Assembly: GCA_031271265.1 (NCBI GenBank) | Contig: JAISWB010000096.1 | Coordinates: forward strand, 39,621 to 103,620 | Source: Desulfovibrio sp. | GTDB taxonomy: Bacteria; Desulfobacterota; Desulfovibrionia; Desulfovibrionales; Desulfovibrionaceae | Length of the DNA stretch: 64,000 nt | Direction of reading: 5' to 3' | In this document: positions 1 through 64,000 of the stretch, one piece after another | Layout: each line of letters begins with the position of its first letter | How positions within the stretch are numbered: the stretch's first letter is position 1 | Program-made: the position numbers and the translations under genes | Notes under the pieces: generated by a model | Seen by the model: only the letters and a program-made list of their open reading frames with translations | What the model was told of the DNA's origin: nothing | Databases searched by the model: none

Positions 1-1
1 A

Positions 2-106
2 TTTGTGGAACGTGCGGCGCGCCTGACGCGCGAGGCCGGCAAGGAAGCGGCCACCCCGGATGAGGCACGTCTGATTCTGGGCCTCGGCAACTCTAAAAAG
101 CAGTGA
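2..106 (+). CDS. 3-keto-5-aminohexanoate cleavage enzyme (BKACE family), C-terminal end only
   Basis: The window opens inside this gene; only the last 34 codons and the stop are present. The tail reads FVERAARLTREAGKEAATPD and then EARLILGLG, which matches the conserved C-terminal ATPDEAR-x-ILGL signature of the BKACE (DUF849) family. These zinc enzymes condense beta-keto acids with acetyl-CoA to give acetoacetate and a CoA ester. The stop is 8 bases before the ATG of the dehydrogenase gene, so the two are almost certainly co-transcribed. The pairing with a hydroxyacyl-CoA-dehydrogenase-like enzyme is typical of BKACE clusters such as carnitine or lysine degradation. The family call comes from a short tail, so the substrate cannot be inferred. 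Confidence 0.72.
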   Translation, partial: FVERAARLTREAGKEAATPDEARLILGLGNSKKQ

Positions 107-114
107 GACGGAGT

Positions 115-1053
115 ATGAAAAGAGAAAAGATATCCGTCATCGGTTCTGGTCTTATGGGGCACGGCATTGCCCAAATCTTTGCTTTATGCGGTCATGCGGT
201 GCGGCTGTACGACATCAGGCGGGAATTTCTGGATAAAGCCATGCAGAGCGTGCGCGGCAATCTGGAGGCGCTTGTGGAGCGAGGTCTCATCAGTGAGCAG
301 GATGCCGCCGCCGCTCCTTCGCGCATCACAACTACACTCAGCTTGGAAGAGGCGGCCTCGGACGCGGATTTCATCATTGAAGCCGTACCGGAGGATATGT
401 CTCTCAAACAGGATATCTTCCGGCAACTTGACCTCTTCAGCAAGCCCTCTGCCATACTCAGCAGCAACACCTCGGTCATGAGCATTACGGAAATAGCCTC
501 CCGCGCAACGCGTAAAGAGCGCATCGTGGGCACGCATTTCTGGAATCCGCCTTATCTCATTCCCTTGGTGGAAGTGGTGCAGACTGGAGACAGCTCTCCG
601 GAAAGCGTAGCGTTTACCATGGATGTTCTGCATCGGGCAGGCAAGCGCCCGATTCACTGCCGCAAGGATGTGCCCGGTTTTGTGGCCAACCGCATGCAGC
701 ATGCCCTGTGGCGGGAAGCCCTGTATATTGTGGAACAAGGCATAGCGGACGCCTCCACCGTGGATGAGGCCGTGCGACTGAGTTTCGGCCTTCGTCTGCC
801 GCAGTTGGGTCCGCTGGAAAACGCCGATCTGGTGGGGCTGGATATGGCTCTGGCCATACAGGACTATCTCCTCCCGCATCTTTGCGACAGCCACACGGGA
901 TCCTCCCTGCTGCGCGAAAGAGTAACGGCAGGAGAATTGGGATTTAAAACCGGACTGGGGCTGCGGTCTTGGACCGGGGAAGAGAGCGCCGCCTCACACC
1001 GCGCCCTCCGGGAGTATTTGCTGGACATGGCCGGACGCCGCGGCACGGGTTGA
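115..1053 (+). CDS. 3-hydroxyacyl-CoA dehydrogenase family protein (possible carnitine-type dehydrogenase)
   Basis: NAD-dependent oxidation of a 3-hydroxy group to a 3-keto group is the expected reaction. The 312-residue protein has the Rossmann motif GSGLMGHGIAQ near residue 9, the acidic EAVPED segment near 90, and the catalytic GTHFWNPP segment near 140. The C-terminal half is the all-helical dimerisation domain (DVPGFVANR). The length suits stand-alone 3-hydroxybutyryl-CoA or L-carnitine dehydrogenases. I chose ATG 115 over the GTG at 103 because the GTG overlaps the upstream stop and family members start right at the MKREKISVIG strand; neither start has an ideally spaced Shine-Dalgarno. 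It lies between a BKACE gene and an AtoE transporter, suggesting it makes the keto acid that BKACE cleaves. Confidence 0.85.
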   Translation: MKREKISVIGSGLMGHGIAQIFALCGHAVRLYDIRREFLDKAMQSVRGNLEALVERGLISEQDAAAAPSRITTTLSLEEAASDADFIIEAVPEDMSLKQDIFRQLDLFSKPSAILSSNTSVMSITEIASRATRKERIVGTHFWNPPYLIPLVEVVQTGDSSPESVAFTMDVLHRAGKRPIHCRKDVPGFVANRMQHALWREALYIVEQGIADASTVDEAVRLSFGLRLPQLGPLENADLVGLDMALAIQDYLLPHLCDSHTGSSLLRERVTAGELGFKTGLGLRSWTGEESAASHRALREYLLDMAGRRGTG

Positions 1054-1110
1054 AACCATTTCGCACCGGCGGCAGGCCTGTTTTTCACTTTGCAACCAAG
1101 GAGACCCTCA

Positions 1111-2451
1111 ATGCTGTGGAAAATCTCAAAACGCTTTCAGTTCGCCGCGGACAGAATCATTCCGGAATCCTTTGTTTTCTGCATCATACTCACTTTGATA
1201 GCCTTTGTACTCGGTCTCATAGTCCACGGCGGCAATCCCATGGATCTTGTGACCGGTTGGTATAACGGTCTTTGGAGCATGATCGCCTTCGCCTTCCAGA
1301 TGTCTTTCATGGTCATCACCTGCGGAGCGGCGGCCAAGGCTCCGGCCATGTCCAGAGGGTTGGCCCGGGTGGCATCAATCCCCAAATCGCCGGCTGCTGC
1401 CTATACCGTACTCCTGCTCTTCGGCATCGCAAGTTCTTTTGTCAATTGGGCCTTCTGCACCATTCTCACCCCCATTCTGGCCATGTATCTCTCCAGGAGC
1501 GTCAAGGGTCTGCATTTCCCCCTGATGGTGGCTTCCGGTTACAGTATGATGATCCTCGGGCAATGTTGGGGACCGAGCGCCAGTGTATACGCCTTGGTGG
1601 CCAGTAAGGGACATTTTCTGGAAAGCAGCATCGGCATCCTGACCCAAGACATAACCGTGTACAACTCCGTGAACACCATACTCTTCTTCACCACCTTTCT
1701 GGTCATCCTGCTGGTCACCATCTATACCAGGCCGCCGGAGGACGAATTGGTCGTCTATGACGGCGACATCACCAGCGGAAGCGCCGCCGGGGAGGAAGAC
1801 AAGGACCACACCCCGGCCGGCATGATGAACCGCAGCCGCGTACTCATGTGGATCATCGGCGCGGCAGGGATTGTGCTCATCATCCGCTCTTTTCTCGACA
1901 AGGGCGTTTTGGGCTCGCTCAACTTCAACTTTGTCATTTTCTTCTTCATTATCCTGAACTGTTTCCTCTACAACTCGCCCAGTAAATTCCTGAATGCCTA
2001 CCGTGACAGCATGCGCTCCGCCACCGACGTCATGATCCAATTCCCCTTCTATGGCGGAATCATGGGCATGATGACTGCCTCCGGATTGGGCAAGGCCATT
2101 TCTTCCCTGCTGGTGGACATAGGCTCCAAGGACAGCTTTTATACCCTGTCCTTCCTCTCCTCCGCCCTGCTCAACATGTTTATCCCCTCCCAAGGAGGGC
2201 AGTGGATAGTGCAGGGACAGATACTCACGGATGCGGCACAGCATCTCGGCGCAAGCATTCCCTATGTGATCAACGCCTTTGTTGCCGGCGATGAAGTCAC
2301 CAACCTGCTCCAGCCCCTATATCTCATCCCGGCCTTGGCCTTGGTGGGCATGAAGCTGAAAGACGCCTGGGGTATCTGCGCCTTCCTCTGCGTCTTCTGG
2401 CTTCTGACCATGGGCATAGGCTTTTATGTGCTGCCGCAGATCTTCGGCTAA
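1111..2451 (+). CDS. Short-chain fatty acid / acetoacetate transporter, AtoE family
   Basis: A 446-residue integral membrane protein with about ten hydrophobic segments throughout. The N-terminal FxFxADRIIPESFVF pattern and the WAFCTILTPILAMYLSR and GQCWGPSASVYAL segments are typical of the AtoE (TIGR00366) short-chain fatty acid transporter family. The ORF track begins at 1090, but ATG 1111 has AAGGAG ten bases upstream and a family-like N-terminus, so I use it. The gene follows the dehydrogenase after 57 bases and is followed by a strong terminator-like hairpin, so it looks like the last gene of the operon. The likely role is uptake of short-chain acids or keto acids; the exact substrate is unknown. 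Confidence 0.88.
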   Translation: MLWKISKRFQFAADRIIPESFVFCIILTLIAFVLGLIVHGGNPMDLVTGWYNGLWSMIAFAFQMSFMVITCGAAAKAPAMSRGLARVASIPKSPAAAYTVLLLFGIASSFVNWAFCTILTPILAMYLSRSVKGLHFPLMVASGYSMMILGQCWGPSASVYALVASKGHFLESSIGILTQDITVYNSVNTILFFTTFLVILLVTIYTRPPEDELVVYDGDITSGSAAGEEDKDHTPAGMMNRSRVLMWIIGAAGIVLIIRSFLDKGVLGSLNFNFVIFFFIILNCFLYNSPSKFLNAYRDSMRSATDVMIQFPFYGGIMGMMTASGLGKAISSLLVDIGSKDSFYTLSFLSSALLNMFIPSQGGQWIVQGQILTDAAQHLGASIPYVINAFVAGDEVTNLLQPLYLIPALALVGMKLKDAWGICAFLCVFWLLTMGIGFYVLPQIFG

Positions 2452-2486
2452 GCCGCGCGTTCACCTTTTTCCAACTCTTGCGTTTT

Positions 2487-2523
2487 ACCCGTTCCGGCTG
2501 GTAATATAGACCGGAACGGGTTT
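2487..2523 (+). terminator. Rho-independent-type terminator after the atoE-like gene
   Basis: An inverted repeat of ACCCGTTCCGG with CCGGAACGGGT (11-bp perfect stem, 13-base loop) ends in a short T run. It lies 36 bases after the transporter stop and would end the BKACE-dehydrogenase-transporter transcript. Confidence 0.8.
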
Positions 2524-2589
2524 GCGCAACGCGCTTTCGGCATGTTTCAATCCACGTCCGGATCTGTCCGACGGATGCCCCTGCTCCGG

Positions 2590-2670
2590 TTCCTAATCGC
2601 CGGCCGACATGCCCTGCCTTGAAGGGAACGGTTGCAAACTATAAAGGAATTCCTGATGAAAATCGAATAA
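2590..2670. repeat. R1 dispersed repeat copy, inverted, with an orphan start codon
   Basis: Read on the minus strand this is AATTCCTTTATAGTTTGCA followed by a palindromic CCCTTCAAGG-type block, the left half of the R1 family seen elsewhere here. On the plus strand its end reads ACTATAAAGGAATT, followed by ATG at 2656, which opens only M-K-I-E before a stop. Other copies with this leader precede real genes (fliE, HU, PxxKW). This copy therefore looks like a leader without its gene. The rest of the 387-bp gap (2452-2838) holds the terminator above and no other recognisable feature. Confidence 0.6.
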
Positions 2671-2838
2671 AACGAACGCGGAGCAGCAATTCTAATTATC
2701 GCGTTGAGCAATACGCCGTCAAGCCGGTATGTTGAGCTGAACTCTTGATTTTTCGTCGGGCGGAATGCCTGAAAAGCTGCGCCTGTGCGCGAAAAAACCA
2801 TAATTCGAATTGCTGAACGCGGAGGGAGAGAAAATTTT

Positions 2839-4755
2839 ATGTTTTGGGATGTTCGGCGCCCTGCGGAAAGCGGTATTTCGGCTACAGCCCTTGCCGGTCG
2901 CGGTAGACAAGATGCCGGAATACGATTTGCCGATGGAAAAGGGGGAGAGGTATCTCCTTTCTCTTTGCAGGCTGAGCTGGCTTCCGGGATGTTGCCTCCG
3001 GGGCCGTTTTTTTTGCTGACCATGATCGCGCCGGACAGGCGCATCGTAGAACAAATCCCCTCCTCCTTCGCCTCAGAGATGCAAAAAAAGCATGTTTCCG
3101 CCCCTTACCCCCCGATTGCGCACTTAGATGAACTCCTGAATATATATGAAAAAATGCCGACTGCGAAGCGCTTCTCCTGTTCCCGAGGTTGTTGCATCGC
3201 CGCCGTCCTGCGGGAAGAGACTGATGAGGGCGGGATTCCTGTGCCCTTCACAGCCCCGTCGGAAACAGAGCGGACGGCGTTCTGGTTGCTGCTCGCCTCC
3301 TGCCCGCCTGCGGAAGCTTCTCCGGAAAGAATCGCCTTTATGAATTCGGCCCTGAACTGTCTGGCCTGTGCTTGGCAGTGCCGGTATACGGAAAGAAAAT
3401 TTTTTGAACAGGTACACTTTGTGGAAAATATCGTGCGATCCATGTCTTCGGGTTTTCTGATTTTAACCCCGGAACTGCGGGTTACGGCCGCCAACAAGGC
3501 CGCGGCCGAACTCCTTCAGACCACGGAAAAAAAGCTGGTGGGAGCCAAACTCACGGACCTGATTTTTTCCAAACTTAAGGTGCGCCGGGTTTTCAGCACG
3601 GGCGAACCCTTGATCGACGAAGAAGTTTTTATCAAACTCGCCAATAAAACCGTGCATATCCTCAAAACTTGCGTACCCGTATTCAACATGCAAGGCGAGG
3701 TGATCGCCGCACTGGATCATTTCCGCGAAATAAAGGAAGCCCATCGGATGGTCAGCCGCATCAGCGGCACGCGAGCCGGTTTTTCCTTTGATGACATCAT
3801 CTACGGCAGCCGAGTCATGGATGAAGCTGTTGAATTGGCCCGCCTGGCATCCAAAAACTCGCTCTCAGTATTGATACACGGTGAAAGCGGCACCGGCAAG
3901 GAACTCTTCGCCCATGCCATACACCAATCAAGCAGTAGGCACGCCGCGCCTTTTATTGTCATTGATTGCGCCTCCATGCCTCGCGAGCTGGTGGAAAGCG
4001 AACTTTTCGGCTATGTGGAAGGCGCCTTTACCGGAGCTCGAAGGGGCGGTAGACCGGGTAAGTTCGAGCTTGCCGACAGCGGTACCATTTTTCTGGATGA
4101 ATTGGGCGAACTGCCGCTGGAACTGCAATCTCGCCTGCTCCGGGTCTTGCAGAGTCGCGAGGTGGTCCGGTTGGGAGGGGTGGAGCGCATGCCGGTGGAT
4201 ATAAGAATCATCGCCGCAACAAACCGAAATCTTTACGAAGAAGTCCGTCTTGGGAACTTCAGGGCGGATCTCTTCCATCGGCTCAACGTATTGGTTATTC
4301 ATATACCTCCCCTGCGATCAAGACCGGAAGACATCAAAATCCTTTCCGAGTATTTTCTCGGCAAATACCGTGCCCGCTTCAACATGCCTGATTTGCATCT
4401 AACGGCGGAAGTACATGCTGAACTGCAGGCCCGTGCCTGGCCCGGAAACGCCAGGGAGCTGGAAAACACCATAGCCAGAGCCGTGCATGTCTGCCGCGGC
4501 AGGATTGAGCCGGTACATATACGCCTTAATGTCCCATCCCCGATTGACCCGCCGGCCTCGGACTCGTGCCCCTCTTCCTTGATACGCTCTCTGCACGATA
4601 TTGAGCATAATGCTTTTAAAGAGGCTGTCGCGGCCTGTAACGGCAATATTTCCCGCGCCGCCCGCAGGCTGGGCGTAGCCCGCAGCACTGTCTACAAAAA
4701 ACTGCAGAAGGAGCATCAATGTTGTAATTCCGATTACAGGTCAAAATTGTCATAA
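2839..4755 (+). CDS. Sigma-54-dependent transcriptional activator (PAS, AAA+, Fis-type HTH)
   Basis: A 638-residue bacterial enhancer-binding protein. The first 200 residues are a variable sensory region. A PAS-like domain follows ([20 protein letters not shown], about 205-310). The AAA+ domain has Walker A GESGTGKE, the sigma-54 contact loop GAFTGA, Walker [10 protein letters not shown], and the [12 protein letters not shown] segment that holds the arginine finger. The C-terminal helix-turn-helix is [21 protein letters not shown] chose ATG 2839 rather than GTG 2785 because GGAGGGAG lies about ten bases upstream. Its position after the BKACE-dehydrogenase-AtoE cluster suggests it activates that operon from a promoter outside the window. 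The inducer is unknown. Confidence 0.9.
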
Positions 4756-4778
4756 AGGACGGGTCCATACCTGGAATA

Positions 4779-4816
4779 GCGCGACAGGGTGTCGCGCCGA
4801 AATACGAAGTATTTCG
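4779..4816. repeat. Two adjacent perfect hairpins (8-bp stems, 3-base loops)
   Basis: GCGCGACA-GGG-TGTCGCGC is followed immediately by CGAAATAC-GAA-GTATTTCG. They sit just after the activator gene, between convergent genes, and lack T tracts. They may act as a REP-like element or mRNA stabiliser rather than a classical terminator. Confidence 0.6.
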
Positions 4817-4836
4817 CGAGGTAAGGCGGGACCACT

Positions 4837-5034
4837 ACCGTCTGATTCCCCGTTCATGAAGGTGCCAGTCACCTGACTCCCCGGCTCAAGGCCGGCGACA
4901 TGACCGTTTGATTCCCCGTTCATGAGGGTGACCCCTCATTCTCCGTCCCGGCGCGGCATCACCTGCGCGGAACATGCCTGTTGTCGCCCTTACGGCCACC
5001 CTTACTCTCCGTCCCGGCGCGGCATCACCTGCGC
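4837..5034. repeat. Degenerate 66-bp tandem repeat at the 3' end of the glycosidase-like gene
   Basis: Three consecutive units start at about 4837, 4903 and 4969. Units 1 and 2 share ATTCCCCGTTCATGA near their starts. Units 2 and 3 share 29 identical bases at their ends (4940-4968 and 5006-5034). The last block contains the stop codon of the minus-strand gene at 5025-5027. This is one of several gene 3' ends here with a 66-bp tandem duplication. Confidence 0.65.
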
Positions 5035-6143
5035 CGTTGTACGGCAAGCACGTTCGGCAGGGCGCCCCGCGGGTCGCCGTCGGCATTCAGCAGGGAACTG
5101 CGCCCTTTCCAGACGTATACCATCCCGTCCGGCGCCGGAAAGGACGATGCCCCGGCAAACCCGGCCGCACTCACCGACTCCCGGGCGTTGTCGACGCGCA
5201 GAAAGATGCCGGCCTGCGCTCCGCCTTCCACATACATAACCGTGCGCAAGGCGAGGGAAAAATCTTTCAGGGCGGCGGCAAAACGCTCGGCGGTCAGGGC
5301 GTCGCGGCACAGGATGAAGAGGATACGCCCCGCTTCGTCCTCGGCCACGACGGCCATGCCCGCGGCGCGGCCGCCCTCCGGCCAGAGCGCGTTGCCCTCT
5401 TTGTCCATGAACCGGAAATTCTGCACCACTACGGCGTATTCTTCGAGAATTCCCGGCATGCCGGGCGCATCGCGTTCCAAAATGCAGGCTGCCGGGAACG
5501 CGGCCGAAGGAGCGCCGCGTTGCCCGCAAACCCCGCCCGGCCGCTCCGGGCAAAGCCTCGCCGCTTCACTCGTTGCGTTCCCCGCGGCATCTCCGGGCGC
5601 GTGTACCGCCGCATCGCCTTTAGTGTCGCCCGTTGCACCGCCCGCCGTGTTCCTCATTGCGCCGCCCGTCACGTTTCCCGTCGCTTTGCCGGGCGCAATC
5701 CCGGCGCGCCGATGCGGCCCCGCCGCGAAAAACGCCCCGAGTCTCGGACCGGCGTTTTCGTTGTTTACGGATTCCCCGTTGCGCATGTACCCGGTGCTCG
5801 TGATTCCGTCCGGCAGGTACATCGAGGCGTTGATTCCGGCCCGCAGGTCGCGCTGTGCGCTCCAGTCCGGCAATGACCGCGCGCGCCCTTCTTCCGACGC
5901 CATGCACAGGGTAAAAGTATGCAGAAGCGGGTCGATACGCAGCATCGTGAACAGGGCTTCACGATCGTCCGGCCCGCCGCGGACGACGGCTTGCGCCAGT
6001 TCCAGGCCGGGCTCAAGCGGGATGAAGACCGGCGTGCCGGCATAGGCCCGCGCTTGCCTGCCTGCAAGCGGGAACACGAGGAAAATTGAGAGCGCGAGGC
6101 AGGACAAAACGCGCCGGCGCAACAGTCCTGTTGCCGAAAGCAC
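5025..6143 (-). CDS. Exported phosphodiester-glycosidase (NAGPA/DUF2233) domain protein
   Basis: A 372-residue protein with a signal peptide (VLSCLALSIFLVFPLAGRQA) followed by a NAGPA-like fold: INASMYLPDG, the TGYMRNGE segment, and the C-terminal MYVEGGAQAGIFL block that in this family carries catalytic residues. I chose GTG 6143, with GGGAGG seven bases upstream, over the longer ORF at 6302, which would bury the signal peptide. About 45 residues in mid-domain (GGAMRNTAGGATGDTKGDAA) are a low-complexity Gly/Ala/Thr tract with roughly 8-residue periodicity, absent from the usual fold. The protein probably acts in the envelope on glycan phosphodiesters or GlcNAc-1-phosphodiesters; the substrate is unknown. 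It is convergent with the sigma-54 activator. Confidence 0.72.
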   Translation of the reverse strand: MLSATGLLRRRVLSCLALSIFLVFPLAGRQARAYAGTPVFIPLEPGLELAQAVVRGGPDDREALFTMLRIDPLLHTFTLCMASEEGRARSLPDWSAQRDLRAGINASMYLPDGITSTGYMRNGESVNNENAGPRLGAFFAAGPHRRAGIAPGKATGNVTGGAMRNTAGGATGDTKGDAAVHAPGDAAGNATSEAARLCPERPGGVCGQRGAPSAAFPAACILERDAPGMPGILEEYAVVVQNFRFMDKEGNALWPEGGRAAGMAVVAEDEAGRILFILCRDALTAERFAAALKDFSLALRTVMYVEGGAQAGIFLRVDNARESVSAAGFAGASSFPAPDGMVYVWKGRSSLLNADGDPRGALPNVLAVQRRR

Positions 6144-6252
6144 TGCATTGCCTCCCGTCAACATGCCGGTGTTCCGACAACAGGTATCGGAACCACGCAG
6201 GATTACAGCTTTTAACAGACCTTTATGTATATGCTGCGCACTCCCCGAGTCA

Positions 6253-6287
6253 AGGATGAAATGTGCTGTTGACAGGATGAAATGTGC
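6253..6287. promoter_or_regulatory. 14-bp direct repeats 21 bp apart upstream of the glycosidase-like gene
   Basis: AGGATGAAATGTGC occurs exactly twice (6253-6266 and 6274-6287), two helical turns apart. It lies about 110-145 bases upstream of the minus-strand GTG start and just upstream of the greA leader, where an operator could sit. No regulator is known for it. Confidence 0.35.
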
Positions 6288-6303
6288 CGGTGCCGTGCGC
6301 ATC

Positions 6304-6331
6304 TTGACCGTGCCGCCGGCATGGGTTAAAT
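6304..6331 (+). promoter_or_regulatory. Possible sigma-70 promoter of greA
   Basis: TTGACC (6304-6309) lies 16 bases before TTAAAT (6326-6331). It would start a transcript near 6338, just upstream of a terminator-like hairpin and about 230 bases before greA. This is motif matching only. Confidence 0.4.
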
Positions 6332-6357
6332 AGGCAAAGCTTCACCCCGCGAAGGGC

Positions 6358-6395
6358 ATCCGGAAGAGCCGACAGACTTCCGGATATTTTCTTTT
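6358..6395 (+). terminator. Terminator-like hairpin inside the greA leader
   Basis: ATCCGGAAG and CTTCCGGAT form a 9-bp perfect stem with a 10-base loop, followed by ATTTTCTTTT. The T run is on the plus strand, so it acts on transcripts heading into greA. No plus-strand gene ends here, so an attenuator or a short terminated RNA is the simplest reading. Confidence 0.65.
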
Positions 6396-6568
6396 CTCCA
6401 AAGATGCCGTTGTGTTTGTGATATCAACTTCTTCCTTCAGGGAAAGGGCAGTTTGTCCGGCTTCTGTCCGCCGGGATACAGATTCGGCAGGCAGCCGGTG
6501 CCGGCTGCGGACGCAACGCCTACAGCTTGCAACATATTCCCGAGTTGTGCCGCCGGGAGGGTCACAAT

Positions 6569-7069
6569 ATGGAAAGCATTCCCGTTTCCGAACAGGGCTT
6601 TGCGCGCGTATACAGGGAACTTGAGCGCCTCAAAAAGGAACGCCCCGAAATCATTCAGGCCATCAAAGACGCCAGGGAAGAAGGCGACCTCAGCGAAAAC
6701 GCCGGCTACGAAGCCGCACGAGAGAGGCAGGCCATGCTGGAGGCCAGAATATGCTCCATCGAATCGCGCATGGCCTTCTACAACGTGGTCAAGCCGGAGC
6801 AGATGCGCGGCGGACGTATAGCCTTCGGCGCCACCGTGCGCCTGAGGGACCTGGAGTCGGGACAGGAGCGCGAATACACGCTGGTCGGACCGGACGAAAC
6901 AGATTTCGTGCCCAGGGAAAAACACGCCGTGAGCGTCTTTTCCCCGGTAGGTCGGGCGTTGCTCGGCCGGGAAAGCGGCGATGAAGTCGTTGTGGACGCG
7001 CCCAAAGGCAAAATCTTTCTGGAAGTAATCGACATCGCCTTCAACGGGCCTTTCATCGAGGCCGGCTGA
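6569..7069 (+). CDS. greA: Transcription elongation factor GreA
   Basis: A 166-residue protein of normal GreA length. The N-terminal coiled coil has the acidic tip segment AREEGDLSENAGYEAARERQ, which enters the RNA polymerase secondary channel to promote cleavage of backtracked RNA. The C-terminal FKBP-like domain ends SPVGRALLGRESGDEVVVDAP. I chose ATG 6569, with GGGAGG eight bases upstream, over the longer ORF at 6527. It appears to be transcribed alone. The leader holds a candidate promoter and a terminator-like hairpin about 175 bases before the start codon, similar in arrangement to the attenuated greA leader of Escherichia coli. Confidence 0.95.
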   Translation: MESIPVSEQGFARVYRELERLKKERPEIIQAIKDAREEGDLSENAGYEAARERQAMLEARICSIESRMAFYNVVKPEQMRGGRIAFGATVRLRDLESGQEREYTLVGPDETDFVPREKHAVSVFSPVGRALLGRESGDEVVVDAPKGKIFLEVIDIAFNGPFIEAG

Positions 7070-7076
7070 TCGGCGA

Positions 7077-7250
7077 TACCCTTACGGTTTGCAGCCTCTC
7101 CTTTCAAGGAAATTTCTCATTGACTCCCGGCGAAGCCGGACATATCGTTCAAGTAAGTCTTCCCTTCAGGGAGGGGACAATCCACCGGGTTCCCATCCGG
7201 CGGAGCGGAGTCCTCCGGCCGATGGGAGTCGGATGCGGATTGAAACATCA
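7077..7250. repeat. R1 dispersed repeat, nearly full-length copy
   Basis: In order: TTACGGTTTGCAGCC, a CTCTCCTTTCAAGGA block, CCCGGCGAAGCCGG palindrome, CTTCCCTTCAGGGAGGGG palindrome, a CATCCGGCGGAGCGGAG block, and GGATGCGGATTG. The copy at 53549-53718 has the same order, and 51832-52000 has it inverted. It fills the gap between greA and the exonuclease gene. Confidence 0.7.
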
Positions 7251-7260
7251 AGGCGGAGTG

Positions 7261-8040
7261 ATGCGCCTGTATTCATGGAACGTCAACGGCTTCCGCGCCT
7301 TGTGCGCCGGCGGGGCATGGTCGTCCTGGTTTCCCCGTACCGCGCCGGACATTGTCGGGCTGCAAGAGGTCAAGGCCGAGTTAACGGATGTGCCGGAAGC
7401 CTGCAGAGCGGTCCCCGGATACCGTGTCTTCTGGCTGCCGGCCGTCAAAAAACGCGGCTATTCGGGCGTTGCGGCCTTTTCGCGCCTTGCGCCTCTGGCC
7501 GAACAGTATGATTTGCCGGACCCGGCCTTCCGCGATGAAGGCCGGCTCATCCACCTGGAACTGCCTGCCTTTCACTTTTTCAATGTTTACTTCCCCAACG
7601 GGCAAAAGGACGAAACGCGCCTGAACTACAAGCTCGGCTACTATGACGCTTTTTTGAGCAGGGCGGAAGAACTGCGCCGCTCCAAACCCGTCGTCGTGTG
7701 CGGCGACTTCAACACGGCTCACAAGCCCGTGGACCTTGCCCGGCCGGCGGAAAACGAACACGTTTCCGGCTTTCTGCCCGTGGAACGGGCCTGGATGGAC
7801 CGTTTCACGGCTGCGGGCTATGTGGATACCTACCGTCTGGTACACGGCGACAAGCCGGCAAGTTATACTTGGTGGTCCTACCGCGTCCGCGCGCGTGAGC
7901 GGAACGTGGGTTGGCGCATAGACTATTTCTTTGTGTCCGAGGAGTTGAAAGGAAAGGTGAAAAACGCCTGGATCGAGGACGCCGTGCCCGGCTCCGACCA
8001 CTGCCCCATAGGGCTGGAGTTGGACTGCCCCTCGGTCTGA
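7261..8040 (+). CDS. xth: Exodeoxyribonuclease III (AP endonuclease)
   Basis: A 259-residue endonuclease/exonuclease/phosphatase-fold protein that cleaves at abasic sites in base-excision repair. It begins MRLYSWNVNGFRA, with metal ligand motif LQEVKA near residue 40. The GDFNTAHKPVDLARP block holds catalytic Asp and Asn, and the end PGSDHCPIGLEL carries the active-site Asp and His. The ORF extends 47 codons upstream to 7120, but that part lies in the R1 repeat. ATG 7261 with GGCGGAG upstream gives the family-typical N-terminus. Length and motifs are complete. Confidence 0.93.
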   Translation: MRLYSWNVNGFRALCAGGAWSSWFPRTAPDIVGLQEVKAELTDVPEACRAVPGYRVFWLPAVKKRGYSGVAAFSRLAPLAEQYDLPDPAFRDEGRLIHLELPAFHFFNVYFPNGQKDETRLNYKLGYYDAFLSRAEELRRSKPVVVCGDFNTAHKPVDLARPAENEHVSGFLPVERAWMDRFTAAGYVDTYRLVHGDKPASYTWWSYRVRARERNVGWRIDYFFVSEELKGKVKNAWIEDAVPGSDHCPIGLELDCPSV

Positions 8041-8099
8041 CCCGCGCTTTCGAAGCACAATTCGTCAACACCCCGCAACGCTTGGGAAACGCTGATTAT

Positions 8100-8165
8100 A
8101 TCGGGGCGCTGCCCCGACTCCCGCCGGGTCGACCCGCACCGGCGCAAGGCCGACATGCCGGCGAG
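8100..8165. repeat. R2-type GC-rich repeat fragment
   Basis: GGGGCGCTGCCCCGACTCCC followed by a CGGCGCAAGGCCGACA block resembles, in reverse complement, the R2 element at 24140-24240. It lies in the gap before FIST protein 1. Confidence 0.4.
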
Positions 8166-8244
8166 TTTGAGAGGGCGGCCTCCCCCAAAAGCATACATCG
8201 GCGCTTCCTTTGAAAAGCCTCGGGGGAGATCGGGAGGCTCCGCC

Positions 8245-9411
8245 ATGATACGCCTGCTGACCGCGTACACCTGTGAACTCGACGATATCAACGGCGCCGT
8301 TGATGAAATCATGCAGCAGTTACAGTTGGAAAAACGCCTGCTGCGGCATTCCGTCGGGATATTGGCATTTCATCCGGAATTTCTGGAAACGGGCGTCGTC
8401 AAAGCCGTCAGCGACGCTCTCCCCTTCGATGCCGTCGGCGGCACGGCTTCCACCACGGCGGTGACGGGAGCGATGGGCGACCTGATGCTGACCGTCGGCG
8501 TGCTCACGAGCGACGACATCCTGTTCCGGACGGGTGCTTGCTGCCTCGCGCAGGAAGAACCGCAGGCCGCGATACAGCGGCTGTATGCGCGGCTCGTGCC
8601 GCCTTTCACGGAAAAACCGGCACTGCTGTTCACCTTGGCGCCGGTCATGGCCGACTTTTCGGGCGATGATTTCATTGCGGCCCTGGATGCAGTTTCCGGC
8701 GGAGTTCCCGTGTTCGGGTCCTTGCCCTTTACGCATATGCCCGACTCAAGCGGCATTGAAATCTGTTGCAACGGCGAACATCATGCCGGCCTGTTTACGC
8801 TTGTCGCCATGTTCGGTGAGGTCAATCCCGAATTTTACCATACAGACATACCGGACGACAGGATCATACATAAAAAGGCCGTCATCACCGGGGCCGTGAA
8901 AAACAGGATTCAGAGCATCAACAACATTGCATCGCTCGACTATCTTGAGTCCATAGGCTTGGCGGAAAAAGGCAGCATCGCAGGCATCGGCGCCCTTCCC
9001 TTCGTCCTGACCCTGGACGACGGTTCCCGCGTGGTGCGCTCCGCGTACAGCATCGCGGGGGAAGGAGAGATTCTGACGTACGGCGCCGTCCCCCAAGGCG
9101 CGAAGATCGGTTTTGCCGACGGCAGCGCCGCCTATGTGCTCCAATCCGTAAAGGACGACATAGCCCGCGCCGTTGCGGCCCGGGGATCCTCCGATGCGCT
9201 GATTGTCTCCTGTGAGGGCCGCAAATGGACTATCGGCACGGACGCAACGGCGGAGATAAAAGAACTGGCCGAGCATCTGGACCGGTCATGTGCATACCAG
9301 TTCGCCTACGCGGCAGGCGAACTCTGCCCCGTGAAAAACCTCGGCGGCCGGACGGTCAACGCTTTTCATAATTTTTCGATGATCGCCTGTGTGTTGCGGT
9401 CCGGACGGTGA
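8245..9411 (+). CDS. FIST-domain sensory protein 1
   Basis: A 388-residue protein with FIST N-terminal and C-terminal halves. The N half has LPFDAVGGTASTTAVTGAMG and ALDAVSGGVPVFGSLPF; the C half has the EFYHTDIPDDRIIH region and ends GRTVNAFHNFSMIACVL. FIST domains are signal-input modules proposed to bind small ligands such as amino acids. No output domain is fused. I chose ATG 8245, with GGGAGG seven bases upstream. A close paralogue is encoded at 11969-13120 on the other strand, next to a hybrid histidine kinase; the two proteins align over their full length. It may work with that kinase, which is inference from position. Confidence 0.82.
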   Translation: MIRLLTAYTCELDDINGAVDEIMQQLQLEKRLLRHSVGILAFHPEFLETGVVKAVSDALPFDAVGGTASTTAVTGAMGDLMLTVGVLTSDDILFRTGACCLAQEEPQAAIQRLYARLVPPFTEKPALLFTLAPVMADFSGDDFIAALDAVSGGVPVFGSLPFTHMPDSSGIEICCNGEHHAGLFTLVAMFGEVNPEFYHTDIPDDRIIHKKAVITGAVKNRIQSINNIASLDYLESIGLAEKGSIAGIGALPFVLTLDDGSRVVRSAYSIAGEGEILTYGAVPQGAKIGFADGSAAYVLQSVKDDIARAVAARGSSDALIVSCEGRKWTIGTDATAEIKELAEHLDRSCAYQFAYAAGELCPVKNLGGRTVNAFHNFSMIACVLRSGR

Positions 9412-9457
9412 TGCGGCAGGCGTTCGCTTTAGCGGCCGAGGTCTGCTGAAAATATTG

Positions 9458-9477
9458 CTGATTTCTGCAGAAATCAG
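9458..9477. other. 20-bp perfect palindrome between convergent genes
   Basis: CTGATTTCTGCAGAAATCAG is a perfect palindrome that overlaps the stop codon of the hybrid kinase gene. It lies between the converging FIST and kinase genes. It may help end transcription in both directions, though there is no T run. Confidence 0.45.
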
Positions 9478-11966
9478 TAATCGGCGTTTCCCTTGAGCAG
9501 CGCGCCGATTATCTCCTCCGCTTTTTGGAAGTCAGCCTCCAGGGCGCAATCGGCCGTCGCGGATACGGCTTCCCGCAACGCTTCCGGCAAAGTCAGGGCC
9601 TGCAGATACGCCAAGGCGGCATCCGTCGCGTCGATGTCTTTTGTCTCCAACGCCTTCAGCAGGCGCATCAGGGCGTTGTCGATTTCCGGCCCGCGCGCCT
9701 CCGCGCCGTCTCCGGAGCGGGCTGTGGTCGATGCCTGCGCAACGACCTCGCCTATCCGCTCCGCAAGGGCGGCAAGCGTTTCCCGAAACGGCGCAAGATG
9801 TTCGCGGATCACGGGCATCTCGCCCTCGCGCCCCGCCTTTTCCAGCAAGGCGGCCGTCTGCGACAAGGTGTCCGCGCCGACAGCGGCCAGGGCGCTTTTC
9901 AGGGCGTGAACCTGCGTTACGAAGGCGCGCAGGGAACCGGCCGGGCTTTGCCCGGAAGTTTCCGCAGGAGTCTTCGCAGGACTCTCTCCCCCGGCGGCGT
10001 CCGAAGATGAGGCGTCCGGCTCGCGCGCAAGCAACGCCGCCGCGGCTTGCGCATCCCGCCGGAACACCGTCAGCAAATCCAGGTAGCGGCGTTGCGACCC
10101 GCCGACCACGGCAATCCCGGCGGCGGTATTCAGCCCCGCGATTTCCGGAAACAACGGCGCAGCATCATCTTCTGCGCCTTGTTGTTCGCCGTTCCCGCAG
10201 CCGTTCCCGCCCGAACCGTTGTCGTCGTCCAACGGCAGTTTTCGACGTTTAGCATCGGGAATCCACTTTCTCAGCAACGCGTCCAGCTTGGGCACTTCTA
10301 TGGGTTTGGAAAGAAAGTCGTTGAAACCGTTTGCCAGGAACATTTCACGCATGCCGGAAACGGCGTTGGCCGTGAGCGCGACGACAGGCATCGTCCGGCA
10401 ACGTTCATCGGGCATGGCCCTGACGGCACGCGTAGCTTCCATGCCGTCCATGCCCGGCATCATGTGATCCATGAGGACAAGATCGTAAGTATACGCTTCA
10501 ATCATAGCCAGAGCATCCTCTCCGCTCCGGCAGGCGTCGGTTTTCATCCTGTACGGTGCGAGCAGGCCTTCCGCCACCATCAGGTTGGTATCCATGTCGT
10601 CGACGATGAGCACGCGAACATCCGGGGCGGTAAAACGAATATCCCGCCCCCGGACCTTGCCGGCCGACCTGCCGCTCAGGGAACCCATGGGACGGGCATC
10701 GGCTATGCCCTGGACGACGGTCGCGGTGAAGGTCGATCCGGTCCCGTACTCGCTCGTCACGCGCGTATCGCCGCCCATGGCGCGGCACAGGCTGCGCGCA
10801 ATGGCCAGACCCAGACCTGTACCCTGAATGGCCCTGTTGTGCATTTGGTCAAGGCGGACAAAATCCCCGAACAGGCGCGGCAAATGCTCGGGCTTTATGC
10901 CGATGCCGCTGTCGGCGACCGTGAATGTCAACTTGACCGTATCCGAAGACAACAATTCGTATTTGACCGTAAACCTGATGAAACCTTTACGGGTGTATTT
11001 GACGGCATTGGACAAAAGATTCAACAAGATCTGGCGCACACGCATTTCATCGCCGAAGAGCGCGGCCGGTATGGATTCATCCAGCTCACTTTCGAACACC
11101 AAAGGCTTGTCTTCAAGACGGACCTTGATAATCATCAATATATCGTTCAGCAGGGAAGCTGTATCATAACGCGTCGGCGCGATCTCCATCCGACCCGATT
11201 CAATCTTGGAAAAATCAAGGATATCGTTGATAATGGACAGCAGGTTCGCTCCGGCTTGCTGTATCCCGGTGATGTATTCCATGCATTGCGCTTTGCCGTA
11301 GTGCATGGCGGCCAGTTCGCTCAGTCCCATGACGGCGTTCATGGGAGTGCGTATTTCATGGCTCATGCGGGCCAGAAAAAGGCTTTTGGCAAGACTGGCC
11401 TGTTCCGCCTTTTCCTTGGCTGTGGCCAGCTCGGTAATATCGTGCAGAAGCAGCATGAAGCCTTCAACAGCGCTTCCCTGGTCCACAAGAGGCGTTATGT
11501 AGACGGAAAACACGCATACTTCATTTTTTTCACCGATACGGAGGGAGGCCTCGGCGCTGATGGTGCCTTTATCACGGTAGGCTTGCGTGAACAGGTCCGC
11601 TATCGGCGCCAGTGAAAAGCCGCTCTTCTGCGATATTTCGACAAGATCGGGAAAAGTTAAGCCCTTGAGCGTATCGACGTTCTCAATACCGACGAGTTTA
11701 AGGAACCGGTCCGTGCAGTATGCGACCTCTCCTTGCTTGTCCAGCAGCAGGATACTGTTGATGCTGTTGCTCAGCAGCATGTTCAGGTATTTTTCCTGCC
11801 GCAATTTCTCAATTTGTAAATTCGCATAGAAACGCGTCTGGGCCTGGGTAAAGGAATCCGCCAGCGTCATGGAGTTTTTCAGCGCCGTATTTTCCCGCTG
11901 CAATTTGCGTATCTGCACTTTAAGCGCCGTTACGGCGGCGGATTCATCAGGCGTGGTGTCGTTCAT
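9474..11966 (-). CDS. Hybrid sensor histidine kinase (coiled coil, PAS, HisKA, HATPase, receiver, Hpt)
   Basis: An 830-residue cytoplasmic phosphorelay protein with no membrane segments. In order: a short coiled coil (VTALKVQIRKLQRENTALK), a PAS domain (about 70-190), HisKA with phospho-acceptor His in SHEIRTPMNAVMG, HATPase with LLNLLSNAVKYT, DSGIGIKPEHLPRLF and GTGLGLAI, a receiver domain with LIVDDMD and LVLMDHMMPGMDG, and a C-terminal Hpt domain with VHALKSALAAVG. I chose ATG 11966, two bases after the stop of FIST protein 2, implying translational coupling. Soluble architecture plus a coupled FIST gene suggests that FIST supplies the signal. The output partner is not visible. Confidence 0.9.
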   Translation of the reverse strand: MNDTTPDESAAVTALKVQIRKLQRENTALKNSMTLADSFTQAQTRFYANLQIEKLRQEKYLNMLLSNSINSILLLDKQGEVAYCTDRFLKLVGIENVDTLKGLTFPDLVEISQKSGFSLAPIADLFTQAYRDKGTISAEASLRIGEKNEVCVFSVYITPLVDQGSAVEGFMLLLHDITELATAKEKAEQASLAKSLFLARMSHEIRTPMNAVMGLSELAAMHYGKAQCMEYITGIQQAGANLLSIINDILDFSKIESGRMEIAPTRYDTASLLNDILMIIKVRLEDKPLVFESELDESIPAALFGDEMRVRQILLNLLSNAVKYTRKGFIRFTVKYELLSSDTVKLTFTVADSGIGIKPEHLPRLFGDFVRLDQMHNRAIQGTGLGLAIARSLCRAMGGDTRVTSEYGTGSTFTATVVQGIADARPMGSLSGRSAGKVRGRDIRFTAPDVRVLIVDDMDTNLMVAEGLLAPYRMKTDACRSGEDALAMIEAYTYDLVLMDHMMPGMDGMEATRAVRAMPDERCRTMPVVALTANAVSGMREMFLANGFNDFLSKPIEVPKLDALLRKWIPDAKRRKLPLDDDNGSGGNGCGNGEQQGAEDDAAPLFPEIAGLNTAAGIAVVGGSQRRYLDLLTVFRRDAQAAAALLAREPDASSSDAAGGESPAKTPAETSGQSPAGSLRAFVTQVHALKSALAAVGADTLSQTAALLEKAGREGEMPVIREHLAPFRETLAALAERIGEVVAQASTTARSGDGAEARGPEIDNALMRLLKALETKDIDATDAALAYLQALTLPEALREAVSATADCALEADFQKAEEIIGALLKGNADY

Positions 11967-11968
11967 GG

Positions 11969-13120
11969 TTACAGTACGCAGGCAATCATTGAAAAATTCT
12001 GGAAGCTGTTGACAAGCCGGCCGTCGCGATTTTTCACGGGACAGAATTCTCCGCCGGCATAGATGATGCGGTAGGGGAGCAGGGGACCCAGGCAGTCGAC
12101 CACTTCCCGCATTTCCGCGGTCGGTCGCATGCCGAGCGTCCATTTGCGGGCGCTGCAGGAGACGATCAGCACGCTTGCTCTTCCGGAAGCAGCGACGGCC
12201 CCGGCTATGCTTTCTCTTGCGGAGTTGAGGACAAATTCCGCGTTGCAGTCGGAAAAACCTATTGTCGCGCCCTGGGGGACGTTGCCGTATGTCGCGATGT
12301 ACCCTTCCTGCGTGGCCCGGTAGGGGGAGCGTACCAGACGGGTGCCGTCGTTCAGGCGCAGGACGAAGGGGATGGCGGCGATGCCGGAGATGCTTCCCTT
12401 GTCGGCCAAGCCTATGGATTCAAGATAGTCGAACGCTCTCAGGCCGTTGATGCTCTGAATCAGGTGTTTTTCCGACCGGGTAATGACGGCGTTTTGATGT
12501 ATCACCCTGTCGTCCGGAACGGTGGTATGGTAAAATTCCGGCTTGACATCCCCGAATAAGGCAACAAGCGTGAACAGGTTCTCCTGAGGCTCGCCGTTCA
12601 TGCATGGCGAACTGTTGCCTAAGCCGGGCCGGGCACCGGCGGCCAGAGAGCCGAACACGGGAACTCCGCCGGACGCCGCGTCCAGAGCCTCGATGAAGTC
12701 GTCCCCCCCGGCGTTGTTTATGATCGGGGCGACCGTCAGGAGCAGGGCGGGCTTCTCTCCGTCATGAGGCGCGAGTTCCGCGTACAATGCCCGTATGGAC
12801 GCGCCGGGGTCGTCCCCAAGGGGGACGGCGCCCGCCCTGAACTCGACATCGTCGCTCGTCAGCACGGTAACGGCCAGCATCAGGTTCCCCAGGGCACCGG
12901 GAACTGCAAGATAGGACGTCGTTCCGCCTATGCTGTCGAAAGGCAGAGCCGCGCTCACGGCCTTGATAACGCCTGTTTCCAGGAAGTCCGGATAAAAGTC
13001 CGTCAACGCAACGGAATTGCGGAGCAGGCGTTCGTCGAGGCGCAACTGCTCCAAAATTTCCGCCGCGGTGCGCTCGATGTAGTCGATCTCCCGTGTGTAT
13101 GCGGTCAGCATGCGTATCAT
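11969..13120 (-). CDS. FIST-domain sensory protein 2
   Basis: A 383-residue paralogue of the FIST protein at 8245, with matching blocks such as LPFDSIGGTTSYLAVPGALG, ALDAASGGVPVFGSLAAG, EFYHTTVPDDRVIH and VNSFQNFSMIACVL. I chose ATG 13120 (MIRMLTAYTREID), which aligns with the start of the paralogue and has AGGGG upstream; the longer ORF to 13366 adds unrelated sequence. It ends two bases before the hybrid kinase start. It lies 180 bases downstream of fliI, so it could be read through from the flagellar operon. The likely role is ligand sensing for the adjacent kinase; the ligand is unknown. Confidence 0.82.
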   Translation of the reverse strand: MIRMLTAYTREIDYIERTAAEILEQLRLDERLLRNSVALTDFYPDFLETGVIKAVSAALPFDSIGGTTSYLAVPGALGNLMLAVTVLTSDDVEFRAGAVPLGDDPGASIRALYAELAPHDGEKPALLLTVAPIINNAGGDDFIEALDAASGGVPVFGSLAAGARPGLGNSSPCMNGEPQENLFTLVALFGDVKPEFYHTTVPDDRVIHQNAVITRSEKHLIQSINGLRAFDYLESIGLADKGSISGIAAIPFVLRLNDGTRLVRSPYRATQEGYIATYGNVPQGATIGFSDCNAEFVLNSARESIAGAVAASGRASVLIVSCSARKWTLGMRPTAEMREVVDCLGPLLPYRIIYAGGEFCPVKNRDGRLVNSFQNFSMIACVL

Positions 13121-13301
13121 GCGGTCGCCCCTGTGCGGGAGCATCCCCTGTTCTGTGGGTAGGAATAGTTCTGCGTGTCCACGAGCCCCCTGCGTTGCGG
13201 TTGTAAACGGCAGAACGGGACCGGCGTTGCCCTGAAACGGCAACCAACGGCAATCCGCAATCTCCGGCGTACACAACTGCTGAAGCCGCATACCACGAAA
13301 A

Positions 13302-14624
13302 TTACAGGAGAGCAAGCGTGTGCAGTTGCGTGAAGCTGTCCTCCAGCGAACAGGCGGTGCCGACATCCTGGCGCAAAAAGGTGTTCGCAGGCGTGCGCGT
13401 GTCTATGGCCTTGTCTGTTTCCGGATTGGAACCGCGGGCATAGGCCCCGATATTGATCATGTCTTCCACGCGCCTGTAGGCGGCGAGTCTGGAAACGACC
13501 ACGCGTCCGTCTTGCGTGACGCCGTCCGACACCAGGTCCGGGCGCAGGCGGCTTATGCTGCGCAAGACGTCTATAGCCGGAAAATGTCCTTCGTCGGCGA
13601 GTTCGCGGGTCAGCACGATATGCCCGTCGAGGATGGAACGCACGGCGTCGGCTACCGGCTCCGTGAAATCGTCGCCGTCCACCAGGACCGTGTAGATGCC
13701 GGTGATGGACCCGGCGGCGCTGCGTCCGGCGCGTTCCAGCAGCTTGGGAAGTTGGGCGAAAACGGAGGGCGTGTAGCCCTTGGCGGCCGGAGGTTCGCCG
13801 ACGGCCAGACCGATCTCGCGCGCGGCCATGGCGAAACGCGTTACGGAATCCATCATGAACAGGACATCCTGCCCCCTGTCCCGGAAGTACTCGGCCACGG
13901 CCGTGGCCGCGTAAGCCGCCCGCATGCGCAGCAGGGGCGAGCGGTCGGACGTGGCCACGACCAAAACGGAGCGCGCCGCGCCTTCCCTGCCCAAATCCTT
14001 TTCGATGAATTCAAGAACTTCGCGCCCGCGTTCACCGACCAGCCCGATGACGTTGACGTCCGCCTGCGTATAGCGGGCCATCATGCCCATGAGCGTGGAT
14101 TTGCCCACTCCGGACCCGGCCATGATGCCCATGCGCTGCCCCTTGCCCAGCGTGAGCAGGGCGTTGACCGCGCGTACCCCCACGTCCAGAGCCTCGGTTA
14201 TGCGCGGCCGGGACAGGGGAGGAGGGGGATCGGCATACAGGGGCACGGATTCCGGAAGATCGACGGAAACGGAAGGATCGAGGGGTGCGCCGAAGGGGTC
14301 GAAGGCTTTGCCCCGCATATCCGGGCCGACGGGAAACAGGGGAGAACGGCCGACAACGCCGACCAGGCTGCCCGGCCGCACCCCGCGCAGGTCGCCGTAA
14401 GGCATGAACAGCAGCGAACCGTCGCGGAACCCCACAACCTCGACGTCCACCCCGACCTCCCGCCGCGTTCCGCCGTCCGGAAAAATACGGCACACGGACC
14501 CTACCGGGGCATTCAGGCCGCTGCCTTCGGCCACCAGCCCGACGACCTTGTTGACCTTGCCGTAACAGGTTACGGGCCGAAGCGCGGACAGGGCGCGCAA
14601 CGCGCCGCGCGGGGCGGAACTCAT
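13302..14624 (-). CDS. fliI: Flagellar type III export ATPase FliI
   Basis: A 440-residue F1-beta-like ATPase of the flagellar export apparatus. Walker A is MAGSGVGKSTLMG, Walker B lies in VLFMMDSVTRFA, and the QLPKLLERAG and GSITGIYTVLVDGDD segments are characteristic. ATG 14624 overlaps the fliH stop as ATGA, giving coupled translation with its regulator FliH. It is the last recognisable flagellar gene of the minus-strand operon; the usual next gene, fliJ, is not present in the 180-base gap downstream. Confidence 0.96.
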   Translation of the reverse strand: MSSAPRGALRALSALRPVTCYGKVNKVVGLVAEGSGLNAPVGSVCRIFPDGGTRREVGVDVEVVGFRDGSLLFMPYGDLRGVRPGSLVGVVGRSPLFPVGPDMRGKAFDPFGAPLDPSVSVDLPESVPLYADPPPPLSRPRITEALDVGVRAVNALLTLGKGQRMGIMAGSGVGKSTLMGMMARYTQADVNVIGLVGERGREVLEFIEKDLGREGAARSVLVVATSDRSPLLRMRAAYAATAVAEYFRDRGQDVLFMMDSVTRFAMAAREIGLAVGEPPAAKGYTPSVFAQLPKLLERAGRSAAGSITGIYTVLVDGDDFTEPVADAVRSILDGHIVLTRELADEGHFPAIDVLRSISRLRPDLVSDGVTQDGRVVVSRLAAYRRVEDMINIGAYARGSNPETDKAIDTRTPANTFLRQDVGTACSLEDSFTQLHTLALL

Positions 14625-15448
14625 GCCGGGCGCGCGTCCGGGCCTTGCCCGGCGTTGTCCGGGGAGGGCCGCGCGGGATGCGCTCCCCCGGTTGCGCGCG
14701 CCGTATCGGTGAAACCCGCGTCCTGCCCGAAGTTTTCGGCAAGGCTGAGATCCTTGAGCACTTCGTCCACCGCCGCGATACGGCTCTCCAGGCGCCCGTC
14801 GGCCAACGACGATTCGCTCTCCACCAGCATGCCGCCCGGAGTAATTGCCGGGTCGGCGCGCACGCGCCAGGACGCGACATCCGGAAAACGCTCCCCGGCC
14901 GAGGCTATGATGTCCTCCAGGACGGGCGCGTCCTCAGCGCTCACGTGTATGACCAGCGTCCGGCGTTTTTCCAGAAGCGCCGCGGCTTCGTCGAGCAGGG
15001 CGGTCAGCACGGCGGCGCGCCTTTCCGACAGTTCAAGGGCCGTGATCCGCTCCACGGCCAGACGGGCCACTGCCGTGATATCGTCGCGCTGCTGTTCGAA
15101 GATATGCGAACATTGTCCTTCTATGGCGCCCAGAACGGCGGCAAGCGACTCGGACGTCCCCGCGCGGAACTCCTCAAGTTCTTCGGAGGCCCGGGCCATG
15201 CCGGCGGCGTAGCCCGTTTTTTCCGCCTCGGCGCGGAGTTCGGCCGCCTCGGAAGCGGCCGCGGAAAGAATGTCCGCGGCCATGGCCTCCGCCTTGCGGC
15301 GCACACGCGCCAGGTATTCAGTTTCGTCCTTGTCGTTCCACGCGGTCGTCCGCCCGCGCTCGAAGCTCCCCAGACCGTATTCGTCGCCGCGCGAGTAAAT
15401 CGTGCCCCACGCATCGGCGCGTTTTTCCCCTGCGTCAGACAAAGACAT
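14621..15448 (-). CDS. fliH: Flagellar export regulator FliH
   Basis: A 275-residue protein between fliG and fliI. The middle is Glu/Ala-rich and helical (ILSAAASEAAELRAEAEKTG, with FliH-type GYAAGMARA). The C-terminal ATPase-stator-like domain includes LVIHVSAEDAPVLEDI and DPAITPGGMLVES. FliH binds FliI and restrains and positions the ATPase at the export gate. The last 30 residues are a Pro/Gly/Ala-rich tail. The start overlaps the fliG end by 14 bases and the stop overlaps the fliI start, so translation is coupled. Confidence 0.9.
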   Translation of the reverse strand: MSLSDAGEKRADAWGTIYSRGDEYGLGSFERGRTTAWNDKDETEYLARVRRKAEAMAADILSAAASEAAELRAEAEKTGYAAGMARASEELEEFRAGTSESLAAVLGAIEGQCSHIFEQQRDDITAVARLAVERITALELSERRAAVLTALLDEAAALLEKRRTLVIHVSAEDAPVLEDIIASAGERFPDVASWRVRADPAITPGGMLVESESSLADGRLESRIAAVDEVLKDLSLAENFGQDAGFTDTARATGGAHPARPSPDNAGQGPDARPA

Positions 15449-16448
15449 CGCCTCCGCCGCGGCTGATCATGATGCGGCCCTCGCCTTCCAGTTTGCGCAC
15501 TACCTTGACGATGTTCTGCTGCGCGGCCTCGACGTCCGAAAGCCGCGTCGGCCCCATGATTTCCAGGTCTTCGCGGATCATGTTCCCGGCGCGCTCGGAC
15601 ATGTTCCTGAAGAACAGCGCCTTCATGTCGTCCGTTGCCCCGCGCAGGGCCATGGTCAGATCCTCGTTGGAAATTTCCTTGAGAATCTCGCGGACGGAGC
15701 GGTCTTCAAGACCCTTGACATCCTCGAAGACGAACATGAGGTTGCGGATTTCCTCGGCCATTGAGGACGAGGTTTCCTCGATTTCCGCCAGCACCTCTTC
15801 TTCGGTGGCGCGGTCCACGGCATTGAGAATCTCAGCCACGGAGTTGATGCCGCCCACTTTCTTTCCTTCTTTTCCGCCCATAGCTATCAGTTGGCTCTCC
15901 AGCACCCTGTCGACAGCCATGAGCATATCTTCGGGCACGGACTCCAGGTTGGCGAGGCGGATGAGAATTTCCGACCGCACGCCGGTCGGCAGTTTGGTCA
16001 GCAGGTCCGCCGCCTGATCCGTAGGAAGGTTGCCCAGGATCAGCGCCAGTGTCTGGGGATGTTCGTTGCGCAGGATCTGCGCCAGTATCTTGGTGGACAC
16101 CTTGCCTATGCCCCTGAAAGGCACGGGGCCGGTGTCCAGTTCCAGATAATCGCTTACATATTTGGCCGTATCGCTGTCCACATTGGGCAGCAACAGGCGT
16201 TTGACGGCGTCCTGCCCGCCCCTGACCAGTTCGCGCCCCGTGACCAGAGCATGGTAGTATTCGCGCAGAACCGCCTCGACCAGTTCCTTGGGCACCGTTT
16301 CCATCTGCAGCATGGCTTTGGAAACGGCGGCCAGCTCGTCGCGGTTCATACGCTTGAAGACCTCGGCGGCGAACTGTTCACCCATGGTGAGCAGCAAAAC
16401 CGCTGTCTTTTTCGCGCCTTCAAGGGAAAACTGAGTGTCCGTCGCCAT
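15435..16448 (-). CDS. fliG: Flagellar motor switch protein FliG
   Basis: A 337-residue rotor protein that transmits torque from the stator and sits on the FliF ring. The N-terminal half binds FliF (KKTAVLLLTMGEQFAAEVFK). The middle domain carries the EHPQTLALILGNLPTDQAAD segment, matching the family EHPQ motif. The C-terminal torque domain has FEDVKGLEDRSVREILKEIS and ALFFRNMSERAGNMIREDLE with the expected charged residues. ATG 16448 has GGAGGAT upstream. Confidence 0.97.
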   Translation of the reverse strand: MATDTQFSLEGAKKTAVLLLTMGEQFAAEVFKRMNRDELAAVSKAMLQMETVPKELVEAVLREYYHALVTGRELVRGGQDAVKRLLLPNVDSDTAKYVSDYLELDTGPVPFRGIGKVSTKILAQILRNEHPQTLALILGNLPTDQAADLLTKLPTGVRSEILIRLANLESVPEDMLMAVDRVLESQLIAMGGKEGKKVGGINSVAEILNAVDRATEEEVLAEIEETSSSMAEEIRNLMFVFEDVKGLEDRSVREILKEISNEDLTMALRGATDDMKALFFRNMSERAGNMIREDLEIMGPTRLSDVEAAQQNIVKVVRKLEGEGRIMISRGGGDVFV

Positions 16449-16514
16449 ATTCCGATCCTCCGCCGGCCGAGGAATAAGTTACGCGTGTACCGTGAAGCCT
16501 GCAATCGGATAAAT

Positions 16515-18158
16515 TCAGGCCGCCTTGGCCGGGACGGAAGCGGGCACGGCCGTTCCGCCGGTCTTGAGCCAACTCCTGAGAATTCCGATGGCCTGTTCGA
16601 TGTTCTGCTCACTCAGTTGCATGGCATGGACCTTGATGTCCTCGAGTTTTTCCAGCATGGCGGTGGCGGCCACGGCTTCCTCGTCGTCTTCCATGAGGGC
16701 CAGGCGCTCGTCCGCGGCGGCCAGACCTTCCAGTCCTTCGATGCCTTCAAGCATCGTGCCTTCGACCTTGGGACGGATCAGGGCCATGATGACCGGACGG
16801 ACGATCAGGAGCAGGAAAAGAAAGGCCAGCAAGGCATTGAGCAGGGGTTTGCCGAAGCGCAGGGCGTTGTCGGCCAGGTAGCCGGCCATGCCCTTGGGCG
16901 CATCCAGTTCCACGCCCTGGAAGGCGATGTTGCTCACTTCCAGGGTATCGCCCCTGGCCGAGTCGTAACCCACCGCGTTGGCCACAAGCTGGCGAATGCG
17001 CTGCATTTCCTCGGCAGAGCGGGGAGCGAAGACGCTCGTGCCGTCGTCATTTTTCTCATAGTTGCCGTCCACGACCACGGCAACACTAAGGCGGTCCACG
17101 GTGCCGACATCGGACACTATGTTTTGTTCTTCCTTGTTGATTTCAAAGTTGGTGGAGCGGTTTTCGCTGGTGGAATTCTGGTTGGACACGGTGCCGGACG
17201 GGCCGTCGCCCCTGAAATTCGGGTCCGGAACTCCGCCTTCAATAGCCGCCCGTCCCTGGGTACCGGTTTCCGAGCGCGTTTCCGAGCGCACCACGGTTTT
17301 TTCCGGGTCAAACAGTTCGCGGCGGATGGTTTTCCGGCTGAAATCCAGTTCCGCGTTGACCCTGGCGATGACCCGGCCCGCGCCGACCACGGGCATGAGC
17401 ATTTCTTCTATACGCCGCTCCAGGGTTCGCTGGGCGGTCATTTTGTAATCGTGTTGCGTGCGGGTCAGTCCGTCCAGGCTACCTTCCTCTTCGGGCTGGT
17501 AGAGGGATTTGCCGTTGGTGTCGGCTATGGACACCTTGCCCTTGTCCAGGCCTTCCACGGCCATAGTCACCAGATTGACCAGGGCCTCGATGTCGCTGCG
17601 TTCCATCTTTCTCATGCCCGACAGCTTCAGCAGCACCGAAGCCGACGGTTTTTGCTGTTCCTCGATAAAGAGGCTGCGGTTGGGTACGACAAGGTGGACC
17701 CTGGCGCTTTCCACGCCGGGAAACTCGCTGATCGTGCGGGCCAGTTCGCCTTCAAGGGCGCGGCGGTAGAAGAGCTTCTGCACGAAATCGGTCTGCCCGA
17801 CCTTGACGTCGTCGAAAATTTCAAAGCCCACGCCCTGCCCGGTCATGATATTCTGCCCGGCTATGCTGATGCGCAGGGCATGTACCCTGTCCTCGGGCAC
17901 CATGACGGCGCTGCCGTTCTTTTCCAATTTGTAGTCGACCTTTTCGGTTTCCAGCGCCTTGATGACGTTTGCGGCGTCCTGCGGGGTAAGATCGGCATAG
18001 AGCAGGCCGTATTCCTCGCCTCCCAGCCAGACGGCCAACACCAGAAAGCTGCCCACCGCGAGTACGGACAGGCCGCCCAAAAACACGCGCTGAGTTATGT
18101 TTCTGCCGGACCAGAAGTCAAATATGCGGCTCTTGGCCGATTCCAGAAAGGGCGACAT
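16515..18158 (-). CDS. fliF: Flagellar MS-ring protein FliF
   Basis: A 547-residue inner-membrane ring protein. Transmembrane helix 1 (VFLGGLSVLAVGSFLVLAVW) is near residue 25 and helix 2 (LLNALLAFLFLLLIVRPVIM) near 445, with the periplasmic ring-building region between. It includes SARVHLVVPNRSLFIEE and EEMLMPVVGAGRVIARVNAE. The cytoplasmic tail ends with the FliG-binding helix (NIEQAIGILRSWLK). ATG 18158 has AAGGAG seven bases upstream. Confidence 0.97.
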   Translation of the reverse strand: MSPFLESAKSRIFDFWSGRNITQRVFLGGLSVLAVGSFLVLAVWLGGEEYGLLYADLTPQDAANVIKALETEKVDYKLEKNGSAVMVPEDRVHALRISIAGQNIMTGQGVGFEIFDDVKVGQTDFVQKLFYRRALEGELARTISEFPGVESARVHLVVPNRSLFIEEQQKPSASVLLKLSGMRKMERSDIEALVNLVTMAVEGLDKGKVSIADTNGKSLYQPEEEGSLDGLTRTQHDYKMTAQRTLERRIEEMLMPVVGAGRVIARVNAELDFSRKTIRRELFDPEKTVVRSETRSETGTQGRAAIEGGVPDPNFRGDGPSGTVSNQNSTSENRSTNFEINKEEQNIVSDVGTVDRLSVAVVVDGNYEKNDDGTSVFAPRSAEEMQRIRQLVANAVGYDSARGDTLEVSNIAFQGVELDAPKGMAGYLADNALRFGKPLLNALLAFLFLLLIVRPVIMALIRPKVEGTMLEGIEGLEGLAAADERLALMEDDEEAVAATAMLEKLEDIKVHAMQLSEQNIEQAIGILRSWLKTGGTAVPASVPAKAA

Positions 18159-18204
18159 GCGCGGCTCCTTACACTTTATTTGCGTTGCACTGTGTTACAA
18201 GTAT

Positions 18205-18534
18205 TCAGAATTGAAGCCTGGACAATTCTTTGTAGGCTTCCATCACCTTGTTGCGCACGGCGGCGGTCATGTTCATGGCCAGACTCGCCTTCTGCATGGA
18301 AATCATGAGTTCGTGCACATTCTGGTGTTCACCTGAAGCAAAGGAGGCTACAAGGTCCGAACGTTCGATCTGCGCTTTGTTGACTTTTTCCAGAGATGCG
18401 CCGAGCACCTCGGCGAAAGCGTCGACACGGCCCGCCTCTTTGGGCACGGTCATGCTTTTGGCCTTGTTTTCGGCCTTGGCGAAATTACGCAGGGCTTCGT
18501 TGTATGCCTTGAGTCCGACGGCTTGAATGCTCAT
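18205..18534 (-). CDS. fliE: Flagellar hook-basal body complex protein FliE
   Basis: A 109-residue rod/MS-ring junction protein, normal length for FliE. It starts MSIQAVGLKAYNEALRNF and ends NMTAAVRNKVMEAYKELSRL, the conserved C-terminal helix. ATG 18534 is used; the track adds a TTG codon upstream. The Shine-Dalgarno AAAGGAA comes from the end of an R1 repeat in the gap between flgC and fliE. It is the third gene of the flgB operon. Confidence 0.93.
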   Translation of the reverse strand: MSIQAVGLKAYNEALRNFAKAENKAKSMTVPKEAGRVDAFAEVLGASLEKVNKAQIERSDLVASFASGEHQNVHELMISMQKASLAMNMTAAVRNKVMEAYKELSRLQF

Positions 18535-18625
18535 CAAAAATTCCTTTACGGTTTACCGGCGCTCCCTTCCGGGAGATTCCCGATCGACTCCCGGCCGGAC
18601 CGGGAAGGACTTTTCGGAACGCCTT
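18535..18625. repeat. R1 repeat, left half, acting as the fliE leader
   Basis: Reads AAATTCCTTTACGGTTTACC, then GCTCCCTTCCGGGAG and CCCGGCCGGACCGGG palindromes. Its end, read on the minus strand, is ACCGTAAAGGAATT and provides the fliE ribosome binding site. It is the only non-coding spacer of this size inside the flgB-fliI operon. Confidence 0.6.
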
Positions 18626-18627
18626 GC

Positions 18628-19065
18628 TTATCTGTTGATTTCAAGCGCTTTGCCGTACATCTGCTTGACGGCGTCAATGGTGGCCACATTGGCCTCATAT
18701 CCGCGCTGGGCGGTCATGAGGGCGGCCATTTCCTCCATGACGTTGATGTCGGGGTAAGCGACATAGCCGTCTTCGTTTGCATCGGGATGCCCCGGTTCGT
18801 AGACCAGTTTCAGGGGTCGCTGGTCCACGGGTATGGCCTGCACGCGCACGCCGCGCAATTCCTTGTCCAGTTCCCCGCGCATCTGCGTTTTGAAATCGGC
18901 GTCCAGGGGCGTGGATTCCATAATCACGCTGCGTCTGCGGTACGGACCGCCGTTTGCCGTCCTGGTGGTTTTGACGTTGGCCAGGTTCATGGAAATGATG
19001 TTGATATGGGTGCGCTCGGCGCTCAGGGCGGAAGCGCCCATATCCAGAGCAGTGATGAAGTCCAT
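18628..19065 (-). CDS. flgC: Flagellar basal-body rod protein FlgC
   Basis: A 145-residue proximal rod protein. The N-terminal rod signature SALSAERTHINIISMNLANV and C-terminal EMAALMTAQRGYEANVATID helices are conserved and form the coiled-coil core of the rod. The start overlaps the flgB stop (TAATG), so translation is coupled. Confidence 0.96.
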   Translation of the reverse strand: MDFITALDMGASALSAERTHINIISMNLANVKTTRTANGGPYRRRSVIMESTPLDADFKTQMRGELDKELRGVRVQAIPVDQRPLKLVYEPGHPDANEDGYVAYPDINVMEEMAALMTAQRGYEANVATIDAVKQMYGKALEINR

Positions 19066-19475
19066 TATTTCTGTCCCTCGACTATCATTTGTTTGAGCCC
19101 TTCGAACTTGCTGCGGATAATCGTGCTCAGGGCCGAATAGTGCAGGTTGGTCTTGGCCATTTCGGCCATTTCCTTATCCAGGTCCACACGGTCCTCGCCG
19201 TGGACGATGCGCGGCTTGAACGCCTTCTCCCAGGCCGGCGCAAAGCCTTGTGCCGAAAACTGCGAAGGGACGTGCGCCGGGTCGGTGCGGGTCATCTTGC
19301 CCTTGGCGTCAAGGCCCAGCGCCGTCTGCAGATCATCTTCGAATTTCAGCTTCCGCGCCCGGTAGCCGGGCGTCTTGACGTTGGCCATGTTGCTGGAAAT
19401 GACGTTCTGTCGCTGCAGCAACAGGTCCAAAACCTTCCCCGACAGCATCACATCCCGATCAAAAAGACTCTTCAT
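19065..19475 (-). CDS. flgB: Flagellar basal-body rod protein FlgB
   Basis: A 136-residue proximal rod protein and first gene of the minus-strand flagellar operon. It has the rod motif VISSNMANVKTPGYRARKLK near the N-terminus and the C-terminal helix EMAKTNLHYSALSTIIRSKF. ATG 19475 has GGAGGG just upstream. A sigma-54 promoter motif lies 75-90 bases upstream. Confidence 0.96.
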   Translation of the reverse strand: MKSLFDRDVMLSGKVLDLLLQRQNVISSNMANVKTPGYRARKLKFEDDLQTALGLDAKGKMTRTDPAHVPSQFSAQGFAPAWEKAFKPRIVHGEDRVDLDKEMAEMAKTNLHYSALSTIIRSKFEGLKQMIVEGQK

Positions 19476-19549
19476 GACTCCCTCCGCTGTTCCCCGGCCG
19501 TGCCGGGCGCCGACGGGAAAATTTTTCCCGGTGCATTGCCCGAATCGGC

Positions 19550-19565
19550 AGCAAAAAATATGCCA
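19550..19565 (-). promoter_or_regulatory. Sigma-54 promoter of the flgB operon
   Basis: On the minus strand the sequence is TGGCATATTTTTTGCT. GG and GC are separated by exactly ten bases, as required for -24/-12 recognition, and 10 of the 12 conserved positions match. It would start transcription near 19540, about 65 bases before the flgB ATG. A CGGGAAAA/TTTTTCCCG hairpin lies in the resulting leader. Confidence 0.78.
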
Positions 19566-19801
19566 CTACTGTACTATACTGAAATGTTTATGTTTAAATA
19601 AATTTTGGAAAAACGGCGTCATTTTTTTGGAGCGAAGCAAACGGGCCGGGTCATATGTCCGAAGAGGAAGACTTTTCCCGTTGGGGGCGGCGGAAATCGG
19701 TCGGAACGGCCGGGGCGGGCGGACGTACATACGCGGGTACGGCCCGGCAAAGCCTTGTGGAGAGCGGAAAATAAAGCATCGCCGGAGTCGGCTGTTCAGC
19801 T

Positions 19802-19817
19802 TGGCACGGTCTTTGCT
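19802..19817 (+). promoter_or_regulatory. Consensus sigma-54 promoter of the TPR gene
   Basis: TGGCACGGTCTTTGCT matches the TGGCACG-N4-TTGCW consensus at every conserved position, with ten bases between GG and GC. Transcription would start near 19828, leaving a leader of about 43 bases to ATG 19871. It diverges from the flgB promoter about 240 bases away, so both may share an activator. Confidence 0.85.
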
Positions 19818-19870
19818 GTGGAGCAGGCAGACAACCATATCGCTTCGGCGAAACTTCTCAGGAGGGGATC

Positions 19871-20428
19871 ATGAACCACGTTGACTATGAAATCAACAAA
19901 GAACTCGGCGAATGCTACCTGTTCATGGGCGAGTACGACAAGGCCCGCGACTATTATCACAAGGCTGTGGAGTGCGATGCAGGCATGATAGACCCCTATC
20001 TCGGTCTGGCGGCCGTAGCCGTGCACAAGGGCGATTATGACGATGCCCTGGCCTTGTACAGAAAGGCGCATCAGGTAAGTCCGGGAGAAAAATCCCTGGC
20101 GGGCATGGGTATGATGGAAGTGGAGCAGGGCAGCTATCCGGAAGCCTTCGGGCACTTTTCCGCCGCCCTGGGGCACAATCCCGGCAACATGATGGCCGTC
20201 AACAGTCTGGTGCAGCTCGGCTATGTGCTGAACCGCCTGGAAGACGTGCTGCCGCATCTGGAGGCGGCTCTTGAGCCGGGCGACACGCCGGCCGTGCGCT
20301 ACACCCTGGCGGCCTGCCTCATCGCTCTCGGCCGTGAAAACGATGCCAGGGAGCATCTGGAAATTTTGCTCGGCGAAAATCCGTCACATGACGACGCCAA
20401 ACAACTTTACGCGCAATTAGCCGCGTAA
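19871..20428 (+). CDS. Tetratricopeptide-repeat protein, likely sigma-54 regulated with flagella
   Basis: A 185-residue soluble protein with about four to five TPR units, e.g. GECYLFMGEYDKARDYYHKA, YLGLAAVAVHKGDYDDALAL and SLAGMGMMEVEQGSYPEAFG. It has no signal peptide or membrane segment. ATG 19871 has AGGAGG upstream. A perfect sigma-54 promoter precedes it, back to back with that of the flagellar operon, so it is probably expressed with flagellar genes. TPR proteins act as protein-binding scaffolds or chaperones; the partner is unknown. Confidence 0.8.
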   Translation: MNHVDYEINKELGECYLFMGEYDKARDYYHKAVECDAGMIDPYLGLAAVAVHKGDYDDALALYRKAHQVSPGEKSLAGMGMMEVEQGSYPEAFGHFSAALGHNPGNMMAVNSLVQLGYVLNRLEDVLPHLEAALEPGDTPAVRYTLAACLIALGRENDAREHLEILLGENPSHDDAKQLYAQLAA

Positions 20429-20775
20429 AACGGTGTGTAGGGGGTAGCCAATCCTCCATCGCACGATCCCCCCCGTACGATTTCCCGGCCTTACGCCGGC
20501 GCGGGAGGCCGGGAGATCAACAAAAAACGGGGGGAGAGAAACATCTGGGAACATCTTTGCGCGCCGGAGCCCGGCGGGGATTGAACGGCAGCGCGGGCCG
20601 GGGCAACAACGGGAAGAGCAAGGCCGCGCCAATATAGCTCCGGCGGCAGGCAGTCCCTGCGGCCGACAGGGCTTCATTCCGGCGGCTGAGGTGATCGCGC
20701 GGCATACGGCGCGCGCGGCGCCGGCGGGTTCATCACGAGGCCGGCGGCCGGCAGTCGTTGCGCCCGGCCGTGATT
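20429..20775. other. Gap between convergent TPR and thiC genes
   Basis: 347 bases that contain GC-rich inverted repeats (for example GGGGG...CCCCC at about 20438-20480 and CCCGGCC...GGCCGGG at about 20483-20515). These may end both transcripts. No ORF with coding character, tRNA or riboswitch was recognised. Confidence 0.5.
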
Positions 20776-22050
20776 TCACTCCCGCAGCATGGTGACCGCG
20801 CAGAACCCGCCGCACATCGCGCAGACTTCTTCGTCTGCGTGTTCTGCGCGTTTGGCGCACACTGCCGCCGGGTCCAGCGCATTTTCCTGCATCAGTTTCC
20901 AGTCGAGTCTTTTTCTGGCCCCGGACATGGCCTGTTCACGCTTCAGCGCATGGGGCCTGCCCAAGGCGCGTTCGCCGGCCTGAGCGGCTATGCGCGATGC
21001 GGTCACGCCGGCGCGCACGTCGTCCCTGTCCGGCAGCGTCAAATGTTCCGCGGGCGTCAGGCAGCAGAGAAAATCCGCGCCGGCCTCCACGGCAAGCGCC
21101 CCGCCTATGGCCCCGGCGATATGGTCGTAGCCCGGACAGACGTCGGACACCAGGGGGCCGAGCACATACAGCGGCGCGCCGCCGCAGGCGGCCTTGATGC
21201 CGAGAATCTGCGCGCGCACCATATTCAGGGGCACATGCCCCGGCCCCTCCACCATGCACTGCACACCGGCCTGCAGGCCGCGCTTGGCCAGTCTGCCCAG
21301 CGTGACGACCTCCTCCCACTGGGCCGGGTCTCCGGCATCGGCGCCCGCGCCGGGCCGCAGACCGTCGCCCAGGGACAGGACGACGTTGTGCGCGCGGGCT
21401 GTCTTCAGTACGCGTTCATAATCTGTGAGCAGGGGATTTTCCTTGTTGTGCGTGCGCATCCAGCGGGCAAGTATGGAACCGCCGCGCGACACGATGCCCA
21501 TGACGCGCCCCCCCGCTTCCGAAGCCCAGGCCGCGCCGCGTTGCGTGAGGCCACAGTGTACCGTCATGAAGTCGACTCCCTGCTCGGCCTGCCGCTCTAT
21601 TTCCTCGAAAAGCTCGGCCGGGGAAAAGTCGGCCGGGTCTTTGCCGGCATCTATATAGCGTTGGGCCACGGCATATATAGGTACGGTGCCCAGGGGCAGA
21701 GGGCAGGCGGCGAGCATCGTTTCCCGGCAGAGGCGTAAATCTCCGGCCACGGAAAGGTCCATCACCGTATCGGCCCCGGCCGCCGCGGCAACGGCCAGTT
21801 TGTCCAGTTCCTTGTCCAGGTCGTTGCGCAGAGGGGAGGTGCCGATATTGGCGTTGACCTTGACGCGGGCAGGCTGCCCGACCAGGCAGGGCTTCAGGCC
21901 GGGATGGCGCGGGTTGCCGAGCAGGACCATGGTGCCCTGTTCCAAAGCCGAGCTGATGTCGGCCGGCGTCAGACCTTCCTGCTCTGCCAGGCAGGCTTGG
22001 GAACTCTCCAGAAGACCGGCCAGAGCCGTGTTCTGTTCAAAAAGAGACAT
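20776..22050 (-). CDS. thiC: Phosphomethylpyrimidine synthase ThiC
   Basis: A 424-residue radical-SAM enzyme converting aminoimidazole ribotide to the thiamin pyrimidine. Family blocks include VKVNANIGTSPLRNDLDKEL, VDFMTVHCGLTQRGAAW, GIVSRGGSILARWMRTHNKE and MVEGPGHVPLNM. The C-terminal cluster-binding motif is CAMCGGFC, a CX2CX3C form. It is the short ThiC type. I chose ATG 22050; upstream codons do not fit the family. The 224-base upstream region, shared with the divergent transporter operon, shows no TPP riboswitch. The paralogue BzaF, which makes 5-hydroxybenzimidazole for cobamides from the same substrate, is an alternative that sequence inspection alone does not exclude. Confidence 0.85.
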   Translation of the reverse strand: MSLFEQNTALAGLLESSQACLAEQEGLTPADISSALEQGTMVLLGNPRHPGLKPCLVGQPARVKVNANIGTSPLRNDLDKELDKLAVAAAAGADTVMDLSVAGDLRLCRETMLAACPLPLGTVPIYAVAQRYIDAGKDPADFSPAELFEEIERQAEQGVDFMTVHCGLTQRGAAWASEAGGRVMGIVSRGGSILARWMRTHNKENPLLTDYERVLKTARAHNVVLSLGDGLRPGAGADAGDPAQWEEVVTLGRLAKRGLQAGVQCMVEGPGHVPLNMVRAQILGIKAACGGAPLYVLGPLVSDVCPGYDHIAGAIGGALAVEAGADFLCCLTPAEHLTLPDRDDVRAGVTASRIAAQAGERALGRPHALKREQAMSGARKRLDWKLMQENALDPAAVCAKRAEHADEEVCAMCGGFCAVTMLRE

Positions 22051-22274
22051 TGCTGCAACCCCTGTTGCGTGTTGTCGGCGCATTGCGCCTCAAAGGGCGT
22101 CTGTCCATAGCGCAGGAATGCCGGTGACGCAAGCCGGCCGCATTTTCCGGGCGAAACGGCTTATGCGCACAGTGAATAAGGGTATACAAAATAGTTCGTT
22201 CACAGGACGCGGGGTCCGCATGTTAAGACGACGTGCACAACCCGCTGAATGTTTATGAAACGAGGAGGTTTTGT

Positions 22275-23276
22275 ATGCTGAAGAATGTGTTCGCATGCGC
22301 CGTTCTGGTTCTGTCGGCGCTCGCCGTCCCTCTGCCTGCTTACGGCGCAGCCGCCGGCAGGGACGGGAAAAAAATTATCGTGGCCGACGCCAATTCCACC
22401 CATCACCTGAACCTGTATGTGGCCTTTGAAAAGGGGTTCTTCAAAAAACGCGGCCTGGATGTGGAAATCAAACAGACCAGTTCGGGGGTCGCCGCCGTGG
22501 TGGGCGGCGAGGCCGACATCGTCTTCAACTGCCCCACGGGAGTCATTACCCCCATCGGCAAGGGACAGAACATCACCATCATCGCCCAGGTCAAGATCCC
22601 CTGCACCTCCGTGCTGGTGGCGCCGGTCAACGCGCCTTTCAAAAAACCCGAAGACCTCAACGGCCGGCAACTGGCCGGACTTTCCAACACCTGCTGCGCG
22701 GTTATCGCCATACGCGACACGCTGAAAAAACGCTACAACACCGAATTCACCCTGACCGCCCTCGCGCCCGGCGCCGCTCTGGCCGCCCTTGAAAGCAACG
22801 CTGTGGAAGGGGCCATCCTGGAAGAGCCGTTTGTCGCCGAGGCCCTGCTCCTCAAAGATGCCGCGGGCAAGGCCAAGTACAGGACCTTTTTCGACGGCCG
22901 TTCCGCCGGCGCCGACGGCAAGATCGAACCCAACCTGGCCGGGGAAAATCCGCCCTGCCGGACCATCAACGCCAACAAGGATTTCGTCAAAAACCGCACC
23001 AAGGAAGCCAAGGCATTTATTGAAGCCGTCGACGAAGCGGACAAGCTGATCCGCAAAAATCCCGTCGCGGCCGACATTGTCGCCGTCGCTCAGAAGTATG
23101 TCCCCAACGTCTCCAGGCAGGCGATCATCAACAGCAACCCCAAACTGGGTTTCCAGATCAAGCTGGATACCGGGGGCCTGATCGGCTACGCGCAGGCGCT
23201 GGTCAACCAGGGAACCATAGCGAACAATCCCGGCGAAGCGCTCTTTGCGCCCGAATTCAAAGGGATTACCTGGTGA
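22275..23276 (+). CDS. ABC transporter substrate-binding protein, NitT/TauT (NMT1-like) family
   Basis: A 333-residue periplasmic protein with signal peptide MLKNVFACAVLVLSALAVPL. The mature part has the NMT1/SsuA-like fold: LYVAFEKGFFKKRGLDVEIK, GVAAVVGGEADIVFNCP, and the ALAALESNAVEGAILEEPF hinge region. ATG 22275 has GAGGAGG upstream. Its stop overlaps the permease GTG start (GTGA). Ligands of this family include taurine, alkanesulfonates, nitrate and thiamin pyrimidine precursors. The operon ends in a cysteine synthase, which hints at a sulfur compound, but divergence from thiC makes a pyrimidine precursor possible. The ligand remains open. Confidence 0.85.
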   Translation: MLKNVFACAVLVLSALAVPLPAYGAAAGRDGKKIIVADANSTHHLNLYVAFEKGFFKKRGLDVEIKQTSSGVAAVVGGEADIVFNCPTGVITPIGKGQNITIIAQVKIPCTSVLVAPVNAPFKKPEDLNGRQLAGLSNTCCAVIAIRDTLKKRYNTEFTLTALAPGAALAALESNAVEGAILEEPFVAEALLLKDAAGKAKYRTFFDGRSAGADGKIEPNLAGENPPCRTINANKDFVKNRTKEAKAFIEAVDEADKLIRKNPVAADIVAVAQKYVPNVSRQAIINSNPKLGFQIKLDTGGLIGYAQALVNQGTIANNPGEALFAPEFKGITW

Positions 23277-24103
23277 CGGACGATTGTTACGAAACAACCG
23301 GAATCCGCCGGGTTATACAGGAACTCGGCGGATTCTGTAAAAATGCGCTGGGAAATTTCTTCTCTCCGGAATTTCTGTGCGTTCTGGCGCCCTTGCTCCT
23401 GCTCTGGGAACTGCTGCCGCGTTACGACATTATTCCCGCGAGCCTGTTGCCTCCGCTGAGCACGGTGGCGGCTACCTTCAAGGATATGCTCCTGCATAGG
23501 AATCTCACGCTCCACATAGCGTACAGCATGGGCAGATTTTTCGTCGCCTTCGGCATCGCGGTGGGGCTTGCCGTCCCCATAGGCATGCTCATGGGCTGGA
23601 ATCAGAAAATTCGGGCCTTCATTCTCCCGCTCTGGCAGCTTCTGTCGCCCATCCCCCCGCCCGCCTGGGTGCCGATGACCATCATTGTTTTCGGCATAGG
23701 CTCAAGCATGCACATCTTTCTCATGGTCATCGGCATCTTTTACCCCGTGCTGTTCAACACCTACCAGGGCATCAAGGATACCGACCCGCGTTATCTTGCT
23801 TCGGCCAGGGTTTTCGGCGCGAGCGAGTTCACCCTGCTGCGCAAGGTGTACTTTTGGCACGCCTTCGGCGCGATTATCATGAGCCTCAAAACCGGCGTCG
23901 CCATGGGGCTGGTGATGCTGGTCATCGGGGAAGCCTACGGCGGCAGGATGGGTATAGGCTTCCTCCTCGGGCAGGCCAAGGACTATTTCTTGATTCCGGA
24001 AATGATGGTCTGTATGATGGTCACCGGGTTCATAGGTTGGTTTCTCATTGAAGTTTTGAAATACGTGGAAATAAAGGCGGCGATCTGGAAGGTGGGGAGA
24101 TAG
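23273..24103 (+). CDS. ABC transporter permease, NitT/TauT family
   Basis: A 276-residue inner-membrane protein with about six hydrophobic helices (FLCVLAPLLLLWELL, FFVAFGIAVGLAVPIGMLMG, LMVIGIFYPVLFNTYQG). It contains the EAA-like loop ASARVFGASEFTLLRKVYFW that contacts the ATPase. The GTG start overlaps the stop of the binding protein. A 160-base spacer with an R2 repeat separates it from the ATPase gene. It forms the membrane channel of this importer. Confidence 0.88.
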   Translation: MTDDCYETTGIRRVIQELGGFCKNALGNFFSPEFLCVLAPLLLLWELLPRYDIIPASLLPPLSTVAATFKDMLLHRNLTLHIAYSMGRFFVAFGIAVGLAVPIGMLMGWNQKIRAFILPLWQLLSPIPPPAWVPMTIIVFGIGSSMHIFLMVIGIFYPVLFNTYQGIKDTDPRYLASARVFGASEFTLLRKVYFWHAFGAIIMSLKTGVAMGLVMLVIGEAYGGRMGIGFLLGQAKDYFLIPEMMVCMMVTGFIGWFLIEVLKYVEIKAAIWKVGR

Positions 24104-24139
24104 GACTGTTTAGAGCGATTTAACCTTGAAAATGCACAT

Positions 24140-24240
24140 CCCCGATGAGGGGGTCGGCCTGAGCCGGCGTAAGGCCGACCAGGGAAAGCATTTCCCCCGG
24201 CGGGGTCCGGGGCAGCGCCCTGGTCGCCGTAGGCGTATAA
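24140..24240. repeat. R2 GC-rich palindromic repeat
   Basis: GGTCGGCCTGAGCCGGCGTA with matching AAGGCCGACC forms a hairpin, followed by AGCATTTCCCCCGGCGGGGT and GGGGCAGCGCCCTGG. Related blocks occur near 8100, 37915, 56465 and 56690. It interrupts the transporter operon between permease and ATPase. Confidence 0.55.
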
Positions 24241-24262
24241 ATAAACGGAGAGCCGGGAACCG

Positions 24263-25177
24263 ATGATTGAAGTTTGCAGCATCAGCAAATTTTTTTCCGT
24301 GGTGAACGACAAGGGGTTGGCCGAGGGGCTGACGGCCGTACTCAACGTGTCCCTGCTCATTCCCGACGGCAGCATTGTCAGCCTTATCGGCCCGTCGGGT
24401 TGCGGCAAATCGACCTTTCTTGAAATCCTGGCCGGGCTTCAGGCCCCGACGGACGGCGAAATCCGCATCGACGGCAAACGCGTGCTGGAGCCTTTGCCCT
24501 CGACCCGCAAGGAAATGGAGGACTACAAGCGCCGCTACCGCTTCATTTCGCCCTTGGCCAACGGGGTGTTCACCGACCGCCCCAAGCACGACATAGCGAT
24601 GATTTTTCAGGATTACGCCGTCTTTCCCTGGATGACGGCCTTGGGGAACGTAGTTTTCGCCCTGGAACTCCGCTCGGCGGGTAAAAGGCGCTCCGAGCGG
24701 CCTTCGCGTGCGGAATTGGAGGAAAAAGCCCGCATTTACCTGGGCAAAGTGGGGCTTGCCGGGGCGGAACACAAGTACCCTTCGCAGCTTTCCGGGGGCA
24801 TGCGTCAGCGTCTCGCCCTGGCGCGGGCGCTTTCCGTGGAGCCGAAAATCATCCTCATGGACGAACCCTTTGCCGCCGTGGATGCCCTGCAGCGCGAAAA
24901 ACTGCAGGACGACCTGCTTTTTCTCTGGAAAGAAGCCGGGGACAACGCCGCGCCGATCAGCATCGTCATAGTCAGCCACGATGTGCCCGAGGCGGTCTAT
25001 CTCTCGGATGAGGTGATCGTCTTTTCTCCCGGTCCAGGCGGCACCGTCCGCAACCGCATTCTCGTGGACGTGCCTCGCCCGAGGGCGCGCACAGATCCGG
25101 AAATCCTCGAGATACAGGAGCGGATTTTCGCCGTCCTGCAATACGACATCAACCAGGAAAGCATGTACGCCATATGA
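24263..25177 (+). CDS. ABC transporter ATP-binding protein, NitT/TauT family
   Basis: A 304-residue ATPase: Walker [11 protein letters not shown]-loop region [15 protein letters not shown], signature [15 protein letters not shown], Walker [13 protein letters not shown] and H-loop [10 protein letters not shown]. About 30 residues ([20 protein letters not shown] and following) between Walker A and the Q-loop extend the fold beyond SsuB/TauB size. The last 16 codons are duplicated immediately downstream to form a separate 24-codon ORF that bridges to the cysteine synthase gene. Confidence 0.9.
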
Positions 25178-25248
25178 ACCTGTCTCAGAAACAGGTCGTT
25201 GCCGTCCTGCAATACGACATCAACCGGGAAAGCAAGTACTCCATATGA
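25130..25248. repeat. Tandem duplication of the ATPase gene 3' end
   Basis: The 48 bases 25130-25177 (GCCGTCCTGCAATACGACAT onward to the stop) recur at 25201-25248 with five differences, a 71-base offset. The 23-base spacer contains the small hairpin ACCTGT/ACAGGT. Confidence 0.85.
25174..25248 (+). CDS. 24-residue mini-ORF made by duplication of the ATPase tail
   Basis: The ORF encodes [16 protein letters not shown] and then NRESKYSI. Its ATG overlaps the ATPase stop (ATGA) and its own stop overlaps the cysteine synthase ATG (ATGA). The C-terminal part repeats the ATPase C-terminus [15 protein letters not shown]. It may simply be duplication debris, or a spacer that keeps ribosomes coupled between the two genes. 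No function is known for the peptide. Confidence 0.4.
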
Positions 25249-26285
25249 GCATATCCGCTGAAAGCCCGCCGGAGACAGGCGGGGCGCCGTGTCCTTCAAA
25301 CAATGCTCCGGCCCGTGTCGGACAAGGCCCGGACGCCTCCCCGGCCGACAGCCGGGGTAGAATTTACGCCTCAATCATTGATGCGCGCGGCAATACGCCT
25401 TTGGTGCGCCTCGACAAATTCGGAAAAGGACTTCCCGGCGTACTGCTGGCCAAGGTGGAATCCTTCAATCCCATGAACAGCGTGAAGTGCCGCATAGGCG
25501 CCGCCATGCTGGACGCCGCCGAACGCGAAGGCAGACTCGGCCCCGGAAGCACGGTCATTGAGCCTACCTCCGGCAACACCGGCATCGGGTTGGCCTTCGC
25601 CTGCGCCGCCAGGGGATACAAGCTGGTGCTGACCATGCCCGAAACCATGTCCATCGAACGCCGAAAACTCGCGGCCATGCTCGGGGCGGACGTGGTGCTC
25701 ACTTCCGGCAAAGACGGTATGGTCGGTTCCGTGCGCAAGGCCAGGGAACTCCTCGCCCGGATACCGGGCAGCTTCATGCCGCTCCAGTTCGAAAACCCGG
25801 CCAACCCCGAGGCCCACCGCCGCACCACGGCGGAGGAAATATGGGCCGATACGGGCGGCGCCGTGGACTGTTTCATATCCGGGGTCGGCACGGGAGGCAC
25901 GATCACCGGCGTCGGCGAGGTGTTGAAGGAGCGCAGGCCTTCGGTCCGTATCGTCGCCGTGGAACCCGATGCCTCGCCCGTGCTGTCCGGCGGCCGGCCC
26001 GGCCCGCACCGCATCCAGGGCATAGGCGCGGGCTTTGTGCCGAAAATCCTCAACCGTTCCGTCATCGACGAGATCGTGCGGGTTACCAACGAGGATGCCC
26101 TCAGTACGGCGCGGGAAGTCGCGCGTATCGAAGGCATTTTGACCGGCATTTCCGCCGGCGCTGCGCTGTGGGCGGGTGCGGCCGTGGCCGCGCGTCCCGA
26201 GAACGAAGGCAAAAACATAGTGGTCATTCTGCCCGATTCCGGCGAACGCTATCTTTCCACCCAACTGTCGAACCTGGAGGAATAA
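25245..26285 (+). CDS. cysK: Cysteine synthase (O-acetylserine sulfhydrylase), CysK type
   Basis: A 346-residue PLP enzyme joining O-acetylserine and sulfide to make cysteine. The PLP lysine is in [14 protein letters not shown], the substrate loop is [14 protein letters not shown], and the phosphate-binding loop is [23 protein letters not shown] and [12 protein letters not shown] complete the CysK signature. The first 38 residues are a Pro/Gly/Ser-rich extension ([20 protein letters not shown]) not typical of the family. ATG 25245 overlaps the mini-ORF stop. Co-transcription with a NitT/TauT importer suggests that the importer supplies sulfur or that cysteine status links them. Confidence 0.92.
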
Positions 26286-26289
26286 TCCC

Positions 26290-27306
26290 ATGCGGCAACG
26301 CCGTCCCGCGGGGGGACTCATCGGCCTGTCTCGCTCCCGGCGGTTTCCCGGGGGCCGGCTTCCCTCCCACCTGCGCCCCTCCCGCTTGCTTCCCTCCCAC
26401 CTGCGCCCCTCTCGCTTGCTTCCCTCCCGCCTGCGCCCCTCCCGCTTGCTTCCCTACAGCCTGTTTCGCTTCCGGCTGTTTCGCTCCCACCTGCTTCCCG
26501 GCGGTCGGATTTTCCTCTGTTTGTTTATCCTCGGCCTGCTCTCCGCCGCCTTGCGCCCGCTTCCTCTTGCCGCCGCCGAAGCGACATACACCAATTCCCT
26601 CGGTATGGAATTCGTCTTGATCCCGGCAGGATCCTTCATGATGGGTTCGGAAGCGCGGGACAGTGAGAAGCCGCGCCGCCGCGTGAGCATCGGCAAAGCC
26701 TTTTACCTGGGCAAGCACGAGGTAACGCAGGCGCAGTGGGCGACACTCATGGAGGAGAATCCCAGTTGGTTCAGGGGAGCCGAACTCCCTGTGGAGCAGG
26801 TCTTCTGGGACCGGGCGCAGGAGTTCATCAACCGCCTGAACCGCAGGGAAGGGCACACGCGTTATCGTCTGCCGACGGAAGCGGAGTGGGAATATGCGGC
26901 ACGGGCAGGCCGCGATGACGCGGGCCTTGGGGATGCCGGATCTGTTGCGGAGGTTGCGGGCGTCTTGGGGCGGGTTGCCTGGTACGACAGAAATTCCGGC
27001 AACAGCACGCATCCCGTGGGACAAAAGGAGCCCAATGCCTTGGGACTCTACGACATGCTCGGGAACGTAAACGAATGGGTGCTGGACCGGTTTGCCGCCG
27101 ACTATTACGCGCACGGGCCGGGGCAGGACCCGCCGGGACCGGAAAGCGGGACGCTCCGGGTGCGCAGAGGCGGCAGTTGGAGCGACGAGGCCGCGAACTG
27201 TCGCGTTGCGGCGCGCGCTTTCGATGCGCCGACCGAGAGCCTCTGCGGACCGCCGGGCTGCCGGCTCGGTGATTTGGGGTTCAGGGTGCTGCTCATGCCG
27301 GAGTAG
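26290..27306 (+). CDS. Exported formylglycine-generating-enzyme-fold (SUMF1/FGE-sulfatase) protein
   Basis: A 338-residue protein. Residues 97-337 form the FGE-type domain: NSLGMEFVLIPAGSFMMGS, KHEVTQAQWATLM, YRLPTEAEWEYAARAGR, LYDMLGNVNEWVLDRF, RGGSWSDEAANCRVAAR and LGFRVLLMPE. The N-terminus is odd: about 70 Arg/Pro/Leu-rich residues built from a 30-bp tandem repeat precede the hydrophobic export segment IFLCLFILGLLSAAL. ATG 26290 has GGAGG nine bases upstream and no alternative start lies nearer the hydrophobic core. The paired catalytic cysteines of true FGEs are not evident, so sulfatase activation is not claimed. It follows cysK by four bases. Confidence 0.78.
   Translation: MRQRRPAGGLIGLSRSRRFPGGRLPSHLRPSRLLPSHLRPSRLLPSRLRPSRLLPYSLFRFRLFRSHLLPGGRIFLCLFILGLLSAALRPLPLAAAEATYTNSLGMEFVLIPAGSFMMGSEARDSEKPRRRVSIGKAFYLGKHEVTQAQWATLMEENPSWFRGAELPVEQVFWDRAQEFINRLNRREGHTRYRLPTEAEWEYAARAGRDDAGLGDAGSVAEVAGVLGRVAWYDRNSGNSTHPVGQKEPNALGLYDMLGNVNEWVLDRFAADYYAHGPGQDPPGPESGTLRVRRGGSWSDEAANCRVAARAFDAPTESLCGPPGCRLGDLGFRVLLMPE
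26359..26478. repeat. 30-bp in-frame minisatellite, about four units
   Basis: The unit CTTCCCTCCCACCTGCGCCC-CTCCCGCTTG occurs at 26359, 26389 and 26419 with one or two changes, and a decayed fourth unit starts at 26449. It encodes the 10-residue repeat LPSHLRPSRL inside the FGE-like gene. Confidence 0.85.
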
Positions 27307-27500
27307 GGTGCCGCCGATGCCGGAAAGAGGAAACATCCGCGAAGCGTACTCCATTCCAACCCACACGATATCCGCGCCGCGCTCCGTTCTCGGGCGCCGC
27401 TTGCGCCCGCACTGAAAGTGCAGAAAGATCTGGTCGGCGGCTTGACAAGGGCCCACATAAGAACTCTACGAGGAAGGATGCGGGCGCCGGTGCCGCTTCT

Positions 27501-29462
27501 TCACGTGCCGGTCGATGCGGCGGCGATGGCCGCTTCCGAGGCGGCGAGACGTTCCAGCAGCGTTTCCGCCCGCTGTTGCAGGACATGGAATTCCTTCAGC
27601 AGTTCGGTATTCCGGGCGGCATCGGCGTAAACTTCCGGCAGCGCGAGCAGGCGTTCCGTTTCGCCCTGCCGGGCCAGGGCGTCCTCAAGCTCGCGTTCCA
27701 GCCGCGCATGCGTATCCCGCAACGGTTTCAGGGTCAGCGCCTGCTTTTTGCGCGCTTCGGCGGCTTCGCGTTTGCGCCGCTTCAGTTCCTCGCGGCCCAG
27801 ACCGCTCAGGCGGGAGCTTTCCGTGCGCCGCACGGCCGCCGTGCGTGCGCTTTCCTCCCCCGCGGCCTCGCGGCGGAAGGCCGCGTACTCCTCCCAGCCG
27901 CCGTCGAAAACGGTAAAGCCCTGCGGAGTAAACGCCCAGATCCCGTCTGCCGCCTCGCTCAGCAGATGCCGGTCATGGGCCACCATGAGCAGGGTGCCGG
28001 AAAAGAGGGACAATGCCTCGATCAACGCCTCGCGGCTTTCCAGGTCCAAATGGTTGGTCGGTTCGTCGAGGATGAGAAAATCGGCGCGGGTCAGGAACAG
28101 ATTCGCCAGAGAAAGACGGCTTTTTTCACCCCCCGAAAGACTGCCCACGCTGCGCTCGAAATAGTCCCGCCCCAGCATGAACAGGCCGAGGACGCTCATC
28201 AGTTCCTCTTCCGTAGTGCGCGGGTCCGAGAGCCGGCGCAGTTCTCCCTGCACCGTGCCCGCAGGGTCCATGGACTCGAGACGATGCTGGGAAAAATACC
28301 CGGCCTTGACGTTTTTCCCCATGACGATGCTGCCGCTTTCATACGGCAGAGCCCCGGTGATCAGCCGGAGCAACGTGGATTTGCCGCAGCCGTTTGGGCC
28401 GGCCAGAGCGATCTTTCTCCCCCGGTACAGGGTGAAGGACAGGGAATCCCAGAGACGTATGCCGTCGGGAAAGACGAAACGCAGATCCTCAACGGCGAGG
28501 ACAACGCGGTCCGTACGCTGCGGTTCCGGCCAGCGGAAGCGCAGTTCCCGGCGGCGCGGTTCCGGGCGCAGTCCTTCCAGTTCCTTTTCCAGTTTTTTTG
28601 CCGCTTTCTGCCGGGAAGCCGCCTGTCGGGCCTTGCTCGCCTTGGCCCGAAAACGGCGCACGAAATCCATCTTACGTTCCAACTCGGCCCGCACCCCGGC
28701 CTCTTCGCGTTTGCGGCGCTCTTCCTGTTCCTCCTGCATGCTCAGAAAGTCGCTGAATACGCCCTTGCGGAAGATCGCCCTGCCGTCGCCCGGCAGATAG
28801 AGCAGGTGCGTGCCCACGCGGTCCATAAACACTCTGTCGTGGGCCACGAAAACCAGTATGCCCTCGAACTTGAGGAGGAAGCTTTCCAGCCGTTCGACGG
28901 ACTCAAGGTCCAGATGGTTGGTGGGTTCGTCAAGCAGCAGGATGTCCGACCCGGCCGCCAGGGCACGCGCCGGTTTCGCCCGCTCGCGCATGCCGCCGGA
29001 GAGGGCGCGCAGGGGCAAGTCGCAATGGCCGGGAGAAAAACCCAGGCAGGAGAGCACGGCATCGGCCTTGTGTTCCGGGCTGAAGCCGCACTTCAGTTCC
29101 ATCTCGTGCCGGCGTTCGGAAAGACGGGCCAGGGCGGTCTCGTCTCCGAGGGAGCGTTCCCAGTCGGCCCAAAAATCGTTCCAGTCCGGCAGGGCTTCGA
29201 GAACGAAGGAACGCAGGGGACGGGACAGAGCGCGCTCGTCAAGTTCCTGCTCCACACAGCCGATCCCGGCTCCCCGCGCCGCGCTCGCACTACCCGCGTC
29301 GGGCTCTTCACGCCCGGCGAGCATGCGCAGCAACGTGGATTTGCCGCCTCCGTTGGGACCGCAGACGCACAGCCGCATCCCGGCCTGTATTTCCAGGGAG
29401 AAGTCCTCCAGAATGACGCGGTCGCCGTAGCTTTTGGAAAGATTTCTGATGCTCAGGTGCAT
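27501..29462 (-). CDS. ABC-F family ATPase (Uup/EttA-like), two nucleotide-binding domains
   Basis: A 653-residue soluble protein with two ABC cassettes and no membrane helices: Walker A GPNGGGKST (near 37) and GPNGCGKST (near 350), Walker B DILLLDEPTNHLDLE and DFLILDEPTNHLDLE, and a central charged linker (EEQEERRKREEAGVRAELER). A C-terminal coiled coil (RDTHARLERELEDALARQGE) resembles Uup. ABC-F proteins act on ribosomes or translation complexes. The first signature reads LSGGMRERAKPARAL, with Pro where Leu is usual. The gene begins 13 bases after the MerR-like gene. Confidence 0.88.
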   Translation of the reverse strand: MHLSIRNLSKSYGDRVILEDFSLEIQAGMRLCVCGPNGGGKSTLLRMLAGREEPDAGSASAARGAGIGCVEQELDERALSRPLRSFVLEALPDWNDFWADWERSLGDETALARLSERRHEMELKCGFSPEHKADAVLSCLGFSPGHCDLPLRALSGGMRERAKPARALAAGSDILLLDEPTNHLDLESVERLESFLLKFEGILVFVAHDRVFMDRVGTHLLYLPGDGRAIFRKGVFSDFLSMQEEQEERRKREEAGVRAELERKMDFVRRFRAKASKARQAASRQKAAKKLEKELEGLRPEPRRRELRFRWPEPQRTDRVVLAVEDLRFVFPDGIRLWDSLSFTLYRGRKIALAGPNGCGKSTLLRLITGALPYESGSIVMGKNVKAGYFSQHRLESMDPAGTVQGELRRLSDPRTTEEELMSVLGLFMLGRDYFERSVGSLSGGEKSRLSLANLFLTRADFLILDEPTNHLDLESREALIEALSLFSGTLLMVAHDRHLLSEAADGIWAFTPQGFTVFDGGWEEYAAFRREAAGEESARTAAVRRTESSRLSGLGREELKRRKREAAEARKKQALTLKPLRDTHARLERELEDALARQGETERLLALPEVYADAARNTELLKEFHVLQQRAETLLERLAASEAAIAAASTGT

Positions 29463-29475
29463 GGGATACGCGGGA

Positions 29476-30690
29476 TCAGGTCCCCACCGTGTCTATGATC
29501 GCGCAGATTTCCGCCGGATGCCGGTCCTCGCCGTTTTCCTCAAGGCGCAGAACGACGGCAGCCGCGCTGCCTTCCCGCAATGACCGTTCCGCCAGCAAAA
29601 TGTTGATGCGGCGTCCCTCATGTTCCTGTTCCATGCGCAGCATCCAGGCGTCCTCCCGTTCTTCCCACAGGAACCTGAAATGGCGGGGCGGGGTGAACGT
29701 GAACACAAACAGGGCCTTGAGGTCATTCAAGGAAAAACGCCCGCGCCGCTTTCCCCCCGCCCCGATATACCCGCCGTTCCCGACCGCGGCCATCAACGGC
29801 AGGGCGAGGAAACGGCGCGGGGGTTCAACCTGGCCGCGCTCCGGCATGGGGGCGGTTACGGCGTCCGACGCGGCGAGTTCCGGCGCGTCTTGCCTGCGCA
29901 GAGGAAAAATGCGGCATACGTGCCCCGCCGGCTCCTCCGCACGCGCTTCGGGGTCGTGTTCCGCGCGGCTTTCCCCGCGCCCCTTCGGTTCAATCCCGGA
30001 CGCATCCCGCGCATCGGTAAAACCGTACTCTTCGCTGTCCGTGCCGTGCCGTCCCGAAGCATGCGCGGGAGCATACACGGAAGCATCGTCCATCCACGGG
30101 GGACCGTATTCTCCGTTGCCGCCTGTATGCCGTTCCGTGTCGGATGCGGACGCATTCCGCGCATCCGTACTGCCGTATTCTCCGCCGATTTTGTCTGGCT
30201 GCCTGTAAGCAAGCCCGGCCGCATCGTTATGCCCGGTACCTTGAAAAGGCGTTGGAGCAAGGGGAACTGCAGGCGGAGCCTGGAGCAGGGCGGCCAGGTA
30301 CTCCAGGCGTTTGATGATTTCCTTCTGGCCCAGGAAAATATCGACCATGCTCCGGGCCAGACCCGCGAGCAGGGTGTTCGGGTCGGGCCGGAGCGTTTCG
30401 TCTTCCGCAGGGGCAGGCTGTTGTTCGTCGGCATCGGCTTGGGGGGGAGCGATCCAGTCGAATTCTCCGGCCAGACGCGCGTGGGTTTCGGCAACGCTCA
30501 GGCCGTGTTCAAAAAGGTCTCGGATGCGCCGCGCGACGCGCAGGGCATCTTCGCCGAAGCGGATGGGTTTGCCGTAGCCGGCAACGGGGATGCAGCCCGG
30601 AAACTTGCGGCGATAACTTTTGACCGTGGTTTCCGATACACCCAGCAGGCGGGACAAATCCTTATGGGTATATTCTTTGCCGCCGCTCAT
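29476..30690 (-). CDS. MerR-like DNA-binding protein with low-complexity middle region
   Basis: A 404-residue protein. The first 75 residues form a MerR-type winged helix (YTHKDLSRLLGVSETTVKSY, then FGEDALRVARRIRDLFEHGL). Residues 150-260 are low complexity with three imperfect repeats beginning EYGSTDARNAS, EYGPPWMDDAS and EYGFTDARDAS. The C-terminal 120 residues (RFLALPLMAAVGNGGYIGAG onward) look folded but match no family I recognise. ATG 30690 overlaps the stop of the M23 peptidase gene (ATGA). The target is unknown; an internal effector role of the C-terminal domain is only inference. Confidence 0.7.
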   Translation of the reverse strand: MSGGKEYTHKDLSRLLGVSETTVKSYRRKFPGCIPVAGYGKPIRFGEDALRVARRIRDLFEHGLSVAETHARLAGEFDWIAPPQADADEQQPAPAEDETLRPDPNTLLAGLARSMVDIFLGQKEIIKRLEYLAALLQAPPAVPLAPTPFQGTGHNDAAGLAYRQPDKIGGEYGSTDARNASASDTERHTGGNGEYGPPWMDDASVYAPAHASGRHGTDSEEYGFTDARDASGIEPKGRGESRAEHDPEARAEEPAGHVCRIFPLRRQDAPELAASDAVTAPMPERGQVEPPRRFLALPLMAAVGNGGYIGAGGKRRGRFSLNDLKALFVFTFTPPRHFRFLWEEREDAWMLRMEQEHEGRRINILLAERSLREGSAAAVVLRLEENGEDRHPAEICAIIDTVGT

Positions 30691-32102
30691 TGCGCCGTCC
30701 CGTCCTGTCCCTGCGCCGATGCGTATTCGTCAAGGGAAACATCACCGTTCAACAGGGCGCGCATGCGGTCACGCTCAACCCCGAACGCCGTCAGCTTTGC
30801 CTTTGGTACCGCCTCGTCGCGTGGTGAGAGCACCTTTTCCGGATTGAGGAAGCGGCCGTTCTTTTTCATGCGGAAATCAAGATGCGGTCCGGTGGCGTAT
30901 CCCGTGCTGCCGACGAAGCCGATGACCTCACCCTGGCGCACGCGGCCGCCCTGCTTCAGGGAACGGGCAAAGCCGCTCAGATGCATGTACATGGATTCAT
31001 AGCCTCCGGCATGCTTGAGTACGACATAGTTACCCGCGCCGCGTCCGAAGCCGCGAAAGGTCACCACTCCGCCGCCTATGGCCTTGACCGGGGTTCCGGT
31101 CGGCGCCGCGTAATCCACGGCCGGATGCGCCCGCACGATGTCCAGAATGGGATGCAGGCGCGCCGAACTGAAGCGCGAGCTGATGCGCGTGAAGGCCAGC
31201 GGCGCCTTCAAAAAAGCCCGCTTCAGGCTCTCGCCGGCGGCTGTGAAAAAGGCGTTGTTGCCGAAGCTGTCCTTGAAGCGGAACGCTTCGAACTTCTTGT
31301 TCCTGTTGATGAATTCAGCAACGGGAATGGCCCCGTAGCCCTTGAATTCACCGTCGCGGTAGCGTTTTTCCACCAGCAGGCGGAAGGAGTCGCCGGGTTG
31401 CAGGTCGCGTATGAAGTTGATTTCCCAAGCGAAAATGTCGGCAAGGCGCACGGCCAGAGCCGGACTTTCCCCGAGAAGGAGCATGCTCTCAAAGAGGCTG
31501 GATTCTATGCTGCTTTCCACCCGCACAAGCCGGATGTCGTATTCGATTTTTTCCAGGGACGCCTTCCATCGGATGGCGCTGCCCTCAATCTCGCGCACGA
31601 TGACCAGGCGGTTGTTGTCGTCGGCTTCGTATTCAAAGCGCGTCAAGTCGCCCTGATCCAAGGTCACGGCATAGGGCCGGCCCGCCCGGATGCGGGACAG
31701 GGGCCAGACGCTTTTGGCCGCTTCCACCACGGCGTTGGTCGCCGCCGGGGAGAGCCACTGCTGCAGCAGGGCGCCCGCAGTGTCTCCGGGGGCAATTTCA
31801 CCCCGGATCAGATTGGGACTTTCCTCTTCGTCTTCCCCGGCGGTATCTTCAGTTCCCGGCTGAAAATAGGCTTCGGGAAGCTCGGCCTGCGCACTTTCTT
31901 CCTGCGTCGCCGGCACAGCGGCAACGGGCGCTTCCTCCTGTCTGGCGGGCTCCCGTCCGACGATTTCCATAAAAAAAACAATGACGATCAGAATCAACCC
32001 GGCAGCGGCGATCAGATAGGATGCGCCGACGGTTCCGCGCCCGGCAAAACGTGCGGGCGGTCTGAATCTCGACCGCTTGTCGCTGTTTTTCGCGCTCTTC
32101 AC
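30687..32102 (-). CDS. Membrane-anchored M23 peptidoglycan endopeptidase (MepM-like)
   Basis: A 471-residue protein with one N-terminal membrane segment (ASYLIAAAGLILIVIVFFME), an acidic linker, an OapA/LysM-like middle region (RGEIAPGDTAGALLQQWLSP) and a C-terminal LytM domain. Zinc site motif HxxxD is HPAVDYAAPTG. The usual HLH motif reads GPHLDFRM, so one expected zinc-ligand His is Asp. The start codon is GTG 32102. The protein probably cleaves stem-peptide cross-links during wall growth if the variant site is active. It lies in a minus-strand operon after the Hpt gene. Confidence 0.85.
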   Translation of the reverse strand: MKSAKNSDKRSRFRPPARFAGRGTVGASYLIAAAGLILIVIVFFMEIVGREPARQEEAPVAAVPATQEESAQAELPEAYFQPGTEDTAGEDEEESPNLIRGEIAPGDTAGALLQQWLSPAATNAVVEAAKSVWPLSRIRAGRPYAVTLDQGDLTRFEYEADDNNRLVIVREIEGSAIRWKASLEKIEYDIRLVRVESSIESSLFESMLLLGESPALAVRLADIFAWEINFIRDLQPGDSFRLLVEKRYRDGEFKGYGAIPVAEFINRNKKFEAFRFKDSFGNNAFFTAAGESLKRAFLKAPLAFTRISSRFSSARLHPILDIVRAHPAVDYAAPTGTPVKAIGGGVVTFRGFGRGAGNYVVLKHAGGYESMYMHLSGFARSLKQGGRVRQGEVIGFVGSTGYATGPHLDFRMKKNGRFLNPEKVLSPRDEAVPKAKLTAFGVERDRMRALLNGDVSLDEYASAQGQDGTAQ

Positions 32103-32261
32103 GGCACCCGACGGCGAGGTTTAGCCTTCTGCGGGACCTGCCGGTCCGCGCCGGGCAGGGGATCACGCTGCGGTCGATTCCGCGGCGCACGCCGCGGCGG
32201 GGCCGCCCGGTCCGCTCCGGACGGAATCCCGATGCGCCGCGCGCAGGGCGTGCGCCCGACG

Positions 32262-32618
32262 TCAATCTTCAATATCCGCGACAACGGCGACATAGGCATC
32301 GAGGGCGCTTTCCAAAGCGCCGAGGTGCATGACGGAGCCCGTCATATCCTCTTCTTTGGCGGCCTGTTCCAGTTGTTGCGCGGCGGCATAGACATCGGTG
32401 ATGGAGAGATTGGCGGACGAGCCTTTTATGGAATGGGCCTGTTCGCGCAAGGAGTTGAGGTCGCCGGACATGACGGCCGCGTTCATTTTTTCCTTGATGC
32501 CGGGGGCATCGGCCGCCACTTTGCGCAGCAGCTTGAGGTACAGTTTTTTGTTGCGGGCAACGCGGGCAAGCCCGTCCACGACATTAATGCCCGGAAGATT
32601 GGAAGAAAGATCGGACAC
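32262..32618 (-). CDS. Hpt (histidine phosphotransfer) domain protein
   Basis: A 118-residue single-domain four-helix phosphotransfer protein. The phospho-acceptor lies in REQAHSIKGSSANLS, the classic Hpt H-x-x-K-G-S-S motif. GTG 32618 has AGGAG eight bases upstream. It may relay phosphate between a hybrid kinase and a response regulator elsewhere. A perfect TTGACA box lies about 130 bases upstream, and it appears to head the Hpt-M23-MerR-ABC-F transcription unit. Confidence 0.85.
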   Translation of the reverse strand: MSDLSSNLPGINVVDGLARVARNKKLYLKLLRKVAADAPGIKEKMNAAVMSGDLNSLREQAHSIKGSSANLSITDVYAAAQQLEQAAKEEDMTGSVMHLGALESALDAYVAVVADIED

Positions 32619-32725
32619 GTTGTTGACTCCTGGTCACTTGTCGTTTTCGGCCGGTCGGGCGCGAGGCCGGCGTTTTTACCGGTACCGTCGCCGCATCGGC
32701 GCTGCGGCATCTGACAGCACGCAGT

Positions 32726-32753
32726 AACCTAACCGTTTTGGCGGATATGTCAA
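32726..32753 (-). promoter_or_regulatory. Candidate sigma-70 promoter for the Hpt-M23-MerR-ABC-F operon
   Basis: On the minus strand TTGACA (32753-32748) is followed after 16 bases by TAGGTT (32731-32726). The -35 box is perfect and the -10 box weak. It points to the Hpt gene about 110 bases downstream. Confidence 0.4.
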
Positions 32754-32914
32754 TCCGCATAATGCCGGAAAGCGGCATCGCGGGCGCGAAAGGCGTGGTC
32801 GGGATCGCCACGGAGCGGCCTGCATGGAGGCAGCAAGGGCGTTTTTTTCGTTGCTTGCCGGGCACGCAGACCCGGCATCTGTCCTTCAACGCATGCAAGG
32901 CTGCGGAAAAGCTG

Positions 32915-35900
32915 CTACAGCACCTTGAGTATCGACCAGTCCTGTTCCACGGCCGTGCGCTCCAGGGCCGCGCCGCCGAGTATGCAGACCCTGCCCTTGT
33001 CCTTCAAGGCTTCCAGGGCAGCGGCAAAGTCCGTAAAATCCTTCCGCGTCGTACTCAGGATTTCCTCGCGCATGCGCCCGCGCCGCTCTTCGTCGTCCCC
33101 GCTCAAGGCGCGGACAAAAGCCGCTCGCCCCTTGGCATCGGGCAGAAGGTAGGCGTCCAGTTCCCCTATGGCCCCGATCACGGCTTTTTCCAGCTCTGCC
33201 CGCGAAGGCGGGTTCTCCGCGAGTTCACGGGCCGCGGCATCGAAGATGTCCAGCGTGGGCAGGATGTTCGGATCCCGGTACGAAACGGCGACCAAGGCCC
33301 CGCTTGCCCGGTCCAGAGCGCAAAGACAACCGTAAGCGCCGCCCTGCACCCGCACCCGATCCCACAGGTAGCCGGCACGCAGATGCTTGAGCACGACCTG
33401 CGCGGACCCGCCGTACACATAGCCCGCGTCAAACAGATTGACTCCCTTGCCCGTATAGTTGACCTGCACGGGCATCAGCAGCGCCTCGCGCTCCGGAAGC
33501 GACTCATCCGGGCCGGAGGTCGGAGCGTTCTCCGGGTTGTTCTCCAAGATATTGTCCGGGTTGTTCTCCGGCGCGTACGATGCGGCCAAACGTCCGGACA
33601 GGTCCGCGGCCTGCTTCTCCAGTTCCGTGCGCTGTCCGGGCAAGGCTGTGATGTTCAACTCTGCAACGCCCCCCCGCAGCACCACCCGGCGCAGGATTTC
33701 CAAGTCGTCAAGCACCGCGGCATCGCCGGCTTCCAAGTCCTTTGCCGCCCGGCGCAGGTAAGGCAGGGCGCTCAGGCCGCAGGTTTCTTCCTCAAGCCTG
33801 CCCGCCGCGCACAGGGACGCACGCAGACGCGAAGCCACGGCCAAGTGCCCGGCAGGGGCCAGATTGTGTTCAAGACGGGCTTTTTCTTCCAGCACCATGC
33901 GCAAAAAGCGCTTCGAGTCCGTAAACACGGTTTCGCACAGGGCTTCGCCCATCAGGTCGAAAAGTTCCGCCGTCTTGTCCGGCGCGGCTTTGCCCTCAAG
34001 GATCAGGCGGCCGTGCGGGGCGCCTTCCGTAAACCGCGTGAAAAAGAGCAGGTCGCCCGCCATGCCGCCGGTTTTGCAGGCCACGCGCATGCCGAACTCG
34101 ACAAAATCGCGCCTGCGCGTGCCCATTTCCACAAGCGCCCGCCCGAACAACGGCAGCAGGGGCAACAGACGCCCCGGCACGGCGGACACGGCAAAGGCCG
34201 CCCCGGCATAGACAATGCCCCCCGTGGGCAGGGGGTGAAAAAACAGTTCCGAAAACACGCCCGTGCGGCTGCTCTTCTCACTTTCCCCGTCCGTCCGCAC
34301 GGGGTGAAGCGGTGATACATTATTACCTGCCGGCGGCAGAGTGAGTATGTCCGTAGGGATAGATGTGTTACGCCGGGGCAGGTCCGCCGGGACCAGGCGT
34401 GGGATGCGCGCCAGGTCTTCCGGGGAATCAGGAGCGGCCTGCGCAGCGCGCAAGGCCGCGGCGCGCGGGGCAACGGCCGCGCGTTCCTCCGCGCTCATGC
34501 CCGCGGTCACGGCAGCGATGCGCGCTTTTTCCTCCTGCTCCAGACGCTCCCCCAAAGCCGGGTCCGGCTTCAGGATCACCGTAACCCGGTGCGGGTTGGA
34601 AAGCAGAAACTTGTCGATAAGTTTCTCAAAATACCCCCGGCTGCCGGATGCCGCCGCTATATGCTCCTTGATCTTGTGCAGCGGTCCTTCAAAGCGCAAG
34701 GGATCCAAGGGATCACCGTCGTGCAGCCAGGTGACGAGAGCGCGCAGCATCACGGAAAGGCCCACGGGGAAACGTCCGGAATTGTTTTCACGCAGGTCGA
34801 ACTCCACGCTGTTCACGGCCGCCTCGACCGCCGCCTCGGGCAAGCCTTGTTCCGCAAGGTCCCGCAGAGTCGAAAGAATCAGATCTTCCACGCGCCCGGC
34901 GGCGGATTGTTCCACACCCTTCAGGCCGACGGAAAACACAGCTTGGCGCAGTTCGTCCTCCAGCCCACCCCCGGCCAGGTCTTCCCCCAGGCCGGATTCG
35001 ATCAGGGCGCGGCGCAGGGGCGAGGCGGGCAGCCCGAGCAGGATGTGCTCCAGCATGCAAAAGGCAAGAGACAACTCTGTATTCGCCGTTTCCGGCCCCA
35101 ACCAGTTCAGGGTGACCATGCCTTTTTCCGCGTCTTCTCCGCCGGCGGACGACACGGCAAAGGGCACGACCGCGCTGCGCGGCGCGTCGAAAGGCGTCTG
35201 CAGGCCGACGGAGGAGTCCGGGGCAAGGAAACCGAAAGGCGCGAGTACGACGGCGATGCGCCGCAGGCGTTCCTCTTCGGGATCGTCGCCCCAGAAAAAG
35301 AAGCGGGCGTTGGACGGATGGTAATGACGTTCGTGGAAGCCGCGGAAGCGCGCATAATCCAGATCGGGGATGTGCGCCGGATCGCCGCCGGATTCCAGGG
35401 CATAGACCGTGTCCGGAAACAGGGAATGCAGGGTGTAACGCTCCAGCACGGAGTCAGGGGAGGAAAAGGCCCCCTTCATTTCATTGTACACCACACCTTT
35501 GAAAATCAGGCCGTCTTCCGCGGGTTCCAGGTGCCTGCCTTCCTGCTCGAAGGTCTGTTCGCTGATTGCGGGAAAAAACACCGCGTCCAGGTAGACGTCC
35601 GTCAGGTTGTAAAAGTCCTGAAGATTGGCGCTCGCCACCGGGTAACAGGTCTTGTCCGGGTAGGTGAAGGCATTGAGAAAAGTGTGCAGGGAACCCTTGA
35701 GCAGTTCCACAAAAGGTTCCTTGACGGGATAGTTCCGCGACCCGCAGAGAACGGAATGTTCAAGGATATGCGCAACGCCGGAGGAATCGAAGGGCGGGGT
35801 GCGGAAGGTCACGCCGAAGACCTTGTTCTCGTCCTTGTTTATAAAGGACAGAAGCGGAGCCTGCGTGGCATCGTGCCGCCAGAGGCGGGCCGTGGAGGAA

Positions 35901-35944
35901 AGTTCGGCGACGTTTTCTTCGCGCAACAGCGTAAATCCGTGCAT
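32915..35944 (-). CDS. M16 family metalloprotease (PreP/presequence-protease-like)
   Basis: A 1009-residue zinc protease with the inverse motif HILEH (about residue 60), followed about 75 residues later by the ligand Glu in VVYNEMKGAFSSP, as in the M16C/PreP type. Four pseudo-symmetric domains fit the length. No signal peptide is seen with ATG 35944, so it probably degrades peptides in the cytoplasm. ATG 35944 has AAGGAT upstream; the longer ORF to 36115 runs into an R1 repeat. Two low-complexity stretches (including PENNPDNILENNPENAP near 830) interrupt the fold. About 46 bases of its 3' end recur in decayed form downstream. Confidence 0.9.
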   Translation of the reverse strand: MHGFTLLREENVAELSSTARLWRHDATQAPLLSFINKDENKVFGVTFRTPPFDSSGVAHILEHSVLCGSRNYPVKEPFVELLKGSLHTFLNAFTYPDKTCYPVASANLQDFYNLTDVYLDAVFFPAISEQTFEQEGRHLEPAEDGLIFKGVVYNEMKGAFSSPDSVLERYTLHSLFPDTVYALESGGDPAHIPDLDYARFRGFHERHYHPSNARFFFWGDDPEEERLRRIAVVLAPFGFLAPDSSVGLQTPFDAPRSAVVPFAVSSAGGEDAEKGMVTLNWLGPETANTELSLAFCMLEHILLGLPASPLRRALIESGLGEDLAGGGLEDELRQAVFSVGLKGVEQSAAGRVEDLILSTLRDLAEQGLPEAAVEAAVNSVEFDLRENNSGRFPVGLSVMLRALVTWLHDGDPLDPLRFEGPLHKIKEHIAAASGSRGYFEKLIDKFLLSNPHRVTVILKPDPALGERLEQEEKARIAAVTAGMSAEERAAVAPRAAALRAAQAAPDSPEDLARIPRLVPADLPRRNTSIPTDILTLPPAGNNVSPLHPVRTDGESEKSSRTGVFSELFFHPLPTGGIVYAGAAFAVSAVPGRLLPLLPLFGRALVEMGTRRRDFVEFGMRVACKTGGMAGDLLFFTRFTEGAPHGRLILEGKAAPDKTAELFDLMGEALCETVFTDSKRFLRMVLEEKARLEHNLAPAGHLAVASRLRASLCAAGRLEEETCGLSALPYLRRAAKDLEAGDAAVLDDLEILRRVVLRGGVAELNITALPGQRTELEKQAADLSGRLAASYAPENNPDNILENNPENAPTSGPDESLPEREALLMPVQVNYTGKGVNLFDAGYVYGGSAQVVLKHLRAGYLWDRVRVQGGAYGCLCALDRASGALVAVSYRDPNILPTLDIFDAAARELAENPPSRAELEKAVIGAIGELDAYLLPDAKGRAAFVRALSGDDEERRGRMREEILSTTRKDFTDFAAALEALKDKGRVCILGGAALERTAVEQDWSILKVL

Positions 35945-35999
35945 ATCCGCATCCTTACTTTGTTTTTTTTCAGATTTGCGAAGGAATAATGTTACCGGA

Positions 36000-36090
36000 A
36001 AGCTATGCTCGGCTTTGCCGGCCGTCAAGCGGGAATCTCCCTGAAGAAGTGGTGCCCGGACGTAAAGGAAGTGTTGATCACAACCCGCCG
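36000..36090. repeat. R1 repeat, left half, inverted, upstream of the M16 gene
   Basis: Read on the minus strand: CACTTCCTTTACGTCCGGG, CTTCTTCAGGGAG, then TTGACGGCCGGCAAAGCCG. It matches the R1 order. The remainder of the 456-base gap (35945-36401) has an AT-rich stretch and the flavin reductase leader. Confidence 0.5.
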
Positions 36091-36139
36091 GGCGTAACGG
36101 TGTGCTCCCTTCCAATTCCGCGTGTCCCGCCTGCGCGGC

Positions 36140-36205
36140 CGCTCCTGAATAAAAGTATATAATAGATTGTTATTATAGTAAATTTTTAATGTACGGCGAG
36201 CAAAA
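36140..36205. promoter_or_regulatory. AT-rich divergent promoter region
   Basis: This stretch is far richer in AT than the rest of the window and contains TATAAT at 36158-36163 on the plus strand and ACTATAATAAC on the minus strand. It lies between the divergent M16 protease and flavin reductase genes and probably holds promoters for both. Exact start sites cannot be assigned. Confidence 0.45.
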
Positions 36206-36401
36206 TGTTTGCTTTGCCATCTGCGTGTTGAAGGTATACGCTTAAGTCGATGTTGAAATTTCCGGAAATACCGCCTGTTTTTTTTCGAAAAAATCCTTTG
36301 GAGGCGCATGCGCGCATTGTTTGCGCGGTCGGGCGTCCGAGTGCGGCCCGGATCATACAGCGACGGCACAAATTTGCTGCCGCGCAAGAGAGGATGAAAC
36401 C

Positions 36402-36941
36402 ATGTCCAAAAAAATCGCAGTCATAGTCGGCAGTCTGAGACGTGAATCCCTGAACCGCAAGCTGGCCTCGGCCCTCGCGGAGCTGGGCTCCGGCTTCGCA
36501 AGCTTCGACATTCTGCCCCTGGGCGACGTGCCCATGTTCAACCAGGATCTGGAAGACGATGTCCCGGCGCCGGTGTTGCAGATGAGGGAAGGCGTGCGCG
36601 CTGCCGATGCCCTGCTCTTTCTCACTCCGGAGTACAACCGCGGCGTCCCGGCCGTCATGAAAAATGCCGTGGACTGGTGTTCGCGTCCCACGGGCAAGGG
36701 CGTTCTGGCCGGCAAATCAGCCGCCTTGGGCGGGATGAGTCCCGGCGCCGTCGGCACCGCCGTGGCCCAGTCGCAGTTGAAGCCCGTCCTGCTCATGCTC
36801 GGCGTGCGGCTCATGGGGCAACCGGAGCTTTACATTCACGGGGGAGCGGACTATTTTGACGCCGGGGGGAAGGTTGCCGACGAGAATAATCGGCGCTTTT
36901 TGATCAACTTTATCAAACGCTTCGAGGCATGGATCGGATGA
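36402..36941 (+). CDS. NADPH-dependent FMN reductase family flavoprotein
   Basis: A 179-residue flavodoxin-fold enzyme reducing FMN or quinones. The phosphate-binding loop VGSLRRESLNRKLASAL near the N-terminus and the FMN-contact block LLFLTPEYNRGVPAVMKNAV with DWCSRP are characteristic. ATG 36402 has GAGAGGAT upstream. It appears monocistronic and may protect against oxygen or quinone stress, which is a family-level inference. Confidence 0.88.
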   Translation: MSKKIAVIVGSLRRESLNRKLASALAELGSGFASFDILPLGDVPMFNQDLEDDVPAPVLQMREGVRAADALLFLTPEYNRGVPAVMKNAVDWCSRPTGKGVLAGKSAALGGMSPGAVGTAVAQSQLKPVLLMLGVRLMGQPELYIHGGADYFDAGGKVADENNRRFLINFIKRFEAWIG

Positions 36942-37001
36942 GGTCGCCTGCGGCCTCGCCGGTTTGTCGCCGTTGAGGCCGCAACAAGGCAGTTTTCACC
37001 A

Positions 37002-37874
37002 TTGTCCGAACATACAGCATGTCTGCCGGTACGGTGTTACGACACCCTCCGTGAGTATTGGGAATGTCCGGCAACACTGCGCCGCATATACGGCGTTCTG
37101 GTTGTCGTTTTTATAGGCTCCGTGTGTACCGTGGTGCTGAATGCCCGAGGGCTGTTGCCGGAGCCTTTCGCACACGCGGCGGCGCGCAATCCCTTTGACG
37201 CCATTCGCATGGCCTTCAGCCTGATTCTGGTCGTGGAAGTCCTGGAGTTGATCTTCACGGTCGCGGATTCTGTATCCAAGGCCATGGGCAAGCAGCTTGA
37301 AATCATGGCCCTGCTGCTTCTGCGCGAATCATTCTCGGAGATCGGCCTGCTCAACGCCGCACCGTCATTGGAGCAGGACTGGTTTCTGTTTGCCCGGATA
37401 GGCGTGACGGCTGTGTCGGGGCTGCTGCTTTTCGCGTTCCGCGGCATTTTCCTGCGTCTGCACACGCCTTACGGACCCGGCAGCAATATTCGGGGATACA
37501 TCTGCGCCAAGAAATACATTTCCCTTTTCCTTTTGCTGATCTTTGTTCTCGGCGGCGCCTACGACCTGGGACGCATGGCCGTCACCGGGGAAAAAACGGT
37601 CTTTTTCCACATTTTCTACACGGTACTCATTTTTACGGACATCCTGCTGGTGCTGACGGGCCAGTATTTTATGCCTTCTTTTCAGGCCACGTTCAGGAAT
37701 TCCGGCTATGCCGTGAGTACCCTGCTCATGCGCATGTCCATGGGGGCGCAGCCTCTGACGGGGGCCGCGCTCTGCGTGCTTGCCGGCCTGTACCTGATCG
37801 GTTTGGCCTGGACCATATCCCGATTTGCCGATAAGTGCCCTGGCGGCGCGGAACGGCAGGTCCGGCAGCGCTGA
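37002..37874 (+). CDS. Polytopic membrane protein of unknown function
   Basis: A 290-residue protein with about seven hydrophobic segments, e.g. GVLVVVFIGSVCTVVL (30-45), IRMAFSLILVVEVLEL (67-82), FARIGVTAVSGLLLFAF (130-146), YISLFLLLIFVLGGAYDL (170-187), FFHIFYTVLIFTDILLVL (202-219) and LTGAALCVLAGLYLIGLA (250-267). I recognise no family. The start is uncertain: TTG 37002 is the first plausible codon and no ATG lies near the N-terminus. It is 60 bases after the flavin reductase and may share its transcript. Confidence 0.65.
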   Translation: MSEHTACLPVRCYDTLREYWECPATLRRIYGVLVVVFIGSVCTVVLNARGLLPEPFAHAAARNPFDAIRMAFSLILVVEVLELIFTVADSVSKAMGKQLEIMALLLLRESFSEIGLLNAAPSLEQDWFLFARIGVTAVSGLLLFAFRGIFLRLHTPYGPGSNIRGYICAKKYISLFLLLIFVLGGAYDLGRMAVTGEKTVFFHIFYTVLIFTDILLVLTGQYFMPSFQATFRNSGYAVSTLLMRMSMGAQPLTGAALCVLAGLYLIGLAWTISRFADKCPGGAERQVRQR

Positions 37875-37909
37875 CGCCGGTCGGCGGCAATACGGGTGCT
37901 GTCAGGTGA

Positions 37910-37950
37910 GGGGAACCGGCCTGAGCAGGCACAAGGCCTACCGGGGAAAG
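37910..37950. repeat. R2 core hairpin between convergent genes
   Basis: GGCCTGAGCAGGCACAAGGCC forms a short stem and matches the R2 core also found at 24150 and 56692. It lies between the end of the membrane protein gene and the end of the NtrY-like gene and may end both transcripts. Confidence 0.45.
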
Positions 37951-37952
37951 CA

Positions 37953-40178
37953 TCAACTCAGGGGCAATTCCATGCTGATCACCGTGCCGCCGCCTTCGTT
38001 GCGCAAGGCGCGCACATAGCCGCGGTGGTCCGTGACGATGGAGCGCACGATGGTCAGGCCGAGGCCGGTGCCGCCTTTTTTGCGGGAAAAATACGGCTCA
38101 AAGATGCGGGATTGTTCCTCCTCGGTCAGCCCCGGACCGTTGTCGGCCACGTCGACGCGCACGAGGTTCAGCGCGGGCGGGCAGGATACCGCGATGCGTA
38201 CGAGCGGGTCGACTGTCCCTTCCCGCCCCAGAACTTCGGCGGCATTGCCCAGGATGTTCATAAAGGCCCTGTTCATGGCCTCGCCGTCGACGGGCAGGAG
38301 AGGCGGCGTGTCCGTCACGGCGAGTTCCCAGCGTATCTCGGCGTGGCTGTTGCGGAAAAGTTCCAGCACGGTGCGCAGCAGGATGAGAATGTCGTCCGGC
38401 CGGGGTCTGACCTCCGGGAGTTTGGCGAAAGCCGAAAATTCCCGGACCATGCTCTGCAGGTGCCCGACCTGCAGGACTATGAGTTCCGTGCTCTGGATGA
38501 ACGCCGGATCTTTGACGAGGGGGCCGAATTTTTTTGCCAGGCGTTGGGCCGAGAGTTTGATCGGCGTCAGGGGGTTTTTGATTTCGTGGGCGATACGCCG
38601 CGCGACTTCGCGCCACGCGGCCATGCGCTGCATGCGTTCAAGCTCCGTGATATCCTCAAAGACGGCCACTGCCCCGCGGTAGGCGTCACCTGCGGCAAAG
38701 CTCACGGTATTGAGGAGCAGGCGCTTTTCTTCACCGGCGACGCTCAGGCCGATGCTCTGCCGGTAGCGCGACTCGGCGCGCCGGCGCAGGCGCTCCCGCA
38801 CGGCTCTGTCCACGACACCGTAGGTATCGGGCATGAGATCGCCGAGCCGGTGTCCGACCGCGGCCCCAGGGTCCAGGTTCAGTATCTCGCCCGCCGCCTT
38901 GTTGACCGTGGATATGCGGCCATCGTCGTCAAATGACACGACCCCGGCGGCAATGTTGTCGAGCACGGTTTCCATGTACTTGCCGCGCCGCGCCGTTTCC
39001 AGGTTCTGTTGCTCCAGGAGCTTGTACGCGTCCGTGATTTCCCGGCGGCTTTTCTCCAGATCCGTGGCCATGCTGTTGAACGACCGGATGAGCATTCCGA
39101 ATTCGCCCTGCCGGTCTTCCGTCAGGCGCACACTGAGATCGCCTGCGGCAATTCTCTCCGTGCCTCGTGCCAGGGCGGAAACGGGCGCGGTCAGTTCCCG
39201 CGCCAGGCGGAGGCCGAACCAGACCGCCCCCAGAATAATCAAGGCCGTCAGTACGCCCAGGCTGCTGTACAGCACGAGTTTCAGCGGATTTTTGATACTG
39301 CGCAGGTGGCTGTATTCCCGTGAGCCGCGCATGACCCGCTCGGTGCCGGCGGAAAAGCCCGGGCCGAGTTCGAGGCCTGCCAGAAGCAGCCGTTCGGCCT
39401 CCGCGTCCAGGGCGACGGCAGCGAACATGTAGTCCTGCGTTTCCGTGGAAATGCGTAAAATATCATAGCCCTGCCGCCGGATTTTTTCCCTGTCCGGCTT
39501 CTCCCCCGCCTGCTTTGCGGCCGCAAGCGCCGCGTCGTCCGCCGGCGTTCCACCCGCATAGCCCGCCGCGTCGAAAACGGCGACCGGGCCGGTGTCGTAT
39601 TCGCGGGCTTTGGCCCGCAGCAGTTCCCGACCCGCTTCGCTTTCAGCGTTCGTCCCCGCCGCTTCCAGAGCCGCCTTGATGTTTTCCACCCGGCGCACCA
39701 GGGATTGCCCGGTGCGCTCGTAAAGGGCGCCGACCAGTTCCAGGGCCGTACCCATTGAGGTTTCAACGCGCTCCTTGAACCAGAAATCCATGGAAAGCTG
39801 CACGTACTTGGTGGTGATGAGGCACATGAGCAGACACGGAAGGAGGGAAAAGGCCACAAAGGCCGCGGCCAGGCGGGCGCGCAGCCCCGATCCCAGGATG
39901 CCGCGCCGGCGCTCCAGAAGCAGTTTGAACGCGTTGCGGAGCACGATCAGCAAAATGCCGACGAGCAGCACAAAGTTGACGTTGAACATGACCATGAACA
40001 GACTGTCGCCGGACCTGAACTGCTCAAGCTGCACCCAGGTCAGGAGCAGGACAAGCAGGAAAGCCAGGGCGGCGAACAGCAGTTCCCTGCGTCTGCGCTT
40101 GCGGTCCCTTGCGAGGAGTTCCGCCTCGGAGAGAGGAGGCAGTGACAGGTCGGGCGGAAAGCTTTGTTCGGAGCGCAT
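37953..40178 (-). CDS. NtrY-like sensor histidine kinase
   Basis: A 741-residue membrane kinase. Two N-terminal helices (LLFAALAFLLVLLLTW and FNVNFVLLVGILLIVL), a third near residue 108 (AAFVAFSLLPCLLMCLITT), a long sensor region, a fourth helix near 310, HAMP (LARGTERIAAGDLSVRL), PAS, HisKA with AHEIKNPLTPIKLSAQRL, and HATPase with MNILGNAAEVL and GGTGLGLTIV. This order is that of NtrY, the nitrogen/redox kinase. The ATG 40178 start overlaps the stop of the DUF4390 gene; a GTG lies just upstream at 40181. The partner NtrX is not in the window. Confidence 0.9.
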   Translation of the reverse strand: MRSEQSFPPDLSLPPLSEAELLARDRKRRRRELLFAALAFLLVLLLTWVQLEQFRSGDSLFMVMFNVNFVLLVGILLIVLRNAFKLLLERRRGILGSGLRARLAAAFVAFSLLPCLLMCLITTKYVQLSMDFWFKERVETSMGTALELVGALYERTGQSLVRRVENIKAALEAAGTNAESEAGRELLRAKAREYDTGPVAVFDAAGYAGGTPADDAALAAAKQAGEKPDREKIRRQGYDILRISTETQDYMFAAVALDAEAERLLLAGLELGPGFSAGTERVMRGSREYSHLRSIKNPLKLVLYSSLGVLTALIILGAVWFGLRLARELTAPVSALARGTERIAAGDLSVRLTEDRQGEFGMLIRSFNSMATDLEKSRREITDAYKLLEQQNLETARRGKYMETVLDNIAAGVVSFDDDGRISTVNKAAGEILNLDPGAAVGHRLGDLMPDTYGVVDRAVRERLRRRAESRYRQSIGLSVAGEEKRLLLNTVSFAAGDAYRGAVAVFEDITELERMQRMAAWREVARRIAHEIKNPLTPIKLSAQRLAKKFGPLVKDPAFIQSTELIVLQVGHLQSMVREFSAFAKLPEVRPRPDDILILLRTVLELFRNSHAEIRWELAVTDTPPLLPVDGEAMNRAFMNILGNAAEVLGREGTVDPLVRIAVSCPPALNLVRVDVADNGPGLTEEEQSRIFEPYFSRKKGGTGLGLTIVRSIVTDHRGYVRALRNEGGGTVISMELPLS

Positions 40179-40981
40179 CACGGCCTCGCAGCTTCACCTG
40201 CGGCGTCGAACGTGAACGGCAGGATGAAGCGCAGTTGCGGCGCGACTTCGGAAGACCAGAAAACGATGTTTTTCTGCAGCCAAGGCGGCACGTCGGCATG
40301 CCGCAGGGCGATGTCGAGCCGGACGGCGAACTCCTCGTCTTCGCCTTCATCGCGCAGCGCCTTCAGCGGGACAAGGGGAAGCGCGAGTTTTTTCCAGCCC
40401 GCATACAGCAGGCGGGTGAGGTTTCTGTCCCGCAGCTCTGTGTCATCTTCAGCGCCGGGCACGGTCAGCAAAAATTCGCGGCTCAGGGGATCGTGGCGGA
40501 GGAGGGACACACGCGTCTGCCGGCTGAGTTCGGCGTTGCCGAGCAGGGAACGCAGGCGTTCCACGGACGCTTGTATCTCCAGTTCAAGGATCGCGCCGTC
40601 TTTCAGCAGGTCGCGCAGGCTCGCCTCGTTGTCCACAGCTATGGAGATTTCCGCGGTCAGGAAGGCATCGGCCGTGCGCAACGCGGGAGGAGGGTCGGCG
40701 ATCAGCCGGTGGGCGGGCGCGGCGGACGCGGATGCGCTGAAAACGCAGAACAGCAGGAGCAGGAAACAACCGACGACCCCGCGTATGTGACAGCGGTATA
40801 GACTCCTGCGCAACCGCCCGCAGCCGGTCCCCGACAAAGCCGGGGTACGGCCCGCGGGGGGAGGACCGGGGCAGCCGACCTGCGGACAAGCCGCGGATGT
40901 CTCCGAAGGGTTCGCGGCGTTTGCCGGCCGGAGCGCGCGGGCGGCGCCGGTGCACTTTGCCGAAGATTCTGCGGGGTTCAT
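40178..40981 (-). CDS. DUF4390 family exported protein, N-terminus uncertain
   Basis: Up to 267 residues. A signal-peptide core (VVGCFLLLLFCVFSASASA) is at about 68-87, followed by the DUF4390-like domain (TAEISIAVDNEASLRDLLKD to the end), usually encoded beside NtrY-like kinases. The 60 residues before the core are Pro/Ala/Gly-rich. The first 27 (MNPAESSAKCTGAARALRPA onward) derive from a tandem duplication of the upstream HD gene's 3' end. The true start may be downstream, for instance TTG in the GRLRRSLYRC stretch. The function is unknown; the location suggests a periplasmic partner of the kinase. Confidence 0.7.
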   Translation of the reverse strand: MNPAESSAKCTGAARALRPANAANPSETSAACPQVGCPGPPPAGRTPALSGTGCGRLRRSLYRCHIRGVVGCFLLLLFCVFSASASAAPAHRLIADPPPALRTADAFLTAEISIAVDNEASLRDLLKDGAILELEIQASVERLRSLLGNAELSRQTRVSLLRHDPLSREFLLTVPGAEDDTELRDRNLTRLLYAGWKKLALPLVPLKALRDEGEDEEFAVRLDIALRHADVPPWLQKNIVFWSSEVAPQLRFILPFTFDAAGEAARP

Positions 40982-41046
40982 GGCGTTTGCCGGCCGGAGC
41001 GCGCAGGGGCGCTATTGTACTTTGCCGAAGCTGTCGTTCATGAGCG
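40916..41046. repeat. 66-bp tandem duplication at the HD-gene 3' end
   Basis: GGCGTTTGCCGGCCGGAGCG occurs at 40916 and again at 40982, and CTTTGCCGAAG follows in both. The offset is 66 bases. The upstream copy (on the minus strand) contains the HD gene stop at 41012-41014; the second copy contains the ATG used by the DUF4390 ORF. Confidence 0.8.
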
Positions 41047-42013
41047 AAGCCAGTATCTTACCCGAACAGGAGAGGTCGAAGCGCGCTTTCGTGTCCGCCA
41101 GTTCCCGCGCCGCGTCTACCGGAGCTCTGGCTTCGGCGTATGTCCTTTCCTGGATCATGGCCGAAAAGGCGTCGGCCACGGCCGTCAGCCGCCCGAAAGA
41201 GCTTATGCTCTTGCTGTGTTGCGGGTAGCCGGAGGCGTCGAGGCGTTCGTGATGTTCCAGCGTCGCTTGGCGCATAAGGTCAAAGCTCTGGTCAAGTTTG
41301 TGCATGAGCCTGTATCCGGTGACGGTGTGCGGCGGTATTTTTTCCTTTTCCTCCGGCTTGAGCGGCGTAGTTTTGTTGAGGATAAAGGCAGGCACCTTGG
41401 CCATGCCCACATCGTGCAGAAGCAGGGCAAGGGTAGCCTGATCCAGATCTTTGCGCTTCAAGTTTTCGTTTACAGGGTAGACGAAGAGCCACAGACCCAC
41501 GCTCATGGTATTGATACAGTGCCGGCTCAGGGTAAATTTTCCCGTGTGCAGGCGACGGACAAAGAGGCGCAGCCTGTGCATATCCGTCCACAAGTATTCG
41601 GTAAGCACCAGCACGTCGTGGTGCAACTGCTCGAACAGGGTTTTCACCGGCTGCCCGAAAAACTCCGAAAGACGTATATCCAGGGCACGGATACAAATAT
41701 CCGCGACCTCGGCTTCCTTGAGGTTGCGGTCAACGAGCACCAGGTCAAGCTGTTTGACGATATGCTGCGAGTAGACGGGATGATCCCGGCGTGAAACGAA
41801 AAGATTTCCGGCGGTGCACAGGGCGTGGACTTCTTCGACCTGATCGTTGGACAGGCGCGCATCCTTGCGGGAGTATGTGAGGAGCTGTGCCACTTTTTCA
41901 TCAAGCACAAAGAGGTCCAGGGGCAGGCGATACCTGGGAAAACTGTCCAGTATGGATTCGCTTATCTGGTAGTATTCCTCGGCAACGGCGGCAAGGGCAT
42001 CGGCGTCGGGCAT
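41012..42013 (-). CDS. HD-GYP-type domain protein
   Basis: A 333-residue soluble protein. The catalytic HD pair is LLALLLHDVGMAKVP-like (ALLLHDVGMAKVPAFILN), the next helix contains PPHTVTGYRLM, and the GYP motif is HHERLDASGYPQ, differing from the HHExxDGxGYP consensus only by Ala for Gly. These domains hydrolyse cyclic di-GMP. The N-terminal 160 residues are an unrecognised helical region. ATG 42013 lies six bases after the pyruvate kinase stop. Cyclic di-GMP turnover fits the two GGDEF proteins and the PilZ protein in the window. Confidence 0.82.
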   Translation of the reverse strand: MPDADALAAVAEEYYQISESILDSFPRYRLPLDLFVLDEKVAQLLTYSRKDARLSNDQVEEVHALCTAGNLFVSRRDHPVYSQHIVKQLDLVLVDRNLKEAEVADICIRALDIRLSEFFGQPVKTLFEQLHHDVLVLTEYLWTDMHRLRLFVRRLHTGKFTLSRHCINTMSVGLWLFVYPVNENLKRKDLDQATLALLLHDVGMAKVPAFILNKTTPLKPEEKEKIPPHTVTGYRLMHKLDQSFDLMRQATLEHHERLDASGYPQHSKSISSFGRLTAVADAFSAMIQERTYAEARAPVDAARELADTKARFDLSCSGKILASLMNDSFGKVQ

Positions 42014-42019
42014 GCGCGG

Positions 42020-43426
42020 CTACTTGGTGTATATTTTTACGAGGTTGGTGCCGGAGACAGCCTGATCCTTGCGGAACTGCCCGGCTGTAATCACGCAGAG
42101 GTCGCCTGCGTCGAGTTCGGGGCAGGTGTCGATAAAGCGTTCCGCTCTTTCCAGGTGGCCGGACAGGGAGGCGTCCGCCATGCGCGGCTGCACTCCCCAG
42201 GAAAAATTGAGGTGCCGCAGCATTTTCGGGTCGGGGGTCAGTCCGTAAACGGGCTGCCTGGGCCGTTGCGAGGACAGGCTGCGCGCGGCGGCCCCGCTCA
42301 TGCTGTGGGCCACAATGGCCCCGGCGTTGCGGCGTTCCGCCAGCAGGCAGGCGGTATAGGAGAAAAAGTCCGCCGCCGAGTCCGGCATGTGGTACCGGGA
42401 AAGATGGGAGCGCTCCAGCAGCAGGGATTCTGCTTCCGCGGCGATGGCCGACATGAAGGAAACGGCCTCGACCGGAAAGCGGCCCATGGCCGTTTCTTCG
42501 GAGAGCATGACGCAGTCCGTGCCGTCGAGCACGGCATTGGCCACGTCGGTGGTTTCGGCGCGGGTAGGTATGGGATTGTTGACCATGGAGAGCAGCATCT
42601 GCGTGGCCACGATGACCGGCTTGTTCGCGTTGTTGCAGGCGGCTATGATGCGTTTCTGCATGGTAGGAAGGGTGGGCATGGGGCACTCTATGCCCAGGTC
42701 GCCGCGCGCCACCATGAGTATGTCCGCGACCGCGAGGATTTCCTCCAGGCTGTCCACGGCGTTCTTGCGCTCCAGCTTGACGCAGATGGGGATGGCGTAG
42801 CCGGCTTTCTTGATAATGGAACGGGCCTCAAGCACGTCCTCGGGAGTCTGGACGAAGGACAGGGCAACGGCGTCCGCGCCCAGCGCCAGGCCGTCCAGCA
42901 GGTCTTTTTTGTCTTTGCCCGTCAGGGCGGGCAGCATGATATGTTTGCCGGGCAGGGCCAGACCCTTGCGGGAGGTCACGATGCCGCTGTTGCCGGCTTC
43001 CATGACCACGCCGCCGCTTACCTTGGAATCGACCAGGAACTGCAGGGTACCGTCGGCCAGCACGACCCTGTCGCCGCTTTCCATGCCGTCGAGCAGTTCC
43101 TTTTTGTCGAAGGGGATATACTGCATATCGTTGCGTTGCGGCCGCTCCGGCCCGAGAAAGGCCCGGTCGCCCTTGCTGAAGCTCAGCGAGCCTTCTTCAA
43201 TCGCGCCGATGCGGATTTTCGGTCCGGACAGATCCTGCATGACGGTTATGGGGATGCCGTGTTTTACCTCAAGGTCGCGGATGGTCTTGATGGTGGTCGA
43301 GAACTCCGCAGCCGTGCCGTGGGAGAAGTTAAGGCGCACGATGCGGACCCCGGCGTCGATGAGCTGCGAGAGCTTTTCCGGAGTGTTGCAGGCAGGTCCG
43401 ATGGTGGCCACTATTTTCGTTTTCAT
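42020..43426 (-). CDS. pyk: Pyruvate kinase
   Basis: A 468-residue glycolytic enzyme (phosphoenolpyruvate plus ADP to pyruvate plus ATP). It has KIVATIGPACNTPEKLSQLI, RLNFSHGTAAEFS, the catalytic MVARGDLGIECPMPTLP block and the MLLSMVNNPIPTRAETTDVA motif. The C-terminal regulatory domain is present. ATG 43426 is preceded by ACCATAAAGGATT, the short leader form of R1. The gene is followed closely by the HD-GYP gene. Confidence 0.96.
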   Translation of the reverse strand: MKTKIVATIGPACNTPEKLSQLIDAGVRIVRLNFSHGTAAEFSTTIKTIRDLEVKHGIPITVMQDLSGPKIRIGAIEEGSLSFSKGDRAFLGPERPQRNDMQYIPFDKKELLDGMESGDRVVLADGTLQFLVDSKVSGGVVMEAGNSGIVTSRKGLALPGKHIMLPALTGKDKKDLLDGLALGADAVALSFVQTPEDVLEARSIIKKAGYAIPICVKLERKNAVDSLEEILAVADILMVARGDLGIECPMPTLPTMQKRIIAACNNANKPVIVATQMLLSMVNNPIPTRAETTDVANAVLDGTDCVMLSEETAMGRFPVEAVSFMSAIAAEAESLLLERSHLSRYHMPDSAADFFSYTACLLAERRNAGAIVAHSMSGAAARSLSSQRPRQPVYGLTPDPKMLRHLNFSWGVQPRMADASLSGHLERAERFIDTCPELDAGDLCVITAGQFRKDQAVSGTNLVKIYTK

Positions 43427-43456
43427 TAAAAATCCTTTATGGTCTGAAGAAATGTC

Positions 43457-44620
43457 TTACTTGGTTTCTTGACGGCGAATAAGCTCAAGGGCCGCCTTGT
43501 CCGCCGGGACGCGTTCGCCCATGAAATCCAGCCGGGCGTTGAATGTTCTGCCTTCTTCCCAGGCAAAGGGTGTTTTGCCGTCCGGCATGCGGTTGAGTTC
43601 AAGCACGTTCACGGCGCGTCCCTTGCCGTCGGGGCGCAGCCAGATAAGGCCGGGAATCTTTTCGGCCAGGGAAAAGGCGAAGCCCACCCCTTCGCCGCCG
43701 CCCAGAATGCAGTCGAAAATCCCGCCGGCCTTGGGCAGAAAGCTTTTTTCCGCAACGAGGCCCCAAGGGCTGACGCCGAGAAGCAACGGAACCTGTCCGC
43801 GCAGTTTTTTGCCCCTTTCCAGAACCTGCCGTTCCTGCTCCGGCGTCGGTCCCTTGCCGGGCACGGGGCCTTCGGGGAAAAAGACGATGCCCACCGGCCC
43901 GGCCGGGCTCTGCAGGATTTTGTCGCGGGGTTCCCTGTCGATTTCAACATATCCCGCGGGAATGCCGGCACCGGCGGTTTTCAGCCAGCCGGCCGCGCTG
44001 CGGGAAATCCAGCCGGCATCAACCTGCAGCATCGCCTGCAGTTTGCGGGCGAAGACCGCTTCGGCGGCCGCAGGCGGAGCCGCGTTGCGGCCTTTTTCGG
44101 CGAGATGTCCGAAACGGAACGGGTCGTCTGCGGTAAACTCGTAGGGGCCTGCGAGTACAAGGCAGGGCTTGCCGGCGTTGCGGTATGCGCGGAACAGCCC
44201 GATGCGGCGGGCCATGCCGCCGTATGTGCCGCTGCCCAGGCCGCAGGTCGGGCAGGGGCGCGTTTCTCCGAAGGTGGACGCATTATAGAAAACGGTCAGC
44301 AAGGGGCCAACGGCGTGCAGGTCGCCGGAGGCGGAGAACAGCCCGCTGTCGGAATACGCCGCCCGCGCGGCGGCAAAGGCCGGAGGCGCGCCCCTTGTCG
44401 CAAGAAGCAGCAGCGCTGCTGCGACAACCTGCAACGCAACCCGTGCCGTGCGGGGCGGCCGTGCGCCGGCAACAGGACGTAAAGTATCAAACGCCGCGGA
44501 AAGCGACTCCGCAACTGCAACAGCCGGCCGCGCGCGGCGCGTAACGAAGAACGGCAGCGCGGCGGCGAGCGCCTTGAAAGGGGATACGCTCGTTCCCCGC
44601 AATATTCGGAACAACGGCAT
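43457..44620 (-). CDS. Exported UshA/calcineurin-like protein with degenerate metal site
   Basis: A 387-residue protein. A hydrophobic export segment (VALQVVAAALLLLATRGAPP) follows about 60 basic residues, so the start may be downstream. The mature region has an order reminiscent of UshA-like metallophosphatases: FYNASTFGETRPCPTCGLGS, YGGMARRIGLFRAYR, then LVLAGPYEFTADDPFRFG. The metal-binding His and Asp residues of the HxND and GDxxxG motifs are missing. It is therefore probably catalytically inactive or a divergent member. It sits between pyk and HU genes. Confidence 0.55.
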   Translation of the reverse strand: MPLFRILRGTSVSPFKALAAALPFFVTRRARPAVAVAESLSAAFDTLRPVAGARPPRTARVALQVVAAALLLLATRGAPPAFAAARAAYSDSGLFSASGDLHAVGPLLTVFYNASTFGETRPCPTCGLGSGTYGGMARRIGLFRAYRNAGKPCLVLAGPYEFTADDPFRFGHLAEKGRNAAPPAAAEAVFARKLQAMLQVDAGWISRSAAGWLKTAGAGIPAGYVEIDREPRDKILQSPAGPVGIVFFPEGPVPGKGPTPEQERQVLERGKKLRGQVPLLLGVSPWGLVAEKSFLPKAGGIFDCILGGGEGVGFAFSLAEKIPGLIWLRPDGKGRAVNVLELNRMPDGKTPFAWEEGRTFNARLDFMGERVPADKAALELIRRQETK

Positions 44621-44631
44621 GGGCGGCAGGC

Positions 44632-44907
44632 TCAGGAATTGACGAACTCTTTGAGTTCCTTGCCGGCGCGGAAAAAGGGAAGCTTTTTCGGCGCCACGGC
44701 TACCACTTCCCCGGTTTTGGGGTTGCGTCCCGTATAGCCGGCGTATTCTTTGATCTTGAAGCTGCCGAGCCCGCGTATCTCCACGCGACGTTCAGCCAGC
44801 AGGGCCTGACGGATGCAATCGAAAAAAGTATTGACGACCGTGCCCGCCTCGTCTGCCGAAAGAAAATTTTCCTCGGCCATTATCTTGATAATTTCACTTT
44901 TGTTCAT
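44632..44907 (-). CDS. hup: HU-family DNA-binding protein
   Basis: A 91-residue histone-like protein. The DNA-bending arm GRNPKTGEVVAVAPKKLPFF and the signature RVEIRGLGSFKIKEY are complete. ATG 44907 is preceded by AAAGGAATTATTG from an R1 leader; the track adds a TTG. It compacts DNA and assists regulation, probably including IHF-like help at the sigma-54 promoters, which is inference. Confidence 0.95.
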   Translation of the reverse strand: MNKSEIIKIMAEENFLSADEAGTVVNTFFDCIRQALLAERRVEIRGLGSFKIKEYAGYTGRNPKTGEVVAVAPKKLPFFRAGKELKEFVNS

Positions 44908-44990
44908 CAATAATTCCTTTATGGTTTGCAGGCTCTCTCCTCAGCTTTGCGGGAGGTTCGCGGCAGGCTTCCGGCGGAGCGGCCGCTGCG
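44908..44990. repeat. R1 repeat, left half, forming the hup leader
   Basis: AATTCCTTTATGGTTTGCAG followed by a CTCTCCTCAGCTTTGCGGGA block and TTCCGGCGGAGCGG. Its minus-strand end provides the HU gene Shine-Dalgarno. The rest of the gap up to 45160 holds no recognisable element. Confidence 0.55.
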
Positions 44991-45160
44991 CAAAAACGGG
45001 ATGCGCGCTCGCCGGATTGTTTTTGTTTTCAGGCAGTTTACTATGAAAGGGAATTCCGGTCCAGCAGAATATCGCGGATACAACCGCGCACAGAGCTTGC
45101 CTCGCAACCGTAACTCGGGGGAATCACGGAAGTATTTTTTTTGAGAGAGTCCTCCCCTGT

Positions 45161-45982
45161 TCAGTCGACGGCGTTTACGTTGCGCAGGGGGGTGCCGAGC
45201 GCTTCGCCGGCAGACAGAGTGCCGCGCAGTTGTTCCAGTTTTTCGGCCGCCGCCATGCAGTCCTGGGAGGCAGGCGAACGCGGCGCCAGATCCATGAGCG
45301 GCCGTTGTTTGCGCACGGCATCGGTCAGCCCCTTGTCTGAGCGGACTTCACAGAGAAAAGAGGGTGCAAAGCCGAGAAAGCGTTTGCATACGGCCGCCAG
45401 ACGATTGAAGGTCCGCTTAGCCTCGGCCTGTGACTCCGCCATATTCACGATGATGTGGAAGTCCGTCACATCATAGCGGGCCGACAGCACTTTCATAAGG
45501 GCGTAGCTGTCCGTTAGGGAGGTCGGCTCCGGGGTAATCACCACAAGGCGCAGGGTGGTCATTGTTGCGAAATTCAGGACGGTGGGCGAGATGCCTGCCC
45601 CGATGTCCATGCAGACGAAATCGTATTCTGCGGCCAGAGGGTTGAGCCTGTCGCGCAACATGCTGCGCGCCCCCGCGTCCAGGTCCACGAAGTCCGCCAT
45701 GCCGGAGTTGGCGGGCAGCAGATCCAGCCCCGGCCGGCCTCCTGCGCCGAAGGGGATCAGAATTTCCGCAGGGTCCTGGTTGTTGATGAGTATGTCCTGC
45801 ATATGCTTTTCCGGAGTAACACCCAAAAGGACATCCATATTGGCCAGCCCCATGTCGCAGTCTATGAGCAGCACCTTGCGGCCGTGCAGGTGCAACCCGC
45901 AGCAGATGTTCAGGGCCAGATTGCTTTTGCCCACACCTCCTTTGCCGCTGAGTATGGAAAAGCTGACGGTTTTTCTGTTCAT
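45161..45982 (-). CDS. MinD/ParA-family ATPase, FlhG-like
   Basis: A 273-residue deviant-Walker ATPase: Walker A ILSGKGGVGKSNLALNI, switch LLIDCDMGLANMDVLLGV, and ANSGMADF. The GLANMDVLLG wording is typical of FlhG/YlxH, which sets flagellar number and place. No flhF is adjacent. ATG 45982 lies four bases after the stop of the GGDEF gene. FlhG is the best guess; a chromosome or protein-localising ParA is the alternative. Confidence 0.8.
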   Translation of the reverse strand: MNRKTVSFSILSGKGGVGKSNLALNICCGLHLHGRKVLLIDCDMGLANMDVLLGVTPEKHMQDILINNQDPAEILIPFGAGGRPGLDLLPANSGMADFVDLDAGARSMLRDRLNPLAAEYDFVCMDIGAGISPTVLNFATMTTLRLVVITPEPTSLTDSYALMKVLSARYDVTDFHIIVNMAESQAEAKRTFNRLAAVCKRFLGFAPSFLCEVRSDKGLTDAVRKQRPLMDLAPRSPASQDCMAAAEKLEQLRGTLSAGEALGTPLRNVNAVD

Positions 45983-45988
45983 GGCAGT

Positions 45989-46855
45989 TTACTCCGGATC
46001 CATATCGGCGAACAGGAATTGCTTTTCGCCCGCATGGACCAGACTGGTCCGGTCCTTGTTCAGTTTTGCGCTTGAGGCTGCGGCAACATTGTTTTTACCG
46101 TTTTTCTTGACCTCGTACATGGCTTTGTCCGCGCTTTCCAGGAGGCAGGCGCTGTTTTTGCGTTCGCGGTCAAGCAGGGCGAGGCAGGCAACCCCGCCCG
46201 AGAAGGTCATGGTGAAGTTCTCCCCTCTGCATGCGAAGTGTTCTTTTTTGAGCGCGGAGAGCAGGCGGTTGCCGAGCATGACTCCCGTCCAGACGGTTGT
46301 GGCGGGTAAAATAACGGCGAATTCCTCACCGCCGATGCGCGCGGTAATGTCGTAGTGGCGCATGGAGTTCTGCAGCAGTCTGGCCACATCCTGCAGAACA
46401 TGGTCGCCGCAGGCGTGGCCCCAGCGGTCGTTTACCTGCTTGAAGTCATCCAGATCTAAAAGTATCAGGCTCAACTCGGTGTGCGAGCGCAAGGCCCTGG
46501 AGACTTCTTCGTCAAGACGCCTGTTGAAGTAGCCGCGGTTGCCTATGCCCGTGAGCGCGTCGTGGTCGCGTTGAAACGCGAGGCGCTGCTGCAGTTCGAG
46601 CATCTTTGCCACCGCTTCGGCCCGGTCGCACTGCAGGGGCACGGCCAGCCAGTTGTCCAGACCGTAGGTGGACGCGCAACGCTCCCAGTCTTCGAGGGAT
46701 ATGCCCTGAAGAACGCGCACAAGGGCAGTTGCCGCGTTGTTCCGGACGGGCGCCTGCGCCAGAACGCTCCCGACCACGTCTTCCAGGTCGGCGAGCATAT
46801 TGCCGTATATGCCGCCTTCGGGCGGCAGCGGCGCGTCATTGAATTTTGTCGGCAT
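45989..46855 (-). CDS. Diguanylate cyclase (GGDEF) with intact active site and I-site
   Basis: A 288-residue protein. The GGDEF domain (about 95-260) has HDALTGIGNRGYFNRRL, LDLDDFKQVND, the active site IGGEEF and an RxxD inhibitory site (RHYD) five residues before it. The N-terminal 90 residues are an unrecognised helical region. It should make cyclic di-GMP. Its start overlaps the prfB end by 20 bases. It is encoded just before the FlhG-like ATPase, linking the messenger to flagellar control. Confidence 0.9.
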   Translation of the reverse strand: MPTKFNDAPLPPEGGIYGNMLADLEDVVGSVLAQAPVRNNAATALVRVLQGISLEDWERCASTYGLDNWLAVPLQCDRAEAVAKMLELQQRLAFQRDHDALTGIGNRGYFNRRLDEEVSRALRSHTELSLILLDLDDFKQVNDRWGHACGDHVLQDVARLLQNSMRHYDITARIGGEEFAVILPATTVWTGVMLGNRLLSALKKEHFACRGENFTMTFSGGVACLALLDRERKNSACLLESADKAMYEVKKNGKNNVAAASSAKLNKDRTSLVHAGEKQFLFADMDPE

Positions 46856-47952
46856 GGCGCAATAATAACAGAGAACGTATGAGGTTGTCGAGGTTGCCGT
46901 CGAGTACCGCGTCCACGTCCGTTTCGTCGGCGCCGGTCCTGTGGTCTTTGACGAGGCGGTACGGCTGCATGGTATAGGTGCGGATCTGGCTGCCGAAGTT
47001 GATGGCGTCCTTGTCCCGGTAACGGCTTTTTTTCTCGTCCTCCGCCTTGCGCAGTTCGCGTTCGTAAAGGCGGGCCCGGAGCACGGACATGGCCGCGTCC
47101 TTGTTGCTGTGCTGGGATTTTTCGTTCTGGCACTGGACGACGAGTCCCGTGGGCAGGTGGGTTATGCGTACTGCCGATTCGGTCTTGTTCACATGTTGTC
47201 CGCCCGCCCCGCCGGCCCGGAAAACGTCTATGCGCAGGTCGCTTTCGTCGATGGTGACGGCAATGTTCCGCCCCGCGTCAGGCAGCACGTCCACGGAGGC
47301 AAAGGAGGTGTGCCGTCTGCCCGAGGCATCGAAGGGCGAGATGCGGATAAGGCGGTGAATGCCGTTTTCGCTTTTGAGCAGTCCGTAAGCGTTGGGCCCG
47401 GTTACGCGCAGGCAGGCGCTTTTAATGCCTGCCTCGTCGCCGTATTGGAAATCAAGGTATTCGCAGGCACAGTCGTGCCTGTCCGCCCAGCGTTGGTACA
47501 TGCGCAGCAACATGGCAGCCCAGTCCTGGGCTTCGGTTCCTCCGGCGCCGGGATGCAGGCAGAGAACGGCGGGCAGGGCGTCCTCCGCGTCGGCGAGGAG
47601 CATGGCCGTTTCCGTCTGTTCCAGGAGGACGCGCAGATGTTCCAGAGATTGGGCCAGGCTTTCCAGCGCCTCTTCGTCGTCTTCTTCCCCGGCCAGAGCC
47701 AACCAGTCCTCGACGTCGCTCCTGGCTTCCTGCAACCGCGCAAAGCGGCTCTGCTCGGTTTCCAGGCGGCTTTTTTCCCGCAGTACAGGAGTCAGCAGTT
47801 CCGGCTTGTCCCAGGCAGCGGGAGCTGCCAGTTGCTTTTCCATTTCCGTGAGCCGGGCGTTGACGTCGTCGGGGTCAAAGACGCCCCCGTAAGCCGTCGA
47901 ATTGTTCGAAAAGGGGGTCTGCGGAGGATTTGAGTTCGGGAAAGGTATACAT
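46836..47952 (-). CDS. prfB: Peptide chain release factor 2, programmed +1 frameshift
   Basis: RF2 recognises UGA and UAA stop codons. Translation starts at ATG 47952 and reads 25 codons (MYTFPELKSSADPLFEQFDG, LRGRL) to an in-frame TGA at 47877-47875. A +1 shift there continues into the main frame (DPDDVNARLTEMEKQLA), giving about 371 residues. Catalytic GGQ is in FRAGGAGGQHVNKTESAVRI and the stop-codon-reading region is GIHRLIRISPFDASGRRHTS. The ORF-track start in the shifted frame is not the true N-terminus. The gene overlaps the GGDEF start and follows lnt by 12 bases. Confidence 0.93.
47874..47889 (-). promoter_or_regulatory. prfB autoregulatory frameshift site
   Basis: On the minus strand: CGGGGGCGTCTTTGAC. 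The GGGGG stretch acts as internal Shine-Dalgarno upstream of CTT TGA C, with the same spacing as in Escherichia coli prfB (AGGGGGTATCTTTGAC). Low RF2 slows termination at TGA and favours the shift, so the enzyme sets its own level. Confidence 0.92.
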
Positions 47953-47964
47953 GCGTTCACCTGT

Positions 47965-49788
47965 TTATTGTATGCCGAAAGCCGCAATGCGCCGCAGGGC
48001 ACCGAGCGCGAGGGCCGCTGCCGCCGCGACTCCGAGGAACAGTTCCGGCAGGGGATGCAGGCGGTGGTACAGGGTCCGTTCGGCTCCGGCGGCGACTTCG
48101 GCCGTCAGCGTATCTTCCGTGAACAATCCGTCCACGCGGGCCGTCAGCCTTCCCCGGTCGTCGAATACCGCGCTTATGCCGGTATTGGTGGCGCGGATCA
48201 GCGGTCTTGCCTGCTCTACGGCGCGTACCGCGGAATGGGCCAGATGCTGCAGTGGGGCGGAACTTTTTCTGAACCAGGCGTCGTTGCTGACGTTCAGCAG
48301 GATGTCCGCGCCCTGTCGCACCTGCTCCTGCGCCGGGTAGGGGAAGACCGCTTCATAACAGATCAGCGGCCCGAGGGAAAGGGGAGATTTGCCGTCCAAA
48401 ATCAGGAGCCGGGGGGTGGTGCCCGGAGAGAAGCTCATGCCCTGCAGCAGCCCGCGCAGGAAAGGAATATCGTCCACAAGGGGTATGTATTCGCCGAAGG
48501 GTACCAGATGCACCTTGTCGTAGCGTCCCGCGATTCGACCCTTGGGGGAGAGCAGAAAGAGCGAGTTGTGCAGGCGTGCCCCGCCTTGCTCGTCCGTGTC
48601 CGCCGCTATGCTGCCGAAGCCCAGGTACACGGCGTGCCGGGCGGCAAAGCGGCGCACAGGATCATCCAACTCCCGACGCCGGGAAAAATGGAAGGGCACG
48701 GCGGTTTCAGGCCAGACGACGAGGCGTACCGGGAGCGCGTCTTCGCCGGCGCGTCGCCCGGCGTCTTCGGCAAGGGCCTGTTCGGACAGTCGGATATAAT
48801 GTTCGACGGTTGCCTGCTGAAATGCCCTGTCCCATTTTCGGGACTGGTCGATGTTGCCCTGTACGGCAATGAAGCGCAAACGCGTCTGCGCGCCGCCGTC
48901 TTCCCCGTTGCGGGCATCGGGGTCGAGGCGTTGCGCGCCGCAGACAAAGAGGGCGGCGGGAATCATCAGCGCCGTGCCGATCAGGGCGGCACGTTCATGA
49001 AGAGCCGCGCCGACCAGGGAGGTGCTCTCCGCCGGAAGCGCTTTCAGCGCGGACGCGCACAGACAGGCCGCGACCGCGTAAGCCGCGCTCAGCGCATAGC
49101 CGCCCGCATAGGCCGCGCCCTGCAGCATGACGGGAAAAAACGCGAAGGCCGAACTCAGGGTCAGCCAGGGAAAACCGCTGAAGAGCACGCTGTTCAGCAC
49201 TTCAAAGCCGCCGTAGGCCAGGCCGCTCAACAGAGGCGGGGCCGCGGCGCGCAGCAGGCGTCCCGGCCTCCGCGCGCGGTCCGCGGCGGCGAAAACGCGG
49301 ATGAAGGTCCGGGCGGCAAAGGCCGTGAGGGCGCCGTAACAGGCCAGGAAGGCGTAAAGGGCGAGAAGCAGGGGCAGGACAAGGACCGGGGACATGCCCG
49401 CCACGTCCAGCATGGGCCAGGCCAGCCAATACAGGCCTGCCGCGTTGCTTAAAAAACTCAGAAGCCAGCCGTACGCCGCCGCTTCTCCGTCTGAAGCGGC
49501 ATGGGAAGCGGTCAGGTACAGGCAGAAGGGATGGAGCAGGGCCGTGAAGGGCGAATGGAGTACCGCGTTCGGCAGCCCGAAAAAAAAGCCTGCTGCCCCG
49601 ACGACGCTAAGAAGGACGAGTCCGGGCGCAACACGGAACGGCCGGACCGGTCCCGTGAGGGGAGAGACGCCCCCGCCGGAGGCCGGTTTGCGTCCGGGCT
49701 TCGCCCGGAGCGGATCGGCCGGGTCACGGGACAAGGCGTCCCGCTTGCGCTCCGGGGATGCCGGAACGGGACGCGGCGGCTTGCGCAT
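47965..49788 (-). CDS. lnt: Apolipoprotein N-acyltransferase
   Basis: A 607-residue inner-membrane enzyme that adds the third acyl chain to lipoproteins. About six N-terminal helices precede a periplasmic nitrilase domain. Catalytic Glu is in VVWPETAVPFHF, Lys in YDKVHLVPFGEYIPL and Cys in LGPLICYEAVFPYP. The first 45 residues (RKDALSRDPADPLRAKPGRK and neighbours) are a basic low-complexity extension compared with usual Lnt. It lies between corC and prfB; lnt beside corC is a conserved pairing. Confidence 0.95.
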   Translation of the reverse strand: MRKPPRPVPASPERKRDALSRDPADPLRAKPGRKPASGGGVSPLTGPVRPFRVAPGLVLLSVVGAAGFFFGLPNAVLHSPFTALLHPFCLYLTASHAASDGEAAAYGWLLSFLSNAAGLYWLAWPMLDVAGMSPVLVLPLLLALYAFLACYGALTAFAARTFIRVFAAADRARRPGRLLRAAAPPLLSGLAYGGFEVLNSVLFSGFPWLTLSSAFAFFPVMLQGAAYAGGYALSAAYAVAACLCASALKALPAESTSLVGAALHERAALIGTALMIPAALFVCGAQRLDPDARNGEDGGAQTRLRFIAVQGNIDQSRKWDRAFQQATVEHYIRLSEQALAEDAGRRAGEDALPVRLVVWPETAVPFHFSRRRELDDPVRRFAARHAVYLGFGSIAADTDEQGGARLHNSLFLLSPKGRIAGRYDKVHLVPFGEYIPLVDDIPFLRGLLQGMSFSPGTTPRLLILDGKSPLSLGPLICYEAVFPYPAQEQVRQGADILLNVSNDAWFRKSSAPLQHLAHSAVRAVEQARPLIRATNTGISAVFDDRGRLTARVDGLFTEDTLTAEVAAGAERTLYHRLHPLPELFLGVAAAAALALGALRRIAAFGIQ

Positions 49789-49815
49789 ACCGGAGATTAC
49801 CTTAACTGCCGCTGT

Positions 49816-50709
49816 TCAGTCCCGTTTTTCCGCAGGGCCTTCGGTTCCGTCCTTGCGCGGTGCGGCATCGACCGCGCCGCTTTCCGGAAACGTCAGGCGC
49901 ACGGAATTGATGTGCTTGGGGTCCGATTCGATAACGGTGAACACGGCGCCTCCGGCGTCGTCCGGCGCGAAGCTCTCGCCGGGCAGGGGCACGCGGCCGG
50001 CAAGATGCGTAAGATAGCCGCCTATGGTGTCCACTTCGTCGGATTCCAGGGTGAGGTGCAGGCTTTCGTTCAGGTCGTCCAGACCGGCGCGTCCGTTGAC
50101 CAGATAACTGCCGTCGTCCTGCAGGCAGATTTCCTCTTCGCGCGGCGCGTCGTGTTCGTCTTCGATATCGCCCACGATCTGCTCCAGCACATCTTCGATG
50201 GTGACCAGACCGGCCGTGCCGCCGTATTCGTCCAGTATGACGGCCAGATGATTTTTGCGGCTGCGGAATTCGTGCAGAAGATCCAGGACATTTTTGCTTT
50301 CGGGCACGAAAAAGGGTTCGCGCATGATTTCCGACAGCGCCCGCGTGTGTTTGTTCGGGTCCAGAAGACCCTGAATCAGATCCTTGGCATGCACGATGCC
50401 GACGATGTTGTCGCGGTTTTCGGAAAAGACGGGGATGCGGGAATGGCCGGTGGAAACGATGAGGTCGGCCATGGTTGTGATGGTTTCACTGTGCGGAAGA
50501 CAGGCTATGTCCGTGCGCGGGGTCATGATGTCCCTGACCTGCAGCTCGTCAAGGGTCAGAACGCTGAGGAGCATGCTCCTCTCTTCGGTGTCCAGTTCTC
50601 CTTCCTCACCCGCCTCCATAATGGCCTGTTCCACCGTGTCGGCGTGGCGTCCGCGGAACCACCCGCTTAGTGTGCGCCATATCCCGTGACTGTCTGAGCC
50701 TTCGTCCAA
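49816..50709 (-). CDS. corC: CorC/HlyC-type CBS-domain protein
   Basis: About 297 residues from the preferred TTG start. Two CBS domains (VRDIMTPRTDIACLP, then SEIMREPFFVPESKNVLDLL) are followed by the CorC C-terminal domain (DEVDTIGGYLTHLAGRVP). The block ILDEYGGTAGLVTIEDVLEQ is a hallmark. TTG 50709 has GGGAGG five bases upstream; the longer ORF to 50808 would overlap the PilZ gene by about 50 bases. It has no membrane domain. Members regulate metal or ion transporters. It precedes lnt as in many Gram-negative bacteria. Confidence 0.85.
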   Translation of the reverse strand: MDEGSDSHGIWRTLSGWFRGRHADTVEQAIMEAGEEGELDTEERSMLLSVLTLDELQVRDIMTPRTDIACLPHSETITTMADLIVSTGHSRIPVFSENRDNIVGIVHAKDLIQGLLDPNKHTRALSEIMREPFFVPESKNVLDLLHEFRSRKNHLAVILDEYGGTAGLVTIEDVLEQIVGDIEDEHDAPREEEICLQDDGSYLVNGRAGLDDLNESLHLTLESDEVDTIGGYLTHLAGRVPLPGESFAPDDAGGAVFTVIESDPKHINSVRLTFPESGAVDAAPRKDGTEGPAEKRD

Positions 50710-50759
50710 ATGTTCCTCCCTGGCTTGCCCGGATTTGCGCGCCGGCGGCCTTGTCGGCG

Positions 50760-51788
50760 TCAGATCGGGTGTTCTCTGAATAGTTCGATATGCCGGCGCA
50801 TGATCCATTTCCCCAGCGGTTCAATGTCGCTGGCAAGGGAAACGCGCAGCCATTCAAGACTGCCCGGCTCTCCCGGTATGGCGTGTTCGCGCGGCCTGGC
50901 CCAGGCCAGGCATTGCAGACCCAGGTTGGTCATCCTCGAGGCATGGTCCACCCACACGCTCTGGATGCGGCAGTGCAGCCACAGGCGCAGGCGTTTGTCG
51001 TTTTCCGGATCCAGGAGGTCCACCATCAGGATAAGCTGCTCAATCGCGTTGAACTGCAGGTGTCGTTCGTTCATGGTACTGTATGACAGCCCGAGGCGCG
51101 CGCCGCCCGCCGAGAGGTCGACGATCACGAACTGTTCGGCGATGCCGGGAAGATACAGCAGGCAGGGTGAAGGCCACAGGGAAATGTCGTGGAGTCTGTC
51201 CGGCATGGGCATGCTTTTGTTGTGCCAGATTGCACTGCCCAAAAGGCAGGAGGGAGGGGGCGATATGCGCAGGAAGGCGCGTTTTTGCTTGTTTTCAAGG
51301 GATTGCGGCAGCGGCAGGGTAATGTAACAGATGCCGGGCGGTTGCTGCTTGATGCCGGCAATGGCGGAGGTAAATGTGTAAAAAATAATTTCCTTGTTGA
51401 CCTTGATGCGGAAAAAGACTGCGAGGTCGCGGCCTATCCATTTGTCGGACAAACTTTTCAGTCCGTTCAATTCCAGTGAAATCTCAGAGGATCCGAGGTG
51501 GTCGGGCGCGCAGCTCAGGGTCGGCCTGCGCTGTCCGCCTGCCGTTTTGACCTGCACCTCGAAGGTCGCGCGCTGGTCGAAGGCCGTATTCAGAATGTTG
51601 CGTATCGTTTTTTCATCGTTGATGAACCCGCCGGGGTAGCGTCGGGTGCGATACGTCACCGCCAGTTTGATGACGAAAACGACAAGAACGACCAGTACGG
51701 AAACGCCGACGGTCAACAACCAAACGCGGATACCTTCCGGGTTCAGCGGGGGGAGAGAAAAAAAATGTTGTATGTCGGTCAGGGTCAT
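50760..51788 (-). CDS. Membrane-anchored PilZ-like cyclic di-GMP-binding protein
   Basis: A 342-residue protein with one membrane helix (VWLLTVGVSVLVVLVVFVIK, about 23-42), a YcgR-type N-terminal domain, and a PilZ domain. The RxxxR element is in KQKRAFLRISPP and the DxSxxG element in FVIVDLSAGGARLGLS, the two binding motifs for cyclic di-GMP. ATG 51788 is chosen; the ORF to 51839 overlaps an R1 repeat. It could act as a local effector for the cyclases encoded nearby, for example at the motor or envelope. Confidence 0.8.
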   Translation of the reverse strand: MTLTDIQHFFSLPPLNPEGIRVWLLTVGVSVLVVLVVFVIKLAVTYRTRRYPGGFINDEKTIRNILNTAFDQRATFEVQVKTAGGQRRPTLSCAPDHLGSSEISLELNGLKSLSDKWIGRDLAVFFRIKVNKEIIFYTFTSAIAGIKQQPPGICYITLPLPQSLENKQKRAFLRISPPPSCLLGSAIWHNKSMPMPDRLHDISLWPSPCLLYLPGIAEQFVIVDLSAGGARLGLSYSTMNERHLQFNAIEQLILMVDLLDPENDKRLRLWLHCRIQSVWVDHASRMTNLGLQCLAWARPREHAIPGEPGSLEWLRVSLASDIEPLGKWIMRRHIELFREHPI

Positions 51789-51831
51789 CTGTACATCCGG
51801 AACAGCCGGAGAGCATGGAAATTCCGTCCGG

Positions 51832-52005
51832 CGCGGCAATCCTTATCCGGCTCCGTCCACAGGCCGGCACCGCCCCGGCCGGCGGGAGCCGGCCGGCATC
51901 TCTCCTCCCTGAAGGGAGGCGCCGGCTAAAATGTATGCCCGGCTTTGCCGGGCGTCAAGTAGCAATCCTCCTGAAGAGAAGTTTTAAACCATAAAGGAAC
52001 GTCTG
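51832..52005. repeat. R1 dispersed repeat, near full length, inverted
   Basis: On the plus strand it ends TTTTAAACCATAAAGGAACG; before that lie GCCCGGCTTTGCCGGGC and CCTCCCTGAAGGGAGG palindromes. In this orientation no start codon or gene follows the leader, since the next gene is the end of a minus-strand peptidase gene. Confidence 0.7.
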
Positions 52006-52017
52006 ATAAATTTGCGG

Positions 52018-53241
52018 TCAGGTATCGAACAGCATGGTCAGCACGGTTCCTGCATCGGCTATGGTAGCGCGGATGTCCGATTTTTCGTCCGGGGCGTGGG
52101 CATTGGACGGCAACGTCGCCCATGCGGCTGCGTGCAGTCCGCGGCGGCGCAGGCACAGGGTGAGGGTTTGTCCGCCCGTCCCGCAGAGTTTGCCTTCAAT
52201 GCCCCGGTGTCTGCGCAGGGCGTCCAGCAGTCTGCGCACGACGGGCGCATCGGCGGGCGTTGCCGCCGTTGCCTGTTCGCCGCATATCCGTTCGACTTCC
52301 GCCGTTGCCCCATAGCGGCCGGTCGCCTCTTGCGCCAGGGCGCGGACCTTCGCTTCCACCTCCGCAAGACCCCTGTCCGGCAGGACGCGGCAGTCCAGGT
52401 AAAATACGTCCTTACCCGGCAGGGTGTTGATGTTTTCCACGTTGGCTTCTTTTTTGGTCGGCACGAAGGTGGAGCAGGGCGGGGAGAACAGGGGGTCGAA
52501 GCCGGGAAAGGCGCTTTCCAGGCCGTCCATTGCCTGGATGCAGGCGGCGGCGGCGCGCAGGGAGTTTACGCCGTTCTGCGGTGCGGCGGCGTGGCACTGT
52601 TTGCCGTTGACCGTCACTTTCAGCCACAGCCGGCTTTTTTCCGCCGTTTCCACCATATCGCCTGCGCTGTTGCCGATGTCCGGCACCAGAAACAGATCCC
52701 GAGGGCCGAAGAGTTCCGGCGCACAGTCCAGAACATGCGGCAGCCCGCGGCTCATGCCGGTTTCCTCGTCGGCGACGAAAAGCAGGCCCAGCGACAGGTC
52801 GGGGGTCACCCCGCAGGCGATCAGAGCCTCGGCGGCCAGCAGTGCCGTGACTACGGCCTGCTGGTTGTCCTCCACCCCGCGTCCGTAAACATAATCACCT
52901 TCCACGCGCAGGACGTGGGGCGGGTGTTGCCAAAGCGCCTCGTCTCCCGGCGGGACGATATCCAGATGCGCGATCAGCCGGAGGGTTTGATCGCGTTTTC
53001 CCTGCACGCGGGCCGATATGTTGGGGCGGAAACCGCTGGGGCAACGCGGGTCCGGGCAGTCATGGCGGCGGATCCGTCCGAGCCCGGCGCGCATCATTTC
53101 CAGTTCCAGCCAGTCAGCCCTGTCGGCTTCACCCGGTCCGTTGTTGTCGGGCCCCACGGCCGGCCTGGAGGTCAGCTCGCGTTGCAGGTCGATGACACGT
53201 CCGCGCCGGCCGTCAAGGTAGGCGAGTAAACGGGTCAGCAT
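52018..53241 (-). CDS. M20 family metallopeptidase (ArgE/DapE/ACY1 type)
   Basis: A 407-residue dinuclear zinc hydrolase of acylated amino acids or peptides. Metal ligands appear in LIAHLDIVPPGD (His and Asp), YGRGVEDNQQ (Asp) and FVADEETGMSRG (catalytic Glu pair). The lid domain includes NINTLPGKDVFYLDCRVLPD. The final His ligand is in PSNAHAPDEKS. ATG 53241 starts the domain; the ORF to 53376 overlaps the PxxKW gene. The substrate cannot be told from the sequence. Confidence 0.88.
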   Translation of the reverse strand: MLTRLLAYLDGRRGRVIDLQRELTSRPAVGPDNNGPGEADRADWLELEMMRAGLGRIRRHDCPDPRCPSGFRPNISARVQGKRDQTLRLIAHLDIVPPGDEALWQHPPHVLRVEGDYVYGRGVEDNQQAVVTALLAAEALIACGVTPDLSLGLLFVADEETGMSRGLPHVLDCAPELFGPRDLFLVPDIGNSAGDMVETAEKSRLWLKVTVNGKQCHAAAPQNGVNSLRAAAACIQAMDGLESAFPGFDPLFSPPCSTFVPTKKEANVENINTLPGKDVFYLDCRVLPDRGLAEVEAKVRALAQEATGRYGATAEVERICGEQATAATPADAPVVRRLLDALRRHRGIEGKLCGTGGQTLTLCLRRRGLHAAAWATLPSNAHAPDEKSDIRATIADAGTVLTMLFDT

Positions 53242-53264
53242 GCGGAGGCCGGACGGAGGAATGT

Positions 53265-53543
53265 TTACCGTCCGCCCTTGGCGGCGCGCTTGGAGGCCTT
53301 GAGCGGGTTCACCTTGGCTTGGGCAGCCGCGGCAACGCGGGTATGCGTGGAAAAGTTGCAGGGCCCCATTGACCATTTGGCCGCGGGCTGCGGGTAGCTC
53401 GAACAGTACCGGGCGTCTTCAAAGTCGCGGATACGGGAGCATCCGTCGCATTGTTCCGTTACCGGCTGGAAGAGTGCGCCGTTGTACAGCATACCTTCCC
53501 GGGTCATGCTCGCTCCGGGGAAGCTTCGGGTTTCTTTGCTCAT
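53265..53543 (-). CDS. PxxKW family cysteine-rich protein
   Basis: A 92-residue protein. Cysteines appear in EQCDGCSRI and RYCSSYPQPAAKWSMGPCNF, which contains the PxxKW signature of a small family known mostly from Desulfovibrio-type bacteria. The Lys-rich tail follows. ATG 53543 is preceded by ACCATAGAGGAATTTC from an R1 leader. It probably binds zinc or another metal; the function is unknown. Confidence 0.85.
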   Translation of the reverse strand: MSKETRSFPGASMTREGMLYNGALFQPVTEQCDGCSRIRDFEDARYCSSYPQPAAKWSMGPCNFSTHTRVAAAAQAKVNPLKASKRAAKGGR

Positions 53544-53548
53544 CTGAA

Positions 53549-53720
53549 ATTCCTCTATGGTCTGAAGTCTCTCCTTTTAAGGAGAGGCGCACTCGGTGCC
53601 CGGCAGAGCCGGGCATACCTTTCGGCCGCCTCTCCCTTCAAGGAGGGGTAAATTCACAGGGAGCCCATCCGCCGGGGCCGAGCCTGCGTACGGAGGGCGA
53701 GGGCTGCGGATTGCAACAGC
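53549..53720. repeat. R1 dispersed repeat, near full length
   Basis: TCCTCTATGGTCTGAAG, CTCCTTTTAAGGAG, GCCCGGCAGAGCCGGGC, CTCCCTTCAAGGAGG, CATCCGCCGGGGCCGAG and GGGCTGCGGATTG occur in the same order as in the 7077 copy. The remaining gap bases to 53828 show nothing else recognised. Confidence 0.7.
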
Positions 53721-53828
53721 ACCGGCAACGCATGTAACCGAGTCCGGGCAAAAGTCAAGGTCTTTTTGCGCGGTCGCGGGGCCGCGCCGGGGCCGGACAT
53801 AGCCCGGCCGGTAAGCGGCAAAATGTTC

Positions 53829-55610
53829 TCACTGTTGCAATGTTTCCGGCAATGCGCATCTGGAAGAGCGCGGCCCGGCGAACAGCACGCGCCCTTTTTC
53901 CAGGCGCAGTTCATGCGTGAAAAGGTCCGCCCGGTCACCGTGGTGGGAAACGCAGATCAGGGTGACGCCGTGTTGCGCGAGTTCGTGCAGATTGTCGAAA
54001 AAAAGCGCCCGGCCCTCCGCGTCCAGCCCGGAGCAGGGTTCGTCCAGCAGCAGCACGGGCGGCGATGCGGCCAGCGCCCTGGCCAGCATAACCCTGCGCG
54101 CATTGCCTGTGGACAGGGAATACAGGGGAGCGTCCGCAGCGTGAAGCACGCCCATGCCTTCCAACCGGAAGCGGGCGCGTTTGCGCTCGTCACGACGGAT
54201 TTCCCCGTAAAGGCCGATGCTTCCGCGCAGACCGGAAATCACCGTCTCTTCGGCAGTCAGATCGTAGGCGTACAGATCCTGAAACTGGTCGGAAACATAG
54301 CCGACGTTCCTGCGCAGTTCCTCCAGACCGGGGCGTTTACCTCCCCACCACGACACGCTGCTCCCCAGCGCGGCCTGCTCATCACCGTAAAGCAGGCGCA
54401 GCAGGGTACTCTTGCCCGACCCGTTGGGGCCGGAAAGCAGCCATTGTTCACCCGGCAGCACGGTCCAGTGTATGTCGTGCAGGACTTTGCAGCCTTCGAT
54501 GAACACGTTTACCTGTTCCAGGCGCAGCAACGGCGCGCGGCGGGCTGCCCAAGCCCCGGTCCCGGCAAAGGAGCAGGGGGGAGTGCTGCGGGGAGTATTC
54601 GGGGCGGCAGGCGGCGTATTGTCCTCCCGTCCGGCAGGAGCGCAGTTGAAGCAGACCACGTCCGGCGGAGGGTTGTCTTCCCGTACGGACGCTGCCGCGC
54701 ATTCCAGGGCAGATTTTTCTTCGCTTACGGCCGATGTCGCGGCGTGTTCCGGGGAAAGGTCGGCCTGCCGCACAGCCGATGTCGCTGTGTGTTCCGGATA
54801 ACGGATATCTTCCGGCAGGGCCGGCGCGTCCGCACATTGCGGAGAAAGAACATCTTTCGTCAGGGCCGGCGTGTCCGCTCCGGCAGCGCATCGTGTGACG
54901 CGGCCGTTCCGCACCAGCAGCATTTCCCGCATGAAAGGCGGGATGTCCTCGTTTCTGTGGGCGCTTGCGATGAGCGTGCAGCGTCCGGCGGCGAGTTCCA
55001 GACCGCGCGCTGCGGCGCGCCGCGCTTCCGCGTCCAGGCCGTCGAGAGGCTCGTCCAGAAGGAGCAGCCGGGGACGGCCCATAAGCGCCCGCAAGATGAG
55101 GCAGAGACGGAGCTTGCCCCGGCTCATGGCAGGCAGACGGAGGGAAAGGATATCCGCGGCACCCGCGGCTTCGGCCAGTTCCAAGGCGCGCTCGTCGCGC
55201 CCGGACGGTGCCGTGCCGTAAAGCGTCAGGGCGTTGTCCAGACCGGAGAGCATGATCTCCCGGCCCGTCACCGGCGCGCCCAGCCTGACCAGACGGCGCT
55301 GTTGCGCAGGCGAAACCAGGCGCGCGTATTCGCGCGCCGTCAGCGGTGAAGAGTCGGCAACCCCTTCAAAGTACCAGTATATTTTCCCCGGCCGCGCGCG
55401 CTCCGGCAGATTCTGCGCAGGCCGCAGGTCGCCGTGCAGCAGGGAGAGCAAGGTGGATTTTCCCGAACCGTTTGCCCCGACCAAGGCCAGATGTTCCCCG
55501 AAACGCAGGTCCAGCGAAAGCTCGTTAAAGACAAGGTTGCGGCGGAAGCCGGCATACACCCTTTCCAGGCGGACCATAAGCGGCGCGGGTGAGGAGAAAC
55601 GGTCACGCAT
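53829..55610 (-). CDS. ModF-like double ABC ATPase
   Basis: A 593-residue soluble protein with two ATPase cassettes: Walker A GANGSGKSTLLSLL and GPNGSGKSTLLRLL, Walker B RLLLLDEPLDGLD and VLLLDEPCSGLD. Signatures are degenerate (LPAMSRGKLRLCLILRAL and LYSLSTGNARRVMLARAL), the second matching the STG form in ModF/PhrA. The inter-domain linker (about 250-360) is a tandem array of 15-residue units such as ADAPALPEDIRYPEH and TATSAVRQADLSPEH. ATG 55610 overlaps the PHP stop (TGATG). ModF-type proteins are linked to molybdate transport or DNA repair; the role here is open. Confidence 0.8.
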   Translation of the reverse strand: MRDRFSSPAPLMVRLERVYAGFRRNLVFNELSLDLRFGEHLALVGANGSGKSTLLSLLHGDLRPAQNLPERARPGKIYWYFEGVADSSPLTAREYARLVSPAQQRRLVRLGAPVTGREIMLSGLDNALTLYGTAPSGRDERALELAEAAGAADILSLRLPAMSRGKLRLCLILRALMGRPRLLLLDEPLDGLDAEARRAAARGLELAAGRCTLIASAHRNEDIPPFMREMLLVRNGRVTRCAAGADTPALTKDVLSPQCADAPALPEDIRYPEHTATSAVRQADLSPEHAATSAVSEEKSALECAAASVREDNPPPDVVCFNCAPAGREDNTPPAAPNTPRSTPPCSFAGTGAWAARRAPLLRLEQVNVFIEGCKVLHDIHWTVLPGEQWLLSGPNGSGKSTLLRLLYGDEQAALGSSVSWWGGKRPGLEELRRNVGYVSDQFQDLYAYDLTAEETVISGLRGSIGLYGEIRRDERKRARFRLEGMGVLHAADAPLYSLSTGNARRVMLARALAASPPVLLLDEPCSGLDAEGRALFFDNLHELAQHGVTLICVSHHGDRADLFTHELRLEKGRVLFAGPRSSRCALPETLQQ

Positions 55611-56641
55611 CAGGGCGAAGGAACGCTGAACGGCATACGGCGCGCTTGTCCGCCGCGTGTGGGTATGCAACTGTAGGTGTAGCCGAAGGAGGCGGCATAG
55701 CGGGCCAGTTCCGCAAAGGCAAAAGCAGGCGTATCGACGCAGTGGGCATCGGAGGCGAACGCGATGTCCAGACCGAGTTCCGTCGCAACGGTCATGATGC
55801 GCGGACCGGGGTAGATTTCGCGGCACGGTTTGCGCAGGCCCGCCGACGACACTTCAAGCAGCATGCCGGCGTCGCGCACGGCTGTCAGGGCGCGGCGCAG
55901 CAGGGACACCGCTTCATCGGTGTCCAGCCAGAGCTTGAAATCCTCTATGCTGAATATCTTGATGAGGTCCGGGTGGGCCGCGATATGGAACAGCCCGCTT
56001 TCGCACATGGCGGTCAGATCGTCATAGTAGCGGGCATAGGCGCCGAAACGTTCCCGTCGGGAAAGCCGATCCCAGTCGGCACGGTCGGCATCGAAACCCC
56101 AGGTGCCTTGAAAATGCAGGCCGCCGATCACGTAATCAAAGTCCCGGCCGCACAGAAAATCACGCGTGTACGCTTCGTACCCGCGCAGGTAATCGGCCTC
56201 TATGCCGGACAATACCTCAATGCCGCGCGCGGCACCGCGCCGGGCGATTTCCCGCACTTCGCGCAGGTAATCGGGCAGCCCGCGCACAAGTTTTTCCCGG
56301 TAATCGGACGGGTAGACAAAGCCGTCCGGACGCGGGGAATGCTCGGAAAAACCTATGACCGCAAGCCCCTTGGAGCGCGCCGACAGGTACATGCTCTCGA
56401 CGTCGGCCGTGCCGTGCGAACAGCTGGTGTGCATGTGCAGGTCGACGACAACGGGAGATGCAGGGAAGCACTGATTAAGGGGGCTCCGCCCCAAACTCCG
56501 CCGGGGCCCCGTCCAGTCGTCCTTGCGCCCGTTCAGGCCGGCTCCTGCCGGGGGAAATGATTTCCCGCGGGCCCCCTCATTCGGCAAGGCAGAAGGCAAA
56601 AGACACCTCGTGACGACACTGTTTGTTACAAGGTAACGCAC
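55610..56641 (-). CDS. PHP-fold histidinol-phosphatase-like protein, 5' end altered by an R2 repeat
   Basis: About 280 residues of a PHP metallohydrolase domain: VVDLHMHTSCSHGTADVESM, GFSEHSPRPDGF, GIEADYLRGYE, VIGGLHFQ, HIAAHPDLIKIF and IAFASDAHCVD, giving the metal-binding His and Asp set of the HisJ/K class. The first 60 codons of the ORF (GTG 56641) lie inside an R2 repeat and look non-native (GKSFPPAGAGLNGRKDDWTG). No good start or Shine-Dalgarno is visible close to the domain, so the true start is unknown. It may dephosphorylate histidinol phosphate or another sugar phosphate. Confidence 0.78.
   Translation of the reverse strand: MRYLVTNSVVTRCLLPSALPNEGARGKSFPPAGAGLNGRKDDWTGPRRSLGRSPLNQCFPASPVVVDLHMHTSCSHGTADVESMYLSARSKGLAVIGFSEHSPRPDGFVYPSDYREKLVRGLPDYLREVREIARRGAARGIEVLSGIEADYLRGYEAYTRDFLCGRDFDYVIGGLHFQGTWGFDADRADWDRLSRRERFGAYARYYDDLTAMCESGLFHIAAHPDLIKIFSIEDFKLWLDTDEAVSLLRRALTAVRDAGMLLEVSSAGLRKPCREIYPGPRIMTVATELGLDIAFASDAHCVDTPAFAFAELARYAASFGYTYSCIPTRGGQARRMPFSVPSP
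56465..56600. repeat. R2 GC-rich repeat at the 5' end of the PHP gene
   Basis: GGGGGCTCCGCCCCAAACTC followed by CCGCCGGGG and CCTGCCGGGGGAAATGATTT matches the R2 block at 24140-24240 and contains strong inverted repeats. It is read as codons in the PHP ORF. Confidence 0.6.
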
Positions 56642-56687
56642 AAATTTTTGCCTGCACTCCTAATGGGGGGTGCAGAGGGAATCATCA

Positions 56688-56762
56688 GCCTTACGCCTGC
56701 TCAGGCTGACCCTGCCGGGTCCAGGGCGGAGCCCCGGCCGCCGGAGGCATAAAAATAAAGCA
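56688..56762. repeat. R2 repeat downstream of the comFB-like gene
   Basis: CAGCCTTACGCCTGCTCAGG with matching GCTG, then GTCCAGGGCGGAGCCCCGGC and GGCATAAAAATAAAGC. It shares the core hairpin and a final (C)ATAAAAATAAA-like end with the 24140 copy. It may act as a terminator for the mla-comFB transcript. Confidence 0.5.
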
Positions 56763-56772
56763 TTACGCTGTA

Positions 56773-57051
56773 CTAGGGGTTGTTCAGAACCAGACGCAAC
56801 GCCTCGCGGACGGCCTCGTCCACGGCGTTTTTGCGCACGGGCTCGCGCAGCACGATGGTGCCGCGCTGGGTGTAGCGCGGCGGAAGCAGATTCAGGGCCA
56901 TGGCGTAGATATCCCGAATCAGGTCGCCGTGGGGATCGCTCAATGCCTGAATATCTTCGTTTGCCGCCATGCTTTTCAGTACACGTTGTTCGTTGCGGTT
57001 GCGCACGGCATACAGATCCGTGCCCGATAATATATAGTTTTCGCGCTTCAT
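56773..57051 (-). CDS. ComFB-like late competence family protein
   Basis: A 92-residue protein. The block DLIRDIYAMALNLLPPRYTQ and then NAVDEAVREALRLVL match the ComFB family core (DI-A-ALN-LPP-Y). The paired cysteines found in some members are absent. ATG 57051 is preceded by CATAAAGGAATTTCC, the short R1 leader. In cyanobacteria ComFB proteins bind cyclic di-GMP, which is notable here, but whether this member does is not known. Confidence 0.75.
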   Translation of the reverse strand: MKRENYILSGTDLYAVRNRNEQRVLKSMAANEDIQALSDPHGDLIRDIYAMALNLLPPRYTQRGTIVLREPVRKNAVDEAVREALRLVLNNP

Positions 57052-57078
57052 CGGAAATTCCTTTATGCCCGCTCCGCA

Positions 57079-57903
57079 TTATTGCCGGATTTTGGCCCGC
57101 CTGTTCTGCACATAGGCATCCCGGACGGACGCATACGGATCGACTGCGCCCAGCTTGAGTTGATCGTACATATCAAGAATCTGATCCAGGTTGTTGACGA
57201 CCTCAAGTGCCGACAGGCCCAGGCCGAGTTGCCACGGATCGTCGATCCAGGTGGTGGGGCTGAGCAGGTAGTCGCCGCCCAGACCGACAGTGTCGCGCAG
57301 TGTTTTCGGTCCCAGCAGCGGCCAGACAAGGTACAGCCCCTCGCCTATTCCCCATACGCCCATGGTCTGTCCGGTATCTTCGTCGCTGACGGGCACGACC
57401 GTTTCCAGTTTTTCGGCCGGGTTGAACAGTCCGCCGAGGCCGGCGGTGGTGTTGAATATGAAACGCGACATTTCCACGCCGGCCGCCAGCGGTTTGCCCT
57501 GCAACAGGTTGTTTGTGAAACGCACCGGGAAATTCAGGTTGTAGAAGAAGTTGGAAATGCCCTTGCGCATGAATTCCGGTGTGACAAAAGTATAGCCCGC
57601 GGACAGGGGCCGGGCCGCATGCTCCAGAATCACGTCGTTGATCACGAAAAAAGCACGGTTCACAGGCTCCAGGGGGTCGGCGATGATCCGCCCGACCTGG
57701 TCAGCATAGGCGTCGTCTTCGTCCAGGGAAGGCAGATGGTCGCTGCCGGCAACGCGCCCGCCTTCCCCGGACGTCTCGTAGGTGTCCTGGTCCGGCGCCA
57801 GCAGCTTCGCCCCGAAGGGAAACTCCGCAGCGCAGGCGTCCCGGCCGGGAACAGGCAACAGGAGCAACAGGGATACGGCGACAATAATTTTGAGCATCGA
57901 CAT
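57079..57903 (-). CDS. mlaA: MlaA/VacJ outer-membrane lipid-asymmetry protein
   Basis: A 274-residue protein with a signal peptide (IVAVSLLLLLPVPG). The MlaA domain has DPLEPVNRAFFVINDVI, NFFYNLNFPVRFTNNLLQGK, RFIFNTTAGLGGLFNPAEKL, MGVWGIGEGLYLVWPLLGP and TLRDTVGLGGDYLL. It removes misplaced phospholipids from the outer leaflet and hands them to MlaC. The cysteine context (GRDAC) is not a standard lipobox, so lipidation is doubtful. ATG 57903 overlaps the mlaC stop (TGATG). Confidence 0.92.
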   Translation of the reverse strand: MSMLKIIVAVSLLLLLPVPGRDACAAEFPFGAKLLAPDQDTYETSGEGGRVAGSDHLPSLDEDDAYADQVGRIIADPLEPVNRAFFVINDVILEHAARPLSAGYTFVTPEFMRKGISNFFYNLNFPVRFTNNLLQGKPLAAGVEMSRFIFNTTAGLGGLFNPAEKLETVVPVSDEDTGQTMGVWGIGEGLYLVWPLLGPKTLRDTVGLGGDYLLSPTTWIDDPWQLGLGLSALEVVNNLDQILDMYDQLKLGAVDPYASVRDAYVQNRRAKIRQ

Positions 57904-58526
57904 CAGCTCCCTGTTTTGCCGGCCGCGATTTCTTCGGTCTTTTGCCGGATCATGCGGACCAGCGTGTCGACATCGTCTTTGTCCAGAATCGACTGAAACT
58001 GCGAACGGTAATTTTGCACCAGGCTGACGCCTTCAATGATGACGTCGTATATCAGCCAGCGGTCGGCCTTCAGCATGCGGTAAGCCACCGGGACGGCTTT
58101 ACCGTCGCTTTCCACAACAGTCTGTATTTCCACCTTGTCGCCCTTGGTGCTCGCCGTTTCCCCGGTGTAGGTAATCTTTTCACCGTCGTAGCCGTCCATG
58201 CTGTGCAGGTAGCGCGCCCGCAAAAGGTCTTCAAAGGCTGTCTTGAACTGTGCTTTCTGCTCCGGAGTGAAGCTTTTCCATTTCGGACCCACCGTGCGCA
58301 TGGAAAGTTCGTCGAAGCTGAAGAGCTGCTTGATGATTCTTTCAATGTTCGCAAGTACGGGTTGACGGGTAGCCGGATCGCGCATTGCGGGCTTTTTCAG
58401 TTCCGTCAGAACCTGGTTGATCGTGTTTTCCAAGGCGTCGCGCGCTTCGGAGGCGGCGGCGGGGGCGGCAAAGAGGCAGGTCAGGCACAGCACCGCGGCC
58501 GCAATGACAGTGAAACGAGGCATCAT
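57903..58526 (-). CDS. mlaC: Periplasmic phospholipid carrier MlaC
   Basis: A 207-residue protein with a signal peptide (FTVIAAAVLCLTCLFAAPAA). The MlaC/Ttg2D core includes LFSFDELSMRTVGPKWKSFT, FEDLLRARYLHSMDGYDGEK and ADRWLIYDVIIEGVSLVQNY. It ferries lipid between MlaA and the MlaFED complex. The start overlaps the mlaD stop, with GGAGG upstream. Confidence 0.93.
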   Translation of the reverse strand: MMPRFTVIAAAVLCLTCLFAAPAAASEARDALENTINQVLTELKKPAMRDPATRQPVLANIERIIKQLFSFDELSMRTVGPKWKSFTPEQKAQFKTAFEDLLRARYLHSMDGYDGEKITYTGETASTKGDKVEIQTVVESDGKAVPVAYRMLKADRWLIYDVIIEGVSLVQNYRSQFQSILDKDDVDTLVRMIRQKTEEIAAGKTGS

Positions 58527-58969
58527 TTTACACCTCCGAAAACATATTTGCTGATCAGGGCTTCAAGGTCCACCGCGGATTCGGTTTCCGTCACCTCACC
58601 GCCGGGCTGCAGCGCGACGGAAGAGCCGCCGGGCGAGATGCTGACGAATTTGTCGCCTATCAGCCCGCTGGTTTTTACGGATGCTATGGAGTCGTCGCTC
58701 AGTTCAATGCCTTTGTCAATCAACAGCGAAACCGAAGCCCCGTAGTTTTTGTTCAGGCTGATCCCGGCGACCCTGCCCACGCGCACGCCGGCGATTTCAA
58801 CTGCCGCACCGGGCTTGAGCCCGGCGACGGAACTGAAGCCCGCGGTCAGCGTGTAGCCGTCGTTGCCGAATACCTCCATTTTTCCGAGCTTTACCGTCAT
58901 GTAGGTCAGGCAGAGCAGACCGACGAACATGAACAAGCCTACTGAAAATTCACGCGAGTATTTGTTCAC
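58523..58969 (-). CDS. mlaD: MCE-domain protein MlaD
   Basis: A 148-residue protein with one N-terminal membrane helix (FSVGLFMFVGLLCLTYMTV) and a single MCE domain (LTAGFSSVAGLKPGAAVEIA, GVRVGRVAGISL). The segment VKTSGLIGDKFVSISPGGSS is a hallmark. It forms the hexameric lipid channel of the complex. The start codon is GTG 58969. Confidence 0.93.
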   Translation of the reverse strand: MNKYSREFSVGLFMFVGLLCLTYMTVKLGKMEVFGNDGYTLTAGFSSVAGLKPGAAVEIAGVRVGRVAGISLNKNYGASVSLLIDKGIELSDDSIASVKTSGLIGDKFVSISPGGSSVALQPGGEVTETESAVDLEALISKYVFGGVK

Positions 58970-59100
58970 CGGGCCTTCCTCCGGGCTGTGCCGTCACAAG
59001 AGGCACAACGCTTTGCAATCATTGAATATCGTAAGTTACATGGGGCGCCGCCCTTACAAGGCTGGGGCCGCCTGCCGCGCAAGTTTACTGAATACCGTGT

Positions 59101-59925
59101 CTAAAAACCGAGGGCCTCATGCATGAGCCTGCGTGTTTCTTCGGCCAGTTGCAGGCGCGGGTCGTCGGCCTGCCCGGCCTGCGGGGGCGAACGGTCCATA
59201 AAGCTGCGCAGGTAGGGATCGTCCGCGTTTGCCAGCCCTTCAAGGCTGCCCGCATAGGCGATGCCGCCGTTGTGCAGGACAACCACGATGTCGGCTATGT
59301 TTTTGACCGAGGCCATGTCGTGGCTGACCGACACGATGGTCATGTTCGTAAAACGCGTCTTCATGTCCAGCAGCAGTTCGTCCATCTGCGCCGCGCTGAT
59401 GGGGTCGAGGCCGGAGGTCGGCTCGTCGCAGAGCAGCAGGGGGGGGTCGGTGACCAGAGCGCGGGCCAGGCCGGCGCGTTTTTTCATGCCGCCGGACAAT
59501 TCCGAGGGATAATAGTCGGCAAAATCGGCCAACCCCACCAGGGCCAGCTTGTGCAGAACGATTTCCCGGACTGCGGCCGGGAGAAGCCTCGTGTGTTCTG
59601 TGAGCGGCAACGCCGTGTTTTCCGCCACCGTAAGCTGTCCGAGCAGTGCGCCGTCCTGAAAAAGCACGCCCATGCGCCTGCGCGCCGCGCGCAGCTCCTT
59701 GTCCGGAAGGGAGAAAAGGTCGTTGCCGCCGAGCAGTATCCGGCCGCGCAGGGGTTTTGCCAGCCCTATGATATGGCGCAACATGGTGGTCTTGCCCCCG
59801 CCGGAACCGCCGAGGACCGCGCTGATGCGCCCGCCCGGAAAAACCACGGAAATATCGTCCAGGATGACGGTATCGCCGTACCCCATGCCGACGCTTTGAA
59901 ATTCTATGTCCCAGGGCCGTTCCAT
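59101..59925 (-). CDS. mlaF: Lipid-transport ATPase MlaF
   Basis: A 274-residue ABC ATPase: Walker A LGGSGGGKTTMLRHI, signature LSGGMKKRAGLARAL, Walker B LLLCDEPTSGLDPI and H-loop VSVSHDMASV. It powers phospholipid movement through MlaE-MlaD. The start is three bases after the mlaE stop. A 131-base gap, unusual in this otherwise overlapping operon, separates it from mlaD; I see no gene in that gap. Confidence 0.93.
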   Translation of the reverse strand: MERPWDIEFQSVGMGYGDTVILDDISVVFPGGRISAVLGGSGGGKTTMLRHIIGLAKPLRGRILLGGNDLFSLPDKELRAARRRMGVLFQDGALLGQLTVAENTALPLTEHTRLLPAAVREIVLHKLALVGLADFADYYPSELSGGMKKRAGLARALVTDPPLLLCDEPTSGLDPISAAQMDELLLDMKTRFTNMTIVSVSHDMASVKNIADIVVVLHNGGIAYAGSLEGLANADDPYLRSFMDRSPPQAGQADDPRLQLAEETRRLMHEALGF

Positions 59926-59928
59926 GAT

Positions 59929-60750
59929 CTACAGCAGGAAAGAGGTGAGTACATAGTCGGCCGCGAGCAGCAGGATGCAGGAAAGCACCACCGCCGACGT
60001 CGTGGCGTTGCCGACGGCCTCCGCTCCCATGCCGTCGTCGCGCGTGTGCGCGAAATAGCCCTTGCAGCAACATACGGTGACGACGATCAGGGCAAAGACC
60101 AGGGATTTGCCCAGGCAACCGCTCACGTCCGCCCAGCGCACGCTGCTCCCGATACGGGAAAAATACACCCCCCCGCTCATGCCCAGCATGAGCACTCCCG
60201 TGGCATAGCCTCCGAGTATGCCGACCGTGCTGAAAATCGAGGTCAGCAGGGGAAAGGTGATCAGGGAGGCCGTTATGCGCGGGGCGACAAGGTAGCCCAT
60301 GGGGTCGATGTCCATGACTTCAAGGGCGTCGATCTGGTCGCCGATGCGCATGACGCCGATTTCCGCAGCCATGGCCGAGCCGGCCCGGCCCGTGACCATG
60401 ATGGCCGTCAGCACCGGCGCAAGCTCGCGCACAAGGCTCAGGGCAACGGCCGAACCGAGAAAGCCTTCCGCGCCGAACATGCTCAGGGTGTAGTAGCCCT
60501 GCAGACCCAGCACCATGCCCGTAAACAGGCCGATGAAAACAATAAGGAACATGGAGCCGGCACCGATAACGCGTATCTGGCGCAGTACCTTGGGTAACTG
60601 AGTGCGGGAACTGAACATGCGCCTGATACCGCGCGCCAGGAAGATGCCCATGGCTCCCGTTTCGCACAGGAACAGCACGCCCGCCCGGCCGAGAGCACGC
60701 AACAGGGAAGCGGCGGAATTCAGCGAAGGCGCGTTTGTTTTGTCCGGCAT
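59929..60750 (-). CDS. mlaE: Lipid-transport permease MlaE
   Basis: A 273-residue inner-membrane protein with about five helices. Conserved blocks are FIVLFIGLFTGMVLGLQGYY-like sequence (FLIVFIGLFTGMVLGLQGYY), LVRELAPVLTAIMVTGRAGS and EIGVMRIGDQIDALEVMDID. It is the permease of the Mla complex and the first gene of the mlaE-F-D-C-A operon. ATG 60750 has AAGGGAT upstream. No mlaB gene is present. Confidence 0.93.
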   Translation of the reverse strand: MPDKTNAPSLNSAASLLRALGRAGVLFLCETGAMGIFLARGIRRMFSSRTQLPKVLRQIRVIGAGSMFLIVFIGLFTGMVLGLQGYYTLSMFGAEGFLGSAVALSLVRELAPVLTAIMVTGRAGSAMAAEIGVMRIGDQIDALEVMDIDPMGYLVAPRITASLITFPLLTSIFSTVGILGGYATGVLMLGMSGGVYFSRIGSSVRWADVSGCLGKSLVFALIVVTVCCCKGYFAHTRDDGMGAEAVGNATTSAVVLSCILLLAADYVLTSFLL

Positions 60751-60775
60751 GGTATCCCTTTATTACAGCAGGCGA

Positions 60776-60870
60776 AAAATATTTCAAACTTTTCGCTGCG
60801 GAACGCCCGGCGAAAAAGGCGGTTTCCGCATCGCTCACGCTGCCTTCGACGGCGTGCCGGACGCTTGTCC
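60776..60870. repeat. R3 repeat copy A
   Basis: AAACTTTTCGCTGCGGAACG, then GGCGAAAAAGGCGGTTTCCG, then CGCTCACGCTGCCTTCGACG. A similar order (AAACTTTTCCCTGCGGAGGA, CCGAAAAGCGTGGTTTTCGG, CTCACGCCGCTTCGCGGCG) occurs at 63900-63990. It lies upstream of mlaE in the gap after the glycosyltransferase gene. Confidence 0.5.
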
Positions 60871-60994
60871 GGCGCTTACCCGGATCAAGGAAAGTACTCC
60901 GAGTAATGCAGGCTTTGCATGTGCCCGCCGCAAAGCTGCTCTCAGCGCTTATCGGCAATCCTGAAAATTTCCTAAGATGCAAAAGCAACTAAAG

Positions 60995-62167
60995 TCAAAT
61001 ACTTTTGCGTTCTTCCAGCAAACATTCCACTCGATCCATGAAGGCGTCCAGACCGCATGCTGCGCCCGGCGGCGGGTTGAACCCGGCGGGAGGCGGTTTT
61101 CCGAGCAGGAGCCTGATGCGCCGCACCAGTTCCCCGACGTCTGCCGGGTCCTCCAATACCGCATCCCTGTCCAGAAAGAAGGAGGCGCCGTCGGCGGAAC
61201 TGCTCAGAGTCCGGCATCCCGATGCCAGGGCTTCGAGTACGGCATTGGAGCAGGCATCGTAAAATGTAGGGAGGACGAAAAGGTCCAGCGCCCGATAAAA
61301 AGCGGGCATATCCTCCGTTTTTCCCATAAAGACGACGCGCCGCTCAATTCCAAGGGCACGGGCCGGATCCAGATAGGAGGCCGCTTTTCTGCCGCCCGCC
61401 GTCAGAAGCAGGACATTGTCCGGCAGCAGGGCCGTTGCCCGTATCAGCCTGTCCACGCCTTTGAGCCGGAAATTGGTGGATGCGGTGCCGATCAGGATAT
61501 ATTCGTCGGGGTTGTCCGCGAGGTGCGGAGCATACCTGCGGAGCAGGGCGCGGCGGGCCTCACTGCGCTCCGCCGGTGAAGGGGGCCGAAAACGCGCGGG
61601 GTCCGGCCTGTTGTAGACCACGGCAACCTTGTCCGGGTCCAGGGCGGGATACGCCGACAAAAGTTGCTCCCGCGTCAGGTCGGAAACGGCAATGACCCGG
61701 CTTTCCGGTCCGAAAGCACGGCGCTCCAGAAACAGGATCAACAGGTTGGACGGCGACAGCCGGCGGAGGACGGTTTTCAGCGCACGCCGGTAACCGGAGG
61801 GAACAGCCCGTTCCGATTGTTTTCGGAAAATCTTCAGCGGTCCCCCGCCCATGCGGATCAGATCCTGGCGCAGACTTTTGCCGAGGCCGACGGTAAGGTC
61901 GTAGGCGCCTTTCGCGCGCAACCGCTCCGCCCGTACCAGGAAACAAAGCATCTTGAACAGACGGAAGCCGGGCGGGCGCCCGGTACTGATGACGCGCACC
62001 CCCGGCGGCGCCGGCGCCTCCTGCCGGGAACAGATGAAATCCACGCTGTACCCCCGGCCCGCCAGCCCCTCCGCCAGACGGTACCCGAACTGTTCAACGC
62101 CGCCGTACAGGGAAAAACGCGGCAGAAGAACGGCTATGCGGGCGTGCTTCGCGGCGGACGGAGGCAT
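60995..62167 (-). CDS. Glycosyltransferase family 4 (WaaG-like)
   Basis: A 390-residue GT-B enzyme. The N half has ARIAVLLPRFSLYGGVEQFG and the LPS-type block LGKSLRQDLIRMGGGPLKIF. The C half has ILIGTASTNFRLKGVDRLIR, GRKAASYLDPARALGIERRV and the donor-binding FYDACSNAVLEALASGCRTL. It probably adds a hexose to the LPS core or another surface glycan. ATG 62167 starts the domain; the ORF to 62425 adds frame-shifted sequence from the upstream GGDEF gene. It begins seven bases after a mini-ORF created by duplication of the GGDEF 3' end. Confidence 0.85.
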   Translation of the reverse strand: MPPSAAKHARIAVLLPRFSLYGGVEQFGYRLAEGLAGRGYSVDFICSRQEAPAPPGVRVISTGRPPGFRLFKMLCFLVRAERLRAKGAYDLTVGLGKSLRQDLIRMGGGPLKIFRKQSERAVPSGYRRALKTVLRRLSPSNLLILFLERRAFGPESRVIAVSDLTREQLLSAYPALDPDKVAVVYNRPDPARFRPPSPAERSEARRALLRRYAPHLADNPDEYILIGTASTNFRLKGVDRLIRATALLPDNVLLLTAGGRKAASYLDPARALGIERRVVFMGKTEDMPAFYRALDLFVLPTFYDACSNAVLEALASGCRTLSSSADGASFFLDRDAVLEDPADVGELVRRIRLLLGKPPPAGFNPPPGAACGLDAFMDRVECLLEERKSI

Positions 62168-62174
62168 TGTCCGG

Positions 62175-62228
62175 TCAGAACATGCGGGCGGTGTTCTTGC
62201 CGCCGTGCTTTGCCGTATACAGCGCCAT
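62175..62228 (-). CDS. 17-residue mini-ORF made by duplication of the GGDEF gene tail
   Basis: It encodes MALYTAKHGGKNTARMF, nearly identical to the GGDEF C-terminus MALYAAKHGGKNTVRMF. It has its own AGGAG seven bases before ATG 62228. Bases 62175-62233 and 62241-62299 are 59-base copies with three or so differences, offset by 66 bases. The stop is seven bases before the glycosyltransferase ATG. It may be debris or a translational bridge. Confidence 0.4.
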   Translation of the reverse strand: MALYTAKHGGKNTARMF

Positions 62229-62240
62229 GTCGGAACTCCT

Positions 62241-63161
62241 TCAGAACATGCGGACGGTGTTCTTGCCGCCGTGCTTTGCCGCATACAGCGCCATGTCGGC
62301 CCTGCGGATACACTCGTCGATGTCTTCCCCGTGCCGGTACAGCGTACAGCCGACACTGACGGTGAACATGGGCAGGGCGGGATCGACGACCGTCTCGGAC
62401 GTTTTTTTTCTGAGCTTTTCCGCAACGGTCAGAAGCTGCTCCTCGGTCGCGCCGGGGATCGCCAGGATAAACTCTTCTCCGCCGTAACGGCCGATGATGT
62501 CCTCCTGGCGCAGGTTGGCCGGCAACAGGTCGCCCAGCGCGCAAAGCACCTGGTCTCCCGCCTGATGACCGTATGTGTCGTTGATGCGCTTGAAATTGTC
62601 CACATCAAGCATGATCAGCGCAAGGCTTTTGCCCGTTTCACGCGCGCCTGCCGTCTTCTCTTCCAGTTGTTCCCTGAAGGCCGCCCTGTTCAGGAGTCTG
62701 GTCAGGCCGTCGGTACTCGCTTTTTGCTTGTAGCGCGTGATGTCGTTTTGCATCGCTTCGCGTTCCAGCAGCACCGTTCTTGCCTTGCGCAGCATCTCCC
62801 GCCGCCGGGCATAGCTCTCCGTGAGCAGGCGCACGGTTACGGCCTGCGTGTCCCCGTAACATACGGCTTCGGCCGTCAGAGCCTGGTTGTGCCCGCAAAG
62901 GTCGTCCTCTTCCCAACTGCCGGACGAGATGACACCGCTTTCGCCGGAGGCGAAAAATTCTTCCGCGGATTCATAAAAAAAACTCAGCATCTCCGATCGT
63001 TGCCACGGCGTATTGCAGCGGCCGCCCGGACCGGGCGGAAACAGTTCGTCATAAAAAGCGGGGGGAATGTCGATGAGGCGGTATTCTCCCGGAGCCGTCC
63101 GTTGCAGGACAGCCACATCCATGGCCTTGAGAATATCCGCCGCGATGCGTTCACTGCTCAT
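62241..63161 (-). CDS. Diguanylate cyclase (GGDEF) encoded with a small GTPase
   Basis: A 306-residue protein. The GGDEF domain (about 145-306) has TDGLTRLLNRAAFREQL, MLDVDNFKRINDTYGHQAGD, active site YGGEEF and an RxxD inhibitory site (RQED) five residues earlier. The N-terminal 120 residues (LIDIPPAFYDELFPPGPGGR and neighbours) are a PAS-like region I cannot name, followed by a coiled coil (REMLRKARTVLLEREAM). It starts nine bases after the GTPase stop. Confidence 0.9.
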   Translation of the reverse strand: MSSERIAADILKAMDVAVLQRTAPGEYRLIDIPPAFYDELFPPGPGGRCNTPWQRSEMLSFFYESAEEFFASGESGVISSGSWEEDDLCGHNQALTAEAVCYGDTQAVTVRLLTESYARRREMLRKARTVLLEREAMQNDITRYKQKASTDGLTRLLNRAAFREQLEEKTAGARETGKSLALIMLDVDNFKRINDTYGHQAGDQVLCALGDLLPANLRQEDIIGRYGGEEFILAIPGATEEQLLTVAEKLRKKTSETVVDPALPMFTVSVGCTLYRHGEDIDECIRRADMALYAAKHGGKNTVRMF

Positions 63162-63170
63162 CTCGGCTGC

Positions 63171-63665
63171 CTACAGCATGGCCTCGGCCAGGGTCCGGAA
63201 GGATTCTTCGACGGATTGGCCGGTTTTGGCGCAGGTGGCGAAGGTTGTGAGCCCTTCGTCGTTGCGCAGCCTGTCCACATCGTCGCGCGTCACCTGCCAG
63301 TCGGGAGCGAGGTCCGCTTTGTTGATGAGCAGACAGTGGGGTATGGGGCCGGTCACATCCAGAGCCGTCGAGCGCAGTTGGAGCGCCGCGTCCAGGGTAT
63401 CGCGCCGCGTGCCGTCGGCAACGAGAAAAAAGCCCATTGCCCCGCGCAGATACGAAATGTTGACATCCGTAAACGCATCACGTCCTTCCATATCCCAGAG
63501 AACCAAATTCATCTCGACGCCGTTCATCTCAATGATTTTTTTGCTGATCTTGACGCCTACCGTGGTCAGGTAGTCATCGGAGAATATGGAATACACGTAC
63601 TGTTTGACCAGAGAGGTTTTACCGACGGCAAAGGCGCCGAGCATACATATTTTCTTGGTGAGCAT
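63171..63665 (-). CDS. Ras/Rab-like small GTPase
   Basis: A 164-residue P-loop GTPase: G1 MLGAFAVGKTSLVKQYV, switch I DDYLTTVGVKISKK with the conserved Thr, G3 VLWDMEGRDAF (DxxG, but Arg where Ras has catalytic Gln), G4 LINKADLAP and G5 ATCAKTGQSV. Bacterial Rab-like proteins of this kind are uncommon and usually switch polarity or signalling. ATG 63665 starts at the family N-terminus; the ORF to 63740 adds unrelated residues. It heads a GTPase-GGDEF-glycosyltransferase operon. The missing Gln suggests that hydrolysis needs a partner. Confidence 0.88.
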   Translation of the reverse strand: MLTKKICMLGAFAVGKTSLVKQYVYSIFSDDYLTTVGVKISKKIIEMNGVEMNLVLWDMEGRDAFTDVNISYLRGAMGFFLVADGTRRDTLDAALQLRSTALDVTGPIPHCLLINKADLAPDWQVTRDDVDRLRNDEGLTTFATCAKTGQSVEESFRTLAEAML

Positions 63666-63799
63666 GACCGTCTCCGGAAAAAAACCGGGCGCGAATCGCG
63701 CAGGCGCACGCTGTATACGCCGGCTCAAAAAATATGGCAAGCACGCGCCGCGGTAGAGAACAAAATCACATCCCGCTGCGGCACTGTCTCGGGAACGTC

Positions 63800-63824
63800 A
63801 AAAGCCCCGGTGACGGGGCTTTTT
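63800..63824. terminator. Bidirectional terminator hairpin
   Basis: AAAAGCCCCG-GTGA-CGGGGCTTTT forms a 10-bp perfect stem with A and T runs on both sides. It lies upstream of the GTPase operon and would stop minus-strand transcripts entering from beyond the window. Confidence 0.85.
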
Positions 63825-63846
63825 CACGCGCGGTGCGCGGCGCGGC

Positions 63847-63885
63847 CTACAGGCTTTCTTTCAGCGCCTTATTATACGCAGCATC
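63847..63885 (-). pseudogene. Possible 3' remnant of a minus-strand gene
   Basis: The codons read DAAYNKALKESL then a stop, which looks like a protein C-terminus. The same frame has a stop just upstream (63886-63888) and an R3 repeat beyond it. A gene cut off by the repeat would explain this, but the segment is short and the call is weak. Confidence 0.2.
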
Positions 63886-63899
63886 TTACTGATATCCGC

Positions 63900-63990
63900 A
63901 TTGAAAAGTAAACTTTTCCCTGCGGAGGATCGTCAGCCGAAAAGCGTGGTTTTCGGCTGACTCACGCCGCTTCGCGGCGATATCAGCCTA
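63900..63990. repeat. R3 repeat copy B
   Basis: Contains the hairpins TCAGCCGAAAA/TTTTCGGCTGA and GCCGCTTCGCGGC in series. It matches copy A at 60776 in order and spacing. The window ends just after it, so what lies beyond is unseen. Confidence 0.55.
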
Positions 63991-64000
63991 ACGGCTGCTG

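Follow-up and report, generated by a model that had tools for sequence, protein, structure and literature searches.

Divergent sigma-54 promoters between the flgB operon and a TPR gene in Desulfovibrio, and a candidate flagellar accessory factor

A sigma-54-dependent flagellar circuit is known from Desulfovibrio vulgaris Hildenborough, in which DVU0316, heading the DVU0316-DVU0310 operon, and DVU0318 were reported as targets of the regulator DVU1063 (Rajeev 2011, PMC3333781; Kazakov 2015, PMC4641369). The sigma-54 promoters of both genes fit 5'-RNA-seq, and DVU1063 is the regulator behind most of the binding sites located downstream of promoters (Kazakov 2015, PMC4641369). The sigma-54 flagellar promoters controlled by FlbD in Caulobacter also involve an EBP with a degenerate receiver and GGCA-N5-TGCC sites, although this system belongs to another class of bacteria and serves another gene set. 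With regard to TPR proteins, the closest worked-out precedent is FlmG of Caulobacter, which combines a TPR half and a glycosyltransferase half in one protein and whose TPR domain binds flagellin (PMC7591256). The SycD/LcrH chaperones of type III secretion (TIGR02552) are, like the protein considered here, small cytoplasmic TPR proteins.

The window (the whole stretch of Desulfovibrio DNA analysed, 64 kb in length) contains a 395-bp intergenic region from which the flgB operon and a gene encoding a TPR protein diverge (Table 1). Potential -24/-12 elements were scored at the 12 informative positions of the consensus TGGCACGNNNNTTGCW (form TGGCACG-N4-TTGCW). The earlier note had described two such elements with ten bases between GG and GC, diverging 240 bp apart, the one of the TPR gene being a perfect consensus, and this description was borne out: the spacing is exactly ten bases in both elements, 236 bp separate them, and TGGCACGGTCTTTGCT matches the consensus at every informative position. 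Transcription is predicted to start at about 19828 (+) on the TPR side, leaving a leader of about 43 nt, and at about 19539 (-) on the flgB side, leaving a leader of about 64 nt. About 0.07 sites with a 12/12 match are expected in 64 kb, as against about seven with a 10/12 match, four of which were observed; since sites of the latter quality are common by chance, the flgB-side element would be unremarkable if taken alone. No sigma-70-like promoter was detected in a scan of positions 19400-20800.

Table 1. Coordinates of the promoter elements, palindromes and genes at the flgB-TPR locus (positions in the window).
Feature	Position	Strand	Basis or remark
sigma-54 -24/-12 element of the TPR gene, TGGCACGGTCTTTGCT	19802..19817	+	12/12 match, exact GG-N10-GC
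sigma-54 -24/-12 element of the flgB operon, TGGCATATTTTTTGCT	19550..19565	-	10/12 match, exact GG-N10-GC
Palindrome GGAAAATTTTTCC, putative FlbD/DVU1063-type EBP site	19516..19528		degenerate GGCA-N5-TGCC, directly below the predicted flgB start
Palindrome GGAAGACTTTTCC, putative shared enhancer	19666..19678		centre ~121 bp from flgB GC, ~143 bp from TPR GC
TPR protein, 185 aa	19871..20428	+	Pfam TPR matches, alignment, AlphaFold2 model
flgB, proximal rod protein	19065..19475	-	Pfam Flg_bb_rod; ORF list
flgC, proximal rod protein	18628..19065	-	Pfam Flg_bbr_C and Flg_bb_rod
fliE	18205..18537	-	ORF and position; tblastn matches in other flagellar loci
fliF, MS ring	16515..18158	-	ORF; tblastn matches in related loci
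fliG, rotor	15435..16448	-	PF01706 match (G000:C36:55085-55405) within ORF
fliH	14621..15448	-	ORF; tblastn matches
fliI, export ATPase	13302..14624	-	ORF; tblastn matches
Strong hairpin where the TPR gene and thiC converge	20479..20518, within 20469-20534		fold of 20429-20560, z = -4.5

Compared with the DVU1063 regulon, the locus shares the promoter class with its consensus tGGcacg / tTGCt, the type of EBP and, in degenerate form, probably the type of palindrome, and the layout agrees as far as locus numbers show; judging from gene order, DVU0318 is probably the ortholog of the TPR gene. The differences lie in the organism and in the palindromes, both of which are GGAA-N5-TTCC in the window and deviate from the published GGCA-N5-TGCC by two symmetric changes. 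As the D. vulgaris reports (Rajeev 2011; Kazakov 2015) precede it, the regulatory finding is ordinary in kind and not new, and it carries an already described flagellar circuit over to a Desulfovibrio lineage of the gut. The earlier prediction of a TPR gene co-regulated with the basal-body genes is supported by the paired conserved sites, the FlbD-type palindromes lying between the sites and next to them, the retention of sites and palindromes after relocation of the gene, an EBP that follows flagella and the near-perfect co-occurrence of TPR and FliG, though the prediction itself is not novel. The new elements are the close tie of the TPR gene to flagella and its distant homologues in flagellin-glycosylation islands; the role of the TPR protein, rather than its regulation, is the more interesting part.

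The genome to which the window belongs has one Sigma54_DBD match, corresponding to RpoN, and 13 Sigma54_activat matches. Among the activators, a FlbD-like EBP candidate of 504 aa (the L083 protein, G000:C82:462-1973) carries GAFTGA and a Fis-type HTH, and no receiver domain was detectable in it by Pfam. Both this protein and DVU1063 have an atypical receiver, the two being paired by description and not by sequence. Full-length or nearly full-length orthologues (517-1116 bits) were found in 10/10 tested genomes with FliG and the TPR gene, and in the tested genomes without FliG the FlbD-like EBP was absent, only weaker matches to the AAA domain being present (at most 316 bits). One flagellated genome without the TPR gene (G030) gave a partial match of 379 bits. 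The window itself encodes a PAS-domain sigma-54 activator (2785-4755, +), which is distinct from the FlbD-like one.

Taken as a whole, the locus is, with high probability, a bidirectional region through which a FlbD-like EBP and sigma-54 drive both transcription units, the TPR protein being a cytoplasmic adaptor dedicated to the flagellum. The 395-bp region would then act as a single sigma-54 control region, in which an EBP of the DVU1063 type, most likely the 504-aa protein mentioned above, would bind the two palindromes and activate sigma-54 polymerase at both -24/-12 elements, so that flgBC-fliEFGHI and the monocistronic TPR gene would be switched on together. The adaptor may bind a flagellar substrate, our best guess being flagellin en route to glycosylation or export. 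The two promoters with their conservation, the palindromes, RpoN and the EBP, and the co-occurrence across genomes are read from the DNA, and the binding, the activation and any function of the TPR protein are our inference from them.

The TPR protein consists of about five repeats and a C-terminal helix, with an N-terminus (DYEINKELGECYLFMG) that is near-invariant in an alignment of homologues. It has no obvious signal peptide, and its AlphaFold2 model is all-helical with a pLDDT of 95. Searches of Pfam, NCBIfam, PDB sequences and PDB folds returned generic TPR matches only, and assignment to a known family was therefore rejected. A carboxylate clamp was likewise rejected, as helix A of repeat 1 has E at the position of the clamp asparagine (alignment inspected by eye).

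One proposal, compatible with the adaptor model and specifying its function, is that the cytoplasmic partner of the TPR protein is flagellin or another late substrate, which would be passed on to DUF3880/GT9 glycosyltransferases or to the export gate, much as the TPR half of FlmG serves the glycosyltransferase half of the same protein; by analogy, this seems possible, if on balance unlikely. The closest homologues outside the order occur in family f37 (E 1e-36 to 1e-38), have equal length and the FEI..ELGECY N-terminal signature, and share an operon with genes for a DUF3880 glycosyltransferase and a GT9, adjoining flagellin, FliD and FliS in both genomes whose flanks were read (G287 and G378). 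Within the order of the window, a DUF3880 glycosyltransferase was found in 31/31 tested flagellated genomes with the TPR gene, in 3/7 flagellated genomes without it and in 0/18 genomes without FliG; in the window's own genome it is paired with GT9, and in G113 it lies directly next to flagellin. The binding of flagellin by the TPR half of FlmG (PMC7591256) provides a precedent. However, TPR domains are frequent in glycosyltransferase clusters, the exceptions in families f3 and f6 (see below) may reflect mere kinship, and the Desulfovibrionales gene usually adjoins rod genes, not flagellin. The protein resembles FlmG in being tied to flagella and in having distant homologues among flagellin glycosyltransferases, and differs from it in being a free 185-aa protein that has TPR matches only, lacks a catalytic domain and has its gene next to rod genes. 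The match in G458 consists of a TPR region in fusion with a glycosyltransferase, adjoining a FliD C-terminus. The link to flagellin glycosylation is a lead that hints, by analogy, at a flagellin-handling adaptor. Its most specific form, in which a stand-alone adaptor of most flagellated Desulfovibrionales would hand flagellin to DUF3880/GT9 as a split FlmG, timed with the basal body by the shared FlbD/sigma-54 enhancer, we hold to be rather unlikely.

Sigma-54 control shared with the DUF3880 glycosyltransferase genes was also considered and rejected for want of supporting sites, neither sigma-54 sites nor palindromes linking to the DUF3880/GT9 genes having been seen, which likewise tells against the flagellin-handling proposal. 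The f37 loci (L113, L115, L127 and L129) form a flagellin glycosylation island beside fliC, fliD and fliS, which encodes DUF3880 glycosyltransferases, GT9, a glycerophosphotransferase and a glycerol-3-phosphate dehydrogenase.

Another specification of the function would make the TPR protein a SycD/LcrH-type chaperone for rod, hook or export, in favour of which are its small size, its cytoplasmic location, its predicted co-expression with rod genes and a weak similarity to LcrH_SycD (E 6.7e-12). Its TIGR02552 score, however, is 45.3 bits, far under the curated cut-off (104.8 bits), generic TPR families do equally well, and the structural matches are to generic TPR folds, so that this assignment appears improbable.

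The dedication of the adaptor to flagella, as assumed in the preferred model, is consistent with the distribution of its gene. Among 197 genomes of the family, almost all of which are 90% complete or better, the TPR gene and FliG occur together in 169 and are both missing from 23; three have FliG only and two the TPR gene only (Fisher p ~1e-24, kinship ignored). At the thresholds used the TPR gene is single copy, with two matches listed in one genome. Joint absence of TPR and FliG was observed in several genera (g7, g34, g45 and g47). FliG without a TPR match is found in G080, G084 and G096. One of the two genomes with TPR alone (G214) has flagellins, and its FliG is therefore probably missing from the assembly. 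The other, G182 (locus L133), is a reduced genome of 1.6 Mb from the same family, in which FliG, flagellin and the FlbD-like EBP are all absent and the TPR gene is intact, with its promoter and palindrome retained; it looks like a case of recent loss of flagella. Families f3 and f6 include flagellated genomes without the TPR gene, so the protein is not universally needed and would be an accessory to the flagella of most, but not all, flagellated members of the order. Found in almost all flagellated genomes of the family, missing where flagella are missing and distantly tied to flagellin glycosylation, it clearly qualifies as a candidate for a flagellar accessory factor that has gone unrecognised.

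The persistence of the TPR gene in G182 could also mean that the protein is non-flagellar and that the sharing of the region is an accident of the divergent layout. Against this stands the absence of the gene along with flagella in several genera, as well as its behaviour in genus g45, where it is located at a distance from the flagellar operon: each of the eight copies examined retains a -24/-12 element, about 70 bases ahead of the start codon, together with one or two palindromes that lie about 205-237 bases upstream. The relocated gene thus owns its control, which is not a by-product of adjacency to flgB, and a non-flagellar role seems very unlikely. A GGCGCATAC..GCGC-like stretch recurs between promoter and start codon upstream of the TPR gene in the g45 loci L068-L075.

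The conservation of the promoter pair was assessed across several families of the order, in a set of 51 non-redundant flgB-TPR intergenic regions in which the gap spans 169-1325 bp. A site scoring 10/12 or better faces the TPR gene in 50 regions (about 1.0 expected under an order-1 Markov model) and flgB in all 51 (about 0.9 expected); both occur together in 50/51, compared with an expectation of about 0.01. Because both are conserved in related intergenic regions, the elements are, on this comparative evidence, promoters. That the two matches are chance, as the number of 10/12 sites expected in 64 kb (about seven) might suggest, is refuted by the conservation of both in 50/51 loci and deserves practically no credence.

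The palindromes are also over-represented in these regions. The exact GGCA-N5-TGCC form is present in 13/51 regions (0.27 expected), and the wider form GGMA-N5-TKCC, a widening chosen after the loci had been inspected, occurs at least once in 36/51 (2.6 expected) and at least twice in 25/51 (0.06 expected); 15/51 loci have none of the wide form. They cluster 20-70 bases from the flgB start codon (24/51 loci) and 170-260 bases from it (24/51 loci), and the window has one in each of these intervals, GGAAAATTTTTCC and GGAAGACTTTTCC, respectively.

The TPR gene is a single gene on the plus strand, convergent with thiC. The hairpin between the two is a possible end of the TPR transcript; it is without a U-run and failed an intrinsic-terminator scan. 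A single-protein search of genome contigs returned four close Desulfovibrio relatives and no distant match, the closest named records being Desulfovibrio sp. metagenome-assembled genomes and one further Desulfovibrio sp. record. On the other side of the region, fliI is followed on the same strand by genes for a protein with a FIST domain and for a histidine kinase that carries receiver and Hpt domains (9474-13366, -); since fliI overlaps at its end with the FIST ORF, these two genes may be the tail of the operon. Elsewhere in the window, a MinD/ParA-type ATPase, possibly a FlhG-like pole-placement factor, adjoins a GGDEF protein (45161-46855, -).
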